Positions 1 through 64,000 of a stretch of DNA of 64,000 nt are shown one piece after another. The stretch's first letter is position 1; the number at the start of each line of letters is the position of its first letter. The stretch is from Butyricicoccus sp. Marseille-Q5471. Its GTDB lineage: Bacteria; Bacillota; Clostridia; Oscillospirales; Butyricicoccaceae. The notes beneath the pieces were generated by a model that saw only the letters and a list, made by a program, of their open reading frames with translations, did not search any database and was not told the DNA's origin. The DNA lies in contig NZ_CATNVC010000001.1 in assembly GCF_951230135.1 (NCBI RefSeq), positions 202,746 to 266,745 on the forward strand. The letters run 5' to 3'. The translations under genes and the position numbers were made by a program.

Positions 1-4
1 TAAT

Positions 5-418
5 ATGAAAAAATTTGTGCAGGAATTCAAGACCTTTGCCCTGCGCGGCAATGTGATGGATATGGCCATCGGCGTGATTATCGGCGGTGCATTCTCCTCC
101 ATCGTCACCTCTTTTACCGAGAACCTGATTTCTCCGATTATCGGCATGCTGGGCGGTGCAAATTTCGACCAGTATTCCGTCACGCTGCTTGGTGCTACTT
201 TCAAATACGGTGCGTTTTTAACGACGGTCGTCAACTTTATTATCATGGCCTTTGTACTGTTCTGCATGATTAAAGTGGTTAACCGCATGACGATGCTAGG
301 CAAAAAGTCCGAACCGGCTGCCGCACCGACCACCAAAACCTGCCCCTATTGCCTGAGCGAAATCAACATCAAAGCAACACGCTGCCCGCACTGCACGTCC
401 GAGCAGCCGACTGAATAA
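5..418 (+). CDS. mscL: Large-conductance mechanosensitive channel MscL
   Basis: Forms the homopentameric membrane pore that opens under hypo-osmotic shock and releases solutes. The 137-residue protein has the MscL amino-terminal signature (FKTFALRGNVMDMAIGVIIG), a first membrane helix at about 15-45, and a second at about 70-95 followed by the basic stretch KVVNRM. The usual C-terminal helical bundle is replaced by a short tail with two CxxC pairs (CPYC and CPHC near residues 113-131), a probable zinc-ribbon extension found in some clostridial MscL proteins. The start sits four bases from the window edge, so its ribosome binding site and promoter cannot be seen. It ends in a strong hairpin shared with the convergent gene. 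Confidence 0.95.
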   Translation: MKKFVQEFKTFALRGNVMDMAIGVIIGGAFSSIVTSFTENLISPIIGMLGGANFDQYSVTLLGATFKYGAFLTTVVNFIIMAFVLFCMIKVVNRMTMLGKKSEPAAAPTTKTCPYCLSEINIKATRCPHCTSEQPTE

Positions 419-420
419 AA

Positions 421-455
421 AAAGAAGCTCTCCTGAACATCAGGAGAGCTTCTTT
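421..455. terminator. Bidirectional terminator between mscL and the TSCPD gene
   Basis: A 14-bp stem (AAGAAGCTCTCCTG with its complement) around loop AACAT, with A-rich sequence before and T-rich sequence after it. It serves both convergent genes. Confidence 0.85.
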
Positions 456-459
456 GCTC

Positions 460-717
460 TCATTCGTCTTGATCAAGTGCAGTGCGTACGGCTGTCGCCA
501 GCTGATCGGAACAGCTGGTGCCGCGCCCGCCGCACGAAATCCCCTTGAAGTACCCTTCGACCTGATCTACGGTCATTCCCTCTACCACTCGGCTGATTGC
601 CTGCAAATTGCCATTGCAGCCGCCGGCAAAGGATACGTTATGCACGGTATCACCCTCGAGATCAAACGAGATCTTCATCGGGCATACGCCGCGCGGTTTA
701 TAGTCATAGTGCTGCAT
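460..717 (-). CDS. TSCPD domain-containing protein (TIGR03905 family)
   Basis: Small 85-residue protein matching the family of stand-alone TSCPD domains, which resemble the C-terminal zinc/nucleic-acid-binding part of some ribonucleotide reductases and LAO/AO-type proteins. Visible features are the amino-terminal Y.P.GVCP segment, the core FAGGCNGNLQAISRVVEGM, and the closing CGGRGTSCSDQLA cysteine motif. It lies five bases downstream of the HAD phosphatase on the same strand and is probably co-transcribed with it. The biochemical role of the stand-alone family is unknown. Confidence 0.85.
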   Translation of the reverse strand: MQHYDYKPRGVCPMKISFDLEGDTVHNVSFAGGCNGNLQAISRVVEGMTVDQVEGYFKGISCGGRGTSCSDQLATAVRTALDQDE

Positions 718-722
718 CTATC

Positions 723-1439
723 TCATCCTCCTGATGCGAGACGGCCGCGTACCTGGGCGGCCACCTGCGCAAACGTCTTTACTTCAGTGTATGCACGGCG
801 ATCCGTCGGCTGCGGCTGATCGTTCCAGTTGAGCCAAATCCCCGGAATGCCGCAGTCGAGTGCGCCCTGCACATCATGTACAAAATTATCGCCCACCATG
901 ACCGCCTCTTCGGGCAGGCAGCCGCATTTTTGCAGCGCTAGCCAGAAAATCTGCGGTGCAGGCTTATCCTGTCCCGCCTGCTCGCTTGAGACCAGATAGT
1001 CCACCTCGTCCGCCAGTCCCAGCAGTTCAAGCTTTTCCATCTGGATGTCCGACAGCATATCGGTCACGACCGCGGTCTTGATGCCCGCCGTGCGCAGTTC
1101 GCGCAGCAGTTCGGGCACGCCCTCGCGCAACTCCATCGTATCGAACACACCCTGCCAGTACGCACGGTGCACGGCGCGCGCATGGCGCACCGCGTTCAGA
1201 CCCAAGCTTTCCAACGCCCCCTGTGCCACAACCACGCGGTCATGGATTGGCGGCTTACCGGGCTGCATCCGTGCAATTTGTGCACGGTAATCGGCAAATG
1301 CCTGTAACATCATCTCTCCCGATACGCCCAACTCGCGTTCGGCATAGGCTGCAATGTACGCGTAACCCTGCCGGTCACACGCCTTGAAGCTGCCGTACAG
1401 CGTATCGTCCAAATCAAAAAATACTGCCTTTAAACTCAT
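723..1439 (-). CDS. HAD-family hydrolase
   Basis: A 238-residue haloacid-dehalogenase-superfamily phosphatase. Motif I is FFDLDDTLYG near the amino terminus (nucleophile and general acid Asp), motif II is the VVTDM segment, motif III Lys is in GQDKPAPQIF, and motif IV is MVGDNFVHD. The helical cap between motifs I and II (about 90 residues) fits the YjjG/L-2-haloacid dehalogenase-like subfamily (HAD-IA). The substrate cannot be read from the sequence; nucleotides or sugar phosphates are typical. It sits between the TIGR01440 and TSCPD genes with gaps under 10 bases, suggesting one operon read leftward. Confidence 0.9.
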   Translation of the reverse strand: MSLKAVFFDLDDTLYGSFKACDRQGYAYIAAYAERELGVSGEMMLQAFADYRAQIARMQPGKPPIHDRVVVAQGALESLGLNAVRHARAVHRAYWQGVFDTMELREGVPELLRELRTAGIKTAVVTDMLSDIQMEKLELLGLADEVDYLVSSEQAGQDKPAPQIFWLALQKCGCLPEEAVMVGDNFVHDVQGALDCGIPGIWLNWNDQPQPTDRRAYTEVKTFAQVAAQVRGRLASGG

Positions 1440-1446
1440 TTTATCC

Positions 1447-2007
1447 TCACATTAATGTTTCATCATAGACCGCACGGCTTCCGCCGACAAACTTCGGTCG
1501 CATCCGCGCACAAATCAGCGTTGCTTCGCCGATTTTTTGATATCCGATGCGCAGCGGTACGACCACCGGATGAATGTGCATGCCAATCAGCGTGCCGCCG
1601 ATGTCCATACCGGCCTTGGCGGACTGCCGCAGTGTCTCGACCGCAACCGGATCGGCAAACCGCCGATAGGCTGTCGTTGCAAACGAACCGCCCGCCTTGG
1701 GTTGCGGGATTGCATTGACCTGATCGAGGCCAAACCGCTCAAACACGGCTCGTTCTACAATCAGTGCGCGATTGAGATGCTCACAGCACTGCGCGGCAAG
1801 GAAAACATTGCGCTCCCGCAGTGTTTGTTCAATGCCCTCAAAGACGGCTTCCGCCACCTCGACGCTCGAATGTGTGCCGATTTTCTCACCGGTGATTTCG
1901 CTCGACGAACAGCCGACAACAAACAAATCGCCCGCACGCAGACCGGCCGCGTCACAGACCTGTGCCGCTGCTGCGGCGCATTGTTCTTTAATCTCAGAAA
2001 GTTCCAT
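1447..2007 (-). CDS. TIGR01440 family protein (DUF436, YwlG-like)
   Basis: Conserved Firmicutes protein of unknown function. The frame is open to 2142, but the start chosen at 2007 has a good binding site (AGGAG about 9 bases upstream) and gives MELSEIKEQC, the usual family beginning, for 186 residues. Family features include FVVGCSSSEITGEKIG, the QCCEHLNRALIVER segment, and DIGGTLIGMHIHPVVVP. It heads the leftward cluster with the HAD and TSCPD genes. Structural relatives suggest an alpha/beta fold, but no activity is established. Confidence 0.88.
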   Translation of the reverse strand: MELSEIKEQCAAAAAQVCDAAGLRAGDLFVVGCSSSEITGEKIGTHSSVEVAEAVFEGIEQTLRERNVFLAAQCCEHLNRALIVERAVFERFGLDQVNAIPQPKAGGSFATTAYRRFADPVAVETLRQSAKAGMDIGGTLIGMHIHPVVVPLRIGYQKIGEATLICARMRPKFVGGSRAVYDETLM

Positions 2008-2237
2008 TCTTCTGCGCTCCTTTTGCTGACTTCTGCGGTGGCAGGCGTATACTTCATACCGCCGCAAACCGTCCTTTTGATGAAACCATGTTCTAACTGC
2101 TGTGACCATTATACCACAGCGGCACGAAAAACTTAATAGCAATCACAGGCGATACGCCGCTGATGGTATAATCATAAAATAAATCGTATAATAGCCACTT
2201 TACGGCTATTATATCACAGCGGCGCCGTTTTGGCACG

Positions 2238-2269
2238 GGGTAACCGCATATTTACCTGCGGCATAGACT
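2238..2269 (+). promoter_or_regulatory. Possible sporulation (SigE-type) promoter of the cotJ operon
   Basis: CATAGACT at 2262-2269 resembles the CATACA-T -10 element of mother-cell sigma-E promoters and lies about 50 bases before cotJA. The -35 match is weak and the spacing uncertain. The 312-base gap from 2008 to 2319 otherwise holds only AT-rich sequence and a small inverted repeat (AATAGCC ... GGCTATT at about 2190-2211). Confidence 0.25.
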
Positions 2270-2319
2270 GGAATGAGGTTCAACCTCAACCAGTAACTAT
2301 CAACAAGGAGCAACCGCCT

Positions 2320-2517
2320 ATGAATATGCAATCCAAAGACATGGGTCAGGCGCTGCCGGCAGACAGCATTGATCCGCGTCTGCTCTCACTCGCGATGGGT
2401 TTTGTGCCCGCGCAGAGCTTTGAGACCCCATATGATCCTTCGCTCGCGCTCGCGCGCGGCACAATCTTCCCTTCGCTTGATAAACCCTTCCTCGGAGAGG
2501 AGGCGCTGCCGCGATGA
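2320..2517 (+). CDS. cotJA: Spore coat-associated protein CotJA
   Basis: First gene of the cotJ operon, a mother-cell-expressed set whose products join the spore coat. The start at 2320 follows AAGGAG at 2305-2310. The 65-residue product has the family pattern LAMGFVPAQSFETPYDPSLALARGTIFPSLDKPF. The longer in-frame extension to 2230 has no binding site and was rejected. It overlaps cotJB by four bases (ATGA), so the two are translationally coupled. Confidence 0.9.
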   Translation: MNMQSKDMGQALPADSIDPRLLSLAMGFVPAQSFETPYDPSLALARGTIFPSLDKPFLGEEALPR

Positions 2518-2771
2518 ACGAACGCGAAAAACTACTCAACCGCGTGCGCATGTATGACCTTGCCTTGGTCGACGTCATTGAATACCTCGACGGCCATCCC
2601 AAGAACAGCGCAGCGCTGGCGTACTATAACAAAATGCGTGAGGCCTTCGACAAGGCTGCGGCCGAATACGAGGACGCCTTCGGTCCGCTGACCGCCCGCG
2701 AAACCGATACGCGAAGCGGTGTGTGGCACTGGATCGACGATCCGTGGCCTTGGGAAGGAGCTGACAACTGA
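2514..2771 (+). CDS. cotJB: Spore coat protein CotJB
   Basis: 85-residue CotJB family protein with the typical LLNRVRMYDLALVDVIEYLD opening and WHWIDDPWPWEG ending. It overlaps cotJA by four bases and its stop overlaps the cotJC start by one base (TGATG), the standard cotJA-B-C arrangement. In Bacillus subtilis the three products depend on one another for assembly into the inner coat; here cotJC is interrupted, so the complex may lack its third partner unless the gene is rebuilt. Confidence 0.9.
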   Translation: MNEREKLLNRVRMYDLALVDVIEYLDGHPKNSAALAYYNKMREAFDKAAAEYEDAFGPLTARETDTRSGVWHWIDDPWPWEGADN

Positions 2772-2862
2772 TGTGGTCGTACGATAAGAGACTTCAATTC
2801 CCCGTTAAAATTAAAAATCCCGATCCGGCAGCTGCAAAGATTGTAATCACGCAGCTTGGTGG
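2771..2862 (+). pseudogene. cotJC: cotJC fragment 1 of 3 (amino terminus)
   Basis: Begins as normal CotJC (MWSYDKRLQFPVKIKNPDP, then AAAKIVITQLGG), the manganese-catalase-like third cotJ protein, and then runs into unrelated sequence. The continuation GPDGEVGAAMRYLNQRY is found at 10170, 7.3 kb away, in the same orientation. Joining the two at the shared GG dinucleotide (2861-2862 with 10170-10171) restores the frame as QLGGPDGE. Within the insertion the frame reads on to a stop at 2986, giving a 71-residue hybrid peptide that is unlikely to be functional. Confidence 0.9.
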
Positions 2863-2881
2863 TGCAAATGGTAAAAGGAGA
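2850..2881 (+). other. Left attachment site (attL) of element A
   Basis: The crossover dinucleotide is inferred as GG at 2861-2862. To its right lies the phage-type arm CAAATGGTAAAAGGAGA (2865-2881), which is the inverted repeat (15 of 17 positions) of the arm TCTCCTTTTGTCATTTG at 10151-10167. Rejoined, the arms lie symmetrically three bases either side of the GG centre, as in LSR attP sites. Confidence 0.85.
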
Positions 2882-3175
2882 TACTTTTCCGGTGCATTTC
2901 ATCCCCGGCAGGCCGCAGCCTTTGGCGGTTGGAGATTGCGGCAAAACCTGCGTCCGAATGAGGTGCGATTTTACGGCAATACTTGATGTATGGCAGGAAC
3001 TTGCAGCGCAATTGCGAAACCCATTTTCTGCAACACACCAAAGTCGCAAAAATACGATGTTTGGTTTGTTAATTTTTCTACAACTTGCCGCTTTACAAGG
3101 CGGCTGATTTACGATATCCTAATAGTATCATATCGCAATTTCAACCCAATTATCATTAAGAGGGAGACACGATCA

Positions 3176-4699
3176 ATGAGAGGCGTAGAGACTCGTATTC
3201 AGGAAATCCGGCATCGGATTTTCACCGAAGTGGCCCGTATGGCCTATGACACCGAGCATCCGGCTGAGAGCCGCATCGAAGCACTTCCTTACGAAATCAT
3301 CCCGGGCGAGGTTGGCAATTTCCGCAATGATATTTTTCTGGAGCGCGCCATTGTGGGCGAGCGACTCCGGCTTGCCATGGGACTGCCCTGCCGCAACGCT
3401 GCGGAGCATGCTCCTCTGTCCGACAACATCACGGCGGCGGACAAGCCCGAAACTTATTATACCCCGCCGCTGATTAATGTGATAAAATTCGCCTGCAACG
3501 GCTGCAAGGAAAATCATGTATTCGTCACCGACGGCTGCCAGGGCTGTTTGGCACACCCCTGTGTTGAGGTCTGCCCCAAGGATGCCATCACGCTTGACCG
3601 TTACAGCGGCCGGTCGCATATCGATCAGGAAAAGTGCATCAAGTGCGGCCGCTGTGTCGATGTGTGCGCGTACCACGCCATCATCCGGCAGGAACGCCCC
3701 TGTGCTGCTGCCTGCGGCATGGACGCCATCCAAAACGACAAGAACGGCAAAGCGCATATCGATTACGATAAGTGTGTGTCCTGCGGCATGTGTCTGGTCA
3801 ACTGTCCCTTTGGCGCAATCGCGGATAAGTCGCAGATTTTTCAGGTCATCCGCGCCATGCAGTCGGGTGAGCGTGTATATGCGGCGGTCGCGCCGGCCTT
3901 CGTCGGCCAGTTTGGCCCCAAGGTGACCCCGGGCAAGCTGCGCGCCGCGATGATGCAGCTCGGCTTTGCCGATATTATCGAGGTTGCGGTCGGCGCAGAC
4001 CTGTGCGCAACGCAGGAAGCCGAGGATTTTGTCAAGGAAGTGCCCGAAAAGCTGCCCTTTATGGCAACCTCCTGTTGTCCCGCCTGGTCGGTGATGGCGA
4101 AAAAGCTGTTCCCCGATTACGCACACTGCGTTTCGATGGCGCTCACGCCCATGACGCTGACCGCACGGCTCATCAAGCGCGAGCATCCCAACGCCAAGGT
4201 GGTCTTCATCGGCCCATGCGCCGCCAAAAAGCTTGAGGCCATGCGCCGGAGCGTGCGCAGCGAAGTGGACTTCGTGCTGACCTTTGAGGAGATGTCGGGC
4301 ATTTTTGCGGCAAGAGATCTTGACCTGACCACCATCGAGGAAGATCCGCACGGCGTCAACGACGCTTCGACCGACGGACGCAATTTCGCGGTTTCCGGCG
4401 GCGTGGCACAGGCGGTTGTCAATGTCATCCGCGACCGCTTCCCCGACCGTGAGATTCAGGTTGCCAGCGCGGAGGGTCTGCGCGAGTGCCGCAAGCTGCT
4501 GACCGCTGCCAAGGCGGGCAAGTATGACGGATACCTGCTGGAAGGCATGGCCTGTCCTGGCGGGTGTGTCGCAGGCGCGGGCACGATGCAGCCGGTCAAA
4601 AAATCGCAGGTGGCTGTTGGTCTTTATGCCAAGCAGGCCGAGCACCGAACCTCGAACGAAACCGAGCATATCAAGGAGCTAGACAAGCTGGTTGACTGA
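3176..4699 (+). CDS. Monomeric [FeFe] hydrogenase (group B type)
   Basis: 507-residue iron-only hydrogenase that would reduce protons or oxidise H2 in the cytoplasm. The start at 3176 has AGGGAG nine bases upstream; a longer frame to 2990 has no site. The amino-terminal half carries ferredoxin-like cysteines: CNGCKENH (about 107), GCQGCLAHPCVEVCP (about 120-134), CIKCGRCVDVC (about 154) and CVSCGMCLVNCP (about 201). The H-cluster motifs are TSCCPAW (about 298), GPCAAKK (about 347) and EGMACPGGC (about 457), the group B variants. Maturases HydE, HydF and HydG are not in the window. It is the first gene of element A. The 290 bases before it hold part of attL and no convincing gene. Confidence 0.9.
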   Translation: MRGVETRIQEIRHRIFTEVARMAYDTEHPAESRIEALPYEIIPGEVGNFRNDIFLERAIVGERLRLAMGLPCRNAAEHAPLSDNITAADKPETYYTPPLINVIKFACNGCKENHVFVTDGCQGCLAHPCVEVCPKDAITLDRYSGRSHIDQEKCIKCGRCVDVCAYHAIIRQERPCAAACGMDAIQNDKNGKAHIDYDKCVSCGMCLVNCPFGAIADKSQIFQVIRAMQSGERVYAAVAPAFVGQFGPKVTPGKLRAAMMQLGFADIIEVAVGADLCATQEAEDFVKEVPEKLPFMATSCCPAWSVMAKKLFPDYAHCVSMALTPMTLTARLIKREHPNAKVVFIGPCAAKKLEAMRRSVRSEVDFVLTFEEMSGIFAARDLDLTTIEEDPHGVNDASTDGRNFAVSGGVAQAVVNVIRDRFPDREIQVASAEGLRECRKLLTAAKAGKYDGYLLEGMACPGGCVAGAGTMQPVKKSQVAVGLYAKQAEHRTSNETEHIKELDKLVD

Positions 4700-4721
4700 T
4701 TCACCCGTTTATCCTGCACGT

Positions 4722-4757
4722 AAAAAGTCCCTGACCAGATTGGTCAGGGACTTTTTT
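4722..4757. terminator. Bidirectional terminator
   Basis: A 14-bp stem (AAAAGTCCCTGACC) with loop AGATT and a T-run on the plus side and A-run on the other, between the convergent hydrogenase and M23 peptidase genes. Confidence 0.9.
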
Positions 4758-4760
4758 GTA

Positions 4761-5876
4761 CTACTGTTGCGGCGATCCGCTTTTCTCCGCCTCGCCGGAC
4801 GGAAGCTGCACGCTGAGGGGTGACAAATCGTGATAGCCGTATACGCGGCTGTAATCCTTTGTTTCCTCATTTTTCACCACTTCGGAACGTTTTCCATCCA
4901 ACAGACGGATGATTTCATATACATTAATCCAAATTTCGCTGTTGCATTCCTTCTGCGACTCATCGAAAATCAGCTGCATGCCAAAATGCAGATGCGGCGT
5001 CTCAATATTGTTCACATTTTCCTCAGTACTGTAGCCCGAACGGCCCAGATAACCGATGACATCGCCCGCAGCCACTGCCGTGCCGACTTCTAAATCCTTT
5101 CGGTACGGGAAATTCTTGCGCAGATGGGCATAGTAGTAGTACCGCTGTCCATCCAGCGAGCGAATGCCGATGCGCCAGCCGCCATACTGGTTCCAACCCA
5201 GCGCCTCAATCACGCCGCTTTCAACCGCGATGATCGGCGTGCCCACCTGCCCCATGAGGTCATTGCCCAGATGGGTACGCTCAAAACCGTAGGAGCGTCG
5301 ATTTCCAAAGTCATCATAGTGGGTATATGGAAAATTTTTCGCAATGGGCGAATACGCCTTGATGCCATAACGTTTTTCCCAGTGCGTTCCCTCCGCGCCC
5401 TCGTTCGGCACCTCCACCTCATATGTGCCGACCAGACCGGACAGCACAGCCGAATAGGCCTGATGATAGTAGGCATAGTATTTTGAGTCCTTTGTCAGCT
5501 CGTCCATAGTCGTGCCGGAGGTTAGGGTTTCGGCAATTTTATCAAGCTGTTTATCCTTGTAACCGCTGAAATCATTCCCGTTCTGCGTCGCCAGATAGGC
5601 GAGCAGTTCGATGAAATTCAGTTTGACCGGCTGCTCCTGCGATTCCACATCCAGTGCGATGGCCTTCTTCATCGCATCACAGGGCACATTGAAATCGACC
5701 CATTTAATCAGGCTGTCCTGCTTAGTACTCTGTTCCGTGCTTTCTGCCGCGGCCGGCACAAACGCATCTTCCGTCATTGATACCCATACTGCCGAAAGCG
5801 CCATGCCAAACGCCAGCACACAGAACCAGAGCAATGTTTTTTTCTTTCCGGATGACAATTTCCTGTACACCCCCAT
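4761..5876 (-). CDS. Membrane-anchored M23 family metallopeptidase
   Basis: 371-residue peptidoglycan endopeptidase-like protein. Residues 13-33 form one hydrophobic helix after a basic start (KKKTLLWF), so the protein is probably anchored outside the cell. A helical middle region (about 50-150) precedes the LytM domain (about 190-325): zinc ligands HLGND (H-x-x-x-D), the YYYAHL strand and the catalytic HLHFGMQ. The domain order resembles clostridial M23 proteins tied to sporulation or cell-wall remodelling. It is convergent with the hydrogenase. Both active-site motifs are intact, unlike the M23 domain of the giant prophage protein. Confidence 0.85.
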   Translation of the reverse strand: MGVYRKLSSGKKKTLLWFCVLAFGMALSAVWVSMTEDAFVPAAAESTEQSTKQDSLIKWVDFNVPCDAMKKAIALDVESQEQPVKLNFIELLAYLATQNGNDFSGYKDKQLDKIAETLTSGTTMDELTKDSKYYAYYHQAYSAVLSGLVGTYEVEVPNEGAEGTHWEKRYGIKAYSPIAKNFPYTHYDDFGNRRSYGFERTHLGNDLMGQVGTPIIAVESGVIEALGWNQYGGWRIGIRSLDGQRYYYYAHLRKNFPYRKDLEVGTAVAAGDVIGYLGRSGYSTEENVNNIETPHLHFGMQLIFDESQKECNSEIWINVYEIIRLLDGKRSEVVKNEETKDYSRVYGYHDLSPLSVQLPSGEAEKSGSPQQ

Positions 5877-5947
5877 TTTGATTGAGTTTCACAGCAGTAG
5901 TATTGCTTGCTGATTTTTTTGTTATCCCAAGAATCATTTTACAGTAG

Positions 5948-5985
5948 AAAAAAGCAGCCCCAACCAAGCGGTTGAGACTGCTTCT
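5948..5985 (-). terminator. Terminator after the element A amidase
   Basis: On the minus strand the stem GCAGTCTCAACC pairs with GGTTGGGGCTGC (two G-U pairs) and is followed by TTTTTT. Confidence 0.8.
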
Positions 5986-5993
5986 GCGGTTTG

Positions 5994-6737
5994 TTACGCC
6001 TGCTCGGCAAGTGCGATATCGGTATAGCGTTTGGCGACAATCATGCAGCGCGCCATATCCTCTGTAATATCCAGACCGCCTGCTCCGACGCCCTTCAGCG
6101 CGCCGCAGTCTACCAGTGCCTGAATCTCCGAACGAAGACCCTCGGGCAGCTCTTCCACCGTGCGGTAACGTTTCATTTCATTCTGCTCCTCTTCTTTCAA
6201 TTCCTTGAATTCAATCCCGAGCGTTTTCAGCACACCCTTTGCATAAGCTCTGCCAAGGGCGTACTGCTTCTCCAGCGTGTTAAACTTGGTGTGATCGGGC
6301 CCATCCACAAAAAAGCCTTCGCACAGCACGGCAGGCGCGATCGTCGACCGCACCCACATAAACGTAGTAGAGGTTTTAATGCCCCGACTGCTCTGTCCGA
6401 TTGCCTTAACCTCGGTTTCGATATGTTCGGCAAGCGTCCGCGCAATTTGGCCGCCGGGATAGATATAAACCTCAAATCCACTGCCGCCGCCCGCGTTGGT
6501 GTGCACTTCGACCGCAAGATCGGGCGCATAGGCATTGCACTCGGCCACCTCCTGCTGGATGGTATCATCCTCATCGGTTTCGCGGCTCATACGCACGGCT
6601 ACATCGTGGCGCTCCAGTTCGTCTCGCAGCGCCTTGGCCACAACGAGATTCACCGTTTTTTCGGTCAGGCCGTTGCCTGCCGCACCGGGATCGCTGCCGC
6701 CGTGACCGACGCCGATAAATACTTTCTTATAGCTCAA
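5994..6737 (-). CDS. N-acetylmuramoyl-L-alanine amidase (Amidase_3)
   Basis: 247-residue zinc amidase that cleaves the muramic acid-L-alanine bond of peptidoglycan. Motifs are GVGHGGSDPGAAG (first zinc His), E33-type glutamate in GLTEKTVN, VEVHTNAG (second His), and a late glutamate in LCEGFFVDG. The most likely start is TTG at 6737, eight bases after GGAGGAGG; the ATG at 6755 overlaps that binding site. The C-terminal 60 residues (after KELKEEEQNE) look like a small helical binding domain of the kind found in phage endolysins. It follows a holin-like gene and parallels the prophage amidase-holin pair at 25.8-27.1 kb. Confidence 0.88.
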   Translation of the reverse strand: MSYKKVFIGVGHGGSDPGAAGNGLTEKTVNLVVAKALRDELERHDVAVRMSRETDEDDTIQQEVAECNAYAPDLAVEVHTNAGGGSGFEVYIYPGGQIARTLAEHIETEVKAIGQSSRGIKTSTTFMWVRSTIAPAVLCEGFFVDGPDHTKFNTLEKQYALGRAYAKGVLKTLGIEFKELKEEEQNEMKRYRTVEELPEGLRSEIQALVDCGALKGVGAGGLDITEDMARCMIVAKRYTDIALAEQA

Positions 6738-6811
6738 CGGTTTGTCCTCCTCCATTCTTTTGGCTCTGCTACATGCTACGCAGTGCAGCGGTTCGGTGTT
6801 CGCGATTTAAT

Positions 6812-7219
6812 TTACCTCTCGTCCTCCTTATCCCGCAGCTGCGCCAGTACGGCGCGCAGAGCCTCGGGATACGGAACGCCCAGGCTGCCCGCGTTTTCCA
6901 AAATGCTCAGTCCTTCGTTTGCCAAATAAAACGCGATGACCGCGCTGCGCATGATCGCGCCACCGCCGAGCACCTGCACATCGAGCACGTTGCCGACGAC
7001 GACGAGCAGCAGCATCAGCACTTTTTTGGCAAGTCCGGCAAAGCCGACCTCGCTCGACAGTGTTTTTTCCCGGCACGCGACCAAAATCCCGGTCAGATAA
7101 TCGACCGCCATAAACGCGAGCAGGGCGAACAGCAATCCGTCCGCCTTGCCAAGCAGCAGTCCTGCGACGCTGCCGACTGCCGCCGCTGCCCATTTAATTG
7201 CAGAGATGATATGTTCCAT
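6812..7219 (-). CDS. Phage holin family protein
   Basis: 135-residue membrane protein of the phage_holin_4/toxin-secretion holin family with three hydrophobic segments (about 8-30, 32-50, 66-85) and the family motifs FMAVDYLTGILVA and NEGLSILENAGSLGVPYP. The start at 7219 follows AGGAAA; an upstream ATG at 7261 lacks a site. In phages such proteins permeabilise the membrane so the amidase can reach the wall. Here holin and amidase are the only phage-type genes of element A besides the integrase. Confidence 0.85.
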   Translation of the reverse strand: MEHIISAIKWAAAAVGSVAGLLLGKADGLLFALLAFMAVDYLTGILVACREKTLSSEVGFAGLAKKVLMLLLVVVGNVLDVQVLGGGAIMRSAVIAFYLANEGLSILENAGSLGVPYPEALRAVLAQLRDKEDER

Positions 7220-7292
7220 TGATTTTCCTTTCCTGACGCGCTTCCCCATCCTCCGGCGCATCCATGTGGAAAATCACCCCCATTCGGTCAAC

Positions 7293-7715
7293 CTATGCAA
7301 TTCGATAGTGCGGTTTTTTTCCGTCAAACCACCAGTAGTGCATATAATCCTCCAGAATGACCGCCGGAGCGCTCAGCAAAAACCACAGGGCCGCATACGG
7401 CACGCATACCTGCCCCCACAGGTTGCACGGCATCCGGCTGTAATCCCAGATTGCCAGGCCGAGCCACCGGTTGAGCACCAGCCCGAGCATCAGCTCAGCG
7501 ATCGTCACAATCAGCGCGCCGAACAGCATTTGCTCTATCAGCGGCGTATCGGCAGGCAGCACTTCGTTGATGATGCCGATGAGGACAAAGCACACGCCGC
7601 CCAACAGGAACATCGTCCAGTGGGAATGACCGCGCCACGCAAATTCAATGCCTAGGTAAATAAGTCCGCCAAGGAGTCCTAACACGCCATGAACGAGAAA
7701 TTTGCGCATTTTCAC
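7293..7715 (-). CDS. PF06541-type membrane protein (putative ABC-transporter type IV permease family)
   Basis: 140 residues with four hydrophobic segments and the conserved signatures ELMLGLVLNRWLGLAIWDYS and WGQVCVPYAALWFLLSAPAV of the family often labelled putative ABC transporter permease, common in Clostridia. No ATPase or binding-protein gene is nearby, and the transporter label is weakly supported in the family as a whole. It is transcribed leftward upstream of the holin gene, possibly as one unit. Confidence 0.75.
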   Translation of the reverse strand: MKMRKFLVHGVLGLLGGLIYLGIEFAWRGHSHWTMFLLGGVCFVLIGIINEVLPADTPLIEQMLFGALIVTIAELMLGLVLNRWLGLAIWDYSRMPCNLWGQVCVPYAALWFLLSAPAVILEDYMHYWWFDGKKPHYRIA

Positions 7716-7883
7716 ACCACCTCCGCCAGATTTTCCGTTCGTGTTCTCATATGGCTACCATATGCCGCCCCTCGTCTCTTATGCGGTGAACGCGGCATAT
7801 TTTGTCCACAGCATGTGGATAAATCCGCTCCGTGCATCATATCCGATGCTTCCTCTCATACTAGCTGCAGGGAGGTGATTGCG

Positions 7884-8042
7884 GTGAAAAAGTATGTTTG
7901 TGAAATATGCCGCTATATTTACGATGAAAAAACCGGTGACCCCCGCCGCGGCGTTGCACCCTCTACCCGCTGGGAGGATGTGCCCGAAGATTGGGACTGT
8001 CCGGTCTGCCACGCCGGAAAAGACCGTTTTCAAAAGCAGTGA
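7884..8042 (+). CDS. Rubredoxin
   Basis: 52-residue iron protein with the two rubredoxin knuckles YVCEICRYIYD and DWDCPVCHAGKDRF, and the linking GDP..GV.P.T.WEDVPEDW segment. The start is GTG at 7884 with GGGAGG upstream; the frame is open to 7689 without further sites. Rubredoxins pass single electrons in anaerobes, commonly to peroxide- or oxygen-detoxifying enzymes. Its presence on the same mobile element as a hydrogenase suggests redox cargo, though no direct partner reductase or rubrerythrin is visible. Confidence 0.93.
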   Translation: MKKYVCEICRYIYDEKTGDPRRGVAPSTRWEDVPEDWDCPVCHAGKDRFQKQ

Positions 8043-8051
8043 TTGCCCGCT

Positions 8052-8080
8052 CCGCCCTTTTTCAAAGGGCGGTTTTGTTT
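8052..8080 (+). terminator. Terminator after rubredoxin
   Basis: Perfect 9-bp stem CCGCCCTTT/AAAGGGCGG with a TTC loop and TTTTGTTTTG tail. Confidence 0.9.
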
Positions 8081-8136
8081 TGCCGCGCATCGTCTAACCG
8101 TTCATCCATCCCGCATACCCTGTATGGGGTGATTTT

Positions 8137-8298
8137 ATGGATGCCAATCAACTTGCTGCAGCAGTGACTGCGCTCGCTATCGCCATCTCGAACGCCAACA
8201 CGGTGTCGGACACCGCGCTGCTCGGTATTTTGTTTACACAGCTCGGGGATACGCTGACAACACTATCCACGCAGCGCGGCGCTTCGGAAAATACCTGA
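8137..8298 (+). CDS. DUF6774-like small protein
   Basis: 53-residue protein starting MDANQLAAAVTALAIAI and containing LLGILFTQLGDTL. Length and pattern match the small clostridial DUF6774 group of unknown function. The binding site (GGGGTG) is modest. It lies between the rubredoxin terminator and a convergent unknown gene. Confidence 0.6.
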   Translation: MDANQLAAAVTALAIAISNANTVSDTALLGILFTQLGDTLTTLSTQRGASENT

Positions 8299-8315
8299 GC
8301 CGTTCGGCGGCGGTA

Positions 8316-8582
8316 TTATTTTGCCTTGTCCGTCGCGCCGAGCAGCTCACGCAGGGAGAGGGTTCTTTCTCGCTCTCCCTGCGTGGAGCCAAATGCCGCC
8401 GCGCGGGCGGAATCCTGCGCGATACGCGCGCCGACCTGATGCCCCACCCGCTCGAGCAGCATGGATCTGCAGCGCGCCCACTCCTCTGCGGGCAGCTGCA
8501 GGCTGCCGTCCTGCGCCCGCAGGGGCGTTACCGTACCGTCCGGCAGGAGCAGTTCGCTGCGGCCGGATAGTTTTTGTGCCAT
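8316..8582 (-). CDS. Hypothetical protein
   Basis: 88 residues, no recognised family. The start at 8582 is preceded by AGGTG on the minus strand. The sequence is hydrophilic, with an amino-terminal beta-like stretch (SELLLPDGTVTPL) and a helical C-terminal half. It lies divergent from the LSR gene. High GC in third positions suggests it is coding. Confidence 0.55.
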   Translation of the reverse strand: MAQKLSGRSELLLPDGTVTPLRAQDGSLQLPAEEWARCRSMLLERVGHQVGARIAQDSARAAAFGSTQGERERTLSLRELLGATDKAK

Positions 8583-8684
8583 TGCACCTCACCTCTGTTT
8601 CGTGTAATACCGCATAATGCTGTTACCTTACTGTATTCGCACAGGCTTGACCATCATTCCGTGCCATTAGGAGGGGATTACAGA

Positions 8685-10115
8685 ATGACAAAAACAGCCC
8701 CCGCCAGCAACCGGCGTGTGGCAGCCGCCTATATCCGCGTATCGACTGACGATCAGCTGGAGTATTCGCCGGACAGCCAGCTTGCCAAAATCCGCAGCTA
8801 TGCCGATGCAAACGACATGGAGCTGCCGGAGTCCTTTATTTTTATGGACGAAGGCATTTCCGGCCGCACGGCAGACAAGCGTCCCGCCTTTCAGGCGCTG
8901 ATTGGCACCGCCAAATGCCGCCCGCGCCCGTTTGATGTCGTTCTGCTCTGGAAATTCAGCCGCTTCGCCCGTTCGCGTGAGGACAGTATCGTCTATAAAT
9001 CCATGCTCCGCAAGCAGCTTGGCATCGAGGTCATATCCGTCAGCGAAAACATCGGGGACGATAAACTGTCTGTTCTCATTGAGGCCATGATTGAAGCCAT
9101 GGACGAATATTACAGCATCAACCTCGCGGAAGAGGTGCGCCGCGGGATGACGCAGCGTGCGGAGCAGGGCAAGTACAACACCTACGCGCCCTTTGGCTAT
9201 CGCATTGAGCGCGGGCAGTATGTGCCCGATACGGCTGCCGCACCCGTCGTGCGCAAAATCTTCGCGGACTATCTTGCCGGTATCCCGCTGCTGCGAATCG
9301 CCAGGGAAGTCTCCGCCATGGGCGTGTGCACCCGGTTCGGCAACGCCTTTGACAGCCGGCAGGTGGAATACATCCTGCGCAATCCGGTCTACATCGGCAA
9401 AGTGCGCTTTACCCCCACGGGACGCGTTCCGCGCGGCCAGCACAATCCCGATACGCTGACCGTTGACAGCCGACACGAACCGCTCGTTGATTTATCCGTC
9501 TATCAGGCGGTACAGCGCAGGCTTGATGAGCAAAAGCGGCTCTACGCCCCATACAGCCGCACGGCAGGCTCCGCCTTTCTCTTAAAGGGTTTGGTCAAAT
9601 GCAGCGCCTGCGGCGGTACGCTGACACAGGCGGTGCGCGGCGAAAGCCTGCAATGCCATAACTATGCCAAAGGGCGGTGTACGGTTTCGCACTCGGTGCG
9701 CATCAGCTTACTGACGAGCGCCGTACTGGAACAAATCGAGCGGGATTTTGCGGGACAGGAGGTTACGATTACCGTTCCCGACCAAACGCCCTCACGCAGT
9801 ACACCGGAGGATGATCTGCTCTCGCATCAGCTTGCGCGTGAATGGGGCAAGCTTCGGCGCATCCGCATGGCTTATGAGTCCGGCATTGACACGCTTGCCG
9901 AATATCAAGCGGGCAAAGCGCGTATCACCGCACAAATTGAGCAGTTGGAGCGCGAAATGCAGCATGCGGAACGCGCCGCACTCGCACAGGCACGCAAAAC
10001 CGTGCAGGACCGCTCGGCCTGCGCAGAGGAGCAAAATATTGCTCTGCGCAGCTTTGTTCGCAAAATCGTGTTTGACCGCACGCACAATTCGTTTTCCATT
10101 CAGTATTACATATAA
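8685..10115 (+). CDS. Large serine recombinase (integrase of element A)
   Basis: 476-residue site-specific recombinase. The start at 8685 follows TAGGAGGGG; longer frames to 8574 lack a site. The resolvase domain has the catalytic serine in AAYIRVSTDDQ (about residue 17) and the arginine helix (FSRFARSRED). The recombinase domain spans about 150-290, then a zinc ribbon (CSACGGTLTQ near 306, closing C.NYAKGRC) and a coiled coil (about 380-440). The stop lies 36 bases inside the right attachment arm, which identifies it as the likely integrase for the 2861-10169 element. Confidence 0.93.
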   Translation: MTKTAPASNRRVAAAYIRVSTDDQLEYSPDSQLAKIRSYADANDMELPESFIFMDEGISGRTADKRPAFQALIGTAKCRPRPFDVVLLWKFSRFARSREDSIVYKSMLRKQLGIEVISVSENIGDDKLSVLIEAMIEAMDEYYSINLAEEVRRGMTQRAEQGKYNTYAPFGYRIERGQYVPDTAAAPVVRKIFADYLAGIPLLRIAREVSAMGVCTRFGNAFDSRQVEYILRNPVYIGKVRFTPTGRVPRGQHNPDTLTVDSRHEPLVDLSVYQAVQRRLDEQKRLYAPYSRTAGSAFLLKGLVKCSACGGTLTQAVRGESLQCHNYAKGRCTVSHSVRISLLTSAVLEQIERDFAGQEVTITVPDQTPSRSTPEDDLLSHQLAREWGKLRRIRMAYESGIDTLAEYQAGKARITAQIEQLEREMQHAERAALAQARKTVQDRSACAEEQNIALRSFVRKIVFDRTHNSFSIQYYI

Positions 10116-10121
10116 AAAAGA

Positions 10122-10160
10122 GGAGACAGTTCGGCCGCTGCGCCCAACTGTCTCCTTTTG
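10122..10160 (+). terminator. Terminator of the element A recombinase, overlapping attR
   Basis: A 10-bp stem GGAGACAGTT/AACTGTCTCC with TTTTG tail. The downstream stem strand doubles as the outer part of the attP arm. Confidence 0.85.
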
Positions 10161-10175
10161 TCATTTGGCGGTCCC
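10151..10175 (+). other. Right attachment site (attR) of element A
   Basis: Arm TCTCCTTTTGTCATTTG (10151-10167), two bases, then the inferred GG core at 10170-10171 and cotJC codons. It is the mirror of the arm at 2865-2881. Confidence 0.85.
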
Positions 10176-10274
10176 GATGGTGAGGTAGGCGCGGCAATGC
10201 GCTATCTCAATCAGCGCTATACGATGCCCTACAAGGAATGCAAGGGTATTCTGACCGACGTAGGTACCGAAGCG
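10170..10274 (+). pseudogene. cotJC: cotJC fragment 2 of 3 (middle)
   Basis: Reads GPDGEVGAAMRYLNQRY, then TMPYKECKGILTDVGTE, the part of CotJC that follows fragment 1, in frame with it once element A is removed. It stops at the conserved metal-ligand motif, whose remainder (ELAHMEMIGAIVYQL) is found at 59435, 49 kb further on. No independent start or binding site is present, so alone it is not a gene. Confidence 0.9.
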
Positions 10275-10284
10275 TTGTTATGGG
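10262..10284 (+). other. Left junction of element B
   Basis: cotJC homology ends at GGTACCGAAG/CG. GCG at 10272-10274 is shared with 59429-59431, and joining there reads GTEANELAHMEM in frame. A join at GAA (10269-10271 with 59435-59437) would read GTELAH. The family norm is GTEELAH-like, so the exact crossover is unresolved. Confidence 0.6.
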
Positions 10285-11871
10285 TCAGAATGGGGGCTTT
10301 GTTTTCTGCGCCGGCTTGCGCTGCACAAAAATCCATTTGCGGGACAATCCGTTTAGGCTAATTTCAACTCTGCCGTCCCCGTAAACCACCATTTTATCAA
10401 GCAGGTTTTTGCAGAACAGTTCACTCTGCTCGGCGCAGGTGATGATGTCCGTCACCTGCTGCCGCACGCGCTCCGCCTGACCGACCGCATCCCATGCGGC
10501 GCTCTGCCGCCCGCGCACCGCATCGAGCCGCTCCTGCACCACCTTCAGCTCCCGATCATAGCGGTCATTGAGCAGCCGCATTTCCTCCGCCGTAAGGGAA
10601 TGCGAAACAAAGGCATCCAGTGCCGCTTCCTTTTTCGCCGTCAGCTTCTCTCGCTCGCTTTCGAGCCGGTCTGTGCTGTCTGCCGCCGCCTGTTCACCGA
10701 CAGAGGCGGCTTCGATAACGAGTGCCGTCACTCTATGGATCATTTGCTCCGTGTCCATCGGAAGCGACCTGAGCACGGTTTGGAGCATTTCCATCGCGCG
10801 CTCATCCCGCAGCTGCCTGCCGACCGCGCAGCCAATTTCATTCCCCTGCGCATCCTGCCTTCTGCGCCCCTCGGTCGCGGCGGTATAGCAGCCCCATCGT
10901 CTGCCCGGCGTCCCATCCGCACGCTTTTTGGTTCTGGAAACAAAGCTTGCACCGCACTCGCCGCATTGAATCTTGCCGGAAAACACATAGCGTCTGCTGT
11001 GTCCCTCTCCGTATTCTCCGCGCCGATTGCGCTGCTTCAGCTCGGACTGCACCAGATTCCACAACGTCCGATCCACAATCGGTTCATGGTGATTCGGAAT
11101 CACCACGAGCTGCTCCTCACCATGATTATACTTTTTATCGTGGGACAGGTAATCCGGTGTAATGGTCTTTTTCTGCACCAAATCGCCCGCATACTTCTCG
11201 TTTTTCAGCATTTTTACAATCTGACTGGCCGACCATTTGACGCCGCCGCTGTAAGTACGAATGCCCTGCTCCCGCAGCTCCCGTGCAATGACCGATACTC
11301 CCTTTTTCTCCACCCCGTATTGATGAAAAATGCGCCGCACAATCTCCGCCCCCGCCGGATTCACCGTCATGCACCCATCCTTCACATCATAACCGAGCAT
11401 TGATCGTCCAAACACCACCCCCTGCTCCATGCGGCGGGTCTGCCCCCATTTCACGCGGGACGAGGTTTTGCGGCTCTCCTCCTGCGCGATTGAGCCCATG
11501 ATGGAAAGCCGCAGCTCCGCATCGGGATCCAGCGTATTGATGCCATCGTTCAGAAACAGCACGCCTACGCCCAGTGCCTTGAGTTCGCGGGTAAACGAAA
11601 TCGTATCCAGAATATTGCGTGAAAAACGGCTGACCTCTTTGGTCAAAATCAGGCTGAATCGCCCCAAATGCGCGTCATGAATCATGCGGTTAAACGCTGC
11701 CCGCTTGCGGGTAGATGTGCCGGTGACGCCCTCATCCGCATAAATTTCATGCAGCTGCCAGTCGGGTTGGCGGCCAATATACTCCCGAAAATAACGCTGC
11801 TGACTTGCAAAGGAGTTCGCCTGATCCTCCTGATCGGTCGAAACCCGGCAATAGGACGCAACTCGAATCAT
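10285..11871 (-). CDS. Large serine recombinase at the left end of element B
   Basis: 528-residue recombinase. The start at 11871 follows AAGGGGGG; a frame open to 12030 has no site. The catalytic serine lies in SYCRVSTDQED (about residue 12), followed by the RFSRNILDTI arginine helix, a recombinase domain (about 160-270), a zinc ribbon (CGECGASFVSR near 300) and a C-terminal coiled coil (about 390-450). Its stop lies 10 bases from the cotJC junction, a typical integrase position. It is divergent from the cas operon, sharing a 225-base intergenic region. Confidence 0.93.
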   Translation of the reverse strand: MIRVASYCRVSTDQEDQANSFASQQRYFREYIGRQPDWQLHEIYADEGVTGTSTRKRAAFNRMIHDAHLGRFSLILTKEVSRFSRNILDTISFTRELKALGVGVLFLNDGINTLDPDAELRLSIMGSIAQEESRKTSSRVKWGQTRRMEQGVVFGRSMLGYDVKDGCMTVNPAGAEIVRRIFHQYGVEKKGVSVIARELREQGIRTYSGGVKWSASQIVKMLKNEKYAGDLVQKKTITPDYLSHDKKYNHGEEQLVVIPNHHEPIVDRTLWNLVQSELKQRNRRGEYGEGHSRRYVFSGKIQCGECGASFVSRTKKRADGTPGRRWGCYTAATEGRRRQDAQGNEIGCAVGRQLRDERAMEMLQTVLRSLPMDTEQMIHRVTALVIEAASVGEQAAADSTDRLESEREKLTAKKEAALDAFVSHSLTAEEMRLLNDRYDRELKVVQERLDAVRGRQSAAWDAVGQAERVRQQVTDIITCAEQSELFCKNLLDKMVVYGDGRVEISLNGLSRKWIFVQRKPAQKTKPPF

Positions 11872-11942
11872 GCAAAGCACCCCCCTTGTTGATAGGCTAT
11901 GCGGCAGGCCTGCCTCGCTTTCCTGATGTCCTTGTCGAAAAA

Positions 11943-11956
11943 GGTAAATATTTACC
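11943..11956. promoter_or_regulatory. Perfect 14-bp palindrome, possible operator
   Basis: GGTAAATATTTACC lies between the divergent recombinase and cas3, ten bases upstream of the cas -35 box. The location and symmetry fit a dimeric regulator site, but no cognate regulator is encoded next to it. Confidence 0.4.
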
Positions 11957-11965
11957 ATATCGGTA

Positions 11966-11994
11966 TTGCCTTTCACTTCACAATCCTGTAATAT
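11966..11994 (+). promoter_or_regulatory. Likely promoter of the cas operon
   Basis: TTGCCT (11966-11971), a 17-base spacer, then TAATAT (11989-11994), a good sigma-A match about 100 bases upstream of the cas3 start. Confidence 0.6.
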
Positions 11995-12096
11995 ATATAA
12001 CAATAAGGAATTTATAGGACGTATTTCCATTATCCGTTTTATGGTACACCTTCTTTGTTATCCTACTGTTAAGCACTCAGATAGGAGATGAAACTA

Positions 12097-14487
12097 ATGA
12101 TACAGTTCCCCGCCCATATCCGCATGACGGATGCCGATGAACCCCAAATACAGACCGTAACCGAGCATTGCCGCAACGTTTCCGCCTACTGCTCCAACGC
12201 GCTGCGGCAGCCGGGGCTGAGCAGCACCGGACGGCTCGCGGGACTCGTGCACGACAGCGGCAAATTTACGGCAGCCTTTTCCAATTATATCACTCGGGCT
12301 GCCCGCGGTGAGGCGGTGCGCCGCGGCAGCGTCAACCACACCTTTGCCGGCGTTCGCCTGCTGCTTGAGCGGTATGCCGATCCCGCCGCTTCTTCCTATC
12401 GCAACCTCGCCTGCGAAATGCTTGCCTTTGCCGCCGGTTCGCACCACGGACAGTTTGACAGCGTCGACCCGGAGGGGCAGGATGGCTTTGCACACCGCAC
12501 GCAGGCGCAGAACATATTTTACGAGGAAGTAAAGGCCAATTTTCTCTCGGAATGCGCGGAGCAGACCGAATTGGATGCGCTGTTCGATGCATCTGTTTCA
12601 GAAATCGAACATGCTGTTTCTCAGTGCAAAACCGTCTGCCAAACGCAGGACGAGTTGTTTTTTTGCTTTTTTCTACTGAGCCGACTGCTTTTGTCCGCTT
12701 TAATTGATGCGGACAGGCAGGATACCGCCGAATTTATGTGCGATATGCCGTTCCCATCCCCGCCGGAGGACATGCGCCCCATCTGGGATGCGCGGCTTAA
12801 AGCGGTTGAGCGCAGGCTGTCCCAATTCCCTGCCGACCGGCCGATAGATCAGGCACGGTGGGCCATTTCCGAGCAATGCCGTGCCTTTTCCGCGCGGGAA
12901 TGCGGCATCTACCGTCTGTCTGTCCCCACCGGTGGCGGCAAGACACTGGCAAGTCTGCGCGCGGCACTCGCACACGCCGCGGCGCACGGCAAGCAGCGCA
13001 TCTTTTTCCTCACCCCCCTGCTTTCCGTTTTGGAACAGAACGCGCACGTCATCCGCACCTATCTGGAGGACGACAGTCTGGTGCTTGAGCATCATTCCAA
13101 CGTCGTGCGGGAGGAAAACACGGTCGACGAACTGGATTACAACGAGCTGCTGACGGAAAACTGGCACGCACCCGTGGTCATCACCACGCTTGTGCAGTTT
13201 CTCAACACCCTGTTTGACGGCGGCAACGCGTGTATCCGCCGCATGCACGCGCTGTGCAACAGTGTGATTGTTCTGGATGAAATACAGTCTGTTCCCCGTC
13301 ATATGCTCTCTCCGTTTAATCTGGCGGTCAATTTTCTGTCGGGCATGTGTGGGGCGACTGTCATCCTGTGTTCTGCCACGCAGCCCTGTTTGGAGACAGC
13401 CGTGCATCCCTTGCTCAAGCCGCACGATTTGATTCCCTATGATCCCGCGCTCTGGACACCCTTCCGCCGCACCGAGATTGTCGATCAGTGCCAAACCGGC
13501 AGCTACACGCCCGAAACCCTGGCTGACTTTGCTCTGGAACAGCTGACGGAAGCCGGCAGTCTGCTGCTCATCTGCAATACCAAGGCGCAGGCCGCTACTA
13601 TGTATGAGCAGCTGCGCCACGCCGATGCACAGGTTTTTCATTTGTCCACAGCCATGTGCATGGCGCACCGCATTCTATCGCTCGAACAAATCAATGCCTA
13701 CCTTGAGCAGCGCACTCCTGTGGTCTGCGTCTCTACGCAGCTGGTCGAAGCGGGTGTGGACTTTTCCTTCGGCTGCGTGATTCGGCTGTTTGCCGGCATG
13801 GACAATGTTGTGCAGGCCGCCGGACGCTGCAACCGCAGCGGTGAATACGGTGCGCTGCGCCCGGTGTTTATCGTCAAGCTACAGGGCGAAACACTGACCC
13901 ATCTGCGCGAGATTCAGCAGGCGCAGGATGCGTCGGAAGAGCTGCTGGGAAGCTTCCGGCAGAACAGCGCCGCCTATCAAAACGATTTGCAGTCCGATTC
14001 GGCCATCACGTACTACTATCGTCGGCTGTTTTTTAACATGCCGCGTCTCGCGCAGGACTATCCGGTTCCCCAGCATAAGACTACGCTGTTTCAAATGCTG
14101 TCCCTGAACAGCGATTTCCGCCTCAAAAGCAACGCGCCGCCCCCTGCTCATCTGCTCGGGCAAGCCTTTCGCACCGCCGGTGAGGCATTCAAGGTCTTTG
14201 ACAACAGCACAACAGACGTTTTAGTCCCTTTTGATGCGGGAACGGAACTCATTACCGCCCTGAACTCCGCCAAAGCACAGCATGACCTTCTTTATCGCAA
14301 GTCGCTGCTCGATCAGGCAAAACACTATTCCGTTTCGCTTTTCGAGTATCAGCTCAAGCAGCTGCAGGCGTGCGGCGGACTTCTTCCCCTATGCGGCAAC
14401 ACGGTCTTCGCGGTTCAGCCGCCGTTTTACAGTTTGGAAACCGGCGTGACCATCAAGGGCAGTGAATCACTCTTTCTGGAGGTATGA
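12097..14487 (+). CDS. cas3: CRISPR-associated helicase/nuclease Cas3 (type I-C)
   Basis: 796-residue effector recruited by Cascade to nick and degrade target DNA. The HD nuclease domain occupies about 1-230 (LVHDSGK near 50, GSHHG downstream). The SF2 helicase follows with Walker A PTGGGKT near 277, DEIQ near 394, motif V STQLVEAGVDF near 545 and motif VI AAGRCNRSGE near 573. The ATG at 12097 lies nine bases after GGAG; an ATG at 12088 abuts that site. It is the first gene of a seven-gene operon and its stop overlaps the first ATG of cas5. Nuclease and helicase motifs are intact, so interference looks competent. Confidence 0.95.
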   Translation: MIQFPAHIRMTDADEPQIQTVTEHCRNVSAYCSNALRQPGLSSTGRLAGLVHDSGKFTAAFSNYITRAARGEAVRRGSVNHTFAGVRLLLERYADPAASSYRNLACEMLAFAAGSHHGQFDSVDPEGQDGFAHRTQAQNIFYEEVKANFLSECAEQTELDALFDASVSEIEHAVSQCKTVCQTQDELFFCFFLLSRLLLSALIDADRQDTAEFMCDMPFPSPPEDMRPIWDARLKAVERRLSQFPADRPIDQARWAISEQCRAFSARECGIYRLSVPTGGGKTLASLRAALAHAAAHGKQRIFFLTPLLSVLEQNAHVIRTYLEDDSLVLEHHSNVVREENTVDELDYNELLTENWHAPVVITTLVQFLNTLFDGGNACIRRMHALCNSVIVLDEIQSVPRHMLSPFNLAVNFLSGMCGATVILCSATQPCLETAVHPLLKPHDLIPYDPALWTPFRRTEIVDQCQTGSYTPETLADFALEQLTEAGSLLLICNTKAQAATMYEQLRHADAQVFHLSTAMCMAHRILSLEQINAYLEQRTPVVCVSTQLVEAGVDFSFGCVIRLFAGMDNVVQAAGRCNRSGEYGALRPVFIVKLQGETLTHLREIQQAQDASEELLGSFRQNSAAYQNDLQSDSAITYYYRRLFFNMPRLAQDYPVPQHKTTLFQMLSLNSDFRLKSNAPPPAHLLGQAFRTAGEAFKVFDNSTTDVLVPFDAGTELITALNSAKAQHDLLYRKSLLDQAKHYSVSLFEYQLKQLQACGGLLPLCGNTVFAVQPPFYSLETGVTIKGSESLFLEV

Positions 14488-14489
14488 TA

Positions 14490-15218
14490 ATGGAACATAG
14501 AAACACGGTGGAATTTGAGGTCACCGGCAGCTATGCGCTTTTTTCCGACCCGATTATGCGGGTTGGCGGCGAAAAATGCTCTCTGCAGGTACCAACCTAT
14601 GAAGCGCTCAAGGGAATCCTCTCCTCTGTCTACTGGAAGCCGACCTTTGTCTGGGTCATTGACGCGGTGCGGATTATGAATCCCATCCAAACCGAAGTCA
14701 AAGGCATTCGACCGATTAAATACAGCGGCGGCAACGATTTGTCCTACTACACCTATCTCAAGGACTGCCGCTATCAGGTGCGCGCGCACTTTATCTGGAA
14801 CGAGAACCGTCCCGAGCTTGCGGCCGATCGCAATGAGCACAAGCACCACAACATTGCCCGCCGGATGATCGACAGAGGCGGTCGGAGAGATATCTTTCTG
14901 GGCACGCGGGAATGTCAAGGCTATGTAGAACCCTGCGTGTTTGGCGAGGGCACGAGTTGCTATGACGATATTTCTTCCCTCGCCTTCGGCCTGATGTACC
15001 ACGGTATCACCTATGCCGATGAAGCGTATTCCTTGGATACGCAGGGTAAAATGACGACTCGCTACTGGTATCCCGTGATGGAGCGGGGCGTGATTGAATT
15101 TTTGCCGCCCGAGTCGTGCCCCATCCTGCATACGGCACGGGAAATGCCCATGACGCCGTTCAGTCCATCCCTGAGCAACTTTTCGGGACTTTTAGAATTT
15201 GAGCACGAGGAGGAATGA
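14490..15218 (+). CDS. cas5c: Cas5c, pre-crRNA processing endonuclease
   Basis: 242-residue Cas5d/Cas5c protein. In type I-C systems, which lack Cas6, this subunit cuts the repeat RNA and then stays on the crRNA 5' handle. Family motifs include VEFEVTGSYALFSDP at the amino terminus, the G-rich YEALKGILSSVYWKP segment, and RECQGYVEPC in the C-terminal half. The ATG at 14490 has GGAGG seven bases upstream; the ATG at 14484 is too close. It is translationally coupled to cas3. Confidence 0.93.
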   Translation: MEHRNTVEFEVTGSYALFSDPIMRVGGEKCSLQVPTYEALKGILSSVYWKPTFVWVIDAVRIMNPIQTEVKGIRPIKYSGGNDLSYYTYLKDCRYQVRAHFIWNENRPELAADRNEHKHHNIARRMIDRGGRRDIFLGTRECQGYVEPCVFGEGTSCYDDISSLAFGLMYHGITYADEAYSLDTQGKMTTRYWYPVMERGVIEFLPPESCPILHTAREMPMTPFSPSLSNFSGLLEFEHEEE

Positions 15219-15221
15219 TAC

Positions 15222-17060
15222 GTGGGACTTCTGCAAGCAGCTTACCGCACCTACGAGACGCAGGCGCACCTCGCGGGCATTCCTGTTGAAAATCAGGATA
15301 CGCTGACGCCGGTATCCCATATGGTGCAAAACGCGCACATAGAAATCACCCTCAGCGACAGCGGCGCCTTTCAATCGGCGCGTCCGCTTGCCAAGGGCGA
15401 AGCCAAAACTATTATCCCGGTTACAGAGGAATCCGCCAGCCGTGCCGGCAAGGTCATCCGACCGCATCCGCTGTGCGATCAACTGGGGTTCCTCGCTTCC
15501 TTTGACGAGGAAAAGCATGCGGCCTATCTGGCACAGCTGACCGCCTGGGCGGAATCTGACTGCTCCCACAGCAAGGTGCGCGCTGTGCTCCGCTATATTC
15601 AGGGGGACACGATTCTGTCAGATTTGGCGGCCACAGGTATTTTGACGCTCAACGAGGCGGGACTGCCCGCAGGCGGCAAGATCGAGGGCATCGAATATGC
15701 AAAATGTCTGGTTCGCTGGCGCATCGTCCCACCGCCGTCTGACGCTTCGTCCGCCTGTTGGGAAGATTCCTCGCTGTTTGACGCGTTTATCCGCTTTAAC
15801 GGTAAGCAGCGTGGGGAGATCGCGCGCTGCCTGTGTGCAATTTCCGGAGAGCAGGACGTGCCCGCCGCGCTCCATCCCAAGGGCATTATCGCGGCAGACT
15901 TTGGCGCGAAACTGATTTCTTCCAATGATGACAGCGGTTTTACTTATCGCGGTCGATTTAACAATCCTGTGGAGGCCGTTACCATCGGCTACACCGCGTC
16001 GCAGAAGGCGCATAGCGCACTGCGCTGGCTTGCCGCAAATCACGGCATTGTCATAGGCGATTCCAAGGCCCACCGCACCTTTCTCTGGTGGAATCCGAAC
16101 GGCAAAGCGCTGCCTTCGTTCGACTCTTTCGGTATGAAACCGTCGGGTGAGCAGCGAATCAACTTCCCCAATTACCAAAAACAGCTGTTGGAAACACTGG
16201 GTGGCTACCGGCAGACACTGACTAGCACCGATGACGTTGTGGTCACAGCGCTTGATGCCGCCACCACCGGACGGCTGTCCGTTACGTATTACAGCGAAAT
16301 GCCGGCCAATGATTTTCTCGACCGGCTGGAAAGCTGGTATCAAACCTGCTGCTGGGACAGCCGGTATTTCGGCGTGCAGTCACCCTCGCTCAAGCGCATT
16401 GCACAGTGCGCCTTCGGCACCGAGCGCGGTACGTTCATCGAGGCGGATGGCCGGGTGCTGCGCGAACATGTGCAGCAGCTTTTGCACTGCGTCATCGACC
16501 GCACGCCGATTCCCGCCGACATCGTGCGCGCGCTGACTGTGCGGGCGGGACAGCCGTTGGCCTATAAGCCAACCAACCGCGAGACCCTGCTATCCACCGC
16601 CTGCGCGGTGATCCGAAAATACAAAAACGACAAACAGCACAAGGAGGAATGGACTTTGGCACTGGACGAAAACAACACAAACCGCAGCTATCTGTACGGC
16701 CGACTGCTCGCCATCGCCGAGCAGGTGGAACGCAGCACCTATGATTCGCAGGAGGGGCGCGAGCCCAATGCCATGCGCATGCAGGCCATCTTTTCTCAGC
16801 GGCCGATGCATACCTGGCGCATTCTGGAAGAACAGCTCAAGCCCTATTACAGCCGCCTTGCACCCGGTCTCCGTCAGTATTACCGCAGGCTTACGCAGGA
16901 AATCACGGACAAGCTGTCGGTAGAGGACACCAGCCTCAACACCCGACTGGACGACGTTTACCTGCTGGGCTATTATCATCAGCGCACTGCGTTAACCCGA
17001 AAGAAAGAGCAGCCTTCCAAGGAATCCGCTGACACCAATGTTACAACTGGAGGAAACTGA
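15222..17060 (+). CDS. cas8c: Cas8c (Csd1), type I-C Cascade large subunit
   Basis: 612-residue large subunit that recognises the PAM; in I-C an internal start also gives a small Cas11-like subunit. The start is GTG at 15222 with GAGGAGG upstream. Visible family features are the early AYRTYETQAHLAGIP segment, FRWWNPNGK-like FLWWNPNGKALP, and the C-terminal helical region (about 490-590) with LYGRLLAIAEQVER. An internal start for Cas11c would be expected in the last third; MRMQAIFSQ near 16770 is not preceded by a clear site. Confidence 0.92.
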   Translation: MGLLQAAYRTYETQAHLAGIPVENQDTLTPVSHMVQNAHIEITLSDSGAFQSARPLAKGEAKTIIPVTEESASRAGKVIRPHPLCDQLGFLASFDEEKHAAYLAQLTAWAESDCSHSKVRAVLRYIQGDTILSDLAATGILTLNEAGLPAGGKIEGIEYAKCLVRWRIVPPPSDASSACWEDSSLFDAFIRFNGKQRGEIARCLCAISGEQDVPAALHPKGIIAADFGAKLISSNDDSGFTYRGRFNNPVEAVTIGYTASQKAHSALRWLAANHGIVIGDSKAHRTFLWWNPNGKALPSFDSFGMKPSGEQRINFPNYQKQLLETLGGYRQTLTSTDDVVVTALDAATTGRLSVTYYSEMPANDFLDRLESWYQTCCWDSRYFGVQSPSLKRIAQCAFGTERGTFIEADGRVLREHVQQLLHCVIDRTPIPADIVRALTVRAGQPLAYKPTNRETLLSTACAVIRKYKNDKQHKEEWTLALDENNTNRSYLYGRLLAIAEQVERSTYDSQEGREPNAMRMQAIFSQRPMHTWRILEEQLKPYYSRLAPGLRQYYRRLTQEITDKLSVEDTSLNTRLDDVYLLGYYHQRTALTRKKEQPSKESADTNVTTGGN

Positions 17061-17062
17061 AA

Positions 17063-17899
17063 ATGAGCGTACTGAATCATAAAATTGACTTTGCAGTTCT
17101 GGTCTCGGTCAACATGGCCAATTCCAACGGCGATCCCCTCAATGGCAACCGCCCGCGCACCGACTACAACGGCTACGGCGAAATCTCCGATGTGTGCATC
17201 AAGCGCAAAATCCGCAACCGCTTACAGGATCTCGGACAGCGTATTTTTGTCCAGTCCGACGACCGCTGCGACGACGGTTTCAAAAGCTTGAGCGACCGCG
17301 CGAGCAAAACGCTGCCCAAAACCAAGGATCGGGAGGAATATGCCCGTCTGGCCTGCGAACAATGGATGGATGTACGCACCTTCGGTCAGGTGTTTGCCTT
17401 TAAGACCGACAGTGTTTCTGTTGGCGTGCGTGGCCCTGTTTCCATTCATCAGGCGGTCAGCGTTTCTCCCATTGAAATCAACTCGATTCAGATTACCAAG
17501 AGCGTCAACAGCGAGACTTCCGATAAGCGCTCGTCCGACACCATGGGCACCAAACACATGGTTCGCTTTGGTCTGTATGTCATCAAGGGCTCCATTAACG
17601 TCCAGCTCGCCGAGAAAAGCGGTTTTACCGAAGAAGATGCCGCGCTCATCAAGGAGTGTCTGCGCACGCTGTTTGAAAACGATGCTTCCTCCGCCCGTCC
17701 CGAAGGCTCGATGGAGGTCTGTCAGGTCTACTGGTGGGAGCATAACTGCGCCGTAGGACAGTACTCCTCCGCCAAGGTGCACCGCTCGCTCAAGATAACG
17801 GCGAAGGACGGCGTTGAAATCCCTTCCAGCGCAGATGATTACTGCATCGCGCTTGAGGAGCTGCCCGGCCTGTCCTGCGAGATCATTGATGGCATTTAA
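17063..17899 (+). CDS. cas7c: Cas7c (Csd2), Cascade backbone subunit
   Basis: 278-residue RAMP protein that polymerises along the crRNA. Typical features are the opening INHKIDF..LVSVNMANSNGDPLNGNRPR-like stretch, the central GVRGPVSIHQAVSV, and TMGTKHMVRFGLYVIKG. The start follows GGAGGAAACTGAAA. It ends by overlapping the cas4 start by 11 bases. The complement of subunits (Cas5c, 8c, 7c) is complete for an I-C Cascade. Confidence 0.95.
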   Translation: MSVLNHKIDFAVLVSVNMANSNGDPLNGNRPRTDYNGYGEISDVCIKRKIRNRLQDLGQRIFVQSDDRCDDGFKSLSDRASKTLPKTKDREEYARLACEQWMDVRTFGQVFAFKTDSVSVGVRGPVSIHQAVSVSPIEINSIQITKSVNSETSDKRSSDTMGTKHMVRFGLYVIKGSINVQLAEKSGFTEEDAALIKECLRTLFENDASSARPEGSMEVCQVYWWEHNCAVGQYSSAKVHRSLKITAKDGVEIPSSADDYCIALEELPGLSCEIIDGI

Positions 17900-18563
17900 G
17901 GAAGAGGACTTCCTTCAGATTTCCGGTCTGCAGCATTTTCGCTTTTGCAGAAAGCAGTGGGCGCTGATTCATGTCGAACACCAGTGGGCCGAAAACTTCC
18001 GTACAACCGACGGCGCGTTGCTGCACGAGCACGCGCACGACAAGAACTTTCAGGAGACCCGCGGCGATCGGATCATCACGCGCGGTATGAATGTCTTTTC
18101 CGCGACGCTCGGGATTTCGGGCGAATGTGATGTGCTTGAATTCCACCGTGGCACACAGGGTATTCCTCTGGCGGGACGCGAAGGGCTTTGGCAGCCCTTC
18201 CCCGTCGAATACAAGCGCGGCAAGCCGCATTCGCAAAGTGGAGATGCCTTACAGCTGTGCGCGCAGGCCCTGTGTCTGGAGGAAATGCTGTGCTGTCAAA
18301 TTCCGCAGGGCGCGCTGTATTACGGCGAACTGCGCCGTAGGCAGGGCGTTGAATTTTCCGATGAGCTGCGGCAGAGTGTGCGGGATGCGCTCACCGAAAT
18401 GCACGACTTTTACCGACGAGGGTATACCCCAAAAGTCAAGCCGACCAAGTCCTGCGGCGCATGCTCGCTCAAGGAGCTTTGTCTGCCGAAGCTGATGCGG
18501 ACACGCGCGGCTTCCCTCTACCTCCGTCAGTCTTTAGAGGAAACAAATGAAACATCTTCTTAA
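17889..18563 (+). CDS. cas4: Cas4, adaptation exonuclease
   Basis: 224-residue RecB-family iron-sulfur exonuclease which, with Cas1-Cas2, trims prespacers and reads the PAM. The nuclease core ends in VEYKRGKPHSQSGDALQLCAQ-type motifs II and III (about 95-125). Cluster cysteines are CRKQW near 19 and CGACSLKELCLP near 200. The start at 17889 lies within cas7 (overlap 11 bases); a longer frame back to 17814 was rejected because family similarity begins at KEEDFLQISGLQHF. Confidence 0.93.
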   Translation: MAFKEEDFLQISGLQHFRFCRKQWALIHVEHQWAENFRTTDGALLHEHAHDKNFQETRGDRIITRGMNVFSATLGISGECDVLEFHRGTQGIPLAGREGLWQPFPVEYKRGKPHSQSGDALQLCAQALCLEEMLCCQIPQGALYYGELRRRQGVEFSDELRQSVRDALTEMHDFYRRGYTPKVKPTKSCGACSLKELCLPKLMRTRAASLYLRQSLEETNETSS

Positions 18564-19578
18564 CACCTTGTTTGTTACATCCGAGGGCGCTTATCTGACA
18601 CTGGACGGCGAAAATGTTGTGGTAAATCAGGAAAAACAGAACTTAGGACGTTTTCCGCTGCACATGCTCTCCGGCATCATTTCCTTTTCATATGCGGGCG
18701 CATCTCCCGCGCTGATGGGCGCATGCGCGAGTCGAAATATTGCACTTTCCTTCTGCACGCCGCGCGGCAGATTTCTGGCGCGCACCTGCGGCGAGAGTAA
18801 TGGAAACGTGCTGTTGCGCCGCACGCAGTACCGCATTGCCGACGATCCGGTGCAAAGCTGCCGTGTCGCGCGCAGCTCAATCTTCGGAAAAGTCTACAAT
18901 GCGCGTTGGAGCATCGAACGCACCCGCCGTGACCATCGACTGCGTATCAGCGATGAAAAGCTGGGCGCGGCTTCCGACAAACTAAAAGCTCTTCTGCCTT
19001 CCATACTCGAGGAAACCTCGATGGATTCGCTGCGGGGGTTGGAGGGTGTGGGCGCTGTGGCCTATTTCGGCGTGTTGGATGAAATGATTTTAAACAGCAA
19101 AACGGACTTCTTTTTCCATGAACGCAGCCGCCGTCCGCCGCTCGATCGCATGAACGCGCTGCTTTCGTTCGCTTACAGCCTGCTTGCGCATGACTGTTCA
19201 TCCGCGCTCGAGGCTGTCGGACTCGATTCCTACGTGGGTTTTCTGCACCGTGACCGACCGGGACGTGCGTCACTCGCTCTGGATTTGATGGAGGAACTGC
19301 GGCCCTGCATGGCGGATCGCTTCGTGCTGACGCTCATCAACAACCGCGTCATATCTGCCTCAGACTTTATGGTGCGGGAAAGCGGTGCCGTGTTGCTAAC
19401 CGATGACGCGCGACGCAGCTTTCTGAAGAGCTGGCGCGAGAAAATGCAGGAAACCATCACCCATCCCTATTTGGAGGAAAAGCTTCCCTGGGGACTGGTT
19501 CCTTATATGCAGTCCCTGCTGCTCGCCAGATATCTGCGCGGTGATTTAGATGCATATCCGCCGTTTTTATGGAAGTGA
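18547..19578 (+). CDS. cas1: Cas1 integrase (type I-C)
   Basis: 343-residue Cas1c. The metal ligands fall in GLEGVGAVAYFG (Glu, about 155), the LLAHDCSSALEAVGLDSYVG helix (His, about 220) and ASLALDLMEELRP (Asp/Glu, about 240). With Cas2 it inserts new spacers at the leader end of the array. It overlaps the cas4 frame by 17 bases, with GAGG seven bases before the ATG. The gene is intact, consistent with a 79-spacer array. Confidence 0.96.
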   Translation: MKHLLNTLFVTSEGAYLTLDGENVVVNQEKQNLGRFPLHMLSGIISFSYAGASPALMGACASRNIALSFCTPRGRFLARTCGESNGNVLLRRTQYRIADDPVQSCRVARSSIFGKVYNARWSIERTRRDHRLRISDEKLGAASDKLKALLPSILEETSMDSLRGLEGVGAVAYFGVLDEMILNSKTDFFFHERSRRPPLDRMNALLSFAYSLLAHDCSSALEAVGLDSYVGFLHRDRPGRASLALDLMEELRPCMADRFVLTLINNRVISASDFMVRESGAVLLTDDARRSFLKSWREKMQETITHPYLEEKLPWGLVPYMQSLLLARYLRGDLDAYPPFLWK

Positions 19579-19590
19579 GGCAGCAGAGTC

Positions 19591-19881
19591 ATGATGGTTC
19601 TGATTACGTATGATGTCAATACCGAAGACGCGGCGGGCAGAAAACGTCTGCGTCAAATCGCCAAGCAGTGCGTCAATTACGGACAGCGGGTGCAAAACTC
19701 TGTTTTTGAATGTCTGCTGGACGCGGCGCAATGTCGCATGTTACAGGCCAAGCTGTGCGCCATCATGGATGAGGAGCGCGATAGCCTTCGGTTTTATTAT
19801 CTTGGCAACCGCTATGATACCAAAATCGAACAATTTGGATCCAAGGACACCTATCAGCCGGAGGGAGCTTTAATTATTTAA
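19591..19881 (+). CDS. cas2: Cas2
   Basis: 96-residue Cas2 with the ferredoxin-fold start MMVLITYDVNTEDAAGRKRL and the QRVQNSVFECLLD strand. It bridges two Cas1 dimers in the adaptation complex. Last gene of the operon, followed by the leader and the array on the same strand. Confidence 0.96.
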   Translation: MMVLITYDVNTEDAAGRKRLRQIAKQCVNYGQRVQNSVFECLLDAAQCRMLQAKLCAIMDEERDSLRFYYLGNRYDTKIEQFGSKDTYQPEGALII

Positions 19882-20065
19882 TCGGTGCGAAGCGGAAGTT
19901 GCCATGAAAACCGCAGCCGGTTCGCACCTGTTTCCGCCGAAAATTTGGGTGTCCGCTTCGGAGTTTAATAAATAAATCTATTGTAAGGGTGAAATTTAAA
20001 CAGAAATTTCACCCTTTGTTGTAGGAAATGATAAAACTTCCCGTGTAGTTTTGTTGTTTTTTGCC
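19882..20065 (+). promoter_or_regulatory. CRISPR leader
   Basis: 184 bases between cas2 and the first repeat. It contains a distal inverted pair (GGTGCGAA at 19884 and TTCGCACC at 19921) and a strong hairpin, AAGGGTGAAATTT (19985-19997) with its exact complement at 20004-20016, about 50 bases before the first repeat. The T-rich final part abuts the repeat. The array promoter and the Cas1-Cas2 docking signal are expected here. The hairpin could also end cas operon transcripts. Confidence 0.75.
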
Positions 20066-23000
20066 GTCGCACCCTTCACGGGTGCGTGAGTTGAAATGCG
20101 ATATTGTCGATTTCCATCCATGTCGATAAGTCGCACCCTTCACGGGTGCGTGAGTTGAAATTTCGCGTGGGACGGAAATGTGTACAAGTCAGACGTCGCA
20201 CCCTTCACGGGTGCGTGAGTTGAAATGGTCTGCTATACAGTCCGAACTTAAAAAACTATGCGTCGCACCCTTCACGGGTGCGTGAGTTGAAATAGGAACA
20301 GACTGAGTGCATGATTGATCTATGCGAGGTCGCACCCTTCACGGGTGCGTGAGTTGAAATGCTATATTGATCGGCACGCCTGCGGTCTGCAAGGTCGCAC
20401 CCTTCACGGGTGCGTGAGTTGAAATAAAGAGACGTTTGCGGCGATCCTGCCATTTGAGCGTCGCACCCTTCACGGGTGCGTGAGTTGAAATCATGCATTT
20501 GTTATGCTTGTTTATAATCATCATAAGTCGCACCCTTCACGGGTGCGTGAGTTGAAATTCTGCTCTGTGTACTTTCTGACTGAGGAATCGGCGGTCGCAC
20601 CCTTCACGGGTGCGTGAGTTGAAATGCGGTTCTGGCGGTTAGTCGTGCGCATGGTCAAGAGTCGCACCCTTCACGGGTGCGTGAGTTGAAATACATTATG
20701 CTATCGGGAAGTGGCTCGATGTATAGGTCGCACCCTTCACGGGTGCGTGAGTTGAAATACCTTCACGGCGAATTTAAAGTCAAGCCAACAGAAGTCGCAC
20801 CCTTCACGGGTGCGTGAGTTGAAATAGCGCACGAAGTAAGGGGGGGGCACACATGACCGAGTCGCACCCTTCACGGGTGCGTGAGTTGAAATACAACGGC
20901 GAAATCAACCGATGGCGCGATGACGTCGCACCCTTCACGGGTGCGTGAGTTGAAATATTCCGGGCAAATCCGGATGTCGATGCCGGGGAGTCGCACCCTT
21001 CACGGGTGCGTGAGTTGAAATTTCCAAGGCATTTATCGTATCGCACAGCGAATTTGGTCGCACCCTTCACGGGTGCGTGAGTTGAAATAATGCGTCCGCA
21101 TCTGTCGATGTGTATGACAGCGAGTCGCACCCTTCACGGGTGCGTGAGTTGAAATTGCTGCAAGCTTGGATGCATCTGCGGCTTCACGGTGTCGCACCCT
21201 TCACGGGTGCGTGAGTTGAAATTGGTAGTTTGCATTAAGCGTGTTGTATGTTTGGCCTGTCGCACCCTTCACGGGTGCGTGAGTTGAAATATTTTGGAAG
21301 AACCAAATCCGTATATGACAGGGCGTCGCACCCTTCACGGGTGCGTGAGTTGAAATCGGAGACATCTGTTGTCGCAGAAGACCTTGTGCCGTCGCACCCT
21401 TCACGGGTGCGTGAGTTGAAATGTAGCAAAAAGCTTGGCGCAATTAAGATCGGGAGTCGCACCCTTCACGGGTGCGTGAGTTGAAATCGACACCACCAGT
21501 CGAATAACCTGCGTGTCGATGCGTCGCACCCTTCACGGGTGCGTGAGTTGAAATAGCGCACGAAGTAAGGGGGGGGCACACATGACCGGTCGCACCCTTC
21601 ACGGGTGCGTGAGTTGAAATCATACAGCAACACCATCGACAAAAGAAAACACCTGTCGCACCCTTCACGGGTGCGTGAGTTGAAATATTTTGGAAGAACC
21701 AAATCCGTATATGACAGGGCGTCGCACCCTTCACGGGTGCGTGAGTTGAAATAATTCCCACCACTGGCTCCAGCCCGAAATGGTAAGTCGCACCCTTCAC
21801 GGGTGCGTGAGTTGAAATCCAAACCCCATACACCAGCCACAGCGCCCACAAGGTCGCACCCTTCACGGGTGCGTGAGTTGAAATCCTTACGGCCTTGCAG
21901 CAAAGTTGGTACGGTTGGTCGCACCCTTCACGGGTGCGTGAGTTGAAATTTAGTCCGGACACAATTATCAAAATTGCGACCGGTCGCACCCTTCACGGGT
22001 GCGTGAGTTGAAATGGATTGCATCTTGGATGATATAGGCGTTGGAAAGTCGCACCCTTCACGGGTGCGTGAGTTGAAATCGCGATGGCGGGATATACGGA
22101 CACTGACAAAGGAAGTCGCACCCTTCACGGGTGCGTGAGTTGAAATACCCGGTATAAGGTGCAGTCTATCACAGACAGCGGTCGCACCCTTCACGGGTGC
22201 GTGAGTTGAAATATCCAAGCTATAAATTTTTATCTTATCCAAATGGTCGCACCCTTCACGGGTGCGTGAGTTGAAATAAAAATCCGTCGGTAGGGGAGGG
22301 CTGCGGGCGGGTCGCACCCTTCACGGGTGCGTGAGTTGAAATCTGAATGGTAACACAAATTGCTGAAATGTTAGGTATGTCGCACCCTTCACGGGTGCGT
22401 GAGTTGAAATAATGCTCATGTTGTTGTGTATGCATCATATGATTGTCGCACCCTTCACGGGTGCGTGAGTTGAAATCACAAGGCATAAACAGCAAAGGAT
22501 TCATGCCCAGAGTCGCACCCTTCACGGGTGCGTGAGTTGAAATGGAACTTGTTGAGACGATGCTTACGGCATCTTACGTCGCACCCTTCACGGGTGCGTG
22601 AGTTGAAATTAAGCATCATAGATACGCACGGTAGCCATGCGACGTCGCACCCTTCACGGGTGCGTGAGTTGAAATGATACCGTGATTGATGTTCTCGTTG
22701 GTAATCCGGTCGCACCCTTCACGGGTGCGTGAGTTGAAATGTTCGCAGCTGATGGTGGATACGAGGAAATTTTTGTCGCACCCTTCACGGGTGCGTGAGT
22801 TGAAATCACTGCATTTGTGCAAAACAGCGGTGAAAATGTAGTCGCACCCTTCACGGGTGCGTGAGTTGAAATAAAACATCCGCCGAGTTTTGGAGGCAGA
22901 CAGGCGGGTCGCACCCTTCACGGGTGCGTGAGTTGAAATACATAAAATCAGTCGCATTTTGATACCTCCTCCGTCGCACCCTTCACGGGTGCGTGAGTTG

Positions 23001-25328
23001 AAATATAACCTCAGCCATTTTCTGATAGATATTCATAGTCGCACCCTTCACGGGTGCGTGAGTTGAAATGTGTAAGCTATGACTTGATTATACTTGCACG
23101 CTCGTCGCACCCTTCACGGGTGCGTGAGTTGAAATGCACCTACTCCCCCGCAAGACAATGGACATCCTATAGTCGCACCCTTCACGGGTGCGTGAGTTGA
23201 AATTGCAGAGGTTTTAGGCAAGTGTTATATTACGATGTCGCACCCTTCACGGGTGCGTGAGTTGAAATTTAAACTTTTCCGGTCACATTGCCGAGTGTGA
23301 GGTCGCACCCTTCACGGGTGCGTGAGTTGAAATGTCTCTGGCGATGCGCGGGTCTGTGGCGGTGCGCGGGTCGCACCCTTCACGGGTGCGTGAGTTGAAA
23401 TTCCACCCCTCCGCGCTTCTCTACGCGCATCAGCGTCGCACCCTTCACGGGTGCGTGAGTTGAAATCTCGCTTTCCCGCATTTCAAGCGCCATGACTTGC
23501 AGTCGCACCCTTCACGGGTGCGTGAGTTGAAATGTATCCCGGAAGTTTGCTAGACCCGGTGCGGTCGTCGCACCCTTCACGGGTGCGTGAGTTGAAATTG
23601 TTCGATAATTGTCGGTGCAACGAATAATCCGTGGTCGCACCCTTCACGGGTGCGTGAGTTGAAATCAATCCCGAATCCTGCGACGATGATTGGCGCGGCG
23701 TCGCACCCTTCACGGGTGCGTGAGTTGAAATTATCCGACCTGCAAAACATCTGGAATGTCGCGCATATGTCGCACCCTTCACGGGTGCGTGAGTTGAAAT
23801 ATACTGCTCCGCAATCTCCTCATATGGCATTGTGTCGCACCCTTCACGGGTGCGTGAGTTGAAATCATGTTGCTGCGCGGTTTGCGGTGTCGATTGCATG
23901 TCGCACCCTTCACGGGTGCGTGAGTTGAAATCGCTGATGCCCCGCAAGGGGCAAGCGGGCGACGGGTCGCACCCTTCACGGGTGCGTGAGTTGAAATGTT
24001 ATTATCTTTATTGATATCCAAATCCGCATAGTCGCACCCTTCACGGGTGCGTGAGTTGAAATAATAAATTGTCCGGTCTTACCGTCGGTCACTGATGTCG
24101 CACCCTTCACGGGTGCGTGAGTTGAAATTTAGTGCCGATATAGACAGTGCTGCCATTGACCGTCGCACCCTTCACGGGTGCGTGAGTTGAAATTTATACT
24201 CATACATCTGCTGGTAACCGTTTAGACGTCGCACCCTTCACGGGTGCGTGAGTTGAAATGGAAAAGGTAATGTCCCCATATCTGCTTGCACCCGTCGCAC
24301 CCTTCACGGGTGCGTGAGTTGAAATAATGACCGCCCAGCTGATATGAATCAGCCACCAACGTCGCACCCTTCACGGGTGCGTGAGTTGAAATATAAAAAA
24401 GCGTCCGGATTGCCCTGGGCGCTTTTTGGTCGCACCCTTCACGGGTGCGTGAGTTGAAATTCGGATGTCGTCGACCGTTGTCATTAGGATACGTACGTCG
24501 CACCCTTCACGGGTGCGTGAGTTGAAATTTGTATCATCCCCGGCACTTGGTCGGGGTCTATGTCGCACCCTTCACGGGTGCGTGAGTTGAAATTTGATGA
24601 ACTTGATCGCGTAGGTGATGCCGATTGGTCGCACCCTTCACGGGTGCGTGAGTTGAAATTGTTCTACCGAACCGCACAAGGAGACGATTTGGATTGTCGC
24701 ACCCTTCACGGGTGCGTGAGTTGAAATGTCCACCCGAAAGGGCGGTTTGTAACGGTTGAGTAGTCGCACCCTTCACGGGTGCGTGAGTTGAAATGAAGGC
24801 GAAGACACCGCGGTCGCGGCCATGACGGGTCGCACCCTTCACGGGTGCGTGAGTTGAAATGTCGGCATCGGCTTGATGAATCAGGTGTGGGACTGGTCGC
24901 ACCCTTCACGGGTGCGTGAGTTGAAATCACGCCGGACAGCGCCTTGATGGTATCCATCACCGGTCGCACCCTTCACGGGTGCGTGAGTTGAAATAATAGC
25001 AGTCGTGGCGGTCTGTGAGGCGTAGGATCGTCGCACCCTTCACGGGTGCGTGAGTTGAAATGTGCAACGGATACAAGTACCGCGAATGCGGGAAATAGTC
25101 GCACCCTTCACGGGTGCGTGAGTTGAAATAATAGTTACTGCCTGTGATTCCTCACACGCTACTGTCGCACCCTTCACGGGTGCGTGAGTTGAAATCGCGA
25201 CGAGACGATGAAAACCGGGAACGTCAATGCGTCGCACCCTTCACGGGTGCGTGAGTTGAAATACCTCGTACACTGCCACATGTACGCCGGTCACGCGTCG
25301 CACCCTCCATAGGTGCGTGAATTGACAC
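20066..25328 (+). CRISPR. Type I-C CRISPR array, 80 repeats and 79 spacers
   Basis: The 32-bp repeat begins GTCGCACCCTTCACGGGTGC and ends GTGAGTTGAAAT, with the palindrome GCACCC..GGGTGC. I counted 79 near-identical copies with starts from 20066 to 25231, plus a degenerate last copy at 25297 (CTCCATAGG and AATTGACAC changes), so the leader-distal end is on the right. Spacers are mostly 32-37 bases. Two sequences recur: 20826 and 21555 (34 shared bases), and 21291 and 21687 (identical). One spacer near 24393 contains a hairpin with a T-run. The repeat gives open frames on both strands (SRTREGCD, STHAPVKGAT) which are not proteins. Confidence 0.99.
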
Positions 25329-25393
25329 AGATGAGATGCTTCATTTGTTATGCTTTCCTTTGCAAACCCGTTAAATATGCTGCAGCGCGCTTT

Positions 25394-25621
25394 TTAAAAC
25401 TTGTCTCTCAACGTATCTGCCTCTTGCATCTCTTTCAGCCCTGCGTAGAACTGTATTTCCAGCTTTTTCTCTGCTCTGCGGTATTGCATTTCATCCAGTG
25501 TCCCCTTTTCCTTTATCGCAAGTAATATAGACTTTTGATACGCAAACCAGAACTGCGCATGCGTCTTGCAGGTTATCTTCTGCTTGTCGGTAACTGCAAT
25601 CAAAATTGGCCTATCATCCAT
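25394..25621 (-). CDS. Small SHOCT-like protein
   Basis: 75 residues starting MDDRPILIAVTDKQKI with GGAGG seven bases upstream. The segment LLAIKEKGTLDEMQYRRAEKKL resembles the short C-terminal SHOCT domain often encoded near serine recombinases in Firmicutes elements. Function unknown. It sits at the left end of the prophage, separated from the lysis genes by a terminator, so it may be expressed in the lysogen. Confidence 0.6.
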   Translation of the reverse strand: MDDRPILIAVTDKQKITCKTHAQFWFAYQKSILLAIKEKGTLDEMQYRRAEKKLEIQFYAGLKEMQEADTLRDKF

Positions 25622-25747
25622 CTTATCCGCCTCCTATGATGCAAACTATGCGATTACTTCCTTTGTCTTGATAGCTTTTATCGTCTTTGAATCATTTTAT
25701 CTGCGATTCAGGTACAGAAGAACCCGCACACGCAAGTTATATATAGT

Positions 25748-25776
25748 AAAAAGCCGCGAAAAATCGCGGCTTTTTG
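25748..25776. terminator. Terminator at the end of the prophage late operon
   Basis: AAAAGCCGCGA and TCGCGGCTTTTT pair over a loop of A residues, giving runs on both strands. It would end leftward transcription from the lysis genes. Confidence 0.85.
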
Positions 25777-25824
25777 TCTTATTCGCTTCTTTTATACCAC
25801 AAATCATCTGCAGTGTCAACCGTT

Positions 25825-26595
25825 TTACTTCCCAATCGTTCCCTTTCGCTGCTCCATAACTGCATAATCCTCCCGTGACAAAGGTGCACGCGGCTTGCTT
25901 CCGTCCGTAATCCCCGCATCGGCCAGCGCCTTCCACGCCTTTCTCGCGTAATCGCTCGTAGGCAATCCCTCACGCTCTTTTTCATAGCGATCCATGAACG
26001 CCTTAAACTGTTCATATGTAAACACGTCGTTTTCCTCCTTTTTTAGTCCGAATCCCGATGCTATTCCACTTGCAACAGCAGCCGCGGCAGACTTTTTATT
26101 TGCAAGATAAATCTGCATATCATCGCGATCGTCAATGAAGCACACTTCTAGAAGGGCATGCGACACGCCCAGACGTTTTACCGTGTTCATGACCAATAGC
26201 CCATCGTTTCGTTTCACACCACGATTTTTCAGCCCCAGCGCGGCAAGGTTGCTCACGATCGCCTGCTCAACATTGATACTCTGTTCATTTGACTTAACAA
26301 GAATCTCGGTTCCCGTTGTGCGGCCGTCGCCGCGCTCATCATCTACGCAGGCATTAAAATGGATTTCGAGCACGTAATTCACTCTGTCCAGCGGAAGCAC
26401 ACCTCCGCTCTTGATATGCTTGTACGCGTCTATGCTCTGGTCAAACAGCACAGCTTCCACAGTTTCATATTTTCGCAGCTCTGTCTGCACCAACTTCGCA
26501 AGTTCACGTGTTAAAACAGCTTCCCTGCATCCGCATCCACTTGCACCGGGGTCATATGGCTTCCCGCCATGCCCCGCAATTATAAGTATTTTCAC
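25825..26595 (-). CDS. Prophage endolysin, N-acetylmuramoyl-L-alanine amidase
   Basis: 256-residue Amidase_3 enzyme. The zinc and catalytic residues appear in IIAGHGGKPYDPGASG (His), TRELAKLVQ (Glu), LEIHFNAC (His) and LLEVCFIDD (Glu). A C-terminal region (about 185-256) contains FTYEQFKAFMDRYEKE and AWKALADAGITDGSKPR, which look like a helical wall-binding or SLH-like repeat. It lies two bases downstream of the holin gene, forming the lysis cassette. Confidence 0.92.
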   Translation of the reverse strand: MKILIIAGHGGKPYDPGASGCGCREAVLTRELAKLVQTELRKYETVEAVLFDQSIDAYKHIKSGGVLPLDRVNYVLEIHFNACVDDERGDGRTTGTEILVKSNEQSINVEQAIVSNLAALGLKNRGVKRNDGLLVMNTVKRLGVSHALLEVCFIDDRDDMQIYLANKKSAAAAVASGIASGFGLKKEENDVFTYEQFKAFMDRYEKEREGLPTSDYARKAWKALADAGITDGSKPRAPLSREDYAVMEQRKGTIGK

Positions 26596-26597
26596 GC

Positions 26598-27053
26598 TTA
26601 TTCCTCCTTTGCCGTTACTGCGTCTGGAACGTTCACTTTTGCACTTGTTTTAACCAATTCGGCAATTTTCATCAGGAATTCAGGCATAGGCACACCTACG
26701 TCATGCAGATTTTCCAAAATAGAAATTAGTTCATTTGCAATGATCCATACTGCAACGATTACCGCAACAGGCGAGGAAACAGGCAAATCCATTCCCATGA
26801 ATACAATCACCCAATCAATCACCGCGCCCACAACCACCAGCAGCCACATGCAAACTTTCTTTACAATGCCTTTGATACCTACATTGCTATCAATTTTCAT
26901 GCCCCGGAACTTCGCGGCAATTAGCCCGGTTCCGTAGTCAAACAGGGAGCAGCCGATCATAATAATGATCGGCCAAAACGCAGCCCCCAGTTTTAAAGCA
27001 ATCAACCCGGCGAATCCGGTAAACCACAATTTAGCTTCCATCAGCTTATCCAT
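26598..27053 (-). CDS. Prophage holin
   Basis: 151 residues, toxin-secretion/phage-lysis holin family, with membrane segments at about 10-30, 36-55 and 70-100 and the motif LFDYGTGLIAAKFRGMKIDSN-type loop. ISILENLHDVGVPMPEFL near 120 parallels NEGLSILENAGSLGVPYP in the element A holin. A charged C-terminal tail follows, as expected. It would time lysis by opening the membrane to the adjacent amidase. Confidence 0.9.
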   Translation of the reverse strand: MDKLMEAKLWFTGFAGLIALKLGAAFWPIIIMIGCSLFDYGTGLIAAKFRGMKIDSNVGIKGIVKKVCMWLLVVVGAVIDWVIVFMGMDLPVSSPVAVIVAVWIIANELISILENLHDVGVPMPEFLMKIAELVKTSAKVNVPDAVTAKEE

Positions 27054-27067
27054 GTTGTCTTTCTCCT

Positions 27068-30000
27068 TTAATATCCATAAAGTTCTGTTAACGGGTCAAT
27101 AGATTGTCCATTCTTCCACATTTTGAAGTCAAGGTGCGGTCCCGAACTATTCCCGGTACTTCCAACCAATCCAACTTCCTGCCCGCCCTTCACAATATCA
27201 CCGACGTTCAGCCCGTCAGCAGAGCCTTCCGACATGTGGTTGTATTGCGTCACGTATCCGTCACCGTGATCGACCTGCACCCATGTGCCGTATCCTCCAC
27301 CATATCCGCGCTTATTTATTGCTGTCACGATGCCGCTCTTCGCCGCAAATACCGGTTCCCCGGCACTCGCCGCAATGTCAACCGCTTCATGGTTCGTGGA
27401 TGCTCCCGCCGTGGGTGCGCTTCTGGAACCGTATGGGGAAGAAACCCACACATTTTGACCCGGCGTAACCGGCAATTTCCAATCTCCGCTGGAAGTTGCG
27501 GTTTTTTCTGTGTATAACTTAACAAAGAACTCTGCATCCGCTTCCGGATAACCCAGTGCAACGACCGCCGAAAGACGATCCTTTGTTTTTTTGTACTTGC
27601 CCAATGTGCGCCAAACGTCGCCGAATTCCCTTTCTGTGAAGCCGGCCTGCTTTGCCTTCTGCCACTTGTTCTGTGCAGCTTCTGGCAAATCTTCAACCGA
27701 AAAATTTCTAAATGATGTTGGTATGCGGCCAGATACCAACAAATCGTTTAGAACATCCTTCTGCGGTTTGGTTAAGTCCAAACTTGAAATTACACTTCGC
27801 TTGGCATCCGCTTCCTGACGGTTCCCCAATTCGCCGTTTTTACTTTTGCGTTTCACTTCCGCTACATCTTCATAAGCCTTTGTGAAAACTTCATACGGAA
27901 TATGAGCCTCTTTAAATGCCGCCTGTGCCTTTGGATATACTTTTTCATCCAACACATTAAATGCCTTCACTTCCCCCTTGGATACATAAGTCGGAATACT
28001 GCTTTCGTATCCCCCTCCATCCTCCTTTTGCTTTGTACCGGCTACTAAGTAACGGTCAAGTTCCTGCTTTTGACGTGTCGTGAGATCAAGTGACATAATA
28101 AATTCACGTGCCTGAGCCGGTTTAGTTTCAACTGTTTTCCCGTTTTCCTTTTTCGGCTCCAATGAATCAATCACGCGCATAGCGTTCATGGTGTCCTTTG
28201 GCGCATGCCCAAGCCCCACCAATTCATTGAAATTCATTGTGCTTGTCTCGGAAAGCATCTTGTTTCCGCCTGCCAGGTACGCCTGACCTTCCTTTGTCGC
28301 CGTAGAGCCAAAAGCCAGCGCCTTTCCCACGTTCACTGGGTCCATGGAATCAATCAGATATTTCAGCCGCGAATTATCAGCCGTGTATGCTCCCGCTGTT
28401 GGCTGTGTCCTTGCCGTGAATCCATTCTCAATATTTGCGCGTAGTTTTGGAATTATATTTAGGTCTTCCGCTGCTTTTCGCGTGCGGGTTGCCTGCGCAC
28501 CGCCGAACGGCATCAGCACATTTGCCAACGGTTCAAGATAGTCAACATCTTTTCCCGTTGCCAGATTTGCAATAGGCGCGGTCAGTGCCGAAATACCTAT
28601 ATTACCAGTACCAAATCGCGTTGGATCACCTTCCCCAAACAGATTTTTTGCCGTTGTTTCGTCAAGACCAAGTACGGTTCGTGCAATCTGGTCACCCGCA
28701 GGCATGTTTGAAAGAGTTTCACCGGCCAATCGTCCGGCGTACTTTGCCGCCTGTTTGCTGATGCTCATTTTCTCGCCGTCATCGGCTTCCTGCTCTGTAA
28801 TATCGGAATGAACTTCCTGTATCGCATGTACTGGGTCGAATCCAGTTTCGCGGCCGTCTATGAAATTCTTCCGAATTTCATTCATGACCCAAGTCGTTCC
28901 GAAGATTTCCATCAGTGCCAAAGCATCTTTTTGCTTTACTTTCTCTTTCAATACTTGATAGGCGTTGTTTACTTCCACTTGAAATGGTGCGAATAACTTT
29001 GTAATCTCTGATTTTTGATTTAGCGGAATTTCTCCGATACCACGTCCGGCAATTGCACGCCGTGTCAAATCGTCCGCAAAGTCAACCGCATTATCCAATC
29101 CATTTCTCTGTGCCTGACGATATGCCGCAAACCACGACATTTCAGCTACCTTTCTATCACCTATTTCCATCATCCACGAAAGAAACTTTTCAGGTGTTTT
29201 CAAAACACTTTCATCAAACTGCCGCACCGCGTGATCCAGATAACGTTCTGTTAAAAATCCGCTCTGTGAAAGAATGTTTTGCATCTTTTTGTCACCTAGT
29301 CCAACGCGTGCAGCATCGGCAGCACCTGCCACAAGATCAGCCGGATTTTTAACATATCCCGCAACGTTCGGCAAATTGTATACCTGTGAAACCATAGAAG
29401 AGAAATTCCCCATTATCGCGTTTCCCTTAACGCGATTGTTCAGCCAGCGCAGACCCTTCATAGCCTGTCTGCCGATCAAAGTTTTTTGCACGCCGCGATC
29501 GAGTGGATTTGTTTTCCCGGCAAGATCATTGGTGTAGTCAGTTAACCATTCAATGAATTTGTTTGCATTTCTGGTATCTGCTGTTCCGTTTTGAATATCC
29601 CGTACCGTCACACGCAGGCGTGCAATTTCCGGATCAATATTGATCTTGTACTCTGCTGCCTGAATGTATTTGACCATACCGCCCACTGAATCTTCGGTAC
29701 TGTCAATGCCCTTTCGCGCCTGCATAAATCCAGCCCACTTACTCTTCGGCTTTGTCCAGTCAGATACACCTACTAGACGCGGGTCAATGTCGGCAGACGT
29801 TTGAAAAATGTTTTTGATGGCGGATAGTCCATCGTCCATTTCCTGCCAATGGTGATAATAATCCTTTCTGGCGAAAACTCGCTTGTTACGGAATATCTCG
29901 CCTGATTCAATCGCCTTTTGCAGTTGATTGATCTCCTTGTCGTTCGCCTGCACATCCTGCATTAGCCGTTTTAAATCACTGGAATACTCTGCATCCGGTG

Positions 30001-33000
30001 ACGCGAATAACCCGTCTTGTATCGCGCGAACCTTGTTTTGCAGCCCGTCACGCTTTGCTTTCAGCACATTCAGGTCGTGCTTTGCATTTTCCTCTACATT
30101 TGGATAGATTTTTGAAAGCGAAGCATTGATCTGCTCTAAGTAACCATCATATACACGCCTGTTGATTTGGTCCATCCGCTGAATATTTTGCCACGAATCC
30201 GGAAACTCTCGTTTGAGATCATCCAGCGTATACGCGACCTCCTCAATATGTCCATTCGTCTTGACGCGACGGTATCCCTCGCCATACCACTGCACCGCAG
30301 CACTTTCCCGGCTTCCCTGCCGGATTCCAAGCTCCTTTGCAGCTTCATGATACTGGTCAAGCTTATTCTTTACGTTGTGAGCATACCGGCTTTTCGCGTT
30401 CATGATTGGTTTCTCGATGTGATTTCGTAACACCTCACGCAATTTTGTGTCCTTACCAGCCACAGAATCAAGCACCCGCGAAAGGTCCTTATTGTATGCG
30501 CCGCTGGGGTTGTTTAGTTTCCAGAATTCGCTTTCCGGTAACTTTTCAAATCCGCTTTTGATTCCGGTATCCGGGTCAATTTCATCTACAAGTTCTTTCG
30601 CATCCTTCAATTCGCGCGGGTCTGTTTCATCCACATGCCTTGCTGCAACCCTCGCTTTTTCGGCTTCCTCTTCAACATTTAACTTCGGTGCATCGTCTGC
30701 GCTCCAAACGCGCTTCCACCGTCCCACTTCCTCTGCATCCGCAGTGTTTTTAATCGGTAAATCCATCGAATTAACCAGATTTTCCGCATTTTTTCCGACA
30801 GTTTCCGTATTGTTTTTGACTGCCAAGTCTGATAAAATATCAGTAGCAGAGGATGTTCCGGCGGACGGGTTAGGGGCAGCAGGCGCAAGCTGAGTTGTCA
30901 CCCGGTTACCGGCTCCTCTGTTTTTCTTGTATTGTTTCAAATACTTTTCCGTATCTACTCCCCACATGTTTTTCATGCGGATAGAGCCACGTTCGTTGGA
31001 TACGATTTCCGTAATAATGGAATGCCCGTTGATCTGCTTTCCGACTTGAAATGAAACCGCGTTTTTTCCAACCTTGATTTGAAGAATATCGTCAAAATCA
31101 TTTAGGTATTCGGGAATGCTGTAATAGTCCTGCTTGGAGAGCGGAATATCCCCGGCTTGCTTCGCACTGGTATGCCCTGCAAACGAATGCTTTACATCAT
31201 CCGCGCCCAACTCCATATACCTTCCGCGAATATCTATTTTCCCGTCTGATGCTTCATAAACCGCATTCGCCAAGCGATCATTGACGCGGCCAAACGCTTT
31301 AATAGTTCCTTGATTATCTCCCTTCACCGAAGCGTCAATGAAGTCCTTCATTTCCTCCGTTGTTTTGATAATCGGAAAATCTACACTTTCCACCATGGCC
31401 GCTTTTGTGGCTCTGGTGGATTGTTTTTTGCCTGTTTGCAGATATTCTGGCAAATCCGCTTCACCCAAGAACCTGTATTTTCGGGCATCGTCTACCCGCT
31501 GAATGGTGTCTCCGTCCAGCTCAACCACTTTACTTTTCCCGGTTGCTGTGTCGATGAACTGCACATCATACGTTCCAGAAGCGTTCTTTCCCTGAATCAC
31601 GCCGTAATTGTTGCGATCCGCCGCCCAAACGCGATCCCCCGCGCCGAATCCATCCTGCGCAGACGAAGCAACGTCCAAAGTCCTTCCAACATCCTGCGCG
31701 TTTTTCGGCTCAAGGTTCAAAGAATCCACTACGCTAGATTTTTGATCTGTAACATTCGGCGGCTGTGTCCAATGCTCCCCGGCCTTTGTGCCCTCTGCAA
31801 AGCGCTTCTGCGCACTGGAAAGGGTCTCGCTCGTACTTTCCAGTTTCTTTTCCAGTGCCTTAATTTGTTCATCAATTTTCAAAGCTTCATCAAGCGAATC
31901 TGTTTCATTCAGCCTTTTGTAAAGTCCAAACAACTCCGCTTGCTGCGCTTCCCCTTGCCTGAAATTTCTTCGCATTGCCGTAATCATGGGGTTATTCTCC
32001 CCGATTTCTGTCAAGGCGTCCAAATCCGCACGGTGCACGCTCTTCGGGTCCATGCTGTTCGCTACCTGCTTCACTTGTGAAAGGCGCTCTGCCGTTTGTT
32101 GAGCTTCACGTGCTGCCGCCTGCTGCATCAAGTCTTTTTCGCGCATTCTTGCGAGAGTTGCCGTTCGTTCTGCTGATAAATCGTTTGCCGCTTTTGCAAT
32201 GCGGTCAACCTCGCTTTGTGCCGCTTCCACCTGTTTTTTCGCGGCTGTCGCATCTTCTAGCAATCCGGCGCGGCGAGTTTCCGGGGTTGTGCTGCGGTAC
32301 TCGGCATAATACTGACGAAATCCTGCCCTTGCTTCCTCTAATTTCTGCTCAGCGGCAGCACGGGCGGCAGCAATTTGCTTTTCTGCCTGTTCAAACGGGT
32401 CTACCGTCTGTGTCTTTTGGGTTGGCACTGTCGTTTTCGCCGCGTCAGATGCCGCAGGCTGGCTTTTAATCGAAAGCGAATCCGTTATCGCGTCAGCCTG
32501 TTTTGACGCATCCTGTACGCTCTCTGCCGCCTGTACGGCGGCTTTCGGCGCTTGCGGAAGCGTTCCCTTTTGCAAGGCCGTTCCATATGCTGCAGTTCCG
32601 ACTTTCCCGGAACCGATTTTTTTAGCCAAATCGTTGAAACTGCCGCCCACAATAAATTCTGTCGGATCTGACAAGGCTTCATTTGCCAAGGAATACACAA
32701 GCCCCGCCGCCGCATTTTTGTCAGAAATCGTCTCGCCAATGCTTTTTTCACGGCCGTGCCGCTTCGCAACATTTTTATCATAGGTCGCCTTATCAAGATT
32801 GTAAGTAAACTTTGGTTTATTCCCCGTTGCTGCCGCGTCTGCTGCATCCCACGCATTCAGGTACAGGGATTGCAGCGCCTGCAACCCTGTGCCGACAAAG
32901 TTCGCCGCCGCGCCCGCAACATCCCCCTTCTTTGCAAGATCGACGTATGTTTCATCCTGTGAAAACATGTCCTGATAAAATGGTTTATTCTCAGCTTGGA

Positions 33001-33361
33001 ATTTTTCCTGTGCGGCCTTGCTCGTTTCTGCAATCGCCTTTTTCTGTGTCATGTCGGTTACACCAGAAATAGCCGCATATGCAGAAGCTGAACTAAGTTT
33101 CTTTTTTTCGTTCTCAAGTTGTCGGCCGCGATCCTGTGCGCGGGTGCGCGTGCGCCTGGTCCTATATGTATCATATGCCGCCGCATATGAGGAAGTCGGG
33201 CTGGATACCGTTCGAACTGTGCTTGTTGTTTGTCTCGGTGTTCTCTGCTTTTTCGCGGTTCCTGCCCGCCATGCGCTGCCGCCGTAGGCGTTTGCGCCGT
33301 ATTGTTCATCAATACGCTTCGCGGCGGCGGCGGCTCTTTGTTTCACATAATCGCTTGCCAT
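27068..33361 (-). CDS. Giant virion/DNA-ejection protein with nuclease-like and M23 domains
   Basis: 2097 residues, the largest gene here. The amino terminus is Ala/Lys/Arg-rich with long coiled coils (about 325-560). An SH3-like module (AGDRVWAADRNNYGVIQG) lies near 575. Around 660-790 a segment with DDVKHSFAGHTS, a run of IPLSKQDYYSIPEYL and a basic tail resembles the phage PBECR-type nuclease domains of polyvalent proteins. Central helical regions follow, including membrane-like GNFSSMVSQVYNLPNV near 1315. The C terminus (about 1970-2090) is a LytM/M23 domain with NHEAVDIA and YNHMS, but its last motif reads GPHLDFKM, with Asp where HxH is usual. It is probably carried in the virion and ejected to open the wall and protect or process DNA. 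It lies with the two next genes in the tail/ejection module. Confidence 0.75.
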   Translation of the reverse strand: MASDYVKQRAAAAAKRIDEQYGANAYGGSAWRAGTAKKQRTPRQTTSTVRTVSSPTSSYAAAYDTYRTRRTRTRAQDRGRQLENEKKKLSSASAYAAISGVTDMTQKKAIAETSKAAQEKFQAENKPFYQDMFSQDETYVDLAKKGDVAGAAANFVGTGLQALQSLYLNAWDAADAAATGNKPKFTYNLDKATYDKNVAKRHGREKSIGETISDKNAAAGLVYSLANEALSDPTEFIVGGSFNDLAKKIGSGKVGTAAYGTALQKGTLPQAPKAAVQAAESVQDASKQADAITDSLSIKSQPAASDAAKTTVPTQKTQTVDPFEQAEKQIAAARAAAEQKLEEARAGFRQYYAEYRSTTPETRRAGLLEDATAAKKQVEAAQSEVDRIAKAANDLSAERTATLARMREKDLMQQAAAREAQQTAERLSQVKQVANSMDPKSVHRADLDALTEIGENNPMITAMRRNFRQGEAQQAELFGLYKRLNETDSLDEALKIDEQIKALEKKLESTSETLSSAQKRFAEGTKAGEHWTQPPNVTDQKSSVVDSLNLEPKNAQDVGRTLDVASSAQDGFGAGDRVWAADRNNYGVIQGKNASGTYDVQFIDTATGKSKVVELDGDTIQRVDDARKYRFLGEADLPEYLQTGKKQSTRATKAAMVESVDFPIIKTTEEMKDFIDASVKGDNQGTIKAFGRVNDRLANAVYEASDGKIDIRGRYMELGADDVKHSFAGHTSAKQAGDIPLSKQDYYSIPEYLNDFDDILQIKVGKNAVSFQVGKQINGHSIITEIVSNERGSIRMKNMWGVDTEKYLKQYKKNRGAGNRVTTQLAPAAPNPSAGTSSATDILSDLAVKNNTETVGKNAENLVNSMDLPIKNTADAEEVGRWKRVWSADDAPKLNVEEEAEKARVAARHVDETDPRELKDAKELVDEIDPDTGIKSGFEKLPESEFWKLNNPSGAYNKDLSRVLDSVAGKDTKLREVLRNHIEKPIMNAKSRYAHNVKNKLDQYHEAAKELGIRQGSRESAAVQWYGEGYRRVKTNGHIEEVAYTLDDLKREFPDSWQNIQRMDQINRRVYDGYLEQINASLSKIYPNVEENAKHDLNVLKAKRDGLQNKVRAIQDGLFASPDAEYSSDLKRLMQDVQANDKEINQLQKAIESGEIFRNKRVFARKDYYHHWQEMDDGLSAIKNIFQTSADIDPRLVGVSDWTKPKSKWAGFMQARKGIDSTEDSVGGMVKYIQAAEYKINIDPEIARLRVTVRDIQNGTADTRNANKFIEWLTDYTNDLAGKTNPLDRGVQKTLIGRQAMKGLRWLNNRVKGNAIMGNFSSMVSQVYNLPNVAGYVKNPADLVAGAADAARVGLGDKKMQNILSQSGFLTERYLDHAVRQFDESVLKTPEKFLSWMMEIGDRKVAEMSWFAAYRQAQRNGLDNAVDFADDLTRRAIAGRGIGEIPLNQKSEITKLFAPFQVEVNNAYQVLKEKVKQKDALALMEIFGTTWVMNEIRKNFIDGRETGFDPVHAIQEVHSDITEQEADDGEKMSISKQAAKYAGRLAGETLSNMPAGDQIARTVLGLDETTAKNLFGEGDPTRFGTGNIGISALTAPIANLATGKDVDYLEPLANVLMPFGGAQATRTRKAAEDLNIIPKLRANIENGFTARTQPTAGAYTADNSRLKYLIDSMDPVNVGKALAFGSTATKEGQAYLAGGNKMLSETSTMNFNELVGLGHAPKDTMNAMRVIDSLEPKKENGKTVETKPAQAREFIMSLDLTTRQKQELDRYLVAGTKQKEDGGGYESSIPTYVSKGEVKAFNVLDEKVYPKAQAAFKEAHIPYEVFTKAYEDVAEVKRKSKNGELGNRQEADAKRSVISSLDLTKPQKDVLNDLLVSGRIPTSFRNFSVEDLPEAAQNKWQKAKQAGFTEREFGDVWRTLGKYKKTKDRLSAVVALGYPEADAEFFVKLYTEKTATSSGDWKLPVTPGQNVWVSSPYGSRSAPTAGASTNHEAVDIAASAGEPVFAAKSGIVTAINKRGYGGGYGTWVQVDHGDGYVTQYNHMSEGSADGLNVGDIVKGGQEVGLVGSTGNSSGPHLDFKMWKNGQSIDPLTELYGY

Positions 33362-33372
33362 TTGAAAACCTC

Positions 33373-34686
33373 CTAGTTAACCTTCTTATAACTGCGTCTA
33401 CCGGTTATAGGATCAACTATTTCCTTTACATAGCCCTTGTCAATTAACGATTCCACCTCTGGAAATGTCATTCGCCCATAACCCGGTACGATCACCAAAT
33501 TCTGTTTTTTTACTGCTATACTAGCGGAATTATCTGCAGACTGGAGCGCATCACTTTGCCGTGAATAAGCATCTGTGTTTACGCTGCCCTGATACGTTCT
33601 TGACCCACCGGAGGACTTGCCGGCCGCGCTAGCCTGCAGCGCGGCCAATTCAGCCGCCGCCCGTGCATCATCGTATTTATCTCCGATCTGATTACCCCGT
33701 TTCAAGGCTTTCAGTTCCTCTTCATACTGCGCACGCGTGATCTTATTTGTTGCCAATTGATCTTCCAATTCCCTGACCTTTAGGTCATAATCGCGCTTAT
33801 CCGCAGAAATCTGGTAATCTTGATACTGATTTTGCATCGTCTTATTGCCGTTATAGTATCCGGTCAAACCAGCTTCGGAAAGGTTAAAGTTTTTCGAATT
33901 CCAGTAATCTTCCCGCTTTGCGTCCTGCTGCCGGTAAAGGTCGTTCAAAAGCGCCTGTGCCGATGAAGCATCCGCATTTGCTTCCGCTGTAGCAATACCG
34001 CTATCACGCGCCAACTGTGCATTTTTCAGGGCAAGGCGCAGATCATTCAGTGCGCCTTGTTCCGCTGTATTTATGCTTGTCAGCCTTGTAGATGCCGCAT
34101 TCTCAGCGTCAAGCGTAGCCTGCCGACCCTGCCCGCTGTATGTGGTTCCGCTGTCTGCCATTTGCTGTTTCAGCGCCTTTTGCGCCTTGTAGCGTTCTAA
34201 CTCGCTTTGATCGCGCGTTGTCTGGTATTGCTTTGGAACTGCTGACATATCCGCTTCATTTTGTGCACGAAACTGCTCATATTGCTTATTAAATCCCGCA
34301 ATTTGCGCTTGTTTCTGCGCATTATACATCTGATTGATGTAGTCCGCGCCGGATTGAATATTCTGTCCCGGAATGTACCCGCTTTCGCTTTTCGGAAGAT
34401 ACTGCGAAAAGCGGTCGGTGGTGGAATAATTTAAACCTTCACTCTGAATTTTATTGTTCCGGAATTGCTCATACTGCGCGGCCGAATTGTAATCGCCCTT
34501 GCTCACCGCTTCATTGATCTTAGCTTCATAGTCGGTATTTTTGTCATAATACCCACCAAAATTCGACCCGCCGCCAGAACTTCCCGAACTGCTCGCCCCG
34601 GACCCCTTGGACGAAGAATTTGTTTTCTGTGCCGCATTGGAAGTTGCTTTTACAACCGATCCAATAATACTAGAAAGAAGCCCCAT
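33373..34686 (-). CDS. Putative internal virion (ejection) protein
   Basis: 437 residues without a recognised family. A Ser/Gly-rich low-complexity stretch (about 22-45), then predicted long helices rich in Ala, Gln and Glu (about 110-345), and a C-terminal motif VPGYGRMTFPEVESLIDKG. The size, composition and position just upstream of the giant protein match ejection proteins of short-tailed phages. No enzymatic motif is visible. Confidence 0.55.
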   Translation of the reverse strand: MGLLSSIIGSVVKATSNAAQKTNSSSKGSGASSSGSSGGGSNFGGYYDKNTDYEAKINEAVSKGDYNSAAQYEQFRNNKIQSEGLNYSTTDRFSQYLPKSESGYIPGQNIQSGADYINQMYNAQKQAQIAGFNKQYEQFRAQNEADMSAVPKQYQTTRDQSELERYKAQKALKQQMADSGTTYSGQGRQATLDAENAASTRLTSINTAEQGALNDLRLALKNAQLARDSGIATAEANADASSAQALLNDLYRQQDAKREDYWNSKNFNLSEAGLTGYYNGNKTMQNQYQDYQISADKRDYDLKVRELEDQLATNKITRAQYEEELKALKRGNQIGDKYDDARAAAELAALQASAAGKSSGGSRTYQGSVNTDAYSRQSDALQSADNSASIAVKKQNLVIVPGYGRMTFPEVESLIDKGYVKEIVDPITGRRSYKKVN

Positions 34687-34698
34687 TTTCGTACCTCC

Positions 34699-35634
34699 TT
34701 AACCGTTCATTTTGTCATATCGCATCAATGCCACCGCAAATTCTGCTCGCGTAATTGGTTCGTTTGGCCGAAATTTGCCGTCCAAATCGCCGCGCATATA
34801 TCCTTTCGCACGGCAGTATTCAACACCTTCCCGCGCAAAATCCGGAATTGCGCTATCATCCTTAAACGGCGCTGCATCCTGATACTTTGCAATATCCACC
34901 TTGTCAGGCGGCGGCAGAATCGGCGCACCAATGCCGGTCTTGCTATCCCTGCCCGCGTCGCCAATGTCTACGGCGCAGTCCTGCAAAAACCGATGCATGC
35001 CCGCCTGTGACAACGGACGGCCGGTTTTGGCGATTGCCATATCGTTAACCAGCGCCGCCATGCCTGCAAGAACCGGCGTGCTGCACGATGTGCCAGAAAA
35101 GCCGTTAATTAACGTCGGTGCGCAAAACTCTACACCATCCGATACACTAGAAAACGGCGCCGGACGCATTTCTTTTGTGTTTGCCATAAGGTAATACGCG
35201 CCTACGCCCCACACATACTTGCACTGGATAATGCGGCTTGCAGTCTTTCCAGAATCATTACCCGCCGCGAAAAACAGGCAGCACTTATCGGCAATTTGCG
35301 CAAGCCCTGCATCCAGATCAGGAACATTGCACACCGTATCATTCAGGCTTGCAAACAGCGTGTCTACGCCCTTCGCAATTATCTGTGGCAAAGCGTCGGT
35401 CAGCAGCTTATGCTGGCACTTGCCGCCTACATAGTTGGTTGTAACCGTCAGGTGCACGACTTTGCGATCTGGTGCAATCAAGCGATGCACATCATATACC
35501 TTACGACCGTGATCGCTATCGTCGTATCCTTCAAACGGTTCTCCCGTGGCGCTTAAACCGCGACTGCCTGTCCACCCTGCGGCGTGCCAAGCAGTCACAC
35601 CAATGTGATCCAAAAACCTTTTATCATCACTCAT
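34699..35634 (-). CDS. Subtilisin-like (S8) protease with SLH domain
   Basis: 311 residues. The serine motif GTSCSTPVLAGMAAL (about 198-212) and the oxyanion loop FFAAGNDSG are clear; the histidine is probably in DSDHGRKVYDVH (about 40-51). The catalytic aspartate is not obvious, since the usual DTG strand is replaced by AWHAAG/GYDDSD. The last 45 residues (IPDFAREGVEYCRAKGYMRG, then FRPNEPITRAEFAV) form an S-layer homology domain. As a late gene in the tail module it may be a virion-associated protease that attaches to the wall and clears surface protein. It overlaps the small gene before it by eight bases. Confidence 0.8.
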   Translation of the reverse strand: MSDDKRFLDHIGVTAWHAAGWTGSRGLSATGEPFEGYDDSDHGRKVYDVHRLIAPDRKVVHLTVTTNYVGGKCQHKLLTDALPQIIAKGVDTLFASLNDTVCNVPDLDAGLAQIADKCCLFFAAGNDSGKTASRIIQCKYVWGVGAYYLMANTKEMRPAPFSSVSDGVEFCAPTLINGFSGTSCSTPVLAGMAALVNDMAIAKTGRPLSQAGMHRFLQDCAVDIGDAGRDSKTGIGAPILPPPDKVDIAKYQDAAPFKDDSAIPDFAREGVEYCRAKGYMRGDLDGKFRPNEPITRAEFAVALMRYDKMNG

Positions 35635-35773
35635 TGGTGGTTTCCTCCTTTACTGGAGCTGTCAGTTGGTCATATTCTGCCTGCGTTAGCTTTCCAGCTG
35701 CAAGCAGCGCATCCAGTCGCGCTTTTGACCATAGTCTCGGGTAATACAGCTTCGCCATTTCAAACGCTGTCAT
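35627..35773 (-). CDS. XkdX-like short phage protein
   Basis: 48 residues, MTAFEMAKLYYPRLWSKARL with the family-like end AAGKLTQAEYDQL. The start overlaps the previous stop (ATGA) and its end overlaps the protease start, so it is translationally coupled on both sides. XkdX-type peptides sit near tail fibre genes in many Firmicutes phages; role unknown. Confidence 0.65.
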   Translation of the reverse strand: MTAFEMAKLYYPRLWSKARLDALLAAGKLTQAEYDQLTAPVKEETTNE

Positions 35774-36081
35774 AGCGTCACCCCCGTCATCAGCGCAATA
35801 AAATCAACATCGGCGCGAAGCTTCTCTGTCTCAGATGGTTCCGGTTCTACCGGAGTGACCGGCTCCGGCAGCGGCGTATTGGATAGCGTCACCACGTTAC
35901 CGACCACCGTGCAGCGTAGATAATCCGCTACGGTGTAAGTGCGCAGCTGTGTCCCTTCGTCCGTCTGAATTTCCATTGTATCGCCGACCCTTACCGGCGT
36001 TTGCGCGGTAATCACACAGCCGTCAGATGATACGCGACAAGTGATGCCCAGATATGTTTGATCGTTGGTTGTCAGTTTCAT
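35770..36081 (-). CDS. Hypothetical phage tail-region protein
   Basis: 103 residues: a beta-rich amino-terminal half (ITCRVSSDGCVITAQTPVRV), a Pro/Glu linker (PLPEPVTPVEPEPSETEKL) and a short helix. The linker-plus-helix end and the XkdX-like gene next to it recall XkdW-like baseplate-proximal proteins. Function not known. Confidence 0.6.
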   Translation of the reverse strand: MKLTTNDQTYLGITCRVSSDGCVITAQTPVRVGDTMEIQTDEGTQLRTYTVADYLRCTVVGNVVTLSNTPLPEPVTPVEPEPSETEKLRADVDFIALMTGVTL

Positions 36082-36084
36082 TTT

Positions 36085-36414
36085 TTACTCCTTAAATACA
36101 ACAAAACATCCGTACTGCGTACCGTTCACCGTCAACGACACCCAATCACCATTATCCGTAAGAGTTACCATATCAGGGTTAGGTGATTTAGGGTCAATCG
36201 TCACTTGCCTAGTCGCATTGTTGTAATGCAAGATTGCAAATTTATTCGGAGTTGATGACCCAGTGTTTGACGTAACGATTATGATCGTATTTTCGGAATC
36301 CTTTGTATATCCAGCGGTATTGGATTGCACCGACCGTAAAGCCCATACATCAAACTTGATGGGCTTAAACAATACATTGTCTGATTCCACGATTCCCTGT
36401 AAAATCGCCCGCAT
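36085..36414 (-). CDS. Hypothetical phage tail-region protein
   Basis: 109 residues predicted to be mostly beta strand, starting [18 protein letters not shown]. No recognised domain. Its start overlaps the stop of the fibre gene by one base, so it may cap, chaperone or decorate the fibre. Confidence is in the gene rather than in any role. Confidence 0.6.
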   Translation of the reverse strand: MRAILQGIVESDNVLFKPIKFDVWALRSVQSNTAGYTKDSENTIIIVTSNTGSSTPNKFAILHYNNATRQVTIDPKSPNPDMVTLTDNGDWVSLTVNGTQYGCFVVFKE

Positions 36415-38153
36415 TACGCCACCCCCCCATAAAGTAGCAATGGGATATTAACCTGCGGCACATCCGTTCCCTTTGTCCGGGCAACAAGGCTGCCGTTTGC
36501 CGTGTCAATATATCGTACTAACGCAAGTGCTTCCTCGATGAGCGCATTCGCCGATTCATCTGTTGTGTAATTCGGGCCAATATAAGCACTTTTCATTTCG
36601 GCCATCGCCACAGAGCATGACACCGTCTGTGTATACACCGTGCCGGACTGCGTCCAGCCGGATGCCAACAGGGTGACTTCCGCCGAGACTGGTTTCATGG
36701 TTTGTAGATTAGCGCGCGCACCGGCAGCAGTCCCAGAACCCGTGCCGCCGTTTTCAATGGCCTGCATATGGTTTGCTGCCGCCTTGCCGTTCCACGTCGT
36801 GCGCTCCGTTGCCGTAACGTGCTTTACCGCATCGGCCTGATGCGTTTGCAGATTTTTCTGCACCTCCTGTGCCGCTCCGGCAACGTCCGCACCAACCTGC
36901 TCAGCTGTCACACCATGCGGATTTGTCTTATTGGCAATGTGTCCCGGCAACGTAGCAAATGCCTGATACAGCCCGGATTCCGTGCCACTGTACCCGGCTT
37001 CCGTCGCCGCCGTGTATGCGGACTTTCCATCCTGCCCAGGCACGCCCTGCGCACCTGCAACGCCTTGCGCACCCGGTACGCCTTGCGGACCCTGCACGCC
37101 CTGTTCGCCCTGCGGGCCGCGCGGACCTGTGTCGCCGGTATCGCCCTTTGGGCCCTGTATTCCCTGCAAGCCCTGCGGCCCCTGAGGGCCTTGCAGCTTG
37201 CCGAGCGACTTCCAGTCAGAAAGCAATTCCGACCAAATGTAAATACATTCATCGGCCGAAACCATATAGGCATATGCATCCCCACCCGGAATCGCTGCTT
37301 TCAGCGCACCAAGCGTTGGATAAATATCTTGTATGGTAAACGACCGACCGTCTGCGCCATCGTTGCCACGATCACCCTGAGGGCCTTGTGGCCCTTGTGC
37401 GCCTGTTGGACCCGCCGCGCCGCGCGGGCCAATTTCACCCTGCGGTCCTTCCGGGCCTTGAATACCCGGCACACCCTGTATGCCCTGTGCACCCTGTGCA
37501 CCTGTCAAGCCCTGCGGACCCTGCACGCCTGCCACGCCCTGCGGACCGCGAATGTTAACCGGCTGCGGCAGGTTTGCAACATCCTGCACCGCCCACTGGA
37601 TAACGCCATCCGCGCCAACGGTAGGCACGATAACAACGCCGCGTAATCCCTGCGGGCCTTGCACGCCCTGTGCACCTGTGTCGCCTTTATCGCCCTTGTC
37701 GCCTTTGTCGCCCTTAACGCCGTGAACAATGGTTTTCGTACCGTCGTCAGTCACTTCACAGTTTGAAAACTGCATGCGTCCGCGCTGCGGAAAGGATTCC
37801 CCGTTTTTGTCCATGACGATATGTCCGCTAGATCCTGTCGCCTGCCACACGTTTCCGTCTGCTGAGGTTTCAAGCACCTTGTCACTGTTTACGCGGATAA
37901 ACTTTACATCATTGGTTCCAAACCGAACGGATTCATTCAGTTCCACTTGCACTGTTTTTCCTGCAGCCGTTCCGATTTCGCCAGCGCCGCCCGAACCCTC
38001 TAAAATGGCGGTAACCTGATTGATATAATCCCGCAACTGTCCATGCAGCCGCATTAGCTGTTCGCGCACTTCTTCTTCGTTTGCCGGGTCGGGAAATGCG
38101 GTTGTATCCGCAAGCCCGCTTTCCGGGTTAAACTTCATTTTTTCAAACGCCAC
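36414..38153 (-). CDS. Collagen-like tail fibre protein
   Basis: 579 residues. The amino terminus (about 1-145) is an attachment domain with a helix ([20 protein letters not shown]). Two blocks of Gly-X-Y repeats (about 147-285 and 325-385) are rich in GPQG, GAQG and GDKG. A beta-rich insert lies between them ([20 protein letters not shown]). The C-terminal part (about 385-579) contains the [15 protein letters not shown] motif typical of fibre knobs. Collagen-like triple helices are common in phage fibres and build the host-binding rod. Confidence 0.88.
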
Positions 38154-38164
38154 GTTGATACCTC

Positions 38165-40000
38165 CTATGACTTAATCTTTTTGGCGCTTCTCCATGTCAT
38201 GGTAATTCCCGAAATACTCAAATCGCGGTTATCTTCCATGTTCTCAAGTAGAATGCCAAAAAGGAAAACCTTCTTTTTGTTCGGTTTCCTTCGAAACGAC
38301 TTTGCGAAATTGATAACCTCCCATTGAAACGTATTCCAGAGAAAACCGCCCCACATTTTAGCAGGTACGCGTATATCCTCCGAATCATATTCGCCGTTTG
38401 GCTCATTGTCCGTGATGTACTTGAGCCGAATGCGACTTGCCGTATCAGCGCGAACCGTGATCCAACATTCAATTACCGTTTTCAGATAATTGGAAAGCCC
38501 AAAATTTCGCAGCGGCATTTGATATACTCCATGAATCGCGCTTTCGAAATCCCGAAAATCATTCTGGAATCGCGCCATACGATTTTCACGCAGAATGTAC
38601 AATGTTCCATCATCCTCGCAAAATGCCGTCCCGACAATGTTATCAAACCGCCACCACGACAGCCGCAGCGCGTCCGCGTCTGTGTCACCGGAATAGTTGT
38701 ATGTGGAAACGCTGTAATCCCAAACATACGCCCTCCCGTTCACGCACAGCCAATAGCGTCCGTCAAAGTCGCATGAAATCGACTTTTCAAGGTGCTGTTC
38801 CTGCAATAATCCCGGCCGTAACGCATTGCCGTTAATATTCCGGCTCACCGGCTGCACATTGCGTTCATTTTCAATCTGCGTCGATACCAGGGTGTGCACG
38901 CCTGCATAGCTGTTGCACCACACGAGCCGGTTTTCAATAAGCTGTACGCTTCCCGGCATGTCACATCCAATATTGGGGTTTATACACACCGTGGAAAACA
39001 TGCCTTTGCTGTCCGCAAACTCATAGGACAACCCATAAATCGACCGTTCCAGAAATACGCACAGAATATCGTACTGCTCGCCGAATCCATAAATATTGCC
39101 GCTGTTGTTGGATACTGTGAAATCGTTGTTCGCAGGAAAATACGCAGGGTCTAATGGTTCCGAAATATAGAACGTGCTCGTACCATTCCCGCCAATCACA
39201 ACGCGGCTATTATTTTGTCCGCCGTATGTCGCCGCATATTTGCACTTTAAAATGCTGTCTATATCATCCTGAACCGTGCGGTATGCGGTAATCACTACAT
39301 TGTTCTGCCCCTTCGCGGGTGCGGTCGTAAAGGTAACTTTTCCGTTTTCCCGGTCAACCGTAAATTTCCCGGCATCCTCTGTCATTTCTTCGGTTCCCAC
39401 CGTTGCGGTTACTTTAGCCGCATCCAACCCCTTGTCCGTCAGTTGGTACACAGTCGCTTCCCCGTCGCCGTTAAACGTATTCGAGAAGCCTGCGCCTATA
39501 AGATTGTAGGGGTCTGTCAAATCTCCCTTTGACCCGTCCGGCACACGGTTTATAACCACATTGGGAATTGTCGGTGTAACTGCCGTGCAGGTCTCTCCAT
39601 CAAACACCACATATTCCGCCCCATTGCGATAATACAGTTTGTTCGCAAACAACAGGAAGGAACCGCCTTGCGCCGTCAGCCCGTCCTTTCGTTCGGTTAC
39701 TGTCTGTCCATCTCGGCTGATCGTGAACAGTTTCGTTCCCGCATGCACTACAAACTGTCCCTTGTACATCTTCTGGTAAGCTGCAAGCACTTCCGCACCA
39801 ATCGCGGCCGTGTACCAGGCCTGTCCAAACCGCTTACAAAGCGTCCGGTTTCTGTACCACATATTCAGAACGTTTGGGGACTGGTTATCGCTCAGTTTGT
39901 ATTCCAGATCGGCTAGGTTTAACCCACCGGACAGCGCTTCGCAGGACCATTCATAAATTGGTTCATCGGTGTAATTCGGCATAGCCAACTTCTGCCCCAT
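38165..40000 (-). CDS. Tail hub/nozzle-type protein (P22-like stabilisation protein)
   Basis: 611 residues, mostly beta-sheet. Features: amino-terminal [20 protein letters not shown], repeated [13 protein letters not shown]-type blades, and a C-terminal [19 protein letters not shown] stretch, together suggesting a propeller-like tail nozzle as in P22 gp10 or T7 gp12. Its place between the connector and fibre genes supports a tail tip role. No enzymatic motif. Confidence 0.6.
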
Positions 40001-40002
40001 GC

Positions 40003-40404
40003 TTATTCCTCATCCTCTCCCACATAGTACGAGGTAATAACCGCCCGTTCTGCGTCCACACGCGCATTGCTGTACTGCACGTAGAAGTCAGCATGCTTGC
40101 TCATGGAATCATCAACGAAGAAGTTTGCTGCCAATCCCAGCGGCAAAATACGGCGATAGAATACCGACTCGTATGGAATTACATCGGTTTTTTCGTTCAC
40201 ATACGGAATTTCTTCAAGTGGCTGCTTTCCGTATGCTTCCCGGTTAATATTGTTCAGTTCGAAATTCTCGGCAAGCAGCAGATTTAAAACGCCGAAAAGA
40301 TACTGGTCGTAGTCCTTCGTGTTCTTCGTATTTTCATACATCACACTCAGCGCCGTTTGATAAACCTCACCAACCGTATTACCTATTTTCTTTTGATCTG
40401 CCAT
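40003..40404 (-). CDS. Head-tail connector/adaptor protein
   Basis: 133 residues, largely helical, with GNTVGEVYQTALSVMYENT near the start and acidic end (YVGEDEE). It lies between capsid and tail hub genes, where P22-like phages encode the portal-bound tail adaptor (gp4-like). No specific motif confirms this. Confidence 0.5.
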   Translation of the reverse strand: MADQKKIGNTVGEVYQTALSVMYENTKNTKDYDQYLFGVLNLLLAENFELNNINREAYGKQPLEEIPYVNEKTDVIPYESVFYRRILPLGLAANFFVDDSMSKHADFYVQYSNARVDAERAVITSYYVGEDEE

Positions 40405-40430
40405 GTTCGACGCTCCTTTCTAAAAGCGAA

Positions 40431-40455
40431 GCGGGGCGGCGTATTGCCGCCCCGC
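40431..40455 (-). terminator. Hairpin after the major capsid gene
   Basis: Perfect 10-bp GC stem GCGGGGCGGC/GCCGCCCCGC with a five-base loop, followed on the minus strand by TTCGCTTTTA. It is probably a partial terminator or mRNA end protector that keeps capsid message abundant. Confidence 0.65.
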
Positions 40456-40461
40456 CAGCCG

Positions 40462-41544
40462 TTACGACTTTTTGAAGGTCTGTTCCGCTACATCGGATGT
40501 AAATTTGTCGTCAGCAAATCCAACCGCGCGAACCGTGATGGAATCACCAGACTTTGCAAGGCCGGTTGTTGCCACACTTGCCGCCGTGATCGCCTTATCA
40601 GAGAAACGCGGGTCGCTGCCATCGGTCGTGTATTTGATAATACTCGCGTTCGCGCAAGTAATCGTTACCGGATCAGTGCCGGGTGTCGTGCAAGCAAACG
40701 TCGGTGTTGCAAGCTTGTCCGATGCCTTGACCAGCGCATACACGCCGTCGCACTTCGCCGCCATGACAAACGCGTCATAATACTGACGGCCTTCAACCAG
40801 CGCACCAGAAATGCCGGGCGGGTCGGTATGTACCTTGCTTTCACTCAGCTTGTACGGGAAAATAACGCTCTGCTTGTGTGTCACGAGGAAATAGCAGTTT
40901 ACCGGCAGGAAAGATTTCGGCACACGAATTACCTTCATGCCCTGAACCTCGCCGCACTCCCCCTTTGCAAGTGACTTTTCTCCCAGACGGTCAACTCCAA
41001 GGAATTCAGGGGACAAGATAATAAACTTGTAAATTTCCGTTGTTACGTAAATCACACGATCACTTTCCGGCACAAGATGGTCATCCAGATACATAGCCGC
41101 ATTCGCAACTTCTTCCTGAATGTTGGATTTTGTCGGTGCGGCGCTGATTGTGGCAATGTGCGCATTCATTACATACTTGCGCAGCGCGTACTTGTCGGCC
41201 GCAGGCCGTACCTCCGTATTAATTTCCTCTCGCAGCCAAAGTGCCGCCTTGTTTTTAATCACCTGATCCGAAGCGTTCCCCTTGTCAACCGTACCTGTGA
41301 ACGCCTTGTCCTGCGACATGGTAAGCTCCTGAACCTCTTCTCCGATTTCCTCAGGCGTGCCATATCGGTTGCTTCCCCCGCGCTTGTAGTCATTCAATGC
41401 CGTTGTCTGAAGCGTGGATACCTTTACCGTTCGCGCTCCCGTAAAGTCAATGTGGTTGCTTGTATTGCCCTTTACAAAACTGCCTGTTGAAAACACACTT
41501 TCCAGTGCGGGCGCATATTTTTCATGAAGATTAATGGTAGGCAT
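40462..41544 (-). CDS. Major capsid protein with C-terminal Ig/chitobiase-like domain
   Basis: 360 residues. The HK97-fold coat part (about 1-280) has an amino-terminal FVKGNTSNHIDFTGARTVKV and central GVDRLGEKSLAKGECGEVQG, as in coat proteins of P22-type and other clostridial phages. The last 80 residues (from TPTFACTTPGTDPVTI through YTTDGSDPRFSD) are a beta-sandwich module of the chitobiase C-terminal/Ig-like kind that probably projects from the capsid surface. The gene is flanked by the scaffold upstream and connector downstream. Confidence 0.85.
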   Translation of the reverse strand: MPTINLHEKYAPALESVFSTGSFVKGNTSNHIDFTGARTVKVSTLQTTALNDYKRGGSNRYGTPEEIGEEVQELTMSQDKAFTGTVDKGNASDQVIKNKAALWLREEINTEVRPAADKYALRKYVMNAHIATISAAPTKSNIQEEVANAAMYLDDHLVPESDRVIYVTTEIYKFIILSPEFLGVDRLGEKSLAKGECGEVQGMKVIRVPKSFLPVNCYFLVTHKQSVIFPYKLSESKVHTDPPGISGALVEGRQYYDAFVMAAKCDGVYALVKASDKLATPTFACTTPGTDPVTITCANASIIKYTTDGSDPRFSDKAITAASVATTGLAKSGDSITVRAVGFADDKFTSDVAEQTFKKS

Positions 41545-41634
41545 ATGTAGTCCTCTCTTTCGATTTTGTGTATTTGATTTTTATATTCAGGGCTTTTCCC
41601 TCGGTTTTATATCCAAGCACCCCCCTTCCCGTTA

Positions 41635-42564
41635 TCAGGAAATAGAAATGCCGTTCAGGCCGTCAAGCACTGGATCGCGGCCGCCGGTCTGTTCCAGCCC
41701 GGTTGCCGATCCAATCGCTTTTTGACGCACATGCGCATTCTGTTTCAGCGTCGCATTTTCCGCTTCCAGCTCCTTAACGCGGTGTGTTGCAAATGCCGCA
41801 GTCAAGTCCATGCCGCCTTCAACCTGCGACCACACGTCGGCGGGAATATCAGCGGCCGGAATACCCGGAAAGTTTGCCATAAACTGCTGAAACATGCGGT
41901 TCTGCTGCTCCTGTGCCTGTTCCTGCTGTGCCTGTGCGGCACGTTCACTTTCGATCTCTGCGCGGAAGCGTCTGCTCTCGGCCAACTCCTGCGCCATTTC
42001 CTGCGAAAGCCCGGTTTTCTCCATGATCTGGCGCACTTCGTTCTGCCGTTCCTGTTCGGCCATGGTTTCAATGTACTGGTCAACAGTCATGCCGTAATCA
42101 CGTGCCTTGCGCTCTACCAGCTGCATGGCCGGATTTTGTGCAAGCTGCTGCTGTACCAGCGTCTGAATCTGATCCGGCGCGGGCGGTTGTGCCGCTGCAA
42201 TCCGTTCTGCCATCTGTGCGGCCGTCATTTGCACGGTCTCGCCGCCAATCTGCACCGGGAAAGTAGGCTCCGCGCCTGCGGGCGGCTGCTCCTGCTCTCC
42301 CGCTTCGTCTTCCGGCTGTTCTACGCCGCCGAACACATCGTCTGTCTCGCCATCGCTCATGCCTGCAAAGATTGCTTCCAACGGATCAGCGTCCGCTCCG
42401 AGCGCCGCGTCCGGTGCACCACCCGCCGTGCCCGGATCATCAATCGCCGCCGAATCACCAGCCTGTGCGGTTTCCAGCTCTGCAAATGCTTCACCCTCGG
42501 CAAAGAACTGAATACCCATGCATGCGCGAACATCCGCGCCAAGCGTTAAATTCTTGTTTTCCAT
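41635..42564 (-). CDS. Capsid scaffold protein
   Basis: 309 residues, acidic amino terminus (about 40-110, rich in Asp/Glu/Ala), long helical middle (about 120-270) very rich in Gln, Glu and Ala (QAQQEQAQEQQNRMFQQF), and a short positively charged end. This composition and the position between portal and coat genes identify a phage scaffold. The start ATG at 42564 has GGAGG eight bases upstream and follows the tandem stem structures at 42587-42796. Confidence 0.85.
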   Translation of the reverse strand: MENKNLTLGADVRACMGIQFFAEGEAFAELETAQAGDSAAIDDPGTAGGAPDAALGADADPLEAIFAGMSDGETDDVFGGVEQPEDEAGEQEQPPAGAEPTFPVQIGGETVQMTAAQMAERIAAAQPPAPDQIQTLVQQQLAQNPAMQLVERKARDYGMTVDQYIETMAEQERQNEVRQIMEKTGLSQEMAQELAESRRFRAEIESERAAQAQQEQAQEQQNRMFQQFMANFPGIPAADIPADVWSQVEGGMDLTAAFATHRVKELEAENATLKQNAHVRQKAIGSATGLEQTGGRDPVLDGLNGISIS

Positions 42565-42586
42565 GTCATTACCTCCATTTCATAGC

Positions 42587-42681
42587 GCCTGCGCTCTGAC
42601 GGGCGGGCAAGTTGGATACCTGCCCTAATCACCCGCCGTATCCTTCGGTCGTTTATGGCAAACGCCCGTCACAGCGCAGGC
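42587..42681 (-). ncRNA. Structured element 2 between portal and scaffold genes
   Basis: The arms GCCTGCGCTCTGACGGGCG (42587-42605) and its complement at 42663-42681 match at 18 of 19 positions around a 57-base loop that itself contains GGGCA ... TGCCC. It lies just upstream of the scaffold binding site. The inner stem reads GGGCG/CGCCC where element 1 has AAGCG/CGCTT, a compensatory difference. There is no T-run, so it is not a simple terminator. Confidence 0.6.
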
Positions 42682-42699
42682 AGTGCGTTTATTTTTACC

Positions 42700-42796
42700 C
42701 CGGCGCTCTGACAAGCGCACCCCGTTCCGCAGCGGTGCGCCTGCCGGAGGTTAAAACCAAGCAGGCTGGCTAAATACCCGCTTGTCAGAACGCCGG
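42700..42796 (-). ncRNA. Structured element 1 between portal and scaffold genes
   Basis: Arms CCGGCGCTCTGACAAGCG (42700-42717) and 42779-42796 match at 17 of 18; the odd pair is G-U in minus-strand RNA but A-C in plus-strand RNA, which points to leftward transcription. The loop contains a second hairpin, GCGCACC/GGTGCGC. It ends nine bases after the portal stop. Confidence 0.6.
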
Positions 42797-42804
42797 TAGT
42801 TTTT

Positions 42805-44484
42805 CTACATGCCGCCGAACACCTGTTCAGCGATTTCTGGGTTTGATTCAAGCTGTGCACGTTCTTCATCGGTAAGCTGTGCCAACACATTTTCAGGATT
42901 GACCGCCGAAGCCGCTTGCTGTGCCTGCATCTGCTGCATTTGTAGCATCTGCTCTTCTTTGGCACGCTTCTGCTTCAAATGTGCGATCAAATCACCCTTG
43001 TTTGTCAGAATTCCATCGGGCAAAGATTCCAAGAACAAAATAGGATCATCAATGATTTTCTTGTTGAACAGATTGTCCATTGTCTGCATTTGGCTGATTT
43101 CCGACCACATTGCAGCGCTGCCAATGTCAACATTCACCCGAAGGTGCATCCCCTTCATTTGTGAAAAGTCAAATTCGGTTATGACCTCTTCTCCATTTTC
43201 ATTTGAATAGCTGACCTTGCGCCGGCCGTAGTCAGTGGAGAGAATATCAATGATAATCCGCACGTAATCTTCCACGAATTGATAGAACGCCATGCGCTGT
43301 AATTCCAGCGGCGCAGCACTTGCCTTTTGCACGGCTACAATAGCACTTGTGTTGTCCGGCTTGATATTGCCCAGCGCCGCGTCACTCGCGCCCATCGTAT
43401 CCCGTGTATATGCAATCGTCTTGTCAATAAATTCGGCCACTTGTGTTGACATGTTGTGTACGCCGGTTTGAATAAACAGCGCCTTTTCCGGGTTGTCCTT
43501 AACGCCGTATGCGGCGGTTGGATCATCGGACAGGCCGTTCGGCAGTTTGCTTTTATCGTAAATAACGGTCGGAAACGCGTTCCGCTGCATGCACGCCATT
43601 GCATAGGCGTACATCTTATTGATGAAAATCTGGTTCGGAATCTCCCCCGAAATTGCACCCATGCCGTGAAATTGGTTGCGCACGGTTTCCCATTGCAGGA
43701 ATGCCACTGGATAAAGCGTGTATTCCGTGTCGCGCTCCGGCATAACAATGCAGTTCTGTGTAGTTTTCAGCGCATGAACTGTCCCGTTTTCCTTCCAAAG
43801 CTTTAGCGCAACGGTCACACGCCCCGTGTCCGGCAATCCAACCGATGTTTTATCCTCTTGGTTTACATCGGCCTGAATCTGGCTCAAATCGTCCTCCGGC
43901 ACACCGTTGCTTCGCGCTTCCTCGCGCACTTCGTCAATGTCGCGTCGGCTGAGCAGCAGTAAATACCGCTGTTTCTGTATGTCCGCCGAATATGGATTGG
44001 CCGGAATAATTTCAGTCGTGTCTATGACCTCGCAGCAGACACGGCCTTCGGCGGTCTGCCCGCTGCTTTCGTCCGGATCAAAGAAGAAATATGCTGCCGT
44101 ATCTCCATGCACAGCCGCATTGCGCAAGAACACGCGGTTTTTATCCTTAATCCTGCACATTTCAAAAATGCGGTCAATTTCATCCGAAAGAATCTTGGTG
44201 AATATCGCCGTTTGCTCATTGTTTTCCGATAAAAACGGACGAATGTTTGCCGCGATATTATCGGAAACCACCGTCGAAACAAAATAGCTCACGACGCGGC
44301 GCAGAATATTGAACTGCGGCTTTGCAAGCTTCTTCGCCTTAACGCCTTCCCATTGACGGCCGATAAAGAAATTTTCATTTTTCTTGACCTGGTCATACCA
44401 GTTCAGTGCGTCATTGCTTTCCACTCCCTTCTGGTACTCCTGCCAAATACCGCGCGGCTCCTTCACAAATCTGCTCATTCGCAA
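42805..44484 (-). CDS. Portal protein
   Basis: 559 residues, forming the dodecameric ring through which DNA is packaged and ejected. Features: ENFFIGRQWEGVKAKKLAKP near 45, VVSYFVSTVVSDNIAANIRP near 75, and a helical C-terminal barrel region with Met/Gln-rich QMLQMQQMQAQQAASAVNPE near 520. The pattern fits P22-type/Podovirus-like portals of Firmicutes phages. It lies directly downstream of the small membrane protein and TerL. Confidence 0.85.
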   Translation of the reverse strand: MRMSRFVKEPRGIWQEYQKGVESNDALNWYDQVKKNENFFIGRQWEGVKAKKLAKPQFNILRRVVSYFVSTVVSDNIAANIRPFLSENNEQTAIFTKILSDEIDRIFEMCRIKDKNRVFLRNAAVHGDTAAYFFFDPDESSGQTAEGRVCCEVIDTTEIIPANPYSADIQKQRYLLLLSRRDIDEVREEARSNGVPEDDLSQIQADVNQEDKTSVGLPDTGRVTVALKLWKENGTVHALKTTQNCIVMPERDTEYTLYPVAFLQWETVRNQFHGMGAISGEIPNQIFINKMYAYAMACMQRNAFPTVIYDKSKLPNGLSDDPTAAYGVKDNPEKALFIQTGVHNMSTQVAEFIDKTIAYTRDTMGASDAALGNIKPDNTSAIVAVQKASAAPLELQRMAFYQFVEDYVRIIIDILSTDYGRRKVSYSNENGEEVITEFDFSQMKGMHLRVNVDIGSAAMWSEISQMQTMDNLFNKKIIDDPILFLESLPDGILTNKGDLIAHLKQKRAKEEQMLQMQQMQAQQAASAVNPENVLAQLTDEERAQLESNPEIAEQVFGGM

Positions 44485-44717
44485 CCCTCCTCCGCGCTGC
44501 CGTCATAGGCCATAATTTCTGCCAATTCCCGCTTGAATTCATCTTCCGGCATTCCGCTTAGCGTCTGCGATTCCGTCAGATCGGGCGGCTCACGCTCCCG
44601 CTTGCGCCGATATGTGCGCCGCGCATCCTGTCTGCTTGCCGCCCTGCTATAACCAAAAGCCAACCAGCCAAAGGCATACCCGGATAGGCATCCAATCAAT
44701 GTCCACAAACCTTCCAT
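44475..44717 (-). CDS. Small membrane-anchored protein
   Basis: 80 residues. GGAGG eight bases upstream marks the start at 44717 just after the TerL stop. One amino-terminal membrane helix (LWTLIGCLSGYAFGWLAFGY) is followed by a highly basic segment (RRTYRRKREREPP) and an acidic tail. It overlaps the portal start by ten bases. Function unknown. Confidence 0.6.
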   Translation of the reverse strand: MEGLWTLIGCLSGYAFGWLAFGYSRAASRQDARRTYRRKREREPPDLTESQTLSGMPEDEFKRELAEIMAYDGSAEEGCE

Positions 44718-44721
44718 CTTC

Positions 44722-46068
44722 TCAACCTCCATATTCCCAAAAATCTATACCCGCTTCTTCGTCCGGCTCATACGGCGGCGGAATATATGCCGGTTCCGGT
44801 TGTCCGTCCACGAAATAGCGTATTGCGTCCGGCGCATGGGTCAGTTCGTGCGGATTTGTTGCCACATCGTTTACATGCTTTTCGTCATGCACCAATGCGG
44901 GCAACGTCCGAATAAGGTTTTTGCACGTCGAGAAAATGCGTAACTTTGCAGCCGGTTTCCCGAATTCATCAATGCAAGGCTGTAACCACGTTTTCAGAGA
45001 ATACCAGCCCGCAATGCGTGTATTGGATACCTGTTTGAACGGCACACCGCATTCGTCGAACCGCGCCGCAATGCTTACGCCTGTATCCTTTGTCCGGCTC
45101 CATAAATCCTTCGGTGCAAAAGTTTCTTCGATTTCTTCGCCGTCCTCGGTCATTTCCAAAATGCGTTTTGCTGCAGCTTCTATGATGAGATCGCTTTCGT
45201 ACAATTCGCGATACACATACGCGCGTCCCAAAAAATCAACCGCAATCCAGTAACATGCGAGCATGTCTAAACCGTAGTCAATCGCCCGATACCGCCGCCA
45301 CTCTGGCGGAATTACAAAAGGTTCGAGCACGTGAATTTCGCGTCGGAACTCGCTGAAATACTGTCCTGCCCACACATCCCAGTCACCTTCGCCAAGCGCC
45401 CGGCGATCATCCTTTGAAAGCGCCTTCATGCGCTTGTTCTTATAGTCTGGGTCAGTTTGCATGATAAACACGTTGTCGTCAATTTTTGCAGGAATGAAAA
45501 TCACGTCTGAAACGTGATCCCCTTCATCGTTGAAGGCGGGATACACTCTCAGCGGCTCGCCAACGTCAATGAACCGGCTTTTCACCCAGTAATGTCCCTT
45601 TCCACCCGGGTTTGTCGAACTCTTGATCTGCTTTGGGAAATCGTTCGCACCGCGAAGGCGTGACATCATGTAGATATAAGTATCAAAATCAAAGTGCGTC
45701 AGCTCATCGAACCGTACAATGTCAAATTCGGCTGACTTAAATTTCATGGCATCCGTAGCGCTGGTTAGAAAGTTAAATTCAATCGTCGATCCGTTTTCAA
45801 ACGTCCAAACATGATCCGACTTGTTGTACTTTGCAATATCCTGCGGATACAGCGCCAACGCAAGCGCAATTACCGTTCGTTTCAGTTCCGGATAAGTGTT
45901 TCGGAATATGATCTGCTTGATGCCTGGGTACGTTATCGCTTTTAGCCATGCATCAATGACCTGCACATAGGTCTTGCCGCCACCTGCCGCACCGCCAAAC
46001 ATTACTTCGTCCGTATCGGCTTCAATGAATGCGAGCTGCTTCTCCGTGATTTCAAAATTTACTTGCAT
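44722..46068 (-). CDS. terL: Terminase large subunit
   Basis: 448-residue DNA-packaging motor. The ATPase domain has Walker A GGAAGGGKT (25-33), Walker B with the catalytic glutamate in IVRFDELTHFD (about 130), and a coupling motif. The RNase H-like nuclease domain begins at AIDYGLDMLACYWIAVDFLG (about 258), with later acidic residues around HAPDAIRYFVDG. Its start overlaps the TerS stop by one base. Confidence 0.95.
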   Translation of the reverse strand: MQVNFEITEKQLAFIEADTDEVMFGGAAGGGKTYVQVIDAWLKAITYPGIKQIIFRNTYPELKRTVIALALALYPQDIAKYNKSDHVWTFENGSTIEFNFLTSATDAMKFKSAEFDIVRFDELTHFDFDTYIYMMSRLRGANDFPKQIKSSTNPGGKGHYWVKSRFIDVGEPLRVYPAFNDEGDHVSDVIFIPAKIDDNVFIMQTDPDYKNKRMKALSKDDRRALGEGDWDVWAGQYFSEFRREIHVLEPFVIPPEWRRYRAIDYGLDMLACYWIAVDFLGRAYVYRELYESDLIIEAAAKRILEMTEDGEEIEETFAPKDLWSRTKDTGVSIAARFDECGVPFKQVSNTRIAGWYSLKTWLQPCIDEFGKPAAKLRIFSTCKNLIRTLPALVHDEKHVNDVATNPHELTHAPDAIRYFVDGQPEPAYIPPPYEPDEEAGIDFWEYGG

Positions 46069-46559
46069 TACTTGACCACCTTCAAACTGACTTCCAGTTT
46101 CCCGGACCCGCCAATGTTTTCAGTGGATTCATTTGCTGCCAGTGCCTGCTTGTCATAAAGGACAGAAATAACCTTACTGAGGTCGGATAGGTCTGAAACA
46201 CTCAGCTTTTTAAACTTGCGGTACAATTCTGTACGCCGTGTTTCGCTGATTTCTTCATCGTTCTCAATCTCATCCAGCAATTCTAAAAATGCGCGTTCGT
46301 CTTTTCGTGCCGCCTTCAACCGCCGCACCGTGATTTCCGTTGCATCGTGTATCGCTTCCCAAGACGCATCCACCAAACGCGCTTTATTCTTTCGCTGCTG
46401 TGCAACAAAAACTTCGTCGGTCTGCCCTTCGGTTTTCCAGCGTGAAATGGTTTGTTTCGGAATGCCCAGCCTGTCCGCCGTTTCGGATACACCGACACCC
46501 GCCGCCAGCATAGCAAGCGCACGCTGCTTGTCATCATCGCTGTGCACTTTCTTTGCCAC
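46068..46559 (-). CDS. terS: Terminase small subunit
   Basis: 163 residues with an amino-terminal helix-turn-helix (ALAMLAAGVGVSETADRLGI, then PKQTISRWK) that binds the packaging site, a central helical oligomerisation part, and a C-terminal KLEVSLKVVK strand likely to contact TerL. Its promoter side faces the plus-strand cargo genes. Confidence 0.88.
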   Translation of the reverse strand: MAKKVHSDDDKQRALAMLAAGVGVSETADRLGIPKQTISRWKTEGQTDEVFVAQQRKNKARLVDASWEAIHDATEITVRRLKAARKDERAFLELLDEIENDEEISETRRTELYRKFKKLSVSDLSDLSKVISVLYDKQALAANESTENIGGSGKLEVSLKVVK

Positions 46560-46656
46560 GTATATTCCTCCTTTGTCCAGTCTTTATAGTTCTAAGGGTA
46601 AATAAAAAAAATCGTCCTTTTCGTCTTTTCTATAAATCGGAACATATTCCCCCAAT

Positions 46657-46685
46657 ATTTACAAATTTCGCATATTGGTGTATCC
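46657..46685 (+). promoter_or_regulatory. Likely promoter of the rightward cargo cassette
   Basis: TTTACA, about 17 bases, then TATCCT, about 20 bases upstream of the gene at 46705. It opposes the late operon and could be active in the lysogen. Confidence 0.45.
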
Positions 46686-46704
46686 TTTATTTAGGAGGTG
46701 AAAT

Positions 46705-47202
46705 ATGCCACGCAAACAAAGCATTAATGTCACCGTGCAGATTGACAAGGCCACACTGACCGAAGCAATACAGGATGCACAAATAAACGCTGCACCACAG
46801 ATAGCACCCGAAGTTATCTCTGAATCCATATTGGCCGCAATCGAACAGCATAAAACCAATGAGATGATCTTAGCTGACAAAAACGCTGCCACAAACTATA
46901 CGCGTGTTATTATTACTGGTATGCTTTGGGTTATCGGTGGTACCGCTGGCCTATTCGCATTAGGTTTTGCTATCATGGTATTCGGTGTTTTTGGGCGCGC
47001 CGGAGATTCTCTACCAACAAAAATCACACTGTCTATCCTCTGTGGTGCTCTTACCACAATTCTTGCAACCATTTCATACATTACCTTTGTTACCGCATCC
47101 CGTATCCAGAAGGAAAATGATCGTCAGTTTCTAGCTTCCTTTTTAGCCTGTATTGCATCTACTGTTGCATTACTCATTTCAATCCTTCAATATGTAAAAT
47201 AA
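46705..47202 (+). CDS. Small three-helix membrane protein, partner of KAP NTPase
   Basis: 165 residues. The amino-terminal 60 are soluble (QSINVTVQIDKATLTEAIQD), followed by three membrane segments at about 71-95, 106-128 and 143-163. GGAGG lies seven bases upstream. It is AT-richer than the phage genes and transcribed against them, together with the KAP gene after a short hairpin. It may anchor the NTPase to the membrane. Confidence 0.7.
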   Translation: MPRKQSINVTVQIDKATLTEAIQDAQINAAPQIAPEVISESILAAIEQHKTNEMILADKNAATNYTRVIITGMLWVIGGTAGLFALGFAIMVFGVFGRAGDSLPTKITLSILCGALTTILATISYITFVTASRIQKENDRQFLASFLACIASTVALLISILQYVK

Positions 47203-47228
47203 AAAGAGACGGCAATCCCGTCTCTTTC
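47203..47228 (+). terminator. Terminator or attenuator between the cargo genes
   Basis: AAAGAGACGG/CCGTCTCTTT stem. Almost the same hairpin recurs at 48718 after the KAP gene. Confidence 0.75.
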
Positions 47229-47293
47229 CCTCAGTAAATAATTCTACATTTCAACTCATTTTATATTTTATTTGTTAAATAAGGAGTCCCACT

Positions 47294-48712
47294 ATGCAGG
47301 AATCCCTTTACTTCTCAGAGCATGACGAGTTTTCCAGAAAAAAGTATGCTGACTTTCTTAAAGATTTAATCTTAAACTGTAATGAATATAAGCGAGATAA
47401 CGCTTCAGACGCCTATTCCATAGCTATCGATTCTTCTTGGGGAACAGGTAAATCATATTTCTTCAATATGTTCACGAACTATCTTTATGGGATGGAAAGT
47501 GAAAAAGATATTATGCCTTCGGACAATCCCGTGCCATTCGTTGTTGTTAATTACAATGCTTGGTCAAATGACTATTGGGATGATTCATTTACCCCCTTTT
47601 TACAGGCCATTCTTTCAAATGATCGTTTTATGGGGTGTGATTGCGTTGCAAAAATAAAGCGGATTGCTTCTTCCATTATCAATGCTCTTGACAATCCGAT
47701 TTCAAAAACCTATAAGGAATATCACAAGAGCAATCCACTCGCAAAATTATCCGTAATGCAAATCCAGCTCAGCAATCTCAAATCCTATTTCTCAAAACTA
47801 ATTAAGGAACTTGGCGATTCTACGAAGCTAATTGTAATTGTAGATGAATTAGATCGTTGCAAACCATTGTTTGCAATTCAAACTCTGGAAATTGTAAAAC
47901 ACTTTTTGGATATTAAAGACATTGTTTTTGTATTTGCCGTAGATCTTTCTCAGCTTTCTCAATCTATTAAGGCCATATATGGGAGCGGTTTAGATGCAAC
48001 AGGCTATCTTTGCAAATTTTTTGATTATATTACAAAATTCCCTCAGCCCGACTTGCATTCTCTTATTTCAAAAAATCTTCCTACATTTCATAGCCCCCTG
48101 TATAGTGAACCTTCAATCCCAGAACCCCCTAGCACTATAGTAAATTACCTTTTAGACCTCTATCAAGCCTTTGATTTATCCATTCGTGATTTTCAAACAA
48201 TTTTGCAAAATTACAAAATAATGTATCATAATTTTCTATCTGCCTATGAGCTTATTCAAGCTCATAAGATTTATCTATTCTGCCTAGTCATGAAATATAA
48301 ATATCCTCTTATCTTCACAGATTTATTTATTAAAAACACAGATTCCCAGAAGCGCTTTGCCGAGTTAGGCTTAGCCGTTAATAATCTCTGCAGTAAGCAT
48401 CAGAATCCATTAAAAAATTTTGAATTTAATCTTGTATCACGCAAATGTATTGGCGACATGACGGAACAACTCTCAGATTCTTCAATATATATTTCAGACA
48501 TCAGATTTGATGCGTTAAACAATGAATTGTTATTTCCACACCCAGGTTATGGGATAAACTATGAATACAGAATAAATTCCAAAACTTGGAGTGGATCACT
48601 TTTCTACCCGGATTGGAAACACTTGGAAGAAATCAAATCGCTACCTTATGGCCAGTACATTCACCAGCAACTTGAGTGCTTTAACTTTTCAAATAGCCTA
48701 TCTTCTGATTAA
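47294..48712 (+). CDS. KAP family P-loop NTPase
   Basis: 472-residue AAA-like STAND-related NTPase. Walker A SSWGTGKS (47-54); Walker B IVIVDELDRCKP (about 182-193), then FVFAVDLSQLSQSIKAIYG, both diagnostic of the KAP family. The family (named for Kidins220/ARMS and PifA) includes the F-plasmid PifA protein that excludes phage T7. The C-terminal half is helical without a known domain and no membrane helices are obvious, which fits anchoring by the preceding gene. It is AT-rich, unlike its neighbours, and so probably acquired. An exclusion role is inferred. Confidence 0.85.
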   Translation: MQESLYFSEHDEFSRKKYADFLKDLILNCNEYKRDNASDAYSIAIDSSWGTGKSYFFNMFTNYLYGMESEKDIMPSDNPVPFVVVNYNAWSNDYWDDSFTPFLQAILSNDRFMGCDCVAKIKRIASSIINALDNPISKTYKEYHKSNPLAKLSVMQIQLSNLKSYFSKLIKELGDSTKLIVIVDELDRCKPLFAIQTLEIVKHFLDIKDIVFVFAVDLSQLSQSIKAIYGSGLDATGYLCKFFDYITKFPQPDLHSLISKNLPTFHSPLYSEPSIPEPPSTIVNYLLDLYQAFDLSIRDFQTILQNYKIMYHNFLSAYELIQAHKIYLFCLVMKYKYPLIFTDLFIKNTDSQKRFAELGLAVNNLCSKHQNPLKNFEFNLVSRKCIGDMTEQLSDSSIYISDIRFDALNNELLFPHPGYGINYEYRINSKTWSGSLFYPDWKHLEEIKSLPYGQYIHQQLECFNFSNSLSSD

Positions 48713-48717
48713 ATCAT

Positions 48718-48747
48718 AAAAAAGAGACGGTTTCCCGTCTCTTTTTT
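48718..48747. terminator. Terminator after the KAP gene
   Basis: AAAAAAGAGACGG/CCGTCTCTTTTTT stem with runs on both strands; also serves the convergent resolvase gene. Confidence 0.9.
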
Positions 48748-49355
48748 CATTCTCCACCCTGCTGCATCCTTACCAGCTTATAAAACGTTGTCTTTTTAAT
48801 CCCAAGTTCCTGCATTGCACGCGTCGCGGAAATCCCTCCGCGTAACCAAATGCTGTAAATCTCATCCCATCGTTCCGGGTATTCCGCCGCAGGCCGTCCC
48901 AAGTGCCGCCCCTGCATCTGCGCGGCGGCGATCCCTTCGGCCTGCCGCTGCCGAATCGTCATGCGCTCCTGCTCGGCAATACTGGAAAGCACTTCAATGA
49001 GAATATTATTTACCATATCCATGACCCACCCTTGATCGGACGGCAAATCCGTCATCGTCGTGGGAATGTCGATCACCTTAAGCCGAATGCTGTGTGCCTT
49101 GAACCATTCGAGTTCCCGCTTGACCTGCTCCTTGTTTCGTCCCAACCGATCGAGCGATTTCACAACAAGCGTATCGCCCGCGCGAAGCAGCGTATCCCGT
49201 AGCGAGCGATAACCCGGCCTGTCGAAATTTTTCCCACTCTCCTTGTCGGTGATAATATCCCGATCATCCAGCACGTGCGCCCGCAGCGCGAAAATCTGTC
49301 GATCCAAATTTTGTTCTTTTGAGCTGACTCTCGCATACCCGTATATCTTTTCCAT
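48747..49355 (-). CDS. Small serine recombinase (resolvase/invertase family)
   Basis: 202 residues. The catalytic serine is in YGYARVSSKEQNLDRQ (about 8-10), with RLGRN and the E-helix (LIEVLSSIAEQERMTIRQRQ), then a C-terminal helix-turn-helix (ATRAMQELGIKKTTFYKL). The start at 49355 follows GGAG at ten bases. Its size suggests resolution or inversion rather than integration. No fibre-gene inversion sites were recognised. The upstream region is rich in TTTGCGAAC repeats, possible binding sites. Confidence 0.9.
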   Translation of the reverse strand: MEKIYGYARVSSKEQNLDRQIFALRAHVLDDRDIITDKESGKNFDRPGYRSLRDTLLRAGDTLVVKSLDRLGRNKEQVKRELEWFKAHSIRLKVIDIPTTMTDLPSDQGWVMDMVNNILIEVLSSIAEQERMTIRQRQAEGIAAAQMQGRHLGRPAAEYPERWDEIYSIWLRGGISATRAMQELGIKKTTFYKLVRMQQGGE

Positions 49356-49384
49356 ATTGTTACAACTCCAATTGTCAAATCTGT

Positions 49385-49545
49385 GCATTTGTGCGATGTG
49401 GTTGACTTATACCCGTTTTCCGTTCGCAAATACCCCTTTTCTTTTGCGCACGTTCATTTATATTTTTTGTACCTTTGCGAACGCAACAGGCATGAAAATA
49501 GCCTGCACATTTGCCGCGCCGCAAAGGTACACCTTTGCGAACATA
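49385..49545. repeat. Cluster of TTTGCGAAC-type repeats
   Basis: CCTTTGCGAAC at 49472-49482 and 49532-49542, inverted GTTCGCAAATA at 49422-49432, and related TTTTGCGCACGTTC near 49442 and GCGCCGCAAAGG near 49517. They fill the 220-base gap upstream of the resolvase gene and are candidates for resolvase, regulator or replication-initiator sites. Confidence 0.5.
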
Positions 49546-49578
49546 GCGTTGGCACCACCGATATGGTATATTACAGCA

Positions 49579-49956
49579 TTATCCCGCCGCCCTCTGCAAA
49601 TATTCGTCATGTAGTTTTCGCGGCCGCTGTTCGTCTGCATACCCAACTTGAAAAGCAATCGGCAGCCATCGCCACCCCTCGAAATACCGTAGGCGAAAAA
49701 CCGTCCGCATACGGCTGTCGCGGATGTGGTCTATAAAAGCTTCTACTTTGTGAAGCTGCTCCGTGTATTCCGCTTTCGTGCGCCGCAGCTCTTCCGTTCT
49801 GCGCCTGATCTCCGCTTCCGGATCATCAGTCAGCGAATACAAACCATAAAGCATACTGTTTTCATCCGCCTTGTCTTGTAGGCTTGCAAGCTGGTTCTCT
49901 AACACAATGACTTCATTTTTCAGTTTTAAAAACTGCTCTAGCTCTGATTTTGTCAT
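49579..49956 (-). CDS. Late transcription regulator (ArpU/RinA-like, DUF1492)
   Basis: 125 residues. The start at 49956 follows AGGAGG at nine bases. A coiled-coil amino half (LKLKNEVIVLENQLASLQDK) precedes a sigma-region-4-like end (TVFRLRYFEGWRWLPIAFQV). Proteins of this kind lie at the junction of early and late genes in Firmicutes phages and activate packaging and head genes, which here start at TerS 3 kb downstream, beyond the cargo insertion. Confidence 0.75.
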   Translation of the reverse strand: MTKSELEQFLKLKNEVIVLENQLASLQDKADENSMLYGLYSLTDDPEAEIRRRTEELRRTKAEYTEQLHKVEAFIDHIRDSRMRTVFRLRYFEGWRWLPIAFQVGYADEQRPRKLHDEYLQRAAG

Positions 49957-50074
49957 TGCTCCGCACCTCCTGTTTTGGGACGCATCCCGTCCACTCGTAC
50001 CGTCTGCAAAATCCCTCGTTTTTTTGAATCCAAGCAATAGAAAGAAGAAAACAGAATCCCCAATGAGAATAATG

Positions 50075-50296
50075 TCACTCAGCATGGGAACCATCCCTGC
50101 TTCTGCGGGAATCTTCTTTCGGCAACTCGGCGTGTCCGGCTTCCCGCTCTGGTATCTGGCATTCCCGGCCGGCACCCCTGTCCCGCACCGTCCCGCAAAC
50201 TGCGTTTTCTGTTGTCGGAAAGATAGACCTTTTCCTAGCCCATAAAGCGGCCACTCTTTCCGCTGTTTCTTTGTCTATTCCTTTTCCAAGGTTCAT
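50075..50296 (-). CDS. Hypothetical small protein
   Basis: 73 residues starting MNLGKGIDKETAERVAALWA, six bases after the Rep-like stop and with a weak site (AGGTAAAG). The amino half looks protein-like and the rest is Arg/Glu-rich. It may be translated by coupling. Otherwise the region from 49957 to 50302 holds nothing recognisable. Confidence 0.4.
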   Translation of the reverse strand: MNLGKGIDKETAERVAALWARKRSIFPTTENAVCGTVRDRGAGRECQIPEREAGHAELPKEDSRRSRDGSHAE

Positions 50297-50302
50297 CCCG
50301 CT

Positions 50303-51097
50303 TTACCTGTTCATGCGCTTATTCCGCGTCCTATCGCGTTTATCGCAATAGCGTTGATATGCCTTGAAATCTACAATTCGCCCGATCATGTATTCATACC
50401 CGCCATATTGATTTTCGTCCCCGGTGCGATAAATCAGTTTTACCCCGGGCGGCACTTCCAACCTTGCATTGTCAGCAATCCACGAGCGCACCGGCTTTTC
50501 CGGTTTAATCAGGTTTTTGGAGTGTGACCAGCACCGCGCCCCCTGAGGCTGCTCCTTGTATGTTTTCATGAGATATTCACATGTGTCGCGGAATACATCG
50601 TCAGCACCATCCAATCGCCGCGCCGTGAACGCTCCGGCCGTCCAGCACTTATTAAGTGCCGGGAAATCAAGCGGCTGTCCATTCCCATCAAACCCTAAAG
50701 CATTTATTATCAGATGCACATGCAGCCGCACGCCGATTCCCTCACGGTCATGCTCTTCAATAACCCATAAGTATTTCAGTTCTTTCCCGTGCCGCCTGTA
50801 TTCCTTGCGCATGTCGCGAAGGAACTTGTCCAAAAGCCTTTTGAGCATTTCCCGCGTTGGAGGATCACCGGCAACATCCAATCCTAAAAACCAATCTCGC
50901 CCGGCCTTAAAGTTAAGGCATACATAACGCATCATCGTAAATACAGCTTGCCTTTTATTGATCTCCCGCTTTGATTCAGCGGTTTTCTTTTTCTTCTTTT
51001 CCCGAACCTTCGGCGGATCATTCGGCATAATGCTGTGCGTGTATGTATACCCCTCATACAGCATCCCGGATGCCTGTTCTTTCTTTATTTTCGACAT
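50303..51097 (-). CDS. HUH-type replication initiator-like protein
   Basis: 264 residues. The HUH metal motif is visible as VRLHVHLIIN (about 131-140), preceded by KYLWVIEEHDREG, as in rolling-circle replication initiators of plasmids and small phages (ORF2/G2P-like). A lysine-rich amino terminus (VREKKKKK) is followed by a helical segment. The candidate nucleophile tyrosine is near YLMKTYKEQPQG. It is unusual in a dsDNA tailed phage, and no DnaA/DnaC-like or primase-helicase gene is visible, so it may start phage replication. Confidence 0.75.
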   Translation of the reverse strand: MSKIKKEQASGMLYEGYTYTHSIMPNDPPKVREKKKKKTAESKREINKRQAVFTMMRYVCLNFKAGRDWFLGLDVAGDPPTREMLKRLLDKFLRDMRKEYRRHGKELKYLWVIEEHDREGIGVRLHVHLIINALGFDGNGQPLDFPALNKCWTAGAFTARRLDGADDVFRDTCEYLMKTYKEQPQGARCWSHSKNLIKPEKPVRSWIADNARLEVPPGVKLIYRTGDENQYGGYEYMIGRIVDFKAYQRYCDKRDRTRNKRMNR

Positions 51098-51153
51098 ATC
51101 CTTACTTTCCTTACTATATTTGCAATGAACAGTCTGTTTGCAAAGCAGGGCGC

Positions 51154-51390
51154 CTAAATAGCGCCCTGCTTCTTTTTACCCTTAGCTATGTAATCCCCCC
51201 GCAACCTGTCCAGCAATACTTCGTCAGCCTGATCTGGCAGCGTGTCGCGTAATTCATGTACTGCATTTGCCATTTCAGATGGATAAACCCCACTTTGCAA
51301 AGCTGCTTCCAGCACACTTTCGGTTTCGGTTTTGGGAAACCTTCCAAACGTTTGATAAAACCGAAGATAAACAATTCCTAAATCAAGCAC
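51154..51390 (-). CDS. Hypothetical phage protein
   Basis: 78 residues, probable GTG start at 51390 overlapping the previous stop region. Helical, with VLEAALQSGVYPSEMANAVHEL and a basic tail. Possibly coupled to Rep translation downstream. No family recognised. Confidence 0.6.
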   Translation of the reverse strand: MLDLGIVYLRFYQTFGRFPKTETESVLEAALQSGVYPSEMANAVHELRDTLPDQADEVLLDRLRGDYIAKGKKKQGAI

Positions 51391-51538
51391 GGCTCTTGTG
51401 CTTCACCTCGTATCTCGCGCAAAACCCCAGTTTCCCGCACCGGCGGCACACAAGCCACAAGCTGTTCTTCGATTGACGGATTACCTTGCGATCCTTTTCA
51501 AGTTCACGCACACATTCCGCACATATCGTCTTTCTCAT
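51383..51538 (-). CDS. Zinc-ribbon small protein
   Basis: 51 residues: MRKTICAECVRELEKDRKVI, then LVCRRCGKLGFC. Two CxxC pairs make a probable zinc knuckle. It overlaps the stop of the preceding gene (ATGA) and the start of the next, a typical tight phage early operon. It is below many annotation size limits. Confidence 0.65.
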   Translation of the reverse strand: MRKTICAECVRELEKDRKVIRQSKNSLWLVCRRCGKLGFCARYEVKHKSRA

Positions 51539-51837
51539 TCGCTTTCCGCCCTTTCCTGAGGAGCCATATTTGCAAACCCCAAAACACGCACTTCCTGCCC
51601 TTCTTCCGTCTCTATGAAATGTATCAATTCTCTTTCATACATCATGCACGCCAGTCTCCCCACCACGTATTTTTTCAAATTCTCGCGTTGTGCCGAACTA
51701 CTTTCCCGATCCGCACGCATGGTATAAACTACTCGTTCAATATGTTTCGGCTGATATAGTGCAACAACCTCACAGCGCATTATTCCGCCCAACCTATGTA
51801 CCATCCACTTTTTCAGTCGAAACCACAAGTTATTCAT
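51535..51837 (-). CDS. Hypothetical phage early protein
   Basis: 100 residues starting MNNLWFRLKKWMVHRLGG. An amphipathic basic start is followed by a strand-rich region and KKYVVGRLACMMYERELIHF. It overlaps the clamp-like gene by eight bases. No known family. Confidence 0.6.
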   Translation of the reverse strand: MNNLWFRLKKWMVHRLGGIMRCEVVALYQPKHIERVVYTMRADRESSSAQRENLKKYVVGRLACMMYERELIHFIETEEGQEVRVLGFANMAPQERAESE

Positions 51838-52426
51838 TTTCTTCCCCTCTCAATCTGACCGGAAGAACCAGCTTAATATTTTTACATTTCGAATCCAGTC
51901 CAGAAGCCCTTGTCTGAATGACAATAGGTCCCAGCTCTCCATGAAACCTTAGTTCAATGCGCCGGTTTAAATTTTCCGTCGTGCTTGCGGCCTTCAACGC
52001 CTTTAACAGATAACTTCCATTTACGCCGATCCGAAATTCCGGTGCATTGTGCGGAATGGCCTTTTGCACATCGAAAAACTTCTCTGCATCCGGCACCGAA
52101 TACGCAAATTGCATATCCCCAATTCGAACTGATGTTCTGCCGTCCTCTAACCGATCAACAACCGCCAGTTCCCCGTTCTTTCTTCCGATCGGTGGAAGTG
52201 TTGTCCGAATGAGTACAACAAAATCTTCATCGACCGAATCACATACCGCCCATTCTGTCGAAAGAGTATATCCGTCCACCGCCGCTGCTTCTACGCAACA
52301 ACCGTCTTTATGAAATTGCAGCCGAATATGATCCCGTTCCGGTCTGCTACCGGCTCTCCCTCTAAAATCCCTAGTGGCAGCAATCAGCCGCCGCAGCTCT
52401 CGCGCATCCATAACCGCCTTCATCAT
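51830..52426 (-). CDS. Half-size DNA polymerase sliding-clamp (DnaN-like) protein
   Basis: 198 residues, about half of a bacterial beta clamp. MKAVMDARELRRLIAATRDF corresponds to the start of a clamp domain, EFRIGVNGSYLLKALKAAST to the start of the last domain, and KNIKLVLPVRLRG to the classic C-terminal LxLPVR end. Two of three clamp domains are probably present, so it could trimerise, like T4 gp45, or act as a clamp decoy. The starts at 52426 and 52423 are adjacent, with AAGGGG upstream. Confidence 0.7.
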   Translation of the reverse strand: MMKAVMDARELRRLIAATRDFRGRAGSRPERDHIRLQFHKDGCCVEAAAVDGYTLSTEWAVCDSVDEDFVVLIRTTLPPIGRKNGELAVVDRLEDGRTSVRIGDMQFAYSVPDAEKFFDVQKAIPHNAPEFRIGVNGSYLLKALKAASTTENLNRRIELRFHGELGPIVIQTRASGLDSKCKNIKLVLPVRLRGEENE

Positions 52427-52542
52427 CGTACCCCTTCCATTTTCATTTGTCCGGGAAGCACGACAACTTCCCCACTTCGTTTTTTCTGTTGCATAGTAAT
52501 ATCCTTCCGCAAATGCCGCGCCTTCTTTTTTAGATCTGGCAC
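52423..52542 (-). CDS. Possible 39-residue phage peptide
   Basis: GTG start at 52542 nine bases after GGAG, product PDLKKKARHLRKDI then VVVLPGQMKMEGVR, and ATGA overlap with the clamp gene. The tight coupling is the main support. Confidence 0.35.
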   Translation of the reverse strand: MPDLKKKARHLRKDITMQQKKRSGEVVVLPGQMKMEGVR

Positions 52543-52568
52543 CGTCACCTTCTCCACACAATTTCTGT

Positions 52569-54335
52569 TTATCCCGCCATCACCTCTTCCAACTCTGCCA
52601 TGGTTCGAATCTCCGCAATGCAGCGCTCCGGCCAATTCGCCCGAACAAGTGCCGTTCCAAATGGCGGCGGAACAGAATTTCCAACTTTACGCACCTGTTC
52701 ATATTTCGGATATGGTTTTCCCATGTCGTCACGGTCAATAATATAATCTGGTGGAAATCCCTGTGCGTTATAAAGTTCGCGTGGTTCCAGCATCCGCATA
52801 CCAATATCCACGATCTGATATTTACTTCCTAGTACCTCAATCACGCCGAATCGATCTTTTGTTGTAATCGTGTCAAGTGGCACATTTGCGGACTGTCCTA
52901 CACCCTGCCCGTAGTATTTAATCAGGAACGCGCGAACCTCTGCAAAATGCCTTCCACCTGCCGTTATCGTCTGTAACGGTGCATCCGCTGGTTGTCCAAT
53001 ATCACATCCTTTGTACTTAGAAATGAATGCGGAAACGACTGCATGTTTTTGCGTGGAAACAACAGTTCCCAGCGGTTTTTCAAGGTCACATACGCGTGGT
53101 AGTTGTCCTGTACGCTCTCCGTATCCCACTTCTATCATTGAAGCTGCAGCCAATCCATAACGCGGCGACGTATCAATTGTCATAATCGGCGCATCACATT
53201 CCTGCCCGCGCACATCTGCGTTCCCCGTCTCACTGTGATATTGAATCAAGCATGGAGCAACTACACCAAATCCGTTTTTTGCAGTCAATGTTGGAAGTGG
53301 TTCTTCTACCGTCTGTCCCCGGAATTGTTCTCCCGTATGGTTTACCTGAACAACCAGCGGTGTTACCAGGCAGCTTTCATTTTTACTTACTACCGTTCGA
53401 AGCGGTTCACTGATTCCGCGCGAACGGTCTTGCGCTGATGTTTGACCAATTGACACAATGAACGGCTCCGGATTATCTACAATAAACTTTTGAATCCCTC
53501 GCGCAATTCTTCGCATCGTGTTCTCTGCCAGCGGTTTTTTTCGTTCGAATATGGATTGGCAAGGCCTGTCCCATTCGATGCATTCCGCAGCCGTCCGCCA
53601 AGGCAGCAGCCTTCCTTCCTGTACCGCTTCACTTTTTGGATCCCCGTGTGTCGCTTCCGGCCAAACAATTCTTTTGCCGTCTCTGCGAAAGAGAATAAAT
53701 AACCGTCTGCGTGTTGTTGGTGCGCCATAGTCGCACGCCGTCAAAACATTCCACTCGGCTTCATATCCCATACCGCGCATAGCGGAAATAAACTGCCGAA
53801 ACGTTTTTCCTGATCTTTTTTTGTCTGGCACAAGCTGCTGTTCCTGTACCGGAACACGCTCGCCCGGCGCAGCAAGTGTACCGTCGAGTTTAAGCACGCG
53901 GCCTGTTGCTTTGTCTCGCTTTGCAACCAATGGCCCCCATGTCATAAACTCCGGCACATTTTCCATGCTGATAATGCGGGCTTTGACTGTTCCTGCCCAG
54001 CGTGCTACAACCCAAGCAAGGCCGCGAATGGACTTTTTAACAGGTGTTCCACCCTTCGCAACGCTGAAATGCGTGCAATCAGGCGAAAAATGCGCCCATC
54101 CTACTGATCGCCCTCGCACTGTTTTTTTGGGGTCTACATCGAATATGCTCTCATTGTAATGCTCTGTGCGTGGATGGTTTGCCCTGTGCTGTGCAATGGC
54201 GGCCGCATCGTGGTTAATGCCTATATCTACCGGCGTTCCTGTCGCAATCTCAATCCCCGTTGACATGCCGCCACCGCCGCAAAAGCCATCAACAATGATT
54301 TCATCGAACAAGCATGTTTGCCCTTTCACATCCAT
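52569..54335 (-). CDS. DNA (cytosine-5) methyltransferase
   Basis: 588 residues. The SAM-binding motif VDGFCGGGGMSTGIEIATG (12-30) and the catalytic Cys motif FSPDCTHFSVAKGG (about 83-96) are clear, followed by ISMENVPEF (ENV) and a long C-terminal target region with repeated PLxT segments (EPLRTVVSKNESC, EPLPTLTAKNGFG, APLQTITAGGRHF). The terminal VGNSVPPPFG is motif X. No partner nuclease is adjacent, so it probably modifies phage DNA to escape host restriction. Confidence 0.93.
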   Translation of the reverse strand: MDVKGQTCLFDEIIVDGFCGGGGMSTGIEIATGTPVDIGINHDAAAIAQHRANHPRTEHYNESIFDVDPKKTVRGRSVGWAHFSPDCTHFSVAKGGTPVKKSIRGLAWVVARWAGTVKARIISMENVPEFMTWGPLVAKRDKATGRVLKLDGTLAAPGERVPVQEQQLVPDKKRSGKTFRQFISAMRGMGYEAEWNVLTACDYGAPTTRRRLFILFRRDGKRIVWPEATHGDPKSEAVQEGRLLPWRTAAECIEWDRPCQSIFERKKPLAENTMRRIARGIQKFIVDNPEPFIVSIGQTSAQDRSRGISEPLRTVVSKNESCLVTPLVVQVNHTGEQFRGQTVEEPLPTLTAKNGFGVVAPCLIQYHSETGNADVRGQECDAPIMTIDTSPRYGLAAASMIEVGYGERTGQLPRVCDLEKPLGTVVSTQKHAVVSAFISKYKGCDIGQPADAPLQTITAGGRHFAEVRAFLIKYYGQGVGQSANVPLDTITTKDRFGVIEVLGSKYQIVDIGMRMLEPRELYNAQGFPPDYIIDRDDMGKPYPKYEQVRKVGNSVPPPFGTALVRANWPERCIAEIRTMAELEEVMAG

Positions 54336-54580
54336 ATTCCTTTCAACCCCAAAACCACATATCCTTCTTTGACAAACACCGGATCATCAAGCAAATAGCA
54401 AACCTCACGCACAATCTGACGACCCGTATACGTTTCAGGCGGTACGAATTCCTGTAAGTATAATACATCCCCCACATGGTAATCGCGATCATTGAACCGC
54501 ACTTCAAACGACTTAACGCCCTTTTCAACATCCAAGAAATGTTTGGGCAATATCTTCAAATAGTGGTGCTGCCTACTCAT
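54326..54580 (-). CDS. DUF3850 (ASCH-like) domain protein
   Basis: 84 residues. HYLKILPKHFLDVEKGVKSF, FEVRFNDRDYHVGDVLYLQE, ETYTGRQIVREV and GYVVLGLKG match the DUF3850 pattern, an ASCH/PUA-like small domain found in phage early genes and thought to bind nucleic acid. The start at 54580 follows GGAGGAG. It overlaps the methyltransferase start by ten bases. Confidence 0.85.
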   Translation of the reverse strand: MSRQHHYLKILPKHFLDVEKGVKSFEVRFNDRDYHVGDVLYLQEFVPPETYTGRQIVREVCYLLDDPVFVKEGYVVLGLKGIWM

Positions 54581-54767
54581 TGTTGTACTCCTCCCGTCCA
54601 ACGCGTTCTTTTACAAATTCATACTTGTGATACTTCCCAAGCTGGCTTCTCCAAAGCATCTTCCGAAATGTGTCCAACCTAACGCCCAGCATCTGAGCAC
54701 AGTCCCTTCCGGACCCGAAAGCAAGAACCCGATCTGTTTGCGCATCATAAACCGTAAAATAAAACAT
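54573..54767 (-). CDS. Hypothetical small phage protein
   Basis: 64 residues (MFYFTVYDAQTDRVLAFGSG ... DCAQMLGVRLDTFRKML). A strand-strand-helix plan with an HTH-like segment. Overlaps the DUF3850 gene by eight bases. Similar short proteins occur in Firmicutes phage early operons. Confidence 0.65.
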   Translation of the reverse strand: MFYFTVYDAQTDRVLAFGSGRDCAQMLGVRLDTFRKMLWRSQLGKYHKYEFVKERVGREEYNNE

Positions 54768-54773
54768 GATGCG

Positions 54774-55142
54774 TCATCCTTTCCAAGCCTTCATTACTTG
54801 CTCACAGCAGTATTCCGGTGAATTGTTGTTCACCCAATCAGTAAACAGGTCTCTTTTATATGAATCTCTTGCATATACTTCTTGTGCGAAATTTCGCTCC
54901 ATAGTCTGAATGTTATAAATAAACATGATCCAATCGTCGTGCTCCGCATTCGAAACGAAAACAACTATAAAAGGGTTTCCTGTATCATGCACCGCAGATA
55001 TATTGATTTTCCCAATGTTCATTTCGAACCCGCTTCCATACTGATCCGGTTTGCTCCCATATATGTACCGAATCCCCTTGCATGTGCCAAATTCGCGCTT
55101 AAACAGCGCCTTTGCATCCTGCATCCCAAACCGCTTTTTCAA
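54774..55142 (-). CDS. Hypothetical phage protein
   Basis: 122 residues, mixed strand and helix, with IYGSKPDQYGSGFEMNIGKI, AEHDDWIMFIYNIQTMERNF and a Cys pair near the end (SPEYCCEQ). No recognised family. Follows the perfect inverted repeat at 55216. Confidence 0.6.
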   Translation of the reverse strand: MKKRFGMQDAKALFKREFGTCKGIRYIYGSKPDQYGSGFEMNIGKINISAVHDTGNPFIVVFVSNAEHDDWIMFIYNIQTMERNFAQEVYARDSYKRDLFTDWVNNNSPEYCCEQVMKAWKG

Positions 55143-55215
55143 TTTTCAAACCTCCATAGCTTGCATTTTTGCAGCTGGTCGGGTATAATGACCCTATAAA
55201 AACATTTTTCTTGTT

Positions 55216-55250
55216 CCGGCCGATAGAAAGCCCCACTTTCTATCGGCCGG
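55216..55250. repeat. Perfect 15-bp inverted repeat
   Basis: CCGGCCGATAGAAAG (55216-55230), loop CCCCA, exact complement to 55250. The T-run follows only on the plus strand, where there is no gene to end; on the minus (transcribed) strand it would be a stable hairpin at the end of the gene 55240-55458. Confidence 0.7.
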
Positions 55251-55458
55251 TTTCCTTTTGTCCTGCGTCAGAATCTTTCTCAGGCGTGGCATGCGCCCGC
55301 TTCATTGCCTTCCGAAATTCCTTCCAGTAGCGTTCTTCCAGCTCTCTGCGTTCTGTTCCGGATGTTCGCGAGGAATACTCCCCGTAAGAAAGACCCTCTT
55401 TTTTCGCAATAAACGCATCAAACGTCAGCGAACTTACTGGCTGCATCTTTTTTCCCAT
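55240..55458 (-). CDS. Hypothetical phage protein
   Basis: 72 residues, MGKKMQPVSSLTFDAFIAKK then SYGEYSSRTSGTERRELEER. Basic and helical. Its end lies inside the inverted repeat. No family recognised. Confidence 0.6.
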   Translation of the reverse strand: MGKKMQPVSSLTFDAFIAKKEGLSYGEYSSRTSGTERRELEERYWKEFRKAMKRAHATPEKDSDAGQKETGR

Positions 55459-55733
55459 GCTTGTTTCTCCTGTTCCTGTTGAAATTTTGCACGCTCCACT
55501 TGAAAAAGGCGTTCAAACGCTTCTTTTTCCATCCAAGCGGCGAATCTGTCTCTTGTGGGATTACATAGCGGATACCAAATATCCGTACCCGTCCGGCTCC
55601 CCTCTACGACAAAATATCCTTCCTTTTGCACCGTTTCATAGTATCGCACCTGTACACGGTCAATCTTTACCGGCGAATACTGCGTTAACCGGCTTACTGG
55701 GCGCACTTCCGCGCCGCACCATTGCCGCTTCAT
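55434..55733 (-). CDS. Hypothetical phage protein
   Basis: 99 residues: a beta-rich amino half (VKIDRVQVRYYETVQKEGYF) and a Gln/Glu-rich helical end (FERLFQVERAKFQQEQEKQA). Overlaps neighbours on both sides. Function unknown. Confidence 0.6.
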   Translation of the reverse strand: MKRQWCGAEVRPVSRLTQYSPVKIDRVQVRYYETVQKEGYFVVEGSRTGTDIWYPLCNPTRDRFAAWMEKEAFERLFQVERAKFQQEQEKQAWEKRCSQ

Positions 55734-56071
55734 TTGCGCATACTGTCGCGGCCGATCTGCACCCCGATCTGAACGGCCTGTTCAATAAGATTCAACGTGC
55801 GCTGCACCCGCAAATCAATCTCTCTTTCAGTTCCCAAACCCGAATCACAGGCCTTGGACGCAGGATTCATTCCCTCACTCTCAGTAGTCGCTCTGTCTTC
55901 TTTGCACTGATGCTCTTCGCGGGTAATAGAAATCAAAAGTGCTCTTGCGCCTGTGTCATTTGCAAACTGCATTTCTCCTTTTATCGCTTCAAGAACATCT
56001 GTTTCATCACAATACGTATAAGCTGACAAAACTTTAGCGATTCCGCGCTCGGTCTTAATTTTTACTTGCAT
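55730..56071 (-). CDS. Hypothetical phage protein
   Basis: 113 residues, starting MQVKIKTERGIAKVLSAYTY with GGAGG upstream; a helical C terminus (LRVQRTLNLIEQAVQIGVQI). Overlaps the next gene by four bases. No known family. Confidence 0.6.
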   Translation of the reverse strand: MQVKIKTERGIAKVLSAYTYCDETDVLEAIKGEMQFANDTGARALLISITREEHQCKEDRATTESEGMNPASKACDSGLGTEREIDLRVQRTLNLIEQAVQIGVQIGRDSMRK

Positions 56072-56128
56072 GCCCTTTCCTCCTATGGCTTGTCCCTTTT
56101 TTGATCATGGGCGGTATTCCCGCCCCTT

Positions 56129-56317
56129 TCACCCGCTCTTGCGCAGGTCTTTTTCCCTTTCCTGGCGCTGTATCTGCCGCACGGTTTCCCGCACGGTGCG
56201 GTCAAACAGCGCCTGCCGCTGCACAATTTCGTGTGCATCAGCCTTTGCAAAGGCATTGTCTGCAAATTCAATCGCCACGCCGCCTATGCTCATTTTTTCT
56301 ATAATCATTGGCATCAC
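56129..56317 (-). CDS. Hypothetical small phage protein
   Basis: 62 residues, MMPMIIEKMSIGGVAIEFAD then a long charged helix (VQRQALFDRTVRETVRQIQR). GAGGTGATGCC precedes the start. Early operon member. Confidence 0.55.
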   Translation of the reverse strand: MMPMIIEKMSIGGVAIEFADNAFAKADAHEIVQRQALFDRTVRETVRQIQRQEREKDLRKSG

Positions 56318-56397
56318 CTCGGCTTACCCTATGGGGCGATTGCCTGTCCCTATGCCGCCTTATATGTATCGGTCGGACAGTTTTCCTTCCCCTTTCC

Positions 56398-56541
56398 CTA
56401 GCTGGCAGCCGGTTGCGGCGGCTGAACCATCTGCGCACCTTCGATCATGTAGAAGAATTTAATACGTGCGTTTTCATCAAGCTTTTTCAATGCCTGCGCG
56501 ATTTCCTCCACATCAACACGCGTTTCCTTGTCAACATTCAT
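56398..56541 (-). CDS. Hypothetical small phage protein (first early gene)
   Basis: 47 residues: MNVDKETRVDVEEIAQALKK then NARIKFFYMIEGAQMV. AGGAGG lies nine bases upstream of the start at 56541. It is the first leftward gene after the early promoter, a place often taken by Cro-like or antirepressor peptides, but it shows no helix-turn-helix. Confidence 0.65.
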   Translation of the reverse strand: MNVDKETRVDVEEIAQALKKLDENARIKFFYMIEGAQMVQPPQPAAS

Positions 56542-56583
56542 CTTGCTCACCTCCTCTTTCCAAAATACTTCTATTGCAGTTTC

Positions 56584-56612
56584 ATAATACTCCATAGCAG
56601 TACTTATGTCAA
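56584..56612 (-). promoter_or_regulatory. Prophage early leftward promoter
   Basis: On the minus strand TTGACA (56612-56607), 17 bases, TATTAT (56589-56584), close to the sigma-A consensus. AATACT/AGTATT half-sites at about 56565, 56587, 56611 and 56637 overlap both promoters and are likely repressor operators. Confidence 0.85.
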
Positions 56613-56629
56613 TACTTTAAAATAAAATA

Positions 56630-56658
56630 TTGCATATGTAGTATTTTAGTGGTATGCT
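56630..56658 (+). promoter_or_regulatory. Repressor (rightward) promoter
   Basis: TTGCAT (56630-56635), 17 bases, TATGCT (56653-56658), 20 bases before the repressor start and divergent from the early promoter. Confidence 0.75.
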
Positions 56659-56677
56659 CTTTGTGGGAGGTGAAAGC

Positions 56678-57169
56678 ATGTCAATAAACGATCGTGTGAA
56701 GCTGCTTCGTCAGGCACTTCACTTGACTCAAGTCGAATTTGGCTCTCGAATCGCGGTAGCTCAAGGGTATCTAACCAATATCGAAACCGGTAAACGAGAA
56801 GTAACCGATAAAATCCAAAAAATAATTTGCGCCGAATTTAACGTAAATGAGCAATGGCTTCGTACCGGTGATGGAGAAATGTTTACCCAAGCCAATACAA
56901 CAATAATTGATGAACTCGCGAATCAATATGGGCTAGATGAATTAGATAAAAAAATACTGTCCCGGTATCTCGAATTACCCGAACAGTATCGTAAAGTTCT
57001 TAAAGAATATCTTATGTGGCTAGTCGAAAACTCTGGTTCATCCGAAACCGACAACAAGCCGCACCCCGTACCCGCTCCCGGCGATCCCATTGAAGAAGAA
57101 CTGGAATCTTATCGTAAAGAGATGGAAGCGGAGCGTATGGGGTCAACATCGTCTCATTCCGCAGGCTAA
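56678..57169 (+). CDS. XRE-family prophage repressor
   Basis: 163 residues. The amino-terminal helix-turn-helix (VKLLRQALHLTQVEFGSRIA, then QGYLTNIETGKREVTDKI) binds DNA. The middle contains EFNVNEQWLRTGDGEM, typical of phage CI-like/XRE regulators, followed by a helical dimerisation part and a flexible Pro-rich tail. No peptidase S24 domain is visible, so induction would not be by RecA-stimulated self-cleavage. The start at 56678 follows GGGAGG. Confidence 0.9.
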   Translation: MSINDRVKLLRQALHLTQVEFGSRIAVAQGYLTNIETGKREVTDKIQKIICAEFNVNEQWLRTGDGEMFTQANTTIIDELANQYGLDELDKKILSRYLELPEQYRKVLKEYLMWLVENSGSSETDNKPHPVPAPGDPIEEELESYRKEMEAERMGSTSSHSAG

Positions 57170-57204
57170 GGCGGCGGCAATGCAGCCGGCCGCGCAAATA
57201 AAAA

Positions 57205-57238
57205 AGCCCGTCCCAGTGTCCCACCACCGAAACGGGCT
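57205..57238. repeat. Stem-loop downstream of the repressor
   Basis: AGCCCGT ... ACGGGCT around a 20-base C-rich loop, followed by AATGC and soon after by ACAAC. A-run on the left means a T-run in minus-strand RNA. A look-alike lies at 57740. Confidence 0.5.
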
Positions 57239-57300
57239 AATGCCTAAGAACGCGCACAACGTCCTTTGAATTATTTTAACATAATTAGGAGGACTTTACA

Positions 57301-57723
57301 ATGCAAAAGGATGCTGCATCATATTTTTATGACAAGTTAAAGAACGATTACTCTTTAAGCCACGAAGAAAAGGAATTATTAATGGAAAGCATGTCCGATT
57401 ATGTGCATAGCCAATATGATGCGGAACATTTTAGCAATATGTCATTACTTCTTTCTATGTTCTGTGGATCTTTTTCATACGCTCTGCTTCTATTGATAAA
57501 CCATCAACCATATGCATCAAACATATTTCAACTGATAATCTTTATTATTGCTTCGCTATTATGCGGTGGGATTTGGTTTCTCTGCGTGCATCTATTATTT
57601 GATCGTCACGGTTTCATTTCAGAACACAAATTCTTTCGCAAATTTATTTTTATCCTACCTGCGCTTCTGTTTTCGTTTTACTTCTCAATTTATTTCAAGC
57701 TATTTCTTAATACCTTTTCATAA
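57301..57723 (+). CDS. Three-helix membrane protein, lysogenic cargo
   Basis: 140 residues, AT-rich. A soluble helical start (SYFYDKLKNDYSLSHEEKEL) is followed by membrane segments at about 47-66, 74-98 and 113-136. It lies between repressor and integrase, a favoured position for genes expressed in the lysogen such as superinfection exclusion proteins. GGAGG eight bases upstream. No family recognised. Confidence 0.65.
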   Translation: MQKDAASYFYDKLKNDYSLSHEEKELLMESMSDYVHSQYDAEHFSNMSLLLSMFCGSFSYALLLLINHQPYASNIFQLIIFIIASLLCGGIWFLCVHLLFDRHGFISEHKFFRKFIFILPALLFSFYFSIYFKLFLNTFS

Positions 57724-57739
57724 TCCAATTAAATAAACA

Positions 57740-57767
57740 GCCGCCCGGTATCCTACCCCCGAGCGGC
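57740..57767. repeat. Stem-loop upstream of the prophage integrase
   Basis: GCCGC ... GCGGC with a C-rich loop followed by CAATGCACAAC, resembling the hairpin at 57205. Lies about 90 bases before the integrase start. Confidence 0.45.
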
Positions 57768-57853
57768 CAATGCACAACACCAAATCTGGCAAAAGATAGG
57801 GCTGCTATGCCCTTTTATTGTAGCATATCATAAAATGAAAGGAAAGTGGTTTT

Positions 57854-59419
57854 ATGCCGTACTGCGCTTATATCCGAAAATCCCGCGCCGATATGGAAGC
57901 CGAAACCCACGGCGAAGGGGAAACCTTCGCGCGGCATGAAAAAATATTGCTCAATCTCGCCAAGCAGAAGAAGATTTCTTTAACCGCTATTTATCGTGAA
58001 ATGGTGTCTGGCGAAACCATTTCCGCCCGTCCTGTCATGCAGCAGCTTCTTGATGAAGTGGACGCTGGTATGTGGGACGGCGTTCTTGTAGTCGAAGTGG
58101 AACGCCTTGCACGTGGCGACACATCAGACCAGGGGCGTGTTCAAAAATCCTTCATGTACTCGAACACGCTGATTATAACACCCCTGAAAACCTATGATCC
58201 CGCGAATGAATTTGACCAAGAGTATTTTGAATTTGGCTTGTTCATGTCGCGCCGTGAGTATAAAACAATTAACCGCCGCCTGCAAACAGGTCGTGTATCC
58301 TCCATCCGAGAAGGCAAGTACCCCGGCAATGTTTGTCCCTATGGCTATGATCGCGAAAAGTTGAAAACAGAAAAAGGGTGGATTCTCGTTCCCAATCCCC
58401 AGCAATCCGAAATTGTCCGTTTAATGTTCTCATGGTTTACCGATCCGAACAATCACCTGAGCAGCTCCGCCATAGCGCACAAACTAAATGATATGCAGGT
58501 ACCCACCAGTAAGGGCGGCGAATGGACTGTTTCAACTGTTTCTCGCATCTTAAAAAACCCTGTCTATGCCGGGTATATCATCTGGGGACGACGTGCATGC
58601 GTCAAGCAGATTAAAGGCGGCGAGATAGTCAAAAGCCGTCCATGGGCTGAGAATTACGAAATGTGCAAAGGTCTGCATGAACCTCTGGTCAGTCAAGAAG
58701 TATTCGACCTCGCCCAGCGCAGTTTTGCAGAAATGCCCACACGGCCCATACCCGGAAAACGCCCCTTCTGTAACCCCCTGTCCGGCCTAGTAGTGTGCGG
58801 CTGTTGCGGCCGTGTCATGCAGCGCCGACCGCATACCAATGGATACCCGGATTCTCTGCTCTGCCCGCAGCCCGGTTGTAAAACCGTCTCTTCCCCTCTC
58901 GCCTATATTGAAAACCTTGTCTTGGAATCCTTGGAAAAATGGCTTGAAGATTATAAGATTGACCTAACGCTCTTGCCTGTCAACCATATCGATCAAGAAC
59001 TCAAAGTCTTAAAAAACAATCTGACCGCGCTGCAATCCGATTTTGCTTTGCTGGATACACAACAGAATCGGCTTTACACCCTCCTCGAACAAGGTGTTTA
59101 TACCACCGCTATTTTCATCGAGCGCCAGCAGATTATTTCCACCCAGCGCGAAGAACTGCAAAAGAAAATCTCCGTTGCTTCGCAGCAGCTTGCCGATTTT
59201 GAGCACCAGCAATCTTCCAAAACGGAATTAGTTCCCCGAATCCGTCATGTTCTCGATGTTTATAAACTGACGGAATCAGCAAAGCAAAGAAACGAACTGC
59301 TTTCCTCTGTGCTTGAAAAGGTGGAATATCACAAATCAACCAACCTTCGGCACAGCTCCGACAGCGATTTACGCCTAGTCCTCTTCCCTAAATTCACTTC
59401 CTCACGCCCTAATGTATAA
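57854..59419 (+). CDS. Large serine recombinase (prophage integrase)
   Basis: 521 residues. The catalytic serine is in CAYIRKSRADMEAE (about residue 8), with EVERLARGDTSDQGR as the arginine helix. The recombinase domain covers about 155-290, with a zinc ribbon VCGCCGRVMQRR ... CPQPGCK (about 314-344) and a coiled coil (about 370-470). The stop lies ten bases before the cotJC junction at 59429, so it is the most likely integrase for the right end of element B. GGAAAG precedes the ATG at nine bases. Confidence 0.94.
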   Translation: MPYCAYIRKSRADMEAETHGEGETFARHEKILLNLAKQKKISLTAIYREMVSGETISARPVMQQLLDEVDAGMWDGVLVVEVERLARGDTSDQGRVQKSFMYSNTLIITPLKTYDPANEFDQEYFEFGLFMSRREYKTINRRLQTGRVSSIREGKYPGNVCPYGYDREKLKTEKGWILVPNPQQSEIVRLMFSWFTDPNNHLSSSAIAHKLNDMQVPTSKGGEWTVSTVSRILKNPVYAGYIIWGRRACVKQIKGGEIVKSRPWAENYEMCKGLHEPLVSQEVFDLAQRSFAEMPTRPIPGKRPFCNPLSGLVVCGCCGRVMQRRPHTNGYPDSLLCPQPGCKTVSSPLAYIENLVLESLEKWLEDYKIDLTLLPVNHIDQELKVLKNNLTALQSDFALLDTQQNRLYTLLEQGVYTTAIFIERQQIISTQREELQKKISVASQQLADFEHQQSSKTELVPRIRHVLDVYKLTESAKQRNELLSSVLEKVEYHKSTNLRHSSDSDLRLVLFPKFTSSRPNV

Positions 59420-59440
59420 CCTTCTTGTGCGAACGAACTT
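59420..59440 (+). other. Right junction of element B
   Basis: Prophage sequence ends at CTTCTTGT, then GCG (59429-59431), AAC and cotJC GAACTTGCTCAT. The GCG is shared with 10272-10274. Confidence 0.6.
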
Positions 59441-59665
59441 GCTCATATGGAAATGATTGGTGCCATCGTCTATCAGCTGACCCGCAATCTCACGCCCGAA
59501 CAAATCATTGAGGGCGGCTATGATGCCTACTTCGTCGACCATACAACGGGCGTCTATCCGCAGGCCGCTTCCGGCGTACCGTTTTCCACTTCGACCCTCC
59601 AGTGTACCGGCGACCCTCTCACCGACCTGTTTGAAGATCTCGCAGCAGATGCTGCGATTGCGTAA
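59429..59665 (+). pseudogene. cotJC: cotJC fragment 3 of 3 (truncated C-terminal part)
   Basis: Continues CotJC with ELAHMEMIGAIVYQLTRNLT, then YFVDHTTGVYPQAASGVPF and DPLTDLFEDLAADA before a stop at 59663. The ELAH motif supplies a Glu and His ligand of the di-manganese site in Mn catalases. Normal family members continue for another 50-60 residues that hold the remaining Glu and His ligands; these are missing. CCTGTTTGAAGAT occurs at the point of loss (about 59629) and again about 51 bases later, so a rearrangement or third insertion may have removed the end. Confidence 0.88.
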
Positions 59666-59710
59666 GAGCAACCATTTCCCTGCCTGTTTGAAGATTTTAC
59701 TGAAAATGCA

Positions 59711-59739
59711 TTGACGATTCAAGCCAAATGGTATATATT
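59711..59739 (+). promoter_or_regulatory. Promoter of the cobalamin riboswitch transcript
   Basis: TTGACG (59711-59716), 17 bases, TATATT (59734-59739), a strong sigma-A match about 25 bases before the aptamer. Confidence 0.8.
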
Positions 59740-59765
59740 GAAGATAAGCACATGTCAATTTCATA

Positions 59766-59980
59766 AGTGGTATCCGGGTGTCTCAACTCCGACGCAGGAT
59801 TTGGGATGAAAAGGGAAGCAGGTGAAAATCCTGCGCTAAGCCGTAGCTGTAAAGGCGGAGCGGTTTCCAATATGTCACTGAAGAGCAACCCTCTTTGGGA
59901 AGACGGAAATCGTGCCGATGCCTGAGCCAGAAGACCTGCCCCGATATGACGCACAAGGAACCTCTCCGGACTTGAGAGGG
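59766..59980 (+). promoter_or_regulatory. Cobalamin riboswitch
   Basis: Conserved blocks appear in order: GGGAAGCAGGTGAAAATCC (with CCTGCGC), AGCTGTAAAGG, TCACTGAAG, GGGAAG and the B12-box-like GCCGATGCCTGAGCCAGAAG followed by ACCTGCC. A hairpin CCTCTC/GAGAGG (59961-59979) follows. It binds adenosylcobalamin or a related corrinoid and controls the RNA downstream. The next 230 bases contain two terminators and no plausible gene. Confidence 0.9.
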
Positions 59981-60011
59981 TGCACGCTACTTTCGTTCAA
60001 ACGAAATTACA

Positions 60012-60045
60012 GCCGCACCTCAACGCAGAGGTGCGGCTTCTCTTT
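60012..60045 (+). terminator. Riboswitch-linked terminator
   Basis: GCCGCACCT/AGGTGCGGC stem, loop CAACGCAG, tail TTCTCTTT, about 30 bases after the aptamer. Confidence 0.85.
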
Positions 60046-60119
60046 ACTATCTCTTTTACTATCATCATTTTGTTGCATTTCCTTGCGCACAATGATTTGA
60101 CGGTGCTGCTTCACCTCGT

Positions 60120-60163
60120 CAGGCGGGAACGGATTCCAGCATCCCTTCCCGCCTGCTTTTTTG
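60120..60163 (+). terminator. Second rightward terminator
   Basis: CAGGCGGGAA/TTCCCGCCTG stem followed by CTTTTTTG. It ends whatever passes the first terminator; only 74 gene-free bases lie between them. Confidence 0.8.
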
Positions 60164-60178
60164 CCGCACCGGCGACAT

Positions 60179-60212
60179 GAAAAAAACAGTCCTCCATGGA
60201 GGACTGTTTTTT
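60179..60212. terminator. Bidirectional terminator at the end of the selenium operon
   Basis: AAACAGTCCTCC/GGAGGACTGTTT stem with A- and T-runs on each side; ends the leftward yedE-yedF-DUF3343 operon. Confidence 0.9.
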
Positions 60213-60451
60213 TATTCGCGCACAATCAGCTGCCGATATTGCCGGTCTGACACGAGAAAGACCGCCTCTAAATCAGCATCCAGCAGCGATTCGCAGGGTG
60301 AATCGCTCTCATAGCGGACACAGGTGCCGCAGGAGGAGCTAATCTCCCGTGGCACGGGCGCCAGCCGCGCCGCAACGTTTGCCTGCTGCAGCGCGCGGTG
60401 CGAACGCAATGCGGATAAATGGGTATGAAAGGCTGCAAGGTATTGTGACAT
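60212..60451 (-). CDS. DUF3343 putative Se/S carrier protein
   Basis: 79 residues from the better-spaced ATG at 60451 (AAGGGGG seven bases upstream; another ATG at 60457). SQYLAAFHTHLSALRSHRAL, RLAPVPREISSSCGTCVRYE match the DUF3343 family, which has a conserved CGTC pair and is tied to selenium metabolism by gene neighbourhood. It is the last gene of a leftward operon with yedF and yedE. Confidence 0.85.
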   Translation of the reverse strand: MSQYLAAFHTHLSALRSHRALQQANVAARLAPVPREISSSCGTCVRYESDSPCESLLDADLEAVFLVSDRQYRQLIVRE

Positions 60452-60465
60452 CGTCATGCCCCCTT

Positions 60466-60669
60466 TTATTTGGTGAGCGTCAGCTTATAGTCGCTGTTTT
60501 GCAGCTCGACCGTGACAGCGTAGCCTTGACTTCTGCCAAACCGCGTGACATTCTCCATCGAGCAGGCATTATCCACAAGCACTTCGAGCGTTTGGGGATT
60601 GGTTTTCTTAACTTCCTTCTGCACCATGATAACCGGCATGGGGCAGGCATAACCGCGAGCATCTACCAT
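60466..60669 (-). CDS. yedF: TusA/SirA-like sulfurtransferase (YedF-type)
   Basis: 67 residues. The start at 60669 follows AAGGAGG. VDARGYACPMPVIMVQKEVK contains the active CPxP cysteine; LVDNACSMENVTRFGRSQGY follows. In clostridia this small protein accompanies YedE and SelD and is thought to hand selenium or sulfur to later steps. Fourteen bases separate it from DUF3343. Confidence 0.9.
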   Translation of the reverse strand: MVDARGYACPMPVIMVQKEVKKTNPQTLEVLVDNACSMENVTRFGRSQGYAVTVELQNSDYKLTLTK

Positions 60670-60673
60670 GTTT

Positions 60674-61735
60674 TCAGTCCTCCTTCGGTAAGTTTGCAAT
60701 TGAAATGACGAGCAGCAGTACAAAACCAATGCCAACTGCCAGTTTTCCGTACGCGGTCGGGCCTTCGCCGGACGAAGCCAGGCCGAAATTATGGCACAGC
60801 GCCGCGCCGAACAGCATGCCGAGCACCGTCACGGCACTGTCACTGTTGCCTTCACCGGCGAGAATGAGCTGACGCAGCGGACAGCCGCTCAGCAGCACAC
60901 AGCCCCAGCCCGCCAGCGCCATGCCGAGGAAGTTCCATAGTCCGTCGGTATGCGCAATGCTCTGCCCCGCAAAACCCGGGTGAAAGCTGCCGAGCGCCAG
61001 ATTGCCGATCAGCACGGTGATAAAAATAGCGACAAAGCCATACAGCAGCTTAAAATCTCCGAACAGCATCACATCGCGCAGTCCGCCGACCATACACAGC
61101 CGCGACCGCTGCGCCGCCACGCCGATCAAGATGCCCGCACCCAGTGCCAGATACCAGATCGCGTGCTTTGCGCCCGGGCCTTCGGTGCTCGCCCGCAGCA
61201 TAGAGGGAGCGAGCAGCAGCAAAAACAGTCCCGCCGTCACGGCTACCGGCAGCACGCCGCCCTCGGCGGACGGCAGCGGATACGCGCGGCGGAACGTAAA
61301 CCCTCGTTTGAGGAACAGCACACCCACCGCAACGCCTGCGGCAAAGCCGGCAAGGCCGACCAGTGCGTTCCAGTCGCCGCCGCCGATGCGAAGCACCATG
61401 CGAAGCGGACAGCCGAGGAACATCAGTGCCCCCAGCATGACGAGCGCACCCAGCACAAACCGCAGCGCGGGCGAAGAGCCGCCCTGTGCGCGCCATTCTC
61501 GAAAGCCGCGCGCCGAGAGAAATGCGCCGAGGACGAGTCCGATGATTTCGGGCCGCAGGTACTGCACATTTGCCGCGCCGTGCAGACCAAGTGCACCTGC
61601 CGAGTCGCGCAGGAAGCAGGCAATGCACAGTCCCATATTCGCGGGATTGCCGCCCAGCGTCAGCGCAAGCGCCGCAAGGCCGACCATAATGCCGGCAATG
61701 ACGACGCGCCAATCGATTCTTTTGTTTTCATTCAT
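60674..61735 (-). CDS. yedE: YedE-type selenium/sulfur transporter
   Basis: 353-residue integral membrane protein with about nine to ten helices, two YeeE/YedE repeats (GNPANMGLCIACFLRDSAG and RLCMVGGLRDVMLFGDFKL), and conserved cysteine-glycine motifs FLGCPLRMVLRIGGGDWNA and LLSGCPLRQLILAGEGNSD. The start at 61735 gives MNENKRIDWRVVIAG; a longer frame to 61870 lacks a site. Family name: selenium metabolism membrane protein YedE/FdhT. It is divergent from the desulfurase-like gene. Confidence 0.9.
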   Translation of the reverse strand: MNENKRIDWRVVIAGIMVGLAALALTLGGNPANMGLCIACFLRDSAGALGLHGAANVQYLRPEIIGLVLGAFLSARGFREWRAQGGSSPALRFVLGALVMLGALMFLGCPLRMVLRIGGGDWNALVGLAGFAAGVAVGVLFLKRGFTFRRAYPLPSAEGGVLPVAVTAGLFLLLLAPSMLRASTEGPGAKHAIWYLALGAGILIGVAAQRSRLCMVGGLRDVMLFGDFKLLYGFVAIFITVLIGNLALGSFHPGFAGQSIAHTDGLWNFLGMALAGWGCVLLSGCPLRQLILAGEGNSDSAVTVLGMLFGAALCHNFGLASSGEGPTAYGKLAVGIGFVLLLVISIANLPKED

Positions 61736-61797
61736 TGTGATAATTCCTTTATTTGTGATAGAATAGAGTTTGTATGATAGGGAAAGGAGAAACTTGC

Positions 61798-62943
61798 TTG
61801 CAAACGATTTATCTCGATCATGCGGCCACCTCGTTCCCCAAGCCGCACGAAGTTGCCGAAGCCATGACACGCTATGTGGAGACCGTCGGGGCGACCATCA
61901 ACCGCTCGATTTACGGCGCGGCGCTGGAAGCAGAGCTTACGACGCTTGCTTTGCGCGAGCAGCTCTGCCGCCTGTTCGGACTGGACGACCCATCCTGCGT
62001 CATCCTTACTGCGGGCGCGACAATGGCGCTCAATCAGGCAATCAGCGGCTTTCTGCATCCGGGCGACCATGTTCTGGTCAGCGGGATGGAGCACAACGCC
62101 GTCATGCGGCCGCTCCTGCGTCTGCCGGACGTGTCCTGCACCCGTGTCCCCTGCGACCGCACGGGCAAGCTGGAACTCTCTGCCCTGCCCGCGCTCGTGC
62201 AGCCGAATACACGGCTGTTCGTGCTGTCGCACGCGTCAAACGTCTGCGGCACGCTACAGGATGCGGCTGCGGTGGGTGCGTTTTGCCAGTCGCACGGCAT
62301 CGCCTTCGTGCTCGATGGGGCGCAGACAGCAGGGCATCTTGACCTTGATTTTGGAGCACTCGGCCTGTCCGCCCTCGCCGTTCCGGGGCACAAGGGTCTG
62401 CTCGGCCCGCAGGGCATCGGCGCACTGCTGCTGACGCGGGACTTTGCCGCGCAGCTCACCCCGCTGATTGCGGGCGGCACGGGCAGCGCGTCCGACGCTG
62501 AGGACATGCCCCCCTTCCTGCCCGATCGGCTGGAAGCAGGCACGCCCAATCTGCCCGGCATCTACGGCTGGCAGGCTGCGCTGACCGTGCTGGAGCAGCA
62601 AGGCATTCGAAACCGCCGCGCACGCGAAACCGCGCTGACCCGTCGCTTTTTGGACGGACTTGCCACCATTCCGGCGGTTTCTCTCGTCGGTACGCGTGAT
62701 TTAGACGCGCGGGTCGGCGTAATCGCCGTCGATTTTCACCGACTGGACAACGCTGACGCAAGCGATCGGCTTGCCACCGAATACGGCGTACTCACCCGAT
62801 GCGGTCTGCACTGCGCACCCGCCGCGCACCGAACGCTCGGCACATTTCCGCGCGGCGTGGTTCGCTTTTCGCTCGGATACACCACGACAGAAGCGGAAAT
62901 CGACGCGGCGCTTGACGCGATTCGCGCCGTCAGCGCAGGCTGA
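61798..62943 (+). CDS. Cysteine desulfurase / selenocysteine lyase-like aminotransferase (class V)
   Basis: 381 residues from a TTG start at 61798, eight bases after AGGAG, giving QTIYLDHAATSFPKP, the typical beginning. PLP-binding features: GATMALNQAI, SHASNVCGTLQ, FVLDGAQTAGH and the lysine in VPGHKGLLGPQGIGALL (about 202). The catalytic cysteine loop is GVLTRCGLHCAPAAHRTLG near 345. With yedE, yedF and selD around it, release of selenium from selenocysteine or of sulfur from cysteine is the likely role. Confidence 0.92.
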   Translation: MQTIYLDHAATSFPKPHEVAEAMTRYVETVGATINRSIYGAALEAELTTLALREQLCRLFGLDDPSCVILTAGATMALNQAISGFLHPGDHVLVSGMEHNAVMRPLLRLPDVSCTRVPCDRTGKLELSALPALVQPNTRLFVLSHASNVCGTLQDAAAVGAFCQSHGIAFVLDGAQTAGHLDLDFGALGLSALAVPGHKGLLGPQGIGALLLTRDFAAQLTPLIAGGTGSASDAEDMPPFLPDRLEAGTPNLPGIYGWQAALTVLEQQGIRNRRARETALTRRFLDGLATIPAVSLVGTRDLDARVGVIAVDFHRLDNADASDRLATEYGVLTRCGLHCAPAAHRTLGTFPRGVVRFSLGYTTTEAEIDAALDAIRAVSAG

Positions 62944-63967
62944 TACGCACCCCGTCCCGCGGTGCTTCGACCGTGCCGATGCGCTGCGCACAGGGCACGA
63001 CCGCCGCAAGCTCATCAAGCAGTGCGTCCGCGTCCCCCGGCGCGACCGCCATCAGCAGGCCGCCCGAGGTCTGCGGATCGTAAAGCAAATCCTGCTTGGC
63101 AAGCGCGGTTTCGCCCGGGTCAACATACGGCTCGGCGAACTGCCGGTTGCGGTACATGCCCTCGGGAATCAGTCCCATCTCGGCAAACGAAACGGCCTCC
63201 TCCGGCAGGGAAATCTCGTCCACGCGGAGCGTGATGTGCACATCGCTTCCCTGCGCCATCTCGGTCAGATGTCCGAGCAGACCGAAGCCGGTCACATCGG
63301 TGCAGGCGTGCACCTCATAGCGCACCATTGCGTCCCGCGCGGCTTTGTTGAGCGTCGTCATCATCCGATACGCAAACTGTTCGCCCTCGTCAGAGAGCAT
63401 TTCCGCCTTTTTTGCCGTCATCAGCACCCCGATGCCGAGCGGCTTGGTCAGCAGCAGCACGTCCCCCGGTCTCGCTCCGCTGTTTTTCAGCACGCGGTCG
63501 GGATGGACAAAGCCGGTGACGCTCAGGCCGTACTTGGGTTCGTCGTCCAGAATGGTGTGTCCACCCGTGATGAGCGCACCCGCTTCGTACACCTTGTCGT
63601 AACCGCCGCGCAGCAGCTCGTGCACCGCGCTTTGCGGCATGGAGGCAGGCACAGCCATAATGTTGAGCGCAAGCCGCGGCTCGCCGCCCATCGCATACAC
63701 ATCGGACAGCGCATTGGCCGCGGCAATCTGCCCGAACAGGTACGGATCGTCCGCAATGGGTGGAAAAAAGTCCACCGTCTGTACGAGCGCAAGCTCGTCC
63801 GAGATGCGATAAACCGATGCATCGTCGCTCTTGTCAAAACCGACGAGCAAATTGGGATCGTGGTGGACACGCAGTCCCTCGAGCAGCCGGGCCAGCGTGC
63901 CTGCGCCGACCTTGGCGCCGCAGCCCGCGCATTTGGCGAGGTTAGTCAGCCGAATTTCCTCTTCCAT
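62930..63967 (-). CDS. selD: Selenide, water dikinase SelD
   Basis: 345 residues; makes selenophosphate from selenide and ATP for selenocysteine or selenouridine. The start at 63967 has GGAGG eight bases upstream; the GTG at 63976 lies within that site. The active-site region reads AGCGAKVGAGTLARLL, with cysteine where some SelD proteins have selenocysteine. VGFDKSDDASVYRISDELAL, TGGHTILDDEPKYGLSVTG and the late QTSGGLLMAV are typical. It overlaps the end of the desulfurase-like gene by 14 bases, convergently. No SelA, SelB or selenocysteine tRNA is in the window. Confidence 0.95.
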   Translation of the reverse strand: MEEEIRLTNLAKCAGCGAKVGAGTLARLLEGLRVHHDPNLLVGFDKSDDASVYRISDELALVQTVDFFPPIADDPYLFGQIAAANALSDVYAMGGEPRLALNIMAVPASMPQSAVHELLRGGYDKVYEAGALITGGHTILDDEPKYGLSVTGFVHPDRVLKNSGARPGDVLLLTKPLGIGVLMTAKKAEMLSDEGEQFAYRMMTTLNKAARDAMVRYEVHACTDVTGFGLLGHLTEMAQGSDVHITLRVDEISLPEEAVSFAEMGLIPEGMYRNRQFAEPYVDPGETALAKQDLLYDPQTSGGLLMAVAPGDADALLDELAAVVPCAQRIGTVEAPRDGVRISLR

Positions 63968-64000
63968 GTGGTTCACCTCCCCGTGAGCATCAAAATCGCC

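Follow-up and report, generated by a model that had tools for sequence, protein, structure and literature searches.

Two structured elements that lie in tandem between the portal and scaffold genes of a prophage belong to a new RNA family, most of whose known members come from Butyricicoccaceae-type prophages. They were studied in a window of 64,000 nucleotides from Butyricicoccus sp. Marseille-Q5471 (contig NZ_CATNVC010000001.1), which holds a prophage of an Agathobaculum-group genome whose late-transcript strand is the minus strand. Rfam 15 gave no match at gathering score in positions 42400-42950 (the best weak ones had E ≥ 0.4, far below the cut-off), and eight related loci gave tRNA matches only. 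Known ribozymes were rejected for want of an Rfam match, and a sequence-only reading of this DNA, which had recognised no described family in the fold, agrees with that result. What emerges is a well-supported, Rfam-absent RNA family at the capsid and terminase genes of prophages of gut bacteria, a setting where the control of protein ratios matters and about which little is known. Many copies carry a piece resembling the tail of 16S rRNA, which suggests that the family probably helps to control the translation of neighbouring phage genes. The function inferred from these sequences, to which a probability of about 0.4 is given, is that of a cis-acting element in polycistronic phage mRNA that would gate the access of ribosomes to adjacent cistrons.

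The gap that holds the elements (42565-42804) has the portal gene on one side and, on the other, an ORF in the scaffold position ahead of the major head protein, all on the minus strand. The portal protein has homologues at 84% in G010 and 70% in G047, and those of the scaffold-position ORF stand at 64% and 55%. Having no match in Pfam or PHROG, the scaffold gene owes its name to its position alone; with that qualification, the placement of the elements between portal and scaffold genes was correct. The gap contains nothing promoter-like, and its transcribed strand nothing terminator-like, on which ground an intrinsic terminator (a GC hairpin with a U tract) was rejected. Elsewhere in the window, a collagen-like Gly-X-Y structural protein, probably a tail fibre, is encoded at 36414-38153 (minus strand), and a cobalamin riboswitch (116.7 bits) lies at 59759-59957 (plus strand). 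A KAP-family P-loop NTPase (47294-48712, plus strand, E 1.6e-34) adjoins the terminase genes on the opposite strand and, with a small ORF with hydrophobic stretches beside it (46705-47202, plus strand), forms a pair that resembles an accessory or defence cassette.

Table 1. Coordinates, in the window, of the two elements, their parts and the neighbouring genes.
Feature	Position	Strand	Details
Portal protein gene	42805..44484	-	Upstream neighbour in the transcript; phrog_156 portal protein, E 1.6e-26
Element 2 (type A)	42700..42796	-	First transcribed; z -7.0; CM R2 81.1 bits; homologues with compensatory changes in G010, G047 and L033
P1 5' strand of element 2, CCGGCGUUCUGACAAGC	42780..42796	-	Pairs with 42700-42716
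Alternative hairpin a.b of element 2, CAAGCGGGU / GCCUGCUUG	42758..42784	-	Excludes inner P1
Junction ACCUCC of element 2	42746..42751	-	Identical to a 16S rRNA 3'-tail (anti-SD) segment
P4 of element 2	42717..42739	-	GC-rich hairpin adjoining P1
P1 3' strand of element 2, GCUUGUCAGAGCGCCGG	42700..42716	-	Pairs with 42780-42796
Element 1 (type B)	42587..42681	-	Second transcribed; z -7.2; CM R2 69.2 bits
P1 5' strand of element 1	42664..42681	-	Mismatch G (G.G) at 42672
Type B motif AAGGAUACGG in element 1	42636..42645	-	Common to G006C187b and G019b; similar in G022b
P1 3' strand of element 1	42587..42604	-	Mismatch G (G.G) at 42596
Shine-Dalgarno GGAGGU of the scaffold-position gene	42571..42576	-	Sequence
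Scaffold-position gene	41635..42564	-	Downstream neighbour; between portal and head protein

Each element is multi-branched, about 95 nt long and closed by a helix of 17-21 bp, P1. The inverted arms are 95% (42587-42605/42663-42681) and 94% (42700-42717/42779-42796) complementary, the fold energies of the two elements on the minus strand are -56.3 and -61.2 kcal/mol, and none of 200 shuffles of the transcribed-strand elements folded as well; the fold z of the whole gap on that strand is -7.3. The two tandem stem structures of about 95 bases described from the letters were recovered in this way, as were their common TCTGAC/GTCAGA core, the inner pairs (AAGCG/CGCTT in one, GGGCG/CGCCC in the other) and the outer pairs, which differ between the elements yet still pair. 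An imperfect pair that is G-U only in the transcribed strand also exists (U-G on the minus strand, C-A on the plus strand), but it sits in the element at 42700-42796 and not, as had been claimed, in element 1. In the element at 42587-42681 the imperfect pair is G.G on the minus strand (C.C on the plus strand), a mismatch that recurs in many relatives, and the type B relatives of this element are G006C187b, G019b and G022b. Kissing between the junctions of the tandem type A and type B elements was not above shuffles (P 0.20).

The strongest evidence for a conserved RNA comes from P1, which is about 16-21 bp long and next to P4 in the copies examined. Across 20 aligned copies, 95.8% of the P1 cells were paired, and two-sided changes were seen in 10 of the 19 pairs. 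The covariation score was 0.354, as against 0.168 ± 0.014 in shuffles, with 0 of 500 as high, a count that is not a probability (nor are the other shuffle counts given here) because many copies share ancestry. Slid registers scored at most 0.118, and RNAalifold predicted P1 unaided. One position varies among C-G, G-C, U-A and, most often, a G.G mismatch. A census of 16 distinct arm pairs counted 17 G-U cells versus 4 A-C cells, and the sense strand was more stable than the antisense in 22 of the 25 copies, which argues that the element works as RNA; covariance model (CM) scores were likewise higher on the transcribed than on the opposite strand. Such a strand bias is predicted of an RNA in a transcript and not of a symmetrical DNA site. 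Covarying outer ends and a strand-specific G-U bias led to the rejection of a MITE reading. The suggestion of a conserved RNA fold is therefore strongly supported by compensatory changes in many relatives, by the sense-strand bias and by the lack of a known family.

The interior of the element can pair in two ways. The 5' strand of inner P1 (a) is able to pair with the 5' strand of the internal hairpin (b), freeing the other two strands, c and d, to pair together; one state has a long P1 and the internal hairpin, and the other a short P1, a 5' hairpin and an extended 3' hairpin. The alternative helix a.b was paired in 90.7% of cells, and its covariation score was reached by 0 of 500 shuffles. 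Its summed score was 364, versus 242 ± 29 in shuffled interiors (0 of 300 as high), the constraints on a.b and b.c being not fully separable because b also pairs with c. The helix is missing at the required register in 2 of 20 copies, and the energy gap between the two states ranges from 0 to 8.6 kcal/mol.

The nearest relatives occupy the same site. One was found in G010 by a DNA search of related genomes (83% identity) and another in G047 via a portal search, with IMG/VR contig L033 carrying the G047 sequence; each locus has one element of type A with compensatory changes, e.g., CUGAC/GUCAG to CCGGC/GCCGG. It had been proposed that homologous phages with the same genes and no preserved pairing would speak against the fold, and portal relatives at about 40-45% identity are indeed without the element, but these nearest homologues keep the pairing. 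In the same portal-scaffold gap of one distant portal relative (L034:4583-4770), several unrelated-looking GC-rich hairpins were seen. Single-sequence portal and scaffold searches of IMG/VR and GTDB contigs returned no relatives, so that an alignment query and whole-genome searches were required, and BLAST of the gap against phages gave chance matches only.

The covariance-model search suggested from the sequence was carried out with a model from three sequences, not just the two copies, and found a copy directly before the TerL gene in a different G010 prophage; further copies were added by pattern scans and from TerL relatives. Within the genus, a second model, built from ten sequences, had matches in 9 of 25 genomes, and within the family in 12 of 87 (3 of 15 genera). 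Samples of the order (394 genomes) and the class (391 genomes), searched with stricter filters, gave no match outside this genus, and the named genomes with pattern matches were all Agathobaculum. Divergent copies were found on two viral contigs, before TerL in L063 and after it in L070. Three matches were set aside as chance: pattern matches L055, within coding sequence, and L133, within GC-rich coding sequence, and CM match L037, for which no phage context was seen. The total came to 25 distinct copies in 19 prophages or phage contigs, the relatives being few and kin, with many copies of common ancestry; one G018 contig carrying two copies contains an assembly gap.

Across copies the element is multi-branched and about 93-154 nt in size. 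In the regions examined every copy is co-oriented with the flanking genes, and 22 of 25 lie in the head/packaging region. Copies follow the portal gene in G000 (the window), G010, G047, G006, G019 and G022, and the order type A then type B at this site is common to G000, G006, G019 and G022. In TerL-type prophages they precede TerL, with the L070 copy the only one that follows it. G006 also has a copy before a gene that we take, from the start of its sequence, to be DUF4406-like, and copies occur in the early regions of two g7 prophages, G123 and G030, the latter with two tandem copies of its own. The P4 hairpins of the G011 element (L125:4373-4515) and the G019b element (L126:4310-4466) are extended by a similar CGUUCCUACGC hairpin, which occurs in one type A and one type B element. 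Directly 3' of the element and 5' of TerL in L122 (4761-4895, plus strand) is a tRNA (Rfam RF00005, 46 bits) whose anticodon-arm region is longer by about 70 bases; L119 and L120 have a similar sequence, and ARAGORN called neither this tRNA nor the related copies.

In the TerL-type prophages the element has a regular companion, an ORF of about 50 residues with an invariant C-x3-CPM-x-N ... C-E-S ... E-C-P-H pattern. This Cys4-His ORF lies 5' of the element in 9 of the 10 TerL-type prophages with an element before TerL (the exception is L063), is also present in the portal-type G006C187, and persists as a remnant in G022. It was absent from element-free TerL relatives (0 found) and from the window, and no Cys ORF stands beside the element in G010 (portal site), G047 or G019. 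The recurrent pairing of element and ORF suggests a cognate binding protein. The ORF had no family matches in Pfam, PHROG or NCBIfam, and AlphaFold gave no confident fold (mean pLDDT 55, unusable).

The type A junction between hairpins holds pyrimidine runs, e.g., UUUCACCUCC, CUCCUCCUUUC and CCCUCCUUUUUC, and the junction or loop carries a copy of the anti-Shine-Dalgarno (anti-SD) tail of 16S rRNA. With junctions delimited by hand, the longest matches to the 16S 3' tail summed to 109 over 18 copies, versus 77.4 ± 3.8 for shuffled junctions (0 of 2000) and 74.7 ± 7.7 for shuffled tails (0 of 500). Three copies (L056, G123 and L063) do not match in this way, and the anti-SD segment is missing from the L056/L065/G012 lineage, G123 and L063. 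Type B junctions showed no significant match to the tail (P 0.11), and carry AAGGAUACGG or a near form instead. The 16S tail GGCTGGATCACCTCCTTT is present in the Agathobaculum-group G010, and the exact pattern was not found in the window's own draft genome or in G012. From the 3' end of the element it is usually only a few bases to the SD of the gene that follows (scaffold, TerL). Junctions paired no better with the SD of their own gene than with swapped SDs (P 0.95), a test that is weak because the SDs are near-consensus.

If the element gates ribosome access, it would fold as the late transcript is made and control the neighbouring SDs through its anti-SD segment; ribosomes on the upstream gene, or a bound protein, would drive the rearrangement between the two states, and the yield of the downstream protein would change. 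An anti-SD mimic joined to two-state pairing makes this a specific and testable mechanism, and the position of the element next to the SD of TerL or the scaffold gene favours it. Against it, the 3' end of a fully formed P1 often comes within a few nt of the SD, which is ill suited to direct pairing in cis; the junctions gave no sign of having co-evolved with particular SDs; and type B elements and the lineages named above do without the anti-SD. Control of head-gene expression, as suggested earlier, would agree with where the element mostly lies, ahead of scaffold or TerL. Such control is putative, and the element is not limited to head genes, as the DUF4406-like gene and the early regions attest; a role in assembly, or in packaging as such, found no support. 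Ranking next after ribosome gating, and doubtful, is an insulator function in which host RNase III would cut the 17-21 bp duplex stacked on P4, so that the essential gene downstream is split off from the (often accessory) message before it and gains a constant 5' end just before its SD. The host encodes RNase III, and every copy has a long P1 with almost perfect pairing, which amounts to a duplex of about two helical turns in the copies examined; the 3' end adjoins the next SD. RNase III sites of phage and Bacillus mRNAs are also long intramolecular duplexes in intergenic mRNA, and the Bacillus subtilis enzyme cuts such duplexes (PMC11780869). Cleavage does not, however, need the strong sequence conservation of P1, the alternative pairing or the anti-SD junction, which, with the branched interior, set the elements apart from those sites.

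The remaining roles are less likely, and some of the candidates could coexist. It is improbable that the element is a DNA-level gene-cassette junction, travelling with small genes, whether recombined site-specifically in the manner of integron attC or serving in shuffling as an anchor of homology, as the PeSL of T4 do. Those cassettes also have palindromic elements with variable interiors at the 3' ends of small genes in unrelated contexts, and here elements stand behind various small ORFs and at unrelated loci; moreover, DNA homology between the portal-type G006C187 and the TerL-type G004, G018C30 and G012 is limited to the Cys ORF plus the element, whose 3' end is where it breaks off. The ends of attC bear conserved R boxes (RYYYAAC / GTTRRRY), which were not seen by inspection; the ends found were CCGGCG...CGCCGG or compensated variants, in which pairing and not fixed sequence is kept. 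Furthermore, attC recombines through its bottom strand (PMC2727003), whereas G-U bias and fold energies here favour the sense strand. The window copies have no cassette gene, and the elements no intrinsic terminator or promoter. Very unlikely, too, is the precursor of a trans-acting sRNA, a stable element excised from the mRNA whose C-rich anti-SD loop would bind SDs in the mRNAs of host or phage. Some Firmicutes sRNAs do have C-rich loops with which they bind SDs, and the anti-SD-like loops and very stable fold would suit such a molecule, but the lack of promoter-like and terminator-like sites and the consistent position before essential genes suggest a role in cis. The same low standing is given to processive antitermination, in which the nascent element would bind RNA polymerase and make it ignore operon terminators, as put RNA of HK022 does. 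Co-orientation inside operons, sequence conservation within stems, tandem copies and a narrow host range would fit, and put is likewise a phage-encoded structured RNA of the transcript strand that can occur twice per genome. The put RNA is about 70 nt, has two stem-loops and lies near early promoters (PMC9378689), in contrast to multi-branched elements in intergenic gaps of late or early operons, mostly mid-operon. Antitermination would also leave the anti-SD mimic unexplained.

With ribosome gating as the preferred reading, the known system that comes closest in layout, as an analogy only, is com-mom of phage Mu. Com of Mu, a CCCC zinc finger, has 62 residues (PMC6483171). The present ORF gave no match to a known family, the SD lies outside the fold, and in the window, as in several relatives, the ORF is absent and no Com-family zinc-finger protein was found upstream. 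It is conceivable, if unlikely, that a small zinc-binding regulator and a two-state RNA mimicking the anti-SD tail together form a mobile module of phages, which could be placed before essential operon genes to tune their translation; the tandem type A/type B pair of the window would then be a derivative from which the regulator has been lost. The coordinates and alignment allow others to trace the family. In the TerL-type phages, a small Cys-rich (zinc-finger-like) ORF is followed at once by a structured RNA, and this in turn by the ribosome-binding site of the next gene; there the Cys4-His protein is a candidate binder of the element, as Com is for mom.
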